Positions 1-22,535 of a DNA stretch of 22,535 nucleotides are shown in pieces. The stretch covers positions 1 through 22,535 of the IMG/VR virus record IMGVR_UViG_3300031841_000394, one strand, 5' to 3'. Below the pieces are notes generated by a model that did no database searches, was not told where the DNA came from, and saw nothing but the letters and a program-made list of their open reading frames with translations. This DNA is from a virus. Within the stretch, counting starts at the first letter, position 1, and every line of letters starts with the position of its first letter. Made by a program: the position numbers and the translations under genes.

Positions 1-284
1 GATTCACGTAACATATTGAAATCATTAGAAGAATAGTAAAAGTTTATCAGGTCAGTAACCTTGCCGCTTGGCTTGATGTTCACAACCTTTGACTGTTCCT
101 CTCTCCAATCGTCTATCTGTTTGTTTAACTCCTTTGCAAGCTGTCTACTTACACGTAGGTCATTACCTAATTCTTCACGTGACACAACACCTGCATTGAC
201 AAGTTTCTGTGGTGGGTTGAAGCGGTACGATGTGTCACCCGAAAGTGACACTCGTTTCTGTACAAATCTAGGCAGTGCTACCAT
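1..284 (-). CDS. tyrosine integrase, N-terminal part (runs off the left edge)
   Basis: The frame opens with ATG at 284 behind an AAGGAGA ribosome site and stays open to the window edge, giving 94 residues. The start (MVALPRFVQKRVSLSGDTSY) and the later LINFYYSSNDFNMLRE stretch resemble the arm-binding and early core-binding regions of tyrosine recombinases of marine temperate phages. The Arg-His-Arg-Tyr catalytic residues would lie outside the window and cannot be checked. If complete, the protein would recombine phage attP with a host attB. The start lies inside the end of the upstream gene (17-base overlap), so translation is probably coupled. The alternative is another phage protein with a similar N-terminus; the family call is from recognition, not from catalytic residues. 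Confidence 0.68.
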   Translation of the reverse strand, partial: MVALPRFVQKRVSLSGDTSYRFNPPQKLVNAGVVSREELGNDLRVSRQLAKELNKQIDDWREEQSKVVNIKPSGKVTDLINFYYSSNDFNMLRE

Positions 285-528
285 TAATCTTCTCCTTTAC
301 TAATTCAAAGGCAGACACTGCCAGTATGTGTATGTCATCAAAAATATCATCACTATCATGATACTCATTTCTTTCAGTAACATGATCCTGTATCCACTTC
401 ATACGTGCATCATGCATTTCATACTCAGGTGACGAGTCAGATAAAATTTCATCTGGAAATTCTTCTGTTAGGTGGTGGGCAGAAGCCCACTTTAGATATT
501 CCCACCACTCTTGACTTGACATGCTCAT
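268..528 (-). CDS. small acidic protein of unknown function (86 aa)
   Basis: This is an acidic protein without recognised motif, starting MSMSSQEWWEYLKWASAHHL. The first ATG (528) shares one base with the stop of the DUF932 gene (TAATG), and a second ATG at 522 is possible. It has no signal peptide or membrane segment. Its end overlaps the integrase start by 17 bases, so DUF932 protein, this protein and integrase appear to be made from one leftward message. No function can be assigned. Its place between DUF932 and integrase might suggest an accessory or control role, but nothing in the sequence shows this. Confidence 0.75.
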   Translation of the reverse strand: MSMSSQEWWEYLKWASAHHLTEEFPDEILSDSSPEYEMHDARMKWIQDHVTERNEYHDSDDIFDDIHILAVSAFELVKEKINGSTA

Positions 529-1358
529 TAAGCAGCTTCCAGTTGTACAAATCGTTTATCCGATACCCACTTGGATACCTCTTGCTCACGTGACCACATG
601 CTGATTGCCTGTGTGTCATTGCCAGTGTTACGTAGGTTGAAACCATTTCGTTCATCGGCATAGGAAGCGTAGTTAGTAAACGCTGAGTACAATGCCCACT
701 TGTTGTGACCACGTTGTGATGCCTCATGTAGATACAATTGATACATTTTCTCTGCCTTGCGATCAGACTTGATCATCTCATCAAGCAATGACTTGATGTC
801 AACGTACTTCGTAGAAGTCTCAGCCCATACTTGCATCTTTGCTGCTTCTGCATAGAAGTCAGTACGTGCTCGTTGTAACTCACCTATGAAGCTATGTAAT
901 GAGAACCCAGAGGTATTCTTTCTACGTACCTTGTCATACTCACCACGTATCATACCGTTGGTGCAAAAGAAATCAATAGCACCAAAGTATACTTGGTTAC
1001 TGCATGACCCATCAACACCATGCAAAGCAATGATACGATTGCCTATGCTAGTCTCCATCTTCTCAGTTACGATGGGTACTTGCATGTCAGGCATAGTAAT
1101 GTCGAGCATTGACCATGCACCATTACGTGCAGTAGACCACCTGTAGTTGGCGTTCTCAAGGTCACCGTCTGTTAACTCCTCAGTAATTGTATCATACATA
1201 TTACGGTAGAAGTCACCGTGTGATGCACACTTGAACCCTTCACCCACGATACCAAGGTAATCGCCAGTGTCTTGATTTATAACATATTTTTTGTCATCCA
1301 TCTTTGTTGGTTCAAAGTCTACGTCAAAGTCTAAGTGTGTTGGAATATCAAATGGCAT
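528..1358 (-). CDS. DUF932-family protein
   Basis: The protein has 276 residues and the hallmarks of the DUF932 (phage/plasmid-like, TIGR03299-type) family: an N-terminal GIVGEGFKCASHGDFYRNMY segment, a central CTNGMI motif, and a C-terminal WALYSAFTNYAS segment followed by an Arg. The family is widespread in phages and plasmids and its biochemical role is not established. I chose ATG 1358 because a strong AGGAGA (1365-1370) lies 6 bases before it. The longer in-frame ATG at 1376 would place that ribosome site inside the gene. A promoter-like TGATATAAC lies upstream at 1402-1410. The gene is the largest in the leftward block and is followed by the 86-aa gene and integrase. Confidence 0.88.
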   Translation of the reverse strand: MPFDIPTHLDFDVDFEPTKMDDKKYVINQDTGDYLGIVGEGFKCASHGDFYRNMYDTITEELTDGDLENANYRWSTARNGAWSMLDITMPDMQVPIVTEKMETSIGNRIIALHGVDGSCSNQVYFGAIDFFCTNGMIRGEYDKVRRKNTSGFSLHSFIGELQRARTDFYAEAAKMQVWAETSTKYVDIKSLLDEMIKSDRKAEKMYQLYLHEASQRGHNKWALYSAFTNYASYADERNGFNLRNTGNDTQAISMWSREQEVSKWVSDKRFVQLEAA

Positions 1359-1401
1359 ATATTTTCTCCTTTTCATTTGTTATATTGGCAACTGATAATT
1401 A

Positions 1402-1429
1402 GTTATATCACATACCGTTTCCCTGTACT
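1402..1429 (-). promoter_or_regulatory. candidate promoter for DUF932 gene
   Basis: On the minus strand an extended -10 element TGATATAAC (1402-1410) stands in the 83-base gap between the hydrolase stop and the DUF932 start. A weak -35 (AGTACA, 1424-1429) is 16 bases upstream. The same TGATATAACTA core recurs before the DUF1127 and capsid genes. This would let DUF932, the 86-aa gene and integrase be transcribed apart from the upstream genes. Confidence 0.45.
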
Positions 1430-1441
1430 AGTAACGATAAG

Positions 1442-1834
1442 CTATTTGTAAAATATGTGTGACCCTAAAGTCACAGTGTGTTCGTAGTGCTTGCTCCAGA
1501 AGGGGCGAACATAATTTGCATGGTAGTAGATAGACCCATCGGTATTGTCCTTGACATACCCACGTACTACGTTGTGTGCTACAAGCTGCGAGTACAGCCA
1601 CGCACTTTTCTCTTTGGGTGTGTCGGACTTACCGTCACAGTACCAACTAAACTGGCATCTGCCTCTACCTTTTTCAAGACCCTGATACACCACAGAACAT
1701 GCGTCATCAGGAAACTTGTCACTTGCAACACGATTGAGGACAACGTGAGCCACACCTATCTGGCTTTCCAATGGCTCACTACGTGCCTCATAGTACACGT
1801 TGAGTGCAATACATGTAAGCATCTCAGCTATCAC
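1442..1834 (-). CDS. SleB-type cell wall hydrolase (Hydrolase_2)
   Basis: The protein matches the Hydrolase_2/SleB fold of peptidoglycan lytic transglycosylases or amidases. It has an ALNVYYEARSE motif holding the presumed catalytic Glu (residue 16), then AHVVLNRV, FPDDACSVVYQG and CQFSWYCDG. At about 130 residues it is the bare catalytic domain. I chose GTG 1834 because it overlaps the upstream stop as GTGA, with GGAG 8 bases upstream. TTG 1858 and ATG 1822 are the other options. No signal peptide is visible, so it needs a holin or acts from the virion. A second, unrelated wall hydrolase (M15 type) sits in the late lysis cassette, so this one may serve entry, lysis-timing or another step. 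Confidence 0.85.
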   Translation of the reverse strand: MIAEMLTCIALNVYYEARSEPLESQIGVAHVVLNRVASDKFPDDACSVVYQGLEKGRGRCQFSWYCDGKSDTPKEKSAWLYSQLVAHNVVRGYVKDNTDGSIYYHANYVRPFWSKHYEHTVTLGSHIFYK

Positions 1835-2004
1835 TGTTGTATCTCCACCTCTAGACAAGCCACAGTCTCGCCTTTGTGTGTTATCATTTTAGCTGCTTTG
1901 CTCAGTTCAATCTGGCACTCTTCCAGTGTGGCATAGTTACCCAACTGGTAGTACTCAACTGTCTGTGTACTGAATAGCTGCATCCATATTAATATGTACA
2001 TCAT
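1831..2004 (-). CDS. small exported or membrane-anchored two-cysteine protein (57 aa)
   Basis: The ATG at 2004 overlaps the stop of the 169-aa gene as TAATG, and its stop overlaps the hydrolase GTG by four bases, so it is locked into the operon. The N-terminus (MMYILIWMQLF) is hydrophobic, like a short signal or anchor. The rest contains YATLEECQIELSKAA and a second Cys in VACLEVE. The same layout (hydrophobic start, EC, about 20 residues, C) is found in the 63-aa protein at 9625-9816. Small marine-phage proteins of this shape are common and of unknown function. The two Cys suggest a disulfide in the periplasm; this is inference. Confidence 0.7.
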   Translation of the reverse strand: MMYILIWMQLFSTQTVEYYQLGNYATLEECQIELSKAAKMITHKGETVACLEVEIQQ

Positions 2005-2513
2005 TACGCTGCCTCCTCTTCAAAACGAAACCATGATGGCACTGGACGGTTAGTCCACTTCATACTGAACCTACGTTGCTTGGTCATGTAGAACTTACGA
2101 TAGCTATTGATAGGCCAGTTCTCTCCACTCTTGAGGTCAGTGTGCTCACTGAAACACTCAGGGTGTGGTGTTATGTCACCTTCAGGTATGTACTGCGCTG
2201 CATCTTGCAAGGCAAAGTAATGCTTGTTGGAAGCATGGCGTCTGCCATACCTGAAGCTGTACTCAGCTTGCATGTGGTCAAACAAGGCAAGGCCATAGTT
2301 ATAGTTGGCACGAGTTTTAGCTGCCCATATTGTACATGGGTGCTTCTGATGCACTGGCTTGTACAGATCATGCTTCTCTGCATACTCTGGTGCATGTTGC
2401 CATACAGCAGTACATAACATCTGTGCCTCTTCCAATGGCATCTTGACTATGTGTTTGTCACACAGTTCACGTGAAATCCATTCGGGTGTGTAGCTTATTA
2501 GAAATCTATTCAT
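2004..2513 (-). CDS. conserved phage protein of unknown function (CDKHIVKM family)
   Basis: This 169-residue protein carries motifs I recognise from a family frequent in cyanophages and other marine phages: CDKHIVKM with LEEAQML following, then HPCTIWAAKTRANYNYG, SFRYGRRH, and SYRKFYMTKQRRFSMKW near the end. The His, Cys and aromatic conservation suggests an enzyme or nucleic-acid binding protein, but no reaction is known to me. It has no membrane segment. The start overlaps the preceding 29-aa gene by 8 bases and the stop overlaps the 57-aa gene by one base. Some family members carry DNA-repair-like annotations, which I cannot support from sequence. Confidence 0.78.
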   Translation of the reverse strand: MNRFLISYTPEWISRELCDKHIVKMPLEEAQMLCTAVWQHAPEYAEKHDLYKPVHQKHPCTIWAAKTRANYNYGLALFDHMQAEYSFRYGRRHASNKHYFALQDAAQYIPEGDITPHPECFSEHTDLKSGENWPINSYRKFYMTKQRRFSMKWTNRPVPSWFRFEEEAA

Positions 2514-2595
2514 CTTTAGCTCTAAGTTTAGCCCAATGATCTAGGCAAGGCTCATGGTTGAGTGGTAGTTCATCTTCAAAATACACAGTATCCAT
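2506..2595 (-). CDS. tiny acidic protein (29 aa)
   Basis: This short frame reads MDTVYFEDELPLNHEPCLDH and ends LRAKDE. The evidence is positional. The ATG (2595) has AAAGGAG (2604-2610) 8 bases before it, shares a base with the stop of the 28-aa gene, and the stop overlaps the next start by 8 bases. The composition (acidic, with His, Cys, Trp) looks protein-like. No function is known. Confidence 0.55.
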   Translation of the reverse strand: MDTVYFEDELPLNHEPCLDHWAKLRAKDE

Positions 2596-2681
2596 TAAGG
2601 TATCTCCTTTGGTATTGGGTGGTTGCCCCAGTCATCGTGTGGATCATCAGGCGGCAACGGTTTCTCCTTGTTGGTCATCAT
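2595..2681 (-). CDS. tiny proline/aspartate-rich protein (28 aa)
   Basis: The frame starts MMTNKEKPLPPDDPHDDWGN and ends HPIPKEIP. It begins inside the end of the 128-aa gene (35-base overlap) and its TAA overlaps the ATG of the 29-aa gene, so a chain of coupled reading frames is plausible. The ribosome site is weak (AAGAAG). The composition is biased (Pro, Asp) but not random-looking. It may be a real microprotein or only a device that carries ribosomes to the next gene. Confidence 0.45.
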   Translation of the reverse strand: MMTNKEKPLPPDDPHDDWGNHPIPKEIP

Positions 2682-3033
2682 CTTCTTTATACACTATTAC
2701 ACGTACATCAAAGATGCAATCTTCAACCATTACAACCTCTGAACGTAGCTTCACAGTGTCTCCCTCCTCCGCAAACTTACGCAAGTTCTTGATGCTAATA
2801 CGTCTGTCACCTCTGGTTCTGGACTTGTAGAACGTAACAATAGTAGGGGTATCGTCCTCATACAGTGCATGACACCAGTAGTTGTGATAGTATTTACCAT
2901 CAGATACATCTGCTTCCAACTTGTCATATGTATAGTCAAGCTCTTGTTCTAAGAACTCTCGCACAGATTTGTTGGCATCTATTATGCTCTTGTCGAGCAT
3001 GGTCTTAGTTAGTTTTATCTTTGCTTCCATCAT
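2647..3033 (-). CDS. hypothetical protein (128 aa)
   Basis: The protein is charged and soluble: an N-terminal helix-rich half (KIKLTKTMLDKSIIDANKSV) is followed by a beta-rich half with TPTIVTFYKSRTRG and VMVEDCIFDVRVIVYKED. A strong AAAAGGAG stands before tandem ATGs (3033 and 3030). It overlaps the end of the small membrane protein gene upstream by 29 bases. I do not recognise the family. The strand pattern in the second half could be an OB-like or SH3-like fold, which is a guess. Confidence 0.75.
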   Translation of the reverse strand: MMEAKIKLTKTMLDKSIIDANKSVREFLEQELDYTYDKLEADVSDGKYYHNYWCHALYEDDTPTIVTFYKSRTRGDRRISIKNLRKFAEEGDTVKLRSEVVMVEDCIFDVRVIVYKEDDDQQGETVAA

Positions 3034-3208
3034 TCAATCTCCTTTTAACTGTTTGTATAACTACACCTATTATATACACTTGTAATGTAGTTAAATAAAT
3101 AACAGGTATATTTATATTATCTTTGTGTACCCCAAATGTCACACCTATAGCTATGATAAATGGCAGTGCCAAGTAACAAGTTATAGGTGCAAACAAATGG
3201 AATATCAT
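3005..3208 (-). CDS. small membrane protein (67 aa)
   Basis: Two hydrophobic stretches can be read: about residues 3-25 (FHLFAPITCYLALPFIIAIG) and 36-54 (IPVIYLTTLQVYIIGVVIQT), joined by a short polar loop with His and Asp. The C-terminus is basic, ending KRRLNDGSKDKTN. This predicts an inner-membrane hairpin. ATG 3208 overlaps the upstream stop as ATGA. Small two-helix early phage proteins may act in superinfection exclusion or as holin-like proteins. No motif decides between these. Confidence 0.72.
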   Translation of the reverse strand: MIFHLFAPITCYLALPFIIAIGVTFGVHKDNINIPVIYLTTLQVYIIGVVIQTVKRRLNDGSKDKTN

Positions 3209-3444
3209 TGTACTCTAAAGGGTGCTTCGTGTATGTAGTCTATACCTTCGTAACCCTCTAGCTCGTACTCACCGCACTCAATGAAGTCAATGTGTACGGC
3301 ATCAGGATTAGCCTCACGTGCCATCTTCATGGCAAAGTCAGTGGCAGTATGCCAGTCCTTGATTGATGGGTATAGGTCATCAAGATTGATAGCACTCTTA
3401 GTACCGTCAATCTCAACAACTATTTCATAGCCTTTTACTATCAT
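3205..3444 (-). CDS. hypothetical acidic protein (79 aa)
   Basis: The start at ATG 3444 (MIVKGYEIVVEIDGTKSA) has AGAGGAAG just upstream and a TAATG overlap with the previous gene. The longer GTG start at 3471 is less likely. The N-terminal beta strands are followed by an acidic C-terminal part (ECGEYELEGYEGIDYIHEAP). No family is recognised and there is no membrane segment. It sits in a run of coupled small genes. Confidence 0.72.
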   Translation of the reverse strand: MIVKGYEIVVEIDGTKSAINLDDLYPSIKDWHTATDFAMKMAREANPDAVHIDFIECGEYELEGYEGIDYIHEAPFRVQ

Positions 3445-3719
3445 TAGTCTTCCTCTGGTGTGTGATACCACGCCTTGTCATCATCAGGCATAACGTATGG
3501 ACGATAGTGTTCTGGATAACCGTTCTCGCCTATACGTGGTCTAAAGTCAAATAGGTTCTTCAATGTCCAAGACATTTCTTGTAGCTTACGTACCTTGCCT
3601 AGATCAGTGTCGAACATCTCGCCAAAGTCTGATACTATCTCATCTATGACGTGATACAGACCTAGTAGTTCTACTACCTCTTCACGTGTTAGCTCTGTCT
3701 TTACTGTTTTCTCTGTCAT
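3444..3719 (-). CDS. hypothetical protein (91 aa)
   Basis: I place the start at ATG 3719 (MTEKTVKTELTREEVVELLG) because GAGGAG lies 7 bases upstream; a TTG start 15 bases earlier is weaker. The N-terminal half looks alpha-helical, the C-terminal part is rich in Pro, Tyr and Trp and contains FRPRIGENGYPEHYRPY. No known domain is seen. The start lies within the small 49-aa frame (38-base overlap). Confidence 0.72.
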   Translation of the reverse strand: MTEKTVKTELTREEVVELLGLYHVIDEIVSDFGEMFDTDLGKVRKLQEMSWTLKNLFDFRPRIGENGYPEHYRPYVMPDDDKAWYHTPEED

Positions 3720-3831
3720 GTTTGTACTCCTCAATTATTTTAGTTGCAATGTTCTTGTATCGGGTAATGATGAGCACACGCCCATCACTACCATACACAA
3801 TATACTTACCTTTATGTTTACCTAGCCACAT
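3682..3831 (-). CDS. small basic protein (49 aa)
   Basis: The frame starts MWLGKHKGKYIVYGSDGRVL and continues through ITRYKNIATKIIEEYKHDRE to stop at 3682. The ATG overlaps the end of the 115-aa gene by 10 bases, with a close GGAG. The KYIVYGSDGRVLIITR stretch resembles a beta-hairpin and the rest a helix. It fills a gap that would otherwise be empty in a densely packed operon. The overlap with the next gene is fairly long, so I am not certain. Confidence 0.5.
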   Translation of the reverse strand: MWLGKHKGKYIVYGSDGRVLIITRYKNIATKIIEEYKHDRENSKDRANT

Positions 3832-4169
3832 TGCTCCAACTGTTGCTCCACTTGCTTCAATCTAAGACGCAGTTTACTACGTTCAATCTTCAACTGAGTT
3901 GATCCGTTCTGTACCCACTTAGGTTGAATGATACCCACAGACTGCAATACCTTTGACCTGTATGCCACACGTGGCTCATACTCGTTAGTCTCAAGGGCAA
4001 TCTGTTTGATTGACTTGTTGTTCCAGTGTTCGGCAATGTAATCGTCAAGGTACGAATAGTTGTAGGTATAGGCTACACACTTTTTCATGTGGAATGTGTG
4101 CTCTGCATACAACTCAGGATGCGTAGCTTTAACGATTGGTCTTACTGATTTAAACATTGGGGTAGTCAT
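3822..4169 (-). CDS. possible helix-turn-helix protein (115 aa)
   Basis: After a basic N-terminus, residues about 42-77 (DDYIAEHWNNKSIKQIALET then NEYEPRVAYRSKVLQSVGI) read like a helix-turn-helix DNA-binding unit of the type used by phage regulators and terminase small subunits. The C-terminus (IERSKLRLRLKQVEQQLEQC) is a probable coiled coil, suggesting a dimer. AAGGAG lies 8 bases before the ATG. This is one of few DNA-binding candidates in the leftward block and might recognise one of the palindromic sites listed here; that link is speculation. Confidence 0.65.
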   Translation of the reverse strand: MTTPMFKSVRPIVKATHPELYAEHTFHMKKCVAYTYNYSYLDDYIAEHWNNKSIKQIALETNEYEPRVAYRSKVLQSVGIIQPKWVQNGSTQLKIERSKLRLRLKQVEQQLEQCG

Positions 4170-4190
4170 TTTATATACTCCTTATATAAG

Positions 4191-4337
4191 TTATTGTGAT
4201 ATTTTACGTGCTAGTGCTTTGTTCTTACGTGCAATTTTACGTAAACGTTTGTGCTCATCACGCTTTGGTTTCTGTCCAACGTTGGACACTTTTTTGGTGC
4301 TTGCAAACTTAATAAAGTTTTGCATCTCGTAACGCAT
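4191..4337 (-). CDS. small very basic protein (48 aa)
   Basis: The frame starts MRYEMQNFIKFASTKKVSNV. The second half is a Lys/Arg-rich helix (RKIARKNKALARKISQ). AAAAGGAG stands 8-9 bases before the ATG. The strong positive charge suggests nucleic-acid or ribosome binding. One of the perfect 14-bp palindromes (4274-4287) lies inside the gene and encodes its SNVG residues. Its start overlaps the 51-aa gene by 29 bases. Confidence 0.65.
   Translation of the reverse strand: MRYEMQNFIKFASTKKVSNVGQKPKRDEHKRLRKIARKNKALARKISQ
4274..4287. repeat. palindromic site GTCCAACGTTGGAC, copy 1
   Basis: This is a perfect 14-bp palindrome inside the 48-aa gene. The immediate flanks extend it to a 16-bp palindrome, TGTCCAACGTTGGACA. 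It is one of four sites in the leftward half and intergenic region; see the finding. Confidence 0.85.
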
Positions 4338-4464
4338 TGTACTTCTCCTTTTTACTAGGCTTGCGTTTCGTGCCCTTTTTAGGTGGCACTACCTGTGGCT
4401 GCTTGCGCTGTTCGAGCATAGCTTTTGCCACTGGATTCGTTATATTTCTCTGTTTCAATTTCAT
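4309..4464 (-). CDS. small basic protein with NPVAK motif (51 aa)
   Basis: The frame starts MKLKQRNITNPVAKAMLEQR, then PQVVPPKKGTKRKPSKKEKY, and ends at a TAA inside the next gene. The RN-x-x-NPVAK start followed by a basic tail is a layout I recognise from a widespread small phage/bacterial family of unknown function. The gene overlaps the end of the 101-aa gene by 86 bases in another frame and the start of the 48-aa gene by 29 bases. No clear ribosome site is seen, so coupled translation is likely. It is too short to be caught by usual length cut-offs. Confidence 0.6.
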   Translation of the reverse strand: MKLKQRNITNPVAKAMLEQRKQPQVVPPKKGTKRKPSKKEKYNALRDAKLY

Positions 4465-4684
4465 CACGTATTCCTTTTAATACAGCTATAAGATTATCCA
4501 AAGTTGCGGCATAGTTTTGTATGTATGCAGTATCCCATGTGCTACCGTCTTCAGGTACAATAGCCACCTCTTGTATAGCGGCAGTACCATTATACTTAGA
4601 ACTAGGGCAGTCATAATGTTGTGCAATAGATACTTTTGTGCCTTTGTGAAAAACACTAATGTTATTAAATAAATCGTCCATCAT
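4379..4684 (-). CDS. hypothetical protein (101 aa)
   Basis: This soluble protein begins MMDDLFNNISVFHKGTKVSI and has a mixed first half followed by a predicted helix (AATLDNLIAVLKGIRDEIET) and a low-complexity tail (YARTAQAATGSAT). A GAGG ribosome site precedes tandem ATGs at 4684 and 4681. The last 86 bases are shared with the 51-aa gene in another frame; the simple tail may be a by-product of that overlap. No family is recognised. Confidence 0.7.
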   Translation of the reverse strand: MMDDLFNNISVFHKGTKVSIAQHYDCPSSKYNGTAAIQEVAIVPEDGSTWDTAYIQNYAATLDNLIAVLKGIRDEIETEKYNESSGKSYARTAQAATGSAT

Positions 4685-4688
4685 AACT

Positions 4689-5273
4689 TTACCTCGCTAT
4701 GTTATGTTGTCTGCGCCATGCTACCCAAGTGATAGCTTGCATTTGATAACCTTTGATACCAACTTTGTCGGCAGCTTTGTAGTATGCATCAGCAATGATG
4801 CCATATTCCTTGACACCTACGTTGTTGTTCTTGAGAACTCTACGCAGTCCATCATGTATGTTCTTGGCGTGACCGTCTACAGTCACAACGTCTAGTCCAA
4901 CTATGTTGGCAAAGAAAGCTGTAGTCTTACGTCCATTGAGTTTAGCCATCAATGCTTTCTTACGAACCATCTTTTGCTCAAGCATATCCCATGCCTTACG
5001 TTTGTTGGCAGGATAGGCAGACACAGTTACCTCATCTATACTGCAACCATTTGTAAATGCCTCAATCAAATCACGTGCAGACTTGAGATTGACAGACCAA
5101 CCAAGGTTGGGAGACAGTGCAGCAATGACACCAACAGTAGTGTTTACACTAACGCCAAATTCTTTGGCAATCTTTGTGGCGTCACGCTTTGCAATGGCAT
5201 ACCATTTCATGCCATGATCAATCTCATCAGCAGTAGCTGAACGATAAACTTTTAGTATTTGTCTTACAGACAT
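4689..5273 (-). CDS. conserved phage protein, possibly DNA-glycosylase-like
   Basis: The 194-residue protein has motifs I associate with a family common in actino- and marine phages: ILKVYRSAT at the N-terminus, VGVIAALSPNLGWSVNL, VSAYPANKRKA, and VTVDGHAKNIH near residue 135. The all-helical pattern with a conserved VDGHA segment recalls HhH-GPD base-excision glycosylases, and I believe the family carries a DUF number (possibly DUF7178), but I cannot verify either. If right, it would act on modified or damaged bases. The ATG at 5273 overlaps the upstream stop as TAATG. Confidence 0.68.
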   Translation of the reverse strand: MSVRQILKVYRSATADEIDHGMKWYAIAKRDATKIAKEFGVSVNTTVGVIAALSPNLGWSVNLKSARDLIEAFTNGCSIDEVTVSAYPANKRKAWDMLEQKMVRKKALMAKLNGRKTTAFFANIVGLDVVTVDGHAKNIHDGLRRVLKNNNVGVKEYGIIADAYYKAADKVGIKGYQMQAITWVAWRRQHNIAR

Positions 5274-5539
5274 TATTCTTCCCTCGCATCTAAAGATATT
5301 GCAGTAAATGAATGTGTTTCATCCCATTCCTCTGGTATAATACCAGTGATTAAAAACTGGATTTGATCCCCATTGAAATGCGGAAACATATCATGGGCAT
5401 TTAGACCCCAGTCTTCCCAATGCTCAAGATTGCCTTGACGTGTAGGTAACACCATTGAATTGACGTTACCAGTAAGTACAGATGATCTGTGAACTCTCAC
5501 AAATCCATCATCTACGTGTTCGATTTTATGTATCATCAT
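5273..5539 (-). CDS. hypothetical protein (88 aa)
   Basis: The protein starts MMIHKIEHVDDGFVRVHRSS and is rich in His, Trp and acidic residues, with LEHWEDWGLNAHDMFPHFNG in the middle and a beta-rich end. It has a GAGG ribosome site. The palindrome at 5556-5569 ends 17 bases upstream of its ATG, so this gene and those after it are the most likely targets if that site is an operator. The family is not recognised. Confidence 0.72.
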   Translation of the reverse strand: MMIHKIEHVDDGFVRVHRSSVLTGNVNSMVLPTRQGNLEHWEDWGLNAHDMFPHFNGDQIQFLITGIIPEEWDETHSFTAISLDAREE

Positions 5540-5555
5540 AAACCTCGTTTAAAGT

Positions 5556-5569
5556 GTCCAACGTTGGAC
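5556..5569. repeat. palindromic site GTCCAACGTTGGAC, copy 2
   Basis: This perfect copy lies in the 38-base gap between two leftward genes. It is the only copy in a short promoter- or leader-like position close to a start codon in the block. On the minus strand it is flanked as CCGTCC...GGACAC. Confidence 0.85.
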
Positions 5570-5577
5570 GGTTTCAA

Positions 5578-5811
5578 TTAATAGTAGTCAGCGTAGTCAG
5601 CTTGTTCAAGCCAACGTAGTGCTACGTCTGGTGATGATGCACCAACAGACATACAAATGTCAACAGCTTTCTGCTGTTCTTCACGCTCTTGTGCTATTTG
5701 ACATTCAAGTTCACGCTGCAAATAGTCAACGAGTTCAGCAGTAGGCTGAATGTTACGTGGTCGAAAACCATGTACGTCTTTGTACAAATCACTGAAAAAT
5801 TTGTATTCCAT
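5578..5811 (-). CDS. small phage protein with KDVHGFRPR motif (77 aa)
   Basis: The N-terminal MEYKFFSDLYKDVHGFRPRN motif is one I recognise from small proteins of many phages. The rest is a charged helix (LQRELECQIAQEREEQQKA) and an acidic end (LEQADYADYY). The start is ATG 5811, because GAGG lies 6-8 bases upstream; the ATG at 5823 would put that site inside the gene. The function of the family is unknown. A candidate promoter with an inverted repeat lies directly upstream (5841-5881). Confidence 0.72.
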   Translation of the reverse strand: MEYKFFSDLYKDVHGFRPRNIQPTAELVDYLQRELECQIAQEREEQQKAVDICMSVGASSPDVALRWLEQADYADYY

Positions 5812-5840
5812 TTTAAACCTCATTGTTAATGTCTACATAT

Positions 5841-5881
5841 GTTATATAACACTTTCACTAATAATTCAAGTGTTATATAAC
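5841..5881 (-). promoter_or_regulatory. 14-bp inverted repeat with embedded promoter
   Basis: Arms GTTATATAACACTT (5841-5854) and its exact complement (5868-5881) enclose 13 bases. Each arm contains the self-palindrome GTTATATAAC, so the two palindromes are 31 bp apart. Read leftward, TTGAAT (5864-5869) and TATAAC (5841-5846) are 17 bases apart, a fair sigma70-type promoter facing the 77-aa gene. No T-run follows, so a terminator is less likely. This looks like an operator-controlled promoter. Confidence 0.55.
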
Positions 5882-5891
5882 TATGAGACTA

Positions 5892-6053
5892 TTAAAGTTC
5901 ATCCAGATACATTACCAGATAGTTGATTGCCATTACGATTATGAACACAATTACCATGTGTGGTATTGCAAGTAATGTGTCACTTGTCATGCCGATTAGG
6001 ACTATAGTCACTAGTGCCATGCCATTCACTAAGAACATTAAAAATGGTATCAT
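5892..6053 (-). CDS. small two-helix membrane protein (53 aa)
   Basis: Almost the whole protein is hydrophobic: MIPFLMFLVNGMALVTIVLI forms one segment, a polar GMTSDT turn follows, then IPHMVIVFIIVMAINYLVMY forms a second, ending LDEL. This predicts an inner-membrane hairpin. The ATG (6053) follows the stop of the 53-aa gene upstream by one base, with GGAG about 8 bases before it. The size and topology suit a small holin-like or exclusion protein; neither can be shown. Confidence 0.68.
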   Translation of the reverse strand: MIPFLMFLVNGMALVTIVLIGMTSDTLLAIPHMVIVFIIVMAINYLVMYLDEL

Positions 6054-6054
6054 T

Positions 6055-6216
6055 TTATAACTCCAATTCTACAATTTGACCATTATCCAAATGGATACCT
6101 TCTACGTGAAAAAGATCGTAGGAAGCATCCACAGCATCTTGATATGTATCATAACTCGAATGTATGAAAGGTTTACCCAATTCATTAAAACCAACAATAA
6201 TCCACATTTTATCCAT
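6055..6216 (-). CDS. hypothetical small protein (53 aa)
   Basis: The protein starts MDKMWIIVGFNELGKPFIHS and continues with a YDTYQDAVDASYDLF helix and an acidic end. The pattern (beta strand, helix, beta strand) suggests a small alpha/beta fold. ATG 6216 has GGAG 7 bases upstream; ATG 6207 is an alternative. The stop lies one base from the next start, so the two genes are likely co-translated. Confidence 0.66.
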   Translation of the reverse strand: MDKMWIIVGFNELGKPFIHSSYDTYQDAVDASYDLFHVEGIHLDNGQIVELEL

Positions 6217-6242
6217 TGTTAAACTCCAGTAGTGGAAACAGC

Positions 6243-6860
6243 TTACGCTGCTTCCTTTTTTACTAACGCTGCCTTTGACTGTAAGTCAGCAATGATTGTA
6301 TCAATGTCAATCTGGTGATCGTTGCAATGTGCAAAGATTGCGTCAACGATTGAGGTACGAGTGTTACCCAGTGAGTATGTACCTTTGGGTACTTCCACCC
6401 AACCAGTGTCATTGATTTCCTCAGACTGTTCGTCAGACTGTCCAACGTTGGACGGTTCAGCTTTAGCTGTAGGTTCAGCTTCCGCTTTGGCTACATCACG
6501 CATTGCTTTCTGCAAAGCAGTAAGAGAGGTAAAACCTTTCTTGGAACATTCCATGAAAGCACGACAAGCCACCTCGTTTTCAACGAACCACAATGCCTCT
6601 GATCGTCTTCTACGATCAATGTTGTGGATGCCATGAGTAGTGAGCGTTTGACGTGAGATTTGACCACTGTCCAAAGTAGACTGAGCCTTTAGCTCAACAA
6701 GCAGTTTACCTAGTCGAGTATCAAAGCCATTAGCTTTGGTTGACTGTTTCACGTTATGTAAGGCAGACCACATTTTGCCAAGAGCTTTGCCCTCTTTAAC
6801 GAGGTCATCTAGCTTTGTTCCAACTGAAGTTGATTTGCTAACTGAGATTGATTTTGCCAT
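6243..6860 (-). CDS. hypothetical protein, first gene of the leftward block (205 aa)
   Basis: The start is ATG 6860, with AAAGGAAG (6867-6874) 6 bases upstream. The frame continues open for another 126 bases upstream, but only through the leader inverted repeat. The N-terminus (MAKSISVSKSTSVGTKLDDL) is Ser/Lys-rich. The middle is helical and basic, with GQISRQTLTTHGIHNIDRRR and SEALWFVENE. A Glu/Ala-rich linker then leads to a C-terminal helix pair. The basic core suggests DNA or RNA binding. As the first leftward gene next to the control region it could be a regulator or replication-related, but no domain is recognised. A palindrome copy (6440-6453) lies inside it. Confidence 0.78.
   Translation of the reverse strand: MAKSISVSKSTSVGTKLDDLVKEGKALGKMWSALHNVKQSTKANGFDTRLGKLLVELKAQSTLDSGQISRQTLTTHGIHNIDRRRRSEALWFVENEVACRAFMECSKKGFTSLTALQKAMRDVAKAEAEPTAKAEPSNVGQSDEQSEEINDTGWVEVPKGTYSLGNTRTSIVDAIFAHCNDHQIDIDTIIADLQSKAALVKKEAA
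6440..6453. repeat. palindromic site GTCCAACGTTGGAC, copy 3
   Basis: This perfect copy lies inside the 205-aa gene, in the linker between the helical core and the C-terminal part, where it encodes SNVG. Copy 1 encodes the same four residues in an unrelated protein. The flanks on the minus strand are CCGTCC...GGACAG. Confidence 0.85.
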
Positions 6861-6873
6861 GATTGGCTTCCTT

Positions 6874-6968
6874 TCACTATCTAATGTTTCTATATGAGAG
6901 TTACATATATCTCTCACACTAAAGTGAGATATATTAACTATCATTAGAAACGTAGTATTAGATAGTGA
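6874..6968. repeat. 95-bp imperfect inverted repeat in the leader of the 205-aa gene
   Basis: The outer arms are TCACTATCTAAT (6874-6885) and its exact complement (6957-6968). A second stem, GTTTCTA (6886-6892) with TAGAAAC (6945-6951), follows across a 5-base bulge. Inside are further dyads, including TCTCAC/GTGAGA around 6913-6928. In the leftward mRNA the stem would end right at the AAAGGAAG ribosome site. It is a strong candidate for a structured leader or protein-binding site. Confidence 0.7.
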
Positions 6969-7083
6969 GGTTTGCGTGTGTGACATACGATCCTCTGCGC
7001 CTGTCGTTTCCTGCGTGACTGCAGGTATCTACGATACCGAAGTTCGTGTGTGAAACTCATGTGTGTGCACGAGGAATGTTACC

Positions 7084-7097
7084 GTCCAATGTTGGAC
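7084..7097. repeat. palindromic site, copy 4 (one mismatch)
   Basis: GTCCAATGTTGGAC differs from the perfect copies at one central base. It lies in the intergenic control region with the same flanks (CCGTCC...GGACAG) as copy 3, here on the plus strand. Confidence 0.75.
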
Positions 7098-7138
7098 AGT
7101 TGATGTGACCAGACTACCCTATGGGGGTAGGGTTAAAA

Positions 7139-7239
7139 TGTAATCGGCACTGGATACACACTCTGTTTTTGTGATCACATAATTTGAAACACATTATCTG
7201 GTGGCAACTGATTGCATAACAGTTACCGATTACAGATAA
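7139..7239. repeat. nested dyads: candidate origin, att or operator site
   Basis: TGTAATCGG (7139-7147) and CCGATTACA (7226-7234) form a 9-bp inverted repeat. Between them lies the perfect palindrome TGTGATCACA (7170-7179). TTATCTG (7194-7200) pairs with CAGATAA (7233-7239), and AACTG (7206-7210) with CAGTT (7220-7224). These overlapping symmetries are typical of protein-binding regions such as attP, origins or operators, but none can be proved here. Confidence 0.5.
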
Positions 7240-7454
7240 GCTGTTGATATGTTGGAAGTTTTCTTACGCATGGTGGATGTATGTGTATAATATGTCTGCA
7301 CCAAGCACATGATATGTCATATATGCGGATCTATGAGCCTGAGACATGGGTACGTGCATGGGCCACAGGGGGGTGCGTGGATAGTATATACACAGAAATA
7401 CACAGATCAGGAAAAATGAGTGTTAACCACATTATGTATATACTGGTTTACACA

Positions 7455-7528
7455 GAACAGTATTCTGCAAAACATGTTAAACTAGGAACGTTGTTCTTAG
7501 TATAAGGATAAATGAGGAACAATATTCT
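7455..7528. promoter_or_regulatory. three operator-like sites spaced 31 bp apart
   Basis: GAACAGTATTCT (7455-7466), GAACGTTGTTCT (7486-7497) and GAACAATATTCT (7517-7528) share the form GAACNNTRTTCT. Their starts are separated by exactly 31 and 31 bases, about three helical turns, so they face the same side of the DNA. The first also sits in a CAGAA-5-TTCTG inverted repeat. This is the expected design of a phage repressor operator array next to a promoter. Confidence 0.7.
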
Positions 7529-7546
7529 TTATTTTACGAATAGGGG

Positions 7547-7574
7547 TTGACACGAGCCGTGAAATGTGTAAAAC
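7547..7574 (+). promoter_or_regulatory. candidate rightward promoter beside the operator array
   Basis: A perfect -35 TTGACA (7547-7552) is followed 16 bases later by a TAAAAC -10 (7569-7574, four of six matches). It begins 18 bases after the third operator site and points toward the rightward genes. The weak -10 lowers confidence. Confidence 0.45.
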
Positions 7575-7586
7575 TATATATAACTA

Positions 7587-7693
7587 AACTAAGACTCACT
7601 TAAAGTGATTACACTTAAATATTAAATATCCTAAATATAATTATACTTAACTAAGATACACTTAAATGTTACACTATAAGTGAGCAGTATAAT
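7587..7693 (+). promoter_or_regulatory. CACTTAAA repeat cluster ending in a TATAAT box
   Basis: An 18-base unit, AACTAAGA-NN-CACTTAAA, occurs at 7587-7604 and 7649-7666 (16 of 18 identical, 62 bp apart). TACACTTAAATNTTA occurs at 7610-7624 and 7657-7671. Two dyads, CACTTAAAGTG (7597-7607) and CACTATAAGTG (7672-7682), flank the set. TATAAT (7688-7693) follows the second, without a good -35, as expected for an activator-dependent promoter of the rightward genes. Confidence 0.55.
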
Positions 7694-7731
7694 AAATATT
7701 TTTTGTACTAAAATACAGAAAGTTCTTGACA

Positions 7732-7944
7732 ATGAGTAAAAAATCAGTAAAACTATATACTGACAATGTTCTTGATGAGTTTTATAAACACGTACTTGAC
7801 GGTAACATTGAAGATTTACATATTCCCCACAGTGATGTATTCTATGTACGTGAAGCTGTACAGGCTCACTACGGTAGATCTTTTTCTTTAGAACACGTAG
7901 AGTGGGCAATGCGTATGGAAGGTTGGACGGATGGCAATCCCTGA
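7732..7944 (+). CDS. small hypothetical protein (70 aa)
   Basis: This is the first gene of the rightward block. ATG 7732 (MSKKSVKLYTDNVLDEFYKH) is preferred over an in-frame TTG six bases earlier. The ribosome site is poor (AGAAAG at a distance). The protein is helical and mildly acidic, with HSDVFYVREAVQAHYGRSFS and a Trp-rich C-terminus (EWAMRMEGWTDGNP). The middle could be a small DNA-binding or adaptor helix bundle, but I do not recognise it. It overlaps the next gene by 14 bases. Confidence 0.65.
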   Translation: MSKKSVKLYTDNVLDEFYKHVLDGNIEDLHIPHSDVFYVREAVQAHYGRSFSLEHVEWAMRMEGWTDGNP

Positions 7945-8224
7945 ACGAGTCAAAACTAAAATGAAAGCAGAAGGGTTAACAGGTGTAAATAAACCCAAGC
8001 GTACACCTAAACACCCAACTAAGTCTCATTGTGTTATGGCGTCAGAGGGTGGTAAATATAAATTTATTCGTTTTGGACAACAAGGTGTAAAGGGTGCAGG
8101 TAAAAGTCCTACATCTAAAAAAGATAAAGCTCGTAAGAAAAGTTATTATGCGAGACATAATGCACAAGACTCAAGCCCAAGTAAGTTAAGTGCACGTTAT
8201 TGGTCACACAAAGTAAAATGGTAA
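7931..8224 (+). CDS. conserved basic phage protein (97 aa)
   Basis: The protein has the layout of a family abundant in marine and other phages: MAIPERVKTKMKAEGLTGVN, then KPKRTPKHPTKSH, a beta-rich YKFIRFGQQGVKGAGKSP, and the closing SARYWSHKVKW. It is strongly basic (many Lys, Arg, His), about the family's usual length, and of unknown function. The family is often found near structural genes, and DNA binding or virion location is plausible. It overlaps the previous gene by 14 bases. Confidence 0.75.
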   Translation: MAIPERVKTKMKAEGLTGVNKPKRTPKHPTKSHCVMASEGGKYKFIRFGQQGVKGAGKSPTSKKDKARKKSYYARHNAQDSSPSKLSARYWSHKVKW

Positions 8225-8236
8225 GGAGAATAGAAT

Positions 8237-8605
8237 ATGAGTAAAACAGAAAAAGTTATTAAAGTAGGTAAAGGTGCTATTGGCAGCAGAGTGATAACTT
8301 CAACTAAAGGTGAAAAGTTAGTTAAAAAATTAAATGCAGTACAAGATCAGATTCGTGTTTTAGAAAATGCTGACGATTTAACTGACGCTCAGAAAGCAAC
8401 ACTAGCTAGTAAAAAAACAGAAAGAAAAGAAATAGAAAAACAATTAGCTGCTGAAAAAGATAAAGCAGATATTAAAGGTCAACTTACAAGAGCAGGTAAA
8501 AAAGAATTTAAAGGTTACACACCAAGCTCTCCTTTTAATAAAGGTGGAATGGCTTCACGTAAAGGTAATTTTGATATGCGTAAAGGCGGCATGTTTATGA
8601 AATGA
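8237..8605 (+). CDS. coiled-coil basic protein with C-terminal RKGGM motifs (122 aa)
   Basis: TAAGGAG precedes ATG 8237. Residues about 28-78 form a charged coiled coil (KLNAVQDQIRVLENADDLTD, then KKTERKEIEKQLAAEKDKA). The tail, from about residue 97, is Gly/Lys/Met-rich: FNKGGMASRKGNFDMRKGGM. Short RKGGM/KRGG units recur in the 44-aa and 88-aa proteins downstream. Function unknown; a virion or nucleic-acid-associated role is possible. It overlaps the next start as ATGA. Confidence 0.72.
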   Translation: MSKTEKVIKVGKGAIGSRVITSTKGEKLVKKLNAVQDQIRVLENADDLTDAQKATLASKKTERKEIEKQLAAEKDKADIKGQLTRAGKKEFKGYTPSSPFNKGGMASRKGNFDMRKGGMFMK

Positions 8606-9129
8606 TAAAGGACGATATACGTAGTTGGTCACGTGAGGTGCTTGAGGTAGCTAACCCTGCACTAAACGGACTACCTGCCTGTCCTTATGCACAGGAAGCA
8701 TGGAAACAAAACAAGGTAACTGTAGTAGAGACAGATCACATTGGTATTGAAACTATACTACAAGCTAATGTGTTCAATACAAATAAATATGAATTAGTTG
8801 TAGTTGCGTCCTACAAATTTCCTACATCTTATCAGTTTACAGAATTTATCGGGTTCCTTAATGATACGTATACACACAGGGATATACATATCATGGGGTT
8901 TCATCCCGAATATGGTGCAGAAGAAGCTGACTTAGATTTTCTGTACGAACATGACTGGACATCTAGTATTGACGAAGAGTACGCCATGATGTTTATCCAG
9001 TCTTTATCTCAGGTAGACGATGCAAGTCTAAAGCTTGAGAAACTAGGATACTACAACGTGTATCCCAAAGAAGAGTATCAAACTCTTGTAATAGAAAGAA
9101 GACAAAGGAGAAACAAACAATGGCAATGA
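8602..9129 (+). CDS. DUF1415-like protein (175 aa)
   Basis: The order of motifs resembles DUF1415 proteins: an N-terminal W, then NPALNGLPACPYAQEAWKQN, a middle FIGFLND segment, and MGFHPEYGAEEADLDFLYEH followed by a helix ending LEKLGYY. The Cys and the HPEY His could be functional. DUF1415 has no known reaction, and the similarity here is from memory of the pattern, so it may instead be a separate phage family. No signal peptide. The C-terminus is basic and overlaps the following 44-aa gene by 10 bases. Confidence 0.65.
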   Translation: MIKDDIRSWSREVLEVANPALNGLPACPYAQEAWKQNKVTVVETDHIGIETILQANVFNTNKYELVVVASYKFPTSYQFTEFIGFLNDTYTHRDIHIMGFHPEYGAEEADLDFLYEHDWTSSIDEEYAMMFIQSLSQVDDASLKLEKLGYYNVYPKEEYQTLVIERRQRRNKQWQ

Positions 9130-9254
9130 AACCAAGAGCAATGAAGAAGAAACCCATGCGTGGAGGCGGTATGCCAAAGAAACCTATGATGCGTGGAGGC
9201 GGTATGACCAAAAAGAAAATGATGCGTGGCGGCATGGCAAAGAAAAAGAAATAA
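9120..9254 (+). CDS. Met/Arg/Gly repeat microprotein (44 aa)
   Basis: The protein is built of near-repeats: MRGGGMPKKPM, MRGGGMTKKKM and MRGGMAKKKK after a short basic start (MAMKPRAMKKKP). It has no acidic residue. AGGAG lies 9 bases before the ATG. Proteins with the same MKRGG/MRKGG units flank it (8237-8605 and 9906-10172). Such strongly basic Met-rich peptides occur in marine phage genomes and their role is unknown; RNA, DNA or capsid binding is plausible by charge. Confidence 0.7.
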   Translation: MAMKPRAMKKKPMRGGGMPKKPMMRGGGMTKKKMMRGGMAKKKK

Positions 9255-9265
9255 GGAAAACTATT

Positions 9266-9625
9266 ATGAAACATATATTACTAGCTAGTGCAGTTGCACT
9301 TACTGCGACTGCAGCAAATGCCGTTGACGTAGAACTATGGGGTCAGACAGTTTCTGTAGGAGCAGAGTCTGACATTAACTACGTTACAGGTGTAGAAGAG
9401 TGGGATTGGACTGCAACACCATATGCAGCATTTACCACATCTGCAGGTATTGGACTATCTGTAGAAACTGAAATCAATATGCGTGAGCTTGACGAAGATA
9501 TATTTCAAGGTATCGACTGGACTGCAGAATATGCAGTAAGTGGCGTAACTGTATATACTGAAGTTTCATCAGACAGTGATTGGGAGTTTGGTGACATTAC
9601 AGTAGGTGCTAAAGTTAAGTTCTGA
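9266..9625 (+). CDS. exported outer-membrane beta-barrel-like protein (119 aa)
   Basis: A clear Sec signal peptide (MKHILLASAVALTATAANA, cleavage near residue 19) is followed by alternating polar/hydrophobic strands such as VDVELWGQTVSVGAES and GITVGA-like segments. The protein ends in VGAKVKF, with the terminal Phe that marks bacterial outer-membrane barrel proteins. About 100 mature residues would allow roughly 8 short strands. A phage gene for such a protein may alter the host surface, for example by blocking receptors or superinfection, but that is inference. AAGGAAAA stands before the ATG. It overlaps the next gene by one base. Confidence 0.78.
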   Translation: MKHILLASAVALTATAANAVDVELWGQTVSVGAESDINYVTGVEEWDWTATPYAAFTTSAGIGLSVETEINMRELDEDIFQGIDWTAEYAVSGVTVYTEVSSDSDWEFGDITVGAKVKF

Positions 9626-9816
9626 TGTGGTTAGCCATTGTCATGTTTTGCATGACACCAATGGATGCCAGAACATGCACACTCATGGTACACAACGATA
9701 ATCTTTTTATGCAAGAGCAAGAGTGTAGAAATGAAATGCGTGATATGGTAGACACTATATTTGCAAGAGGTATCTTTGCACAAGGTACATGTGTAACAGT
9801 GGGAGTAGGGACATGA
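9625..9816 (+). CDS. small exported cysteine-containing protein (63 aa)
   Basis: The N-terminus (MWLAIVMFCMTPMDARTCTL) looks like a signal or anchor, followed by FMQEQECRNEMRDMVDTIF and a second Cys in GTCVTVGVG. The layout matches the 57-aa protein at 1831-2004. ATG 9625 shares its A with the preceding TGA, so it is likely co-translated with the beta-barrel protein. Both may work at the envelope. Function unknown. Confidence 0.68.
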   Translation: MWLAIVMFCMTPMDARTCTLMVHNDNLFMQEQECRNEMRDMVDTIFARGIFAQGTCVTVGVGT

Positions 9817-9905
9817 AAATTGTAAAAGGTATTTGGACATACATTAAACGATTGGTAAAAGCTTTATTGAATATGAAGTGTTGCCCAGAGTGTGTGTGCA
9901 AATAA
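9813..9905 (+). CDS. cysteine-rich microprotein (30 aa)
   Basis: The protein reads MKIVKGIWTYIKRLVKALLN then MKCCPECVCK. An amphipathic basic helix is followed by four Cys in CCPECVC, which could bind a metal or anchor by disulfides. The ATG overlaps the upstream stop as ATGA, and its stop directly touches the next ATG. The tight packing and unusual composition support a real gene. Confidence 0.6.
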   Translation: MKIVKGIWTYIKRLVKALLNMKCCPECVCK

Positions 9906-10172
9906 ATGCCAGTAGAAAAAGTAGAGGGCGGCTATCGTTGGGGTAAAACTGGTAAAGTCTATAAACGTAGGATTGACGCAGTTAAACAAGGACAAGCCGC
10001 CCATGCTCAAGGATATAATCAGTATAAAAGAGGTGGAACAGTGAAAGCAGTACCAAAGGGAAACAAAGGTTTAGCTAAATTACCAAAAGCAGTTCGTAAT
10101 AAAATGGGCTATATGAAACGTGGCGGTGCAGTCAAGAAGATGAAGCGTGGGGGAGTGGCAAAGAAAAAATGA
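9906..10172 (+). CDS. basic phage protein with KRGG repeats (88 aa)
   Basis: The N-terminal MPVEKVEGGYRWGKTGKVYK segment is one I recognise from small phage proteins of unknown function. After a linker come basic units: YKRGGTV, KGLAKLPKAVRNKMGYMKRG, and KKMKRGGVAKKK at the end. The protein is very basic. The KRGG units link it to the 44-aa and 122-aa proteins. The start abuts the stop of the 30-aa gene, and its end overlaps the next start as ATGA. Confidence 0.72.
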   Translation: MPVEKVEGGYRWGKTGKVYKRRIDAVKQGQAAHAQGYNQYKRGGTVKAVPKGNKGLAKLPKAVRNKMGYMKRGGAVKKMKRGGVAKKK

Positions 10173-10450
10173 CACCAGAACAAATTGAAAAAGTAAACAG
10201 GTTAGGTTACATAGTTGTAAACATGGGTCAGCATGTAGAGGACATTAATAAGAATGTTGTAGCTTCCAAAGATGCAGACGGTAACTGGGTAACTGAAGTA
10301 GCAAAGCTAAAAACAATACTTACAGCAACAGAAACTGTAAAGGTACGTGCACGTAATGATAAGGGTCACTATGTAAAAGACGATCCTACCACACCAGAAA
10401 ACGAAGCATGGACAACTAAAGTAATTAAAAAGGTTACAGGTAAAAAATAA
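10169..10450 (+). CDS. hypothetical protein (93 aa)
   Basis: A helical N-terminus (MTPEQIEKVNRLGYIVVNMG) is followed by beta strands (GNWVTEVAKLKTILTATETV) and a basic C-terminus (VIKKVTGKK). No signal peptide or membrane segment. It lies between a basic small protein and a probable virion protein, so a minor structural role is possible. Not recognised. Confidence 0.7.
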   Translation: MTPEQIEKVNRLGYIVVNMGQHVEDINKNVVASKDADGNWVTEVAKLKTILTATETVKVRARNDKGHYVKDDPTTPENEAWTTKVIKKVTGKK

Positions 10451-10452
10451 TA

Positions 10453-10815
10453 ATGCTACCAAATCCTAAATTTTTTTCAGCAGCTAAAGACCTTACTGCT
10501 ACTGCAGGTGGGGCAAGTGGTGACGTTATTTACACTTGTCCTAATAGTTTTGTAAGTCTTATTAGATTTATGCATGTATCTATTGGTGCTAACTCTACTA
10601 AGAAATATAGTTTACAGTGGTACGAGGCTTCTACAACTACATATCATTTTATTGTAGATGATCACAGTCTTGCAGGTAATAGTTTAGAAGAAGTAATACA
10701 AGGCGGTGGGTATCTTGCTTTGTCTGCAGGAGACAAGATTGTAGGTTTTGAAGAAACAGGTGCAGACGCTCACATTATCCTTTCAGGTGAAGAGTACTAT
10801 AAACAAATGACATAA
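10453..10815 (+). CDS. probable virion beta-sandwich protein (120 aa)
   Basis: The sequence starts MLPNPKFFSAAKDLTATAGG and has the pattern I know from a marine phage structural-type family: VIYTCPNSFVSLIRFMHVS, KYSLQWYEASTTTYHF, GGGYLALSAGDKIVGFEET, and a closing ILSGEEYYKQM. The regular short strands suggest a jelly-roll or decoration/fibre-type fold. It may be a head or tail decoration protein. It is the last gene before a promoter-bearing gap. Confidence 0.68.
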   Translation: MLPNPKFFSAAKDLTATAGGASGDVIYTCPNSFVSLIRFMHVSIGANSTKKYSLQWYEASTTTYHFIVDDHSLAGNSLEEVIQGGGYLALSAGDKIVGFEETGADAHIILSGEEYYKQMT

Positions 10816-10820
10816 CAGGG

Positions 10821-10867
10821 TTGCATTTTTGTCTGTAGTATGTTATAACTATATATGATATAACTAT
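10821..10867 (+). promoter_or_regulatory. promoter upstream of DUF1127 gene
   Basis: TTGCAT (10821-10826), 17 bases, then TATAAC (10844-10849) preceded by TG in extended -10 form. A second TGATATAACTAT follows at 10856-10867. The segment TATGATATAACTAT (10854-10867) recurs exactly before the capsid gene at 21677-21690. The message would start with a small GGTAA/TTACC hairpin (10872-10887) before the AAAGGAG ribosome site. Confidence 0.6.
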
Positions 10868-10907
10868 CTCTGGTAATTAAGTTTACCGTTAACAAAGGAG
10901 ATAGATT

Positions 10908-11072
10908 ATGTTAAAAAGAATATTCAACAGACTAATTGAAGCTAGAATTGAATCTGCAAAACGAAGAATTGCACGTGATCAATTATATAGCATGACCGAT
11001 TCAGAGCTAAGAGATATAGGTATAGGTCGGTACGATATAGAAAGAGTTTTAAGATATGGCTACAAAGTCTAA
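10908..11072 (+). CDS. DUF1127 protein (54 aa)
   Basis: The protein starts MLKRIFNRLIEARIESAKRR and carries the family signature: LYSMTDSELRDIGIGRYDIE, matching the L-S/T-D-x-E-L-x-D-I-G-I-x-R-x-D-I pattern of DUF1127. Family members are small, basic, common in Alphaproteobacteria, and some act as RNA-binding regulators of mRNA stability. A phage copy may redirect host RNA metabolism, or regulate phage mRNA. It has its own strong promoter and AAAGGAG site, suggesting high expression. Length is typical. It overlaps the next gene by 17 bases. Confidence 0.85.
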   Translation: MLKRIFNRLIEARIESAKRRIARDQLYSMTDSELRDIGIGRYDIERVLRYGYKV

Positions 11073-11235
11073 AGTAAATGCGGCAGGAAATTATACTAAG
11101 CCTACTATGCGTAGGAATTTGTTTAACCGCATTAAGTCAGGAACCAAAGGGGGCAAGGCAGGTCAATGGTCTGCACGTAAAGCCCAAATGCTTGCAAAAC
11201 AATACAAAGCCAAAGGTGGTGGCTACAAAACTTAG
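11056..11235 (+). CDS. conserved small basic phage protein (59 aa)
   Basis: The motifs MATKSKVNAAGNYTKPTMRR, LFNRIKSGTKGGKAGQWSAR and KAQMLAKQYKAKGGGYKT belong to a widespread small protein family in phages and some giant viruses. It is strongly basic with a Gly-rich end, without known function; nucleic-acid binding is plausible. The ATG lies inside the end of the DUF1127 gene, so the two are probably made together. Confidence 0.78.
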   Translation: MATKSKVNAAGNYTKPTMRRNLFNRIKSGTKGGKAGQWSARKAQMLAKQYKAKGGGYKT

Positions 11236-11245
11236 AGGCTAAGAG

Positions 11246-11707
11246 ATGGACCCAGTTACAATTATTGGTGGGGCTACTGTAGCATTTAACGCCCTCAAGA
11301 AGGGATTTCAGGTAGGTAAAGACCTACAGGATATGTCAGGACAACTTGCTCAATGGGCAGGTGCTATGAGTGACCTATCTTATGCAGAGCAAAAAAATAA
11401 AAATCCCCCTTGGTGGAAAGCTCTTAATGGACAGTCAGTTGAAGCTGAAGCATTAGAAATATTTACAGCTAAGAAAAAAGCTGAAGCAATGCGTAAGGAA
11501 CTCAAAGACTGGATTAGTTTTAGTATGGGTCCATCTGCATGGGATGAACTTGTAGCTACCGAAGGTAGAATACGTAAACAAAAGAAAGAGCAAGAGTATC
11601 GTAAAGCTGAAATACAGGAAGCTATTATTACATGGACAGCTACTGGCTTATTGTTAGCTTCAGGTATTGGTGCTCTTATACTTATAGCGTGGTTAATAAA
11701 TGGCTAA
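11246..11707 (+). CDS. C-terminal tail-anchored conserved phage protein (153 aa)
   Basis: The N-terminus (MDPVTIIGGATVAFNALKKG) is followed by LQDMSGQLAQWAGAMSDLSY and NKNPPWWKALNGQSVEAEAL, a pattern familiar from marine phages. A long charged helix (KKKAEAMRKELKDWISFSMG, then RIRKQKKEQEYRKAEIQEA) leads to one membrane segment at about 129-150. The protein should sit in the inner membrane with a large cytoplasmic part. Its closeness to the lysis genes and the two-helix protein makes a role in lysis or membrane control possible; it is not shown. Confidence 0.72.
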   Translation: MDPVTIIGGATVAFNALKKGFQVGKDLQDMSGQLAQWAGAMSDLSYAEQKNKNPPWWKALNGQSVEAEALEIFTAKKKAEAMRKELKDWISFSMGPSAWDELVATEGRIRKQKKEQEYRKAEIQEAIITWTATGLLLASGIGALILIAWLING

Positions 11708-11945
11708 AGCAAAGTCACAACAAAGTCTTGATAAGTGGACTAAACAAAAGTGGAGAACCAAAAGCGGTAAACCTAGTGCTAAAACTGGTGAACGTTATCT
11801 TCCTACTGCGGCTATTAAGTCTCTTAGCAGCAGTGAGTATGCAGCTACAACCAGAGCTAAACGAAAAGGCACGAAGGCAGGTAAGCAGTTTGTGGCTCAA
11901 CCTAAAAATATTGCAGAAAAAACCAGACGGTTTCGGAGGACATAA
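11700..11945 (+). CDS. DUF5872-like basic protein (81 aa)
   Basis: The sequence contains SLDKWTKQKWRTKSGKPSAK, TGERYLPTAAIKSLSSSEYA and ATTRAKRKGTKAGKQFVAQP, motifs of a family seen in phages and giant viruses (I believe DUF5872). It is basic, cytoplasmic and of unknown function. It overlaps the previous gene by 8 bases and the next by one, inside a tight operon. Confidence 0.75.
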   Translation: MAKAKSQQSLDKWTKQKWRTKSGKPSAKTGERYLPTAAIKSLSSSEYAATTRAKRKGTKAGKQFVAQPKNIAEKTRRFRRT

Positions 11946-12274
11946 TGGTAGTAGACTTTGATATTGATGGTGACGGAAAAATCACAGCAGAAGAAGTAGC
12001 AATGAAAGAACGTATGCTTGAGATAGAGCTACGTGAAGAAAAAGCAGAATCGCAAAAGTTTATGGCTTGGGTAGCTATGGGCATGATGATTATTTTCACT
12101 GTGTTTTTATTTACTCCCCTAATGTCAGATTCTAGAGTAAATGCCCTTGCAGATTTGCTTGGGCTATTTTATATCGCACAAACTGGTGTGGTAGCAGCAT
12201 ACATGGGTGCAACAGCTTATATGGCAGGTAAACCTATGGGCAATAAGGTAGCAATGAAAAAGGACATGAGATAA
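11945..12274 (+). CDS. EF-hand membrane protein, holin candidate (109 aa)
   Basis: Residues 6-17 (DIDGDGKITAEE) form a textbook EF-hand calcium loop, with Asp at positions 1, 3 and 5 and Glu at 12. A charged helix follows, then two membrane segments at about 40-60 (MAWVAMGMMIIFTVFLFTPL) and 71-92 (LLGLFYIAQTGVVAAYMGAT), and a basic tail. GGAGG lies 5 bases before the ATG. The two-helix membrane topology, small size and position ahead of the endolysin and spanin genes make it the best holin candidate in the window. Calcium binding could set activity or assembly. Both are inference from family-like layout. Confidence 0.75.
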   Translation: MVVDFDIDGDGKITAEEVAMKERMLEIELREEKAESQKFMAWVAMGMMIIFTVFLFTPLMSDSRVNALADLLGLFYIAQTGVVAAYMGATAYMAGKPMGNKVAMKKDMR

Positions 12275-12816
12275 TGAGAATACGAAGACCAAGAAGAACA
12301 CCAAGTACAAGAGGCGGTAGAGTAATAGGAACTCCTAGAGCTAGAAGAAGAAGAAAAGGTCCATTAGACCTTAAAACAAGAGCAGATCAACTAATAAAAG
12401 CTTATCAAACAAAAGCTCGTTCTGATAAAGCATCTAAAGCTCGTTCAACTCCAACTCCTAAAGCACCTATTAAAAAAACTAAACCAACTTTACAAACAAC
12501 TATGCCTCCAGTAAAAAGAAGAAGAAGACCTGATGTACGTCCTACTAAACTAGGCGGCACCACAGGCGGTACATCAGCTTCTAAAGCTGCAAGTGCAAAT
12601 TCTGCAGCAGGTCAGGCACAAGTACAAAAATTAAAAGAAGCAATGAAGAAGAAGTATGCTTCTGATAGAGCAAGTAAGGCTCGTTCTACTGGCACTCCTA
12701 AAGCACCTACCAGAAGAACTAGAACAGCAATATCACCTACAAGAAGTACGCCTACTTCTGTTCGTAAATCACGTAGACCTACAGTGCGTACTCGTACCCC
12801 AATGAGGAGAAGATAA
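12274..12816 (+). CDS. highly basic repeat protein (180 aa)
   Basis: The protein is dominated by Arg, Lys, Ser, Thr and Pro, with almost no hydrophobic core. Two matching units (SDKASKARSTPTPKAP at residues 50-65 and SDRASKARSTGTPKAP at 130-145) lie exactly 80 residues apart, each preceded by a short helix. The composition resembles histone H1 tails or protamines, suggesting DNA or RNA condensation, perhaps of packaged DNA. It is cytoplasmic or virion-internal. The start overlaps the upstream stop by one base, as does its stop with the next gene. Confidence 0.72.
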   Translation: MRIRRPRRTPSTRGGRVIGTPRARRRRKGPLDLKTRADQLIKAYQTKARSDKASKARSTPTPKAPIKKTKPTLQTTMPPVKRRRRPDVRPTKLGGTTGGTSASKAASANSAAGQAQVQKLKEAMKKKYASDRASKARSTGTPKAPTRRTRTAISPTRSTPTSVRKSRRPTVRTRTPMRRR

Positions 12817-13421
12817 TGGTTAGTAGAGTAAGAATACCAAAAGGAAGACGTAGACCATCAGGAAAAAAAGATGCCGAAGATAAAGCTAGAAGGAAAATTC
12901 TTGAACAGTTTATTAGAGGTATTAGACAAAAACCTGGAGGTACTAAACCTAAACCTAAGGCAGTACCAAAAGGTACAAAAACTGGACCTGCGGTAAAAGG
13001 GAAAATGTCAACAAGACCAAAAAAACCTGATTATTTGACAAGGCCAAAACCAAAAAGACCTTCACGGCCTATAACTGGACCAACCCCAAAAACTAGACCA
13101 CCTAATTTACCTACAAAGCCAGACAAAGGTATGCAAGGTTTGCTTGAACAGAGGCCAAAAAAGAAAAGAAAACCAATAGATCCTAAAGCTCTCCCTGGTG
13201 GAGGAACTACAGTTAACCCAGGTACAAGACCTAAGAGACCTGTAGGAAGAAAACCTAGCAAAAGACCAACTCCTTCTAGACCAACTAGAGATCCAATTAG
13301 ACCAAAACCAAAAAGACCTACAAGAAAACCACCTACACGTAGACCAAGTAGGAGACCTAGAGGAATGATGGACGCTATACGAAGAGGCATGAGAGGCATA
13401 AGAAAAGGATCACAAAGATAA
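12816..13421 (+). CDS. Pro/Lys/Arg-rich low-complexity protein (201 aa)
   Basis: After a basic helical start (DAEDKARRKILEQFIRGIRQ) the protein becomes Pro/Lys/Arg/Thr-rich and disordered, with repeated RPKPKRP and KPPTRRPSRRP units, and ends in a short helix (MMDAIRRGMRGIRKGSQR). It is among the most basic proteins in the window, next to the similarly charged 180-aa protein. The pair may bind nucleic acid. No known domain. The opposite strand is also open for 122 codons, but that is a by-product of the base composition. Confidence 0.7.
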   Translation: MVSRVRIPKGRRRPSGKKDAEDKARRKILEQFIRGIRQKPGGTKPKPKAVPKGTKTGPAVKGKMSTRPKKPDYLTRPKPKRPSRPITGPTPKTRPPNLPTKPDKGMQGLLEQRPKKKRKPIDPKALPGGGTTVNPGTRPKRPVGRKPSKRPTPSRPTRDPIRPKPKRPTRKPPTRRPSRRPRGMMDAIRRGMRGIRKGSQR

Positions 13422-13891
13422 TGACTTTTAGATTAAGCCAACGATCAATGGATAAACTTGAAGGTGTCCATCCAGATATGACAGCAGTAGTTGAACGAGC
13501 CATTCAACTAACAGAGGTAGACTTTGGAGTTACACAAGGTGTACGTACTTTAGAAGAACAGAAAGCCAATGTAGCTGCAGGACGATCACAGACAATGGCG
13601 AGTAAACATTTGTTACAGGACGATGGGTTTAGCCATGCAGTAGACGTGGTAGCCTATGTAGGTCCAGATGTATCATGGGAACTGAATCTTTATGATGATA
13701 TATGTGACGCCTTTAAACAAGCAGCCGAAGAAGTAGGTTGTGCTATTAAATGGGGAGCAGCATGGAGTGAAGGTGACATTCGTACATACGAAGGTACATC
13801 AGAAGACGCTATGATGGCATATGTAGATTTGCGTAGATCACAAGGCCGTAGACCTTTTATTGATGCACCTCACTTTGAACTGATGATGTAA
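13421..13891 (+). CDS. M15-type endolysin (L-Ala-D-Glu / D-Ala-D-Ala peptidase fold)
   Basis: The protein matches Peptidase_M15_4/VanY-like phage endolysins. Zinc ligands read as His63 in SKHLLQDDGFSHAVD, Asp75 in AVDVV and His151 in DAPHFEL. Upstream are the family-typical FGVTQGVRTLEEQKANVAAG and downstream WGAAWSEGD. At 156 residues it is the bare catalytic domain, with no signal peptide, so it needs a holin to reach the wall, where it would cut peptide stems. It is followed directly by the spanin gene. The start overlaps the upstream stop by one base. Confidence 0.9.
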   Translation: MTFRLSQRSMDKLEGVHPDMTAVVERAIQLTEVDFGVTQGVRTLEEQKANVAAGRSQTMASKHLLQDDGFSHAVDVVAYVGPDVSWELNLYDDICDAFKQAAEEVGCAIKWGAAWSEGDIRTYEGTSEDAMMAYVDLRRSQGRRPFIDAPHFELMM

Positions 13892-14244
13892 TGAGATGGT
13901 TACTACTCGCTCTATTCTTATCTTCTTGTGGTTTGAGTACTCTGCTACCGCTAGGAGGATCAGGCGGTCCTACAGTAAATTCTAATGCACAGATAGGTGC
14001 AGAGAATAGACAGGCGGTAATGTCTGTAGAACAAACTGAAGAAGTTACAGCAGGTAGAGATATAATAACTACAGAAGTTTTAAAAGAGGTAGAAACAGGT
14101 ATGGTTGAAAAACTCAATATTCAAAACATACCACCTTGGGTAATGATCTTATTGTTACTAGGATGGTTATTACCAACACCTACAGAAATAGGCAGAGGCA
14201 TACTTAACTTTGTTCTATTATTATTTGGAAGATCAAAACTATGA
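13891..14244 (+). CDS. probable unimolecular spanin (lipoprotein with C-terminal membrane segment)
   Basis: The N-terminus MRWLLLALFLSSC is a lipoprotein signal with lipobox LSSC (Cys13). The middle (GAENRQAVMSVEQTEEVTAG, then RDIITTEVLKEVE) is a soluble periplasmic stretch, and PPWVMILLLLGWLLP (about residues 81-95) is a membrane segment, with a second hydrophobic part near the end. An outer-membrane lipid anchor plus an inner-membrane anchor in one chain is the layout of u-spanins, which fuse the inner and outer membranes in the last lysis step. Its place right after the endolysin supports this. A different envelope protein is possible. Confidence 0.72.
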   Translation: MRWLLLALFLSSCGLSTLLPLGGSGGPTVNSNAQIGAENRQAVMSVEQTEEVTAGRDIITTEVLKEVETGMVEKLNIQNIPPWVMILLLLGWLLPTPTEIGRGILNFVLLLFGRSKL

Positions 14245-14612
14245 CAAGAGCACTAACAGAAAAACAACAAAAGCTATTGGCTGTACTGTTTGACGAAGCA
14301 GGTGGAGACATTGTGACCGCAAAGAAACTTGCAGGATACTCTGATACTACATCATCTGCTGAAGTAGTGAAGTCACTTAAAGAAGAAATACTAGACGCAA
14401 CGCAGACTTACATGGCACGTAATGCACCTAAAGCTGCAATGTCTATGGTGGGTGCATTGTATGATCCTACGGAGTTAGGTATTCGTGATAAAATGCAAGC
14501 TGCCAAAGAACTACTTGATCGTACAGGTCTAGTAAAAACAGAAAAGATGCAAGTAGAAGCAAAGGGTGGTGTAATGCTAATGCCACCTAAACAAATGGAT
14601 GACGATGACTAA
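14241..14612 (+). CDS. terS: small terminase subunit
   Basis: The N-terminal half holds a helix-turn-helix (AKKLAGYSDTTSSAEVVKSL) of the terminase small-subunit type, and the C-terminal half has GIRDKMQAAKELLDRTG, a motif typical of TerS proteins, then a short acidic tail. It would recognise the pac/cos site and feed DNA to TerL. Length (123 aa) is near the lower end for the family. It overlaps the spanin stop by four bases (ATGA). The call rests also on its position two genes before TerL. Confidence 0.75.
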   Translation: MTRALTEKQQKLLAVLFDEAGGDIVTAKKLAGYSDTTSSAEVVKSLKEEILDATQTYMARNAPKAAMSMVGALYDPTELGIRDKMQAAKELLDRTGLVKTEKMQVEAKGGVMLMPPKQMDDDD

Positions 14613-15030
14613 ACCTCTACAAAAGTGGAAGTTACCCCAACCAACCGACATAAAAGAAGACAACGAATGGATTGCTATTCCACGTATATCAAGAACAATA
14701 CCATTCGGATATGAAATAGATAAGGACGATCCTGATATACTTCAGCCTGTTGAGCACGAACTTGACATGCTTGAAGAGGCAAAGAAATATCTAAAACAGT
14801 ATTCATATCGTGAGGTTGCCAATTGGCTATCTAGAAATACAGGTCGATCTATATCTCACGTAGGACTCAAGAAACGGTTGGACAATGAGCGAAGAAGAAA
14901 AAACAAAGTTGGAAGCCTACGCAGATGGGCAGACTATGCGAAAAAGGCAATCGCCAAAGCGGAGGAAATTGAAAACAAACGCCTCGGTGCGAAAGCCCTT
15001 GAAGAAGAAAGCTACCCCAAAGCAAGTTAG
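14605..15030 (+). CDS. helix-turn-helix protein preceding TerL (141 aa)
   Basis: The start ATG 14605 (MTKPLQKWKLPQPTD) or the in-frame ATG six bases earlier both lie inside the end of terS. Residues about 70-100 (KYLKQYSYREVANWLSRNTG, then RSISHVGLKKRLDNERRRK) form a likely helix-turn-helix, followed by a basic helix. Marine phages often carry such a protein just before TerL, where it may be an accessory packaging or DNA-recognition factor. The last 146 bases are read in a second frame as the N-terminus of TerL. Confidence 0.7.
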   Translation: MTKPLQKWKLPQPTDIKEDNEWIAIPRISRTIPFGYEIDKDDPDILQPVEHELDMLEEAKKYLKQYSYREVANWLSRNTGRSISHVGLKKRLDNERRRKNKVGSLRRWADYAKKAIAKAEEIENKRLGAKALEEESYPKAS

Positions 15031-16456
15031 TATTGTTGAGGAAATTCCTGTTGAGGAACAGCACAACATTATTTTCAAACCCAATGAAGGTCCACAGACA
15101 GATTTTCTAGCTGCAGGTGAACGAGAAGTTTTATATGGTGGCAGTGCAGGTGGTGGCAAGTCGTATGCAATGTTAGCAGATCCTTTAAGATATATGGGTC
15201 ATCCTGAATTTTCAGGTCTATTACTACGGCATACAACAGAAGAACTTAGAGAGCTTATATTTAAATCACAAGAAATGTACCCTAAAATTTGGAAGGGTAT
15301 TAAGTGGTCTGAACGAAAGATGCAGTGGACTGCGCCCTCTGGAGCGAGGTTGTGGATGTCCTACCTAGACAGGGAAGATGATGTCCTGCGCTACCAAGGT
15401 CTAGCGTTTAGTTGGATAGGCTTTGACGAGTTGACTCAATGGCCCTCACCATTCGCATGGAACTACATGCGCTCTCGTCTACGGTCCACTGCAACCGACT
15501 TACCAGTGTATATGAGAGCTACCACTAACCCAGGAGGTAGAGGACATCACTGGGTAAAGAAAATGTTTATTGATCCTGCACCTGCAGGTAAAGCATTTGA
15601 AGCACGAGACTTAGAAACAGGAGAAGTTCTTAAATATCCTGCAGGTCACGAGAAAGCAGGTAAGGCACTATTCAAACGTAGGTTTATACCTGCACGACTA
15701 TCAGACAACCCATACTTGTCTACACAAGGTGACTATGAAGCAATGCTACTGTCACTGCCAGAACAACAACGTAGACAACTACTAGAGGGTGACTGGGATA
15801 TAAAAGAAGGTGCAGCCTTTACAGAGTTTGACAGAAACATACATGTAGTCGAACCATTTAAGATACCAAATAACTGGGTTAAGTTTAGAGCATGTGATTA
15901 TGGATATGGTTCTTATAGTGCTGTTGTGTGGTTTGCCGTTGCGCCTGATGAGCAACTTGTGGTATATAGAGAACTGTACGTCAGTAAAGTACTAGCTACA
16001 GATTTAGCTGATATGGTTCTTGACCTAGAGGCACAGGACGGAAATATTAAATATGGAGTACTGGATAGCTCTTTATGGCATAAGCGTGGCGATACAGGTC
16101 CAAGCCTTGCGGAGCAGATGATAAGCAGAGGGTGTAGATGGCGTCCTTCAGATAGATCAAAAGGCTCTCGTGTAGCAGGTAAAAATGAAATACATAGACG
16201 ATTACAAATAGACGAATTTACAGAAAATCCTAGATTAGTATTTTTTAATACGTGCACTGAAATTATATCGCAACTACCTGCAATACCTTTAGATAAAAAA
16301 AATCCAGAAGATATTGATACACATTCAGAAGACCACTTGTATGATGCGTTAAGATATGGTATAATGTCAAGACCAAGGTTTAGTATATTTGATTATGATC
16401 CACATGGAACAACATCAATGGGTATGCGAGTAGCAGATGCAACATTCGGTTATTAA
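14885..16456 (+). CDS. terL: large terminase subunit (ATPase and nuclease)
   Basis: The N-terminal ATPase has Walker A GGSAGGGKS (residues 85-93), Walker B WIGFDE (177-182) and a TNPGG coupling motif (214-218). The C-terminal RNase-H-type nuclease shows Asp338 (RACDYGYGS), Asp394 (GVLDSSLW) and Asp487 (EDHLYDALRYG). It cuts concatemers and drives DNA into the prohead through the portal. Length 523 aa is normal. The start is uncertain: ATG 14885 gives a long basic N-terminus overlapping the previous gene by 146 bases; ATG 14936 is an alternative. The first clearly conserved segment begins near residue 60 (IIFKPNEGPQTDF). Confidence 0.95.
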   Translation: MSEEEKTKLEAYADGQTMRKRQSPKRRKLKTNASVRKPLKKKATPKQVSIVEEIPVEEQHNIIFKPNEGPQTDFLAAGEREVLYGGSAGGGKSYAMLADPLRYMGHPEFSGLLLRHTTEELRELIFKSQEMYPKIWKGIKWSERKMQWTAPSGARLWMSYLDREDDVLRYQGLAFSWIGFDELTQWPSPFAWNYMRSRLRSTATDLPVYMRATTNPGGRGHHWVKKMFIDPAPAGKAFEARDLETGEVLKYPAGHEKAGKALFKRRFIPARLSDNPYLSTQGDYEAMLLSLPEQQRRQLLEGDWDIKEGAAFTEFDRNIHVVEPFKIPNNWVKFRACDYGYGSYSAVVWFAVAPDEQLVVYRELYVSKVLATDLADMVLDLEAQDGNIKYGVLDSSLWHKRGDTGPSLAEQMISRGCRWRPSDRSKGSRVAGKNEIHRRLQIDEFTENPRLVFFNTCTEIISQLPAIPLDKKNPEDIDTHSEDHLYDALRYGIMSRPRFSIFDYDPHGTTSMGMRVADATFGY

Positions 16457-16466
16457 GGAAAAATAA

Positions 16467-18626
16467 ATGGCAGAAGATAACGAAGTATTTATTGAAGACG
16501 ATGCAGTAGTTCTTGAAGATACAGAAAACTCAGTAGAGGAAGATGCAGATACATCTAAAATAATTCCATTTATTATGGAACGATATAATCGTGCAGAAGA
16601 TTATCGTAGACAAGACGAAGAACGTTGGTTAAAAGCATATAGAAACTATCGGGGTATATATGGTCCTGACGTTCAGTTTACTGAAGCAGAAAAATCTCGT
16701 GTATTTATTAAGGTAACTAAAACTAAAACACTTGCGGCATATGGACAAATTGTAGATGTACTGTTTGCAAAAAATGCGTTTCCTTTAACAGTTGATCCAA
16801 CAGAACTTCCAGAAGGGGTAGTAGAAAATGTCTCTTTTGATCCTGCTTTACCTAAAGAATTACAGGAAGATAAAAAAAGCGAACCAATATCGCCTTATGG
16901 TTTTAAAGGTGACGGTAAAGAAATGCCTAAAGGCGCTACGATTAAAACATTACAAGAATCATTAAATCCAGAATTACGTGAAAAGTTAGAACCTATTGAA
17001 GGAATAAAAGAAGGTACAGGTGGTACACCCACTGCAGTTACATTTAGTCCTGCTATGATTGCAGCAAAAAAGATGCAAAAGAAAATACAAGATCAACTTG
17101 ATGAATCTTCTGCATCTAAACATTTACGAAGCACTTCATTTGAAATGGCATTGTTTGGCACAGGTGTAATGAAAGGACCATTTGCTGTAGACAAAGAATA
17201 TCCTAGTTGGGACGATGAAACAGGAGAATACTCGCCTACATTTAAAACAATACCACAAGTATCCCATGTATCTGTTTGGAATTTTTATCCAGACCCAGAT
17301 GCTAACAATATAGAAGAAGCACAGTATGTAATAGAACGACATAAACTATCTCGTTCACAAATGCGTAATCTAAAGAAACGTCCATACTTTCGTTCAGCAG
17401 TTATTGACGAAGCTATATCTTTAGGAGAAAACTACGACAAAGAATATTGGGAAGATGATTTAGCTGATTATGCACCAGAACACGGTATTGAAAGATTTGA
17501 AGTTCTTGAGTACTGGGGTATGTGCGATGTTAAAATGCTTGAAGAACAAGGTGTAGATATACCTAATGAACTTTCTGACATGGATGAACTACAAGCAAAT
17601 ATTTGGATTTGTAATAATAAACTATTACGTATGGTTCTTAATCCATTTAAACCTGCACGTATTCCGTACATGGCTGCACCATATGAACTAAATCCATACT
17701 CATTCTTTGGTGTAGGTATTGCTGAAAATATGGACGATACACAGACACTTATGAATGGCTTTATGCGTATGGCTGTAGATAATGCTGTATTGTCAGGCAA
17801 CTTGCTGATAGAGGTAGATGAAACTAACTTAGTCCCAGGACAAGACCTATCAGTATATCCAGGGAAAGTGTTCAGAAGACAAGGTGGTGCTCCAGGGCAA
17901 GCTATCTTTGGCACTAAGTTTCCAAATGTTGCAGGTGAAAATTTACAGCTATTTGATAAGGCACGAGTACTAGCAGATGAATCTACAGGTTTTCCTTCTT
18001 TTGCTCATGGACAAACTGGAGTACAGGGTGTAGGTAGAACTGCTAGTGGTATTAGTATGTTAATGGGTGCAGCTAGTGGCACAATTAAAAATGTTATTAA
18101 AAATGTAGATGATTATTTATTACGTCCACTAGGAGAAGGACTGTTTAGATTTAACATGCAGTTTGACTTTGATCCTGAAATTAAAGGTGATCTAGAAGTT
18201 AAAGCACGTGGAACAGAATCTCTTATGGCTAACGAGGTACGTAGCCAAAGACTTATGCAATTTTTGCAAGTATCGTCTAACCCTGCACTTGCACCATTTG
18301 CTAAGTTTCAGTATATTATTCGTGAGATTGCAAAGTCTCTTGATCTTGACCCTGACAAAGTTACCAACAATATGAATGAAGCTGCTATTCAAGCTGAACT
18401 AATGAAACAGTTTCAACAAGAACAACAGCAACAACAAAAAGAAGCAGGAACAGAACAAGGTGGACCTGCAGGGGCTAACCCAATGGACCCAACAGGGGCA
18501 GGTGGTGGAAACATAGGCACAGGCCAAGCACCAACACCGCAAGAACAAGGATTTAGTGGAAATGCAGGACAGGGAGCACCTGAACAAGCTCAAGGGGTTG
18601 GTGAGCAACCACTCCCAATGGGATAA
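16467..18626 (+). CDS. portal protein, P22-like
   Basis: The 719-residue protein has the general pattern of P22-type portals: an N-terminal helical part (RYNRAEDYRRQDEERWLKAY, RNYRGIYG), a wing region with FYPDPDANNIEEAQYVIERH, FFGVGIAENMDDTQTLMNGF, and the conserved stem-region motif HGQTGVQGVGRTASGISMLM, followed by long helices. The C-terminus is Gln-rich then Gly/Pro-rich and probably disordered or barrel-like. It forms the dodecameric ring at one capsid vertex through which TerL pumps DNA. It follows TerL by 10 bases with an AAGGA site. Length suits P22-like rather than HK97- or T7-type portals. Confidence 0.85.
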   Translation: MAEDNEVFIEDDAVVLEDTENSVEEDADTSKIIPFIMERYNRAEDYRRQDEERWLKAYRNYRGIYGPDVQFTEAEKSRVFIKVTKTKTLAAYGQIVDVLFAKNAFPLTVDPTELPEGVVENVSFDPALPKELQEDKKSEPISPYGFKGDGKEMPKGATIKTLQESLNPELREKLEPIEGIKEGTGGTPTAVTFSPAMIAAKKMQKKIQDQLDESSASKHLRSTSFEMALFGTGVMKGPFAVDKEYPSWDDETGEYSPTFKTIPQVSHVSVWNFYPDPDANNIEEAQYVIERHKLSRSQMRNLKKRPYFRSAVIDEAISLGENYDKEYWEDDLADYAPEHGIERFEVLEYWGMCDVKMLEEQGVDIPNELSDMDELQANIWICNNKLLRMVLNPFKPARIPYMAAPYELNPYSFFGVGIAENMDDTQTLMNGFMRMAVDNAVLSGNLLIEVDETNLVPGQDLSVYPGKVFRRQGGAPGQAIFGTKFPNVAGENLQLFDKARVLADESTGFPSFAHGQTGVQGVGRTASGISMLMGAASGTIKNVIKNVDDYLLRPLGEGLFRFNMQFDFDPEIKGDLEVKARGTESLMANEVRSQRLMQFLQVSSNPALAPFAKFQYIIREIAKSLDLDPDKVTNNMNEAAIQAELMKQFQQEQQQQQKEAGTEQGGPAGANPMDPTGAGGGNIGTGQAPTPQEQGFSGNAGQGAPEQAQGVGEQPLPMG

Positions 18627-18777
18627 CTTTGAAAAGTATTTAGATACTTTAATAGATCAACAACACAGAGTAATGGAACAGTCTGATAATATCGTGTCAG
18701 TGCATAGAGCACAAGGTGCGGTATATCAATTACGTAGACTTAAACTACTTAGAGATGAGGTACTAAAAAATGTATGA
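18562..18777 (+). CDS. small conserved helical protein after portal (71 aa)
   Basis: The protein is all-helical (LVSNHSQWDNFEKYLDTLID, then RAQGAVYQLRRLKLLRDEVL), a pattern shared by small proteins next to portals in marine phages. Its first 65 bases overlap the portal C-terminal tail in another frame. ATG 18562 or a GTG six bases earlier are both possible, with AAGGA about 9-10 bases upstream of the ATG. A role in head assembly or packaging is likely from position only. Its end overlaps the next gene by 8 bases. Confidence 0.68.
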   Translation: MQDREHLNKLKGLVSNHSQWDNFEKYLDTLIDQQHRVMEQSDNIVSVHRAQGAVYQLRRLKLLRDEVLKNV

Positions 18778-20671
18778 AGAACAAATGGAATTATTTAACG
18801 AAGGCGGTTTAAAAGATGAAGGTGGTGAAGTAGATCCTGAGTCTGGTAATGACGTACCTATCGGTTCTACAAAAGAAGAAGTACGTGATGATATACCTGC
18901 TATGTTAAGTGAAGGTGAATTTGTTTTTCCTGCTGACGTTGTGCGTTATGTTGGTCTTGAAAATCTTATGCGTATAAGACAAGACGCTAAGATGGGTTTA
19001 AAGAAAATGGAAGCTATGGGACAGATGGGTAATAGTGAAGAAGCTACTATACCTGATGATATGCCCTTTGACATGACCGATCTTATTATTGTTGCAGGAG
19101 ATAAAGAAGACGATCCAAAAGAAATGGCACAAGGTGGTGTTATAAAAGCACAACAAGGTACTTATGCTACAGGTCAAACAGGTATTGCAGGTACAACACC
19201 TTCTGTATTTGATGAAAACAAAACTCAAACAGATGTTGCTGTTCCTGCTAGTTCGATTGCTCCAACACCAATAGCACCTCCTTCAGGTGGTTATCGTCCT
19301 TTATTTTTAGATCAAACCCCACCTCCTCCTCCTGTTACTACTCCTGATACTCCTCCTGTTGTTACGCCTGAAGATGATGCTCCGTTTATTGAAACAGTAG
19401 ATCAAATTTATGAAACAGTTGAGTATATTAATCCTGAAACAGGTGAACGTATAATGATTAGTTTTTATAACGGTAAACCTATTGACGTTATACCAGAAGG
19501 GTTTATTCCTTATGCTGAATATTTAAGACAGCAACAAGAAGAACAAGATACTCCTACTGATAATTTAGAGGAAACATCTACAGAGTCTCCTTTAGTTAGA
19601 GAAGTTTCTACTGATGATGATAGTATAGATAAAACAGCATTATCAGATATGGTTACAGCTAAACAACAAGATGACGCAAGAAAATTTAAAAAAGCATTAG
19701 CTACAGCTATAGATAATAAAGATAAACAAAGTTTAATGGAATTATATGCCCAAACACAAAGAGATAAAAAAATAATGACAGGATTAGCTCTTACTGGTAT
19801 AGGAAGTATTCCTGCTTTAGTTGGTAGATTTCTTTTATCTGGAAGAGAGAAAAATCTAGAAGAAGCTCTAAATCAAGAGTTTGGAAAAGGTTGGGAAAAT
19901 AGTGAAGAATTTAAAGCTATATCAGAACAATCTATTTATGAACAAGCAAAAGGCGCATTGTCTGACGCTTTTAATAGTGCTTTTACTAAAGAAGGTAGAG
20001 ATGCTTATTATGAAAACTATAAAGCAAAGTATGATACAGCAAGTCATCCTTTAGGTGGTGGTACAAAAAGTGTATTAACAGCAAGAGAACAACAAGCGTT
20101 TGATAATGCGGTAGAAAGTGGAAATGTCAATGTAGCAAATCATTATGCTATCATAAATAATCGTAAACAAAAAATGATGGATTATGCAGCAGGTAAACCT
20201 GTTAGTGGTCTAAGCGCCTTTGATAAAAAACAAGCCGATAAACTTTATAAAAAAGCACCAACTATAGCGGATAAAAAACCAAGTATAAAAGTTGATAGTG
20301 GTATAAAAGCTAAGGTTGATGATCAAACTAAATCAGTATTTCCTACTGGTAGATTACCTATAGATACACCGCCATCTGTAAGTGATCCTGCAGGATTTCC
20401 AGATGCGGAACAAATAGATTTAAGTGGAATGGGTGCAGGTGCTGCTCAACCATCGGTACAAACTGATATAGTTGCAGGGCTTGGAAGTCAAGGATATAGA
20501 TCAGAAGAAGACATAATAGAAGCTAAAAGAAAAGAAGCAGCAGAAAAAGCAGCAGCAGAAAGACGTAGAGATAGACGCAGAAGAATGAAAGATGCACGAA
20601 AAGGTACAGGTGCATTTGCTAAACGTAAACAGAAAACAGGTGTAGGTGGACGTAACATCGGTGGTAGATAA
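18770..20671 (+). CDS. large conserved phage structural-region protein (633 aa)
   Basis: The first 110 residues carry a domain common in marine phages, with GGEVDPESGNDVPIGSTKEE, VRDDIPAMLSEGEFVFPADV, GLENLMRIRQDAKMGLKKME and MGQMGNSEE. A GGVIKAQQG motif and a Pro-rich, disordered linker (PPPPP near residue 187) follow, then a short beta region, a single hydrophobic stretch (MTGLALTGIGSIPALVGRFL, about 341-360), a helical part, and a very basic C-terminus ending in RRRDRRRRMKDARKG. The domain's function is unknown; the protein may be a virion or ejection protein, given the membrane-like segment and basic tail. It sits between portal and scaffold genes. Confidence 0.72.
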   Translation: MYEEQMELFNEGGLKDEGGEVDPESGNDVPIGSTKEEVRDDIPAMLSEGEFVFPADVVRYVGLENLMRIRQDAKMGLKKMEAMGQMGNSEEATIPDDMPFDMTDLIIVAGDKEDDPKEMAQGGVIKAQQGTYATGQTGIAGTTPSVFDENKTQTDVAVPASSIAPTPIAPPSGGYRPLFLDQTPPPPPVTTPDTPPVVTPEDDAPFIETVDQIYETVEYINPETGERIMISFYNGKPIDVIPEGFIPYAEYLRQQQEEQDTPTDNLEETSTESPLVREVSTDDDSIDKTALSDMVTAKQQDDARKFKKALATAIDNKDKQSLMELYAQTQRDKKIMTGLALTGIGSIPALVGRFLLSGREKNLEEALNQEFGKGWENSEEFKAISEQSIYEQAKGALSDAFNSAFTKEGRDAYYENYKAKYDTASHPLGGGTKSVLTAREQQAFDNAVESGNVNVANHYAIINNRKQKMMDYAAGKPVSGLSAFDKKQADKLYKKAPTIADKKPSIKVDSGIKAKVDDQTKSVFPTGRLPIDTPPSVSDPAGFPDAEQIDLSGMGAGAAQPSVQTDIVAGLGSQGYRSEEDIIEAKRKEAAEKAAAERRRDRRRRMKDARKGTGAFAKRKQKTGVGGRNIGGR

Positions 20672-20683
20672 TATGTATGGTTT

Positions 20684-20718
20684 TGTGGATTGACCTACAT
20701 ATAATAATATAATCCACA
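20684..20718. repeat. inverted repeat between the 633-aa gene and scaffold gene
   Basis: TGTGGATT (20684-20691) and its complement AATCCACA (20711-20718) enclose 19 AT-rich bases that contain TTGACC and two TATAAT boxes, though not with good spacing. It is either a regulated promoter or an RNA hairpin separating the genes. No T-run follows. Confidence 0.5.
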
Positions 20719-20780
20719 TTAGACTAGCTACCCATCCCCCATCCAACATGGCTACGGTGGCCCTAGTGAAAGGACAGATA

Positions 20781-21653
20781 ATGTCAGAACAACAAATAAT
20801 GGCTGAAGAAATGCAGTCACCAAAAAAAGTAGCATTTGCAAATCGCAAGTATACTAATGAAGAAAGAATAAAAAAAGAAGAAGAAGAGTTAGAACAATTA
20901 CTCGCAGAACAAAAAGGTGAAACAGAAGAGGTTGAAGAACCAAAAGAAGAAGAACCTAAAAATGCAGAGGAACGTAGCTTTAAGAAAAGATATGGTGATC
21001 TACGTAGGCATCAACAATCAAAAGAAAAAGAGTACGAAGATCGTATCAAAGCGTTAGAGCAACAATTAACTGAGTCTACTAAGAGTGAGATTAAACTACC
21101 AAAATCAGATGAAGACATTGAAGCTTGGGCAACTAAGTATCCTGATGTAGCTGCTATTGTAGAAACTATTGCAATTAAAAAAGCACGTGAACAATCAGAA
21201 GGACTTGAAGCACGAGTTAAAGAAATAGATGAAATGAAAGCTACAGCTACAAGAGAAAAAGCTGAAGTTGAATTACTTAAAATACATCCTGATTTTAGTG
21301 AAATTCGTGACAGTGATGATTTCCATGAATGGGCAGAAGAACAACCCAAGTGGGTACAGGAAGCTCTTTATGAAAATGATGCAGATGCAAGGTCTGCTGC
21401 ACGAGCAATTGATTTGTATAAAGCAGATAAGAACATTAAACCTAAAAAGTCTGCTTCATCAAAAGACGCTGCACGTTCTGTGGGTACACGGAATGAACGC
21501 AGTGTACCTCAGTCTGATCCACAGGGAGGTGCGATCAAAGAGTCTGATGTACAAAAAATGTCTGCAGTCGAATATGAAAGAAACTCTGATGAGATTATGG
21601 AAGCTATTCGTACAGGCAACTTTATATACGATTTATCTGGGTCAGCTAGATAA
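20781..21653 (+). CDS. capsid scaffolding protein
   Basis: The start is ATG 20781 (MSEQQIMAEEMQSPKKVAFA), with AAAGGA about 7 bases upstream; the frame is open from ATG 20748 but without a ribosome site. The protein is acidic and helical, with Glu-rich coiled coils (ERIKKEEEELEQLLAEQKGE, KEKEYEDRIKALEQQLTEST), a central part with HPDFSEIRDSDDFHEWAEEQ and a C-terminal MSAVEYERNSDEIMEAI segment. Composition, length (290 aa) and position directly before the capsid gene fit a scaffolding protein that shapes the prohead and is then released. No protease domain is seen. Confidence 0.82.
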   Translation: MSEQQIMAEEMQSPKKVAFANRKYTNEERIKKEEEELEQLLAEQKGETEEVEEPKEEEPKNAEERSFKKRYGDLRRHQQSKEKEYEDRIKALEQQLTESTKSEIKLPKSDEDIEAWATKYPDVAAIVETIAIKKAREQSEGLEARVKEIDEMKATATREKAEVELLKIHPDFSEIRDSDDFHEWAEEQPKWVQEALYENDADARSAARAIDLYKADKNIKPKKSASSKDAARSVGTRNERSVPQSDPQGGAIKESDVQKMSAVEYERNSDEIMEAIRTGNFIYDLSGSAR

Positions 21654-21659
21654 AAAGTA

Positions 21660-21690
21660 TTGACATTATAGTTATTTATGATATAACTAT
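21660..21690 (+). promoter_or_regulatory. strong promoter of the major capsid gene
   Basis: A perfect -35 TTGACA (21660-21665) is 16 bases from TATAAC (21682-21687), which is preceded by TGA in extended -10 form. The 14 bases TATGATATAACTAT (21677-21690) are identical to a segment before the DUF1127 gene. It begins 6 bases after the scaffold stop, giving the capsid gene its own message. Confidence 0.75.
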
Positions 21691-21905
21691 ATATATCGTA
21701 GTTTAGTGCAGCCCCTATATGGATTACCTGCACTGACTATTTCCCCAAGCAAACAACAGTGGCTTACGGACTTACCTAGTAAATCATGGCCCATAAGTGC
21801 AACACAAAGGCCAAGTGTTGTAATTATGCACCCTACGATGTCTAGCCTCCAGTAGAATATCTGTGTGTTTCGCATCTGTTACTGCTAATATAAGGAGAAA
21901 CCATA
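21688..21905 (+). promoter_or_regulatory. long structured leader of the capsid mRNA
   Basis: About 215 bases separate the promoter from the capsid ATG, with no reading frame of note on this strand. The stretch contains AGTGCAG (21705-21711) pairing with CTGCACT (21728-21734) around a 16-base loop, and CAACAC (21800-21805) pairing with GTGTTG (21815-21820) around 9 bases, extendable by GTGC/GCAC (21797-21800 and 21828-21831). AAGGAG stands at the end before ATG. The leader may stabilise the mRNA or control capsid translation. Confidence 0.55.
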
Positions 21906-22535
21906 ATGGCGTTTTCAACAGCAGCAGGTTACGGCAATTTACCCAATGGTAACTTTAGTCCAGTAATCTATTCCAAACAGGTGCAACTTGCTTTCCGCAA
22001 GGCATCTGTTGTTGAAGCTATCACAAACTCTGATTATTTTGGAGAGATAGCCCAAATGGGTGACTCAGTTAAAATTATTAAAGAACCTGAAATCACCGTA
22101 AAATCGTATGCACGTGGTACAACTATTACACCACAAGATCTAGACGATGAAGATTTTTCATTAACTATTGACAAAGCTAATTACTTTGCTTTCAAAGTCG
22201 ATGATATTGAAGAGGCTCATAGCCACGTCAATTTTCAAAGTCTTGCATCTGATCGTGCTGCATACAGACTATCTGATCAGTTTGACCAAGACGTACTTGG
22301 TTATCTATCAGGTTACAAACAATCTGCAATTCACAGCAATGCAGACACCGCTAACTCAACTGTTAATGGTTCTAAAGCTGTATCAACTGCAGGTAATGAC
22401 GAATTGCTTTCCTCAATGAAGTTAGATGCTAATGACTTTAACGGAGGTACTGCATCTCAGTCAATTGCACTATTGCCTCGAACAGGTGGTGCAACTGCTA
22501 CACCTTCAACTGCAGGTGAAGCAAACCCACTACAA
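21906..22535 (+). CDS. major capsid protein, N-terminal part (runs off the right edge)
   Basis: The frame from ATG 21906 (AAGGAG upstream) is open for 210 codons to the end. It starts MAFSTAAGYGNLPNGNFSPV, then IYSKQVQLAFRKASVVEAIT, GEIAQMGDSVKIIKEPEITV, YARGTTITPQDLDDEDFSLT and a KANYFAFKVDDIEEAHSHVN segment. This is the pattern of HK97-fold coat proteins of the P22-like type, which bind scaffold and form the T-number shell. Position after the scaffold gene and its own strong promoter and leader fit the most abundant phage protein. The C-terminal half is outside the window. Confidence 0.88.
   Translation, partial: MAFSTAAGYGNLPNGNFSPVIYSKQVQLAFRKASVVEAITNSDYFGEIAQMGDSVKIIKEPEITVKSYARGTTITPQDLDDEDFSLTIDKANYFAFKVDDIEEAHSHVNFQSLASDRAAYRLSDQFDQDVLGYLSGYKQSAIHSNADTANSTVNGSKAVSTAGNDELLSSMKLDANDFNGGTASQSIALLPRTGGATATPSTAGEANPLQ

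Follow-up and report, generated by a model that had tools for sequence, protein, structure and literature searches.

Palindromic sites along the early operon of HMO-2011-type marine phages change in concert with the first early gene, a candidate DNA-binding regulator

Cluster A mycobacteriophages such as L5 and Bxb1 carry more than 20 stoperators per genome, asymmetric 13-bp sites that lie in and between genes and are bound by a monomeric repressor with an N-terminal helix-turn-helix (HTH) (PMC6550527, PMC9283540). These sites are mostly aligned with transcription, their consensus diverges together with the repressor, and reversal of a site abolishes repression (PMC9283540). In phage lambda, CI and Cro act on palindromic operators, with a specificity that differs between immunity groups. 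The lambda N/nut system combines a site in the leader of the first early gene with an arginine-rich protein segment and some strand polarity, while the parS sites of ParB are palindromes that lie near parB.

Here we compare these systems with a 14-bp palindrome in a 22,535-nucleotide stretch of viral DNA (the window). As with the Cluster A stoperators, many copies of one short site occur in and between genes, and the site diverges together with a protein, in this case the product of the first early gene, g247. Unlike the stoperators, the sites are palindromes that number 4-9 per genome and occur in the early operon only, and g247 belongs to no known family, is the first early gene and itself holds a site. 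Because the site is palindromic, we do not regard it as a member of the Cluster A stoperator family itself. As to orientation, the sites described here have a palindromic core, their asymmetric variants are mostly degenerate on the downstream side, and one of the five sites of HMO-2011 is inverted. The resemblance to lambda CI/Cro lies in the palindromic, putative operators of a phage regulator and in their shifting specificity; the differences are that an HTH_3 protein is lacking, that g247 has no Pfam match, and that the sites are spread over 3-4 kb and lie partly inside genes.

The virus record consists of exactly the window and holds no further sequence. The terminase of the window shares 81-89% identity with the terminases of Puniceispirillum phage HMO-2011 and of the Roseobacter phages CRP-1 and CRP-345, and hence the window represents a fragment from an HMO-2011-type phage. 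Phages of this type are very common in the ocean. All eight (near-)complete genomes of relatives encode a tyrosine integrase; none of the eight encodes an HTH_3 protein (PF01381, CI-type) or a ParB_N protein (PF02195), for which controls were positive. Integration into a tRNA gene has been described for CRP-3, which is more distantly related within the group (PMC6918029). Many HMO-2011-type phages have an integrase, and a repressor is mentioned in neither PMC9038755 nor PMC6918029. A search of bacterial genomes for g247 prophages yielded none.

All four copies of the palindrome lie on the leftward early operon, at the positions given by the earlier note (Table 1), and none lies among the late genes of the window. 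Copies 1 to 3 are exact occurrences of GTCCAACGTTGGAC, while copy 4 reads GTCCAATGTTGGAC. No fifth match was found in all 22,535 bases when up to three mismatches were allowed. Dinucleotide-shuffled sequences contained 0.49 matches on average and reached four in 0 of 100 shuffles, in agreement with the earlier view that such repeats are not expected by chance. The four sites are the sole perfect 14-bp palindromes of the window, and at copy 1 the palindrome indeed extends to 16 bp. Copies 1 and 3 do encode the same residues, as had been noticed, and the sites are indeed kept as DNA, as the earlier note had suggested. Related phages retain the palindrome at corresponding positions of their early operons. 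This retention is the opposite of the absence from relatives that the earlier note had named as evidence against its reading. Copy 4 is the counterpart of the leader site in nearly all relatives, counterparts of copy 1 were found in three loci (L046, L124 and L126), and copy 2 lies directly upstream of the ribosome-binding region of the ORF at 5273-5539.

Table 1. Positions in the window of the palindromic sites, the first early gene and neighbouring features.
Feature	Position	Strand	Description
Copy 1	4274..4287		Inside 48-residue ORF 4191-4337 (minus); encodes SNVG, ..KKV-SNVG-QKP..
Copy 2	5556..5569		Intergenic, between ORF 5578-5823 and ORF 5273-5539; 17 bp upstream of ATG at 5539
g247	6243..6860	minus	First early gene, 205 aa; candidate site-binding regulator
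Copy 3	6440..6453		Within hypervariable linker of g247, between two helical parts; encodes SNVG, frame ..AEP-SNVG-QSD..
Predicted helix 113-128 of g247	6477..6524	minus	Putative recognition helix
Covarying residues of helix 113-128	T114 6519-6521; K118 6507-6509; R121 6498-6500	minus	
Inverted repeat ATATATCTCAC..GTGTGAGAGATATAT	about 6905-6935	minus	Directly upstream of g247 start codon
Conserved leader blocks	6989-7010 and about 7203-7225	minus	Flank the leader site
Leader site (copy 4)	7084..7097		GTCCAACATTGGAC on the early (minus) strand; 224 bp upstream of likely ATG of g247 (6860)

The leader of the operon has further features. Two blocks strongly conserved in relatives, GAAACGACAGGCGCAGAGGATC and (C)AACTGTTATGCAATCAGTTGCC, flank the leader site, and the latter is an inverted repeat; neither has an Rfam match. 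The strong inverted repeat close to g247 could be an RNA hairpin. Rfam and tRNA scans were empty, and a promoter search in the leaders gave no consistent sigma-70 match and no promoter that could be placed with confidence.

The g247 protein could also start at an in-frame upstream ATG at 6986, which would extend it to 247 residues. Pfam, PHROGs and NCBIfam yielded no accepted family for it. It is predicted to be all-alpha, with an AlphaFold model of only fair quality (pLDDT 72-74). A Foldseek search against the PDB returned no match and no solved relative, and in a fold comparison with this model the best VIA Z was 4.0, with a mixture of unrelated helical proteins, some of them TetR-like. Among viral models the best match was S4S2E1 (205 aa, 24% identity), which has the same length as gp74 of HMO-2011 and may be gp74 itself. 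The protein carries an arginine-rich segment, RRRRSEALW, with a conserved RRRR motif. Apart from the site-encoded SNVG or SDVG, the linker that joins its helical parts is hypervariable, which suggests that a protein linker accommodates an operator.

When viral contigs were scanned for the 14-mer, many proved to have two to eight copies, which varied mostly in the middle two bases. We also gathered loci by alignment of the g247 protein, without use of the motif, in two partly overlapping searches of 80 loci each. GTCC-N6-GGAC sites were present in 80 of the 80 loci from the first search and in 79 of 80 from the second, which reached more distant members; the single g247 locus without a site was L272. 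Usually one site lies 170-450 bp upstream of g247 and one at about +350 to +450 inside the linker, followed by further sites downstream of g247 every 0.3-1.3 kb. Relatives found via the neighbouring gene DUF7178 had sites at equivalent places if they had g247, and none if they lacked it. Among 426 distinct sites, the middle step was pyrimidine-purine in 402, with the centres TG, CA and CG all in use and interchangeable, and the outer bases were constant except for five A13-to-T variants. A strand bias of the central dinucleotide, considered as proof of an RNA element, was dropped on finding CC centres and a position-dependent use of CA. A copy of GTCCAAGGTTGGAC that recurs in the integrase gene of relatives (e.g. 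CRP-1 6868; L159 6868-6881) is probably coincidental, because it remains unchanged in genomes whose sites have switched and can be read as integrase coding sequence.

In about 20 genomes, all or most of the sites had shifted jointly, from GTCCAA..TTGGAC to GTCCGA..TCGGAC or to a hybrid of the two. Every early site of several relatives is GTCCGATGTCGGAC or its CA form where sister genomes carry GTCCAATGTTGGAC, and in some lineages hybrid GTCCGACGTTGGAC sites predominate. Simultaneous change at four to six distinct positions points to a single reader that acts in trans. We compared site type with the columns of 91 distinct g247 proteins, with the exception of residue 138, whose codon is part of the site. 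Columns 114, 121 and 118 gave the best separation of the two site types, and in the predicted helix 113-128 these residues share one face (i, i+4, i+7). With 166 proteins, a tree built without columns 114, 118 and 121 placed 13 independent switches of site type, and residue 114 changed in step with site type in each of the 10 informative independent pairs (sign test, p=0.002). This test corrects for the relatedness of the g247 loci. The raw counts, which ignore kinship and come from related and partly redundant loci, paired threonine at 114 with A5 sites in 138 of 142 cases and serine with G5 sites in 22 of 23. Among the few exceptions were L106 and L315, with mixed site sets, and L192 (the same contig as L322), which has S114 with A5 sites. 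Other early proteins, available in smaller samples, had no comparable fixed column. Since one amino acid and one base pair of all sites change together repeatedly, g247 very probably encodes the reader of the sites.

HMO-2011 has none of the A5- or G5-type motifs. A profile search identified its first early gene, gp74, as a distant homologue of g247 (E 2e-19). A search for relatives from gp74 alone found only HMO-2011 itself. If g247 proteins read the sites, HMO-2011 should carry sites of its own, and this prediction held. Five exact copies of AGTCCGACAGCGGACT occur around gp74 and further down the early region. One lies 289 bp upstream of gp74 and one immediately after it; the other three are at 60 (inverted), 1261 and 1926 of the circular record. 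They are the only GTCC-N6-GGAC sequences in the 55 kb of HMO-2011. These sites share the outer half-sites of the window type and differ in the inner bases; in gp74, positions 114, 118 and 121 are occupied by K, K and D.

We are highly confident that g247 binds the palindromic sites, and on balance we expect it to act as a repressor or roadblock. The palindromes are probably DNA operators of g247, which would then be an autoregulated early repressor with stoperator-like sites and represent a new family of DNA-binding regulators. From the computational evidence, which comprises the sites, their linkage with g247 and the covariation, we infer binding by a dimer, repression and immunity along the following lines. 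Each subunit of a g247 dimer would insert helix 113-128 into one half-site. Invariant parts of the protein would recognise the outer GTCC/GGAC, residue 114, aided by 118 and 121, would recognise base pair 5/10, and the flexible pyrimidine-purine step at the centre would permit bending. Made early, from a leader with one site, g247 would then bind in this leader, within its own gene and at 1-7 additional sites farther along the early operon. Bound g247 would stop early transcription either at initiation or, in a stoperator-like manner, by blocking RNA polymerase at each site. As g247 is cotranscribed with the operon that it would repress, this scheme requires another promoter or a feedback role. 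In these phages, which bear an integrase and in which no HTH_3 (CI-type) repressor was found, g247 is the leading candidate for the missing repressor of lysogeny or immunity.

In a rival reading, RNA antitermination or processing similar to lambda N/nut, each site would be a hairpin in the early transcript, and g247, with its arginine-rich segment, would bind it through the RRRR motif and keep RNA polymerase going. The leader site does precede the first gene. Moreover, the inner pair 5/10 occurs as A-T, G-C and G-T, and on the transcribed strand hybrids of the G5/T10 type, which would form a G.U pair, outnumber those of the A5/C10 type by 11 to 1. Across all g247 loci, the half of the asymmetric variants that lies downstream in the direction of transcription is degenerate in about 26 of 30, and such orientation fits an RNA element too. 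The four outer pairs, however, show neither wobble nor compensatory swaps in the 426 distinct sites, TG, CA and CG all serve as centres, both AAGGTT and AACCTT are found, one of the five HMO-2011 sites is inverted, and the covarying residues lie outside the arginine motif. Flank complementarity that would extend an RNA stem was not found. We consider an RNA role unlikely and prefer a DNA-level function with direction, as in stoperators. A distinctly unlikely variant at the DNA level is an activator or a DNA-loaded antiterminator similar to lambda Q, in which the sites would load g247 and so promote early or later transcription. Its place as first early gene and the oriented variants would suit such a role, but sites in and between genes far from any start would be unusual for an activator, and the late genes of the window have no sites.

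The earlier note had weighed an operator of a leftward repressor against a centromere-like, ParB-type site. The operator is well supported, as the sites are confined to the leftward early operon and covary with a leftward gene to which they are linked. This gene, which probably encodes the binder, is also the one that contains copy 3 and is preceded by copy 4 in its leader. The centromere proposal was not supported. That g247 condenses, anchors or partitions the phage genome, akin in function to ParB, Noc or SlmA, would agree with the clustering of sites around the gene of the presumed binder, as for parS near parB, and with the location of some sites within genes regardless of promoters. Against it, ParB_N is absent from the eight genomes, the covarying protein is predicted to be all-alpha and matches no ParB family, the sites are restricted to the early operon, and their oriented variants point to transcription. 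The parS-like layout seen in copy 1 did not hold either, since the invariant part of the site is GTCC/GGAC and the core of parS is of the TGTTTCACGTGAAACA type. An integrase in all eight genomes would also make a plasmid prophage unnecessary, and we judge a centromere function to be very unlikely. Finally, the sites could be targets of another, unseen protein, with g247 merely carrying one and hitchhiking. The site within g247 and the linkage of other early genes to the sites are compatible with this, but of the proteins tested only g247 shows the covariation at 114, 118 and 121, with its 13 independent switches, and the link persists in the distant homologue of HMO-2011. An unseen reader thus seems extremely improbable.

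With operators of g247 as the preferred reading, the regulator gene, the full set of sites and the predicted code would allow tests of early control, and of possible immunity groups, in cultured phages, through gp01 of CRP-1, gp01 of CRP-345 and gp74 of HMO-2011. A predicted immunity type could be read from metagenomic contigs, and g247 and its sites would offer a natural case of a protein-DNA specificity switch that has been repeated many times. Only tentatively do we propose the reading in full, namely that g247 is a new family, perhaps with a new fold, of repressors for lysogeny and immunity in HMO-2011-type phages, acting on roadblock palindromes in the early operon through a readable code of one residue and one base pair, with a dozen or more switches in the ocean.

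The palindrome also occurred elsewhere. IMG/VR contig 3300046490_000065 (L250-L254; 94,628 bp, GC 58%) has no g247 homologue and contains 26 GTCCRANNTYGGAC sites, which are spread fairly evenly over the whole contig, on both strands, in and between genes. It seems to be a different genome that uses the same palindrome with another reader. Seven GTCCRANNTYGGAC sites were present in a further contig of 36 kb (L024).
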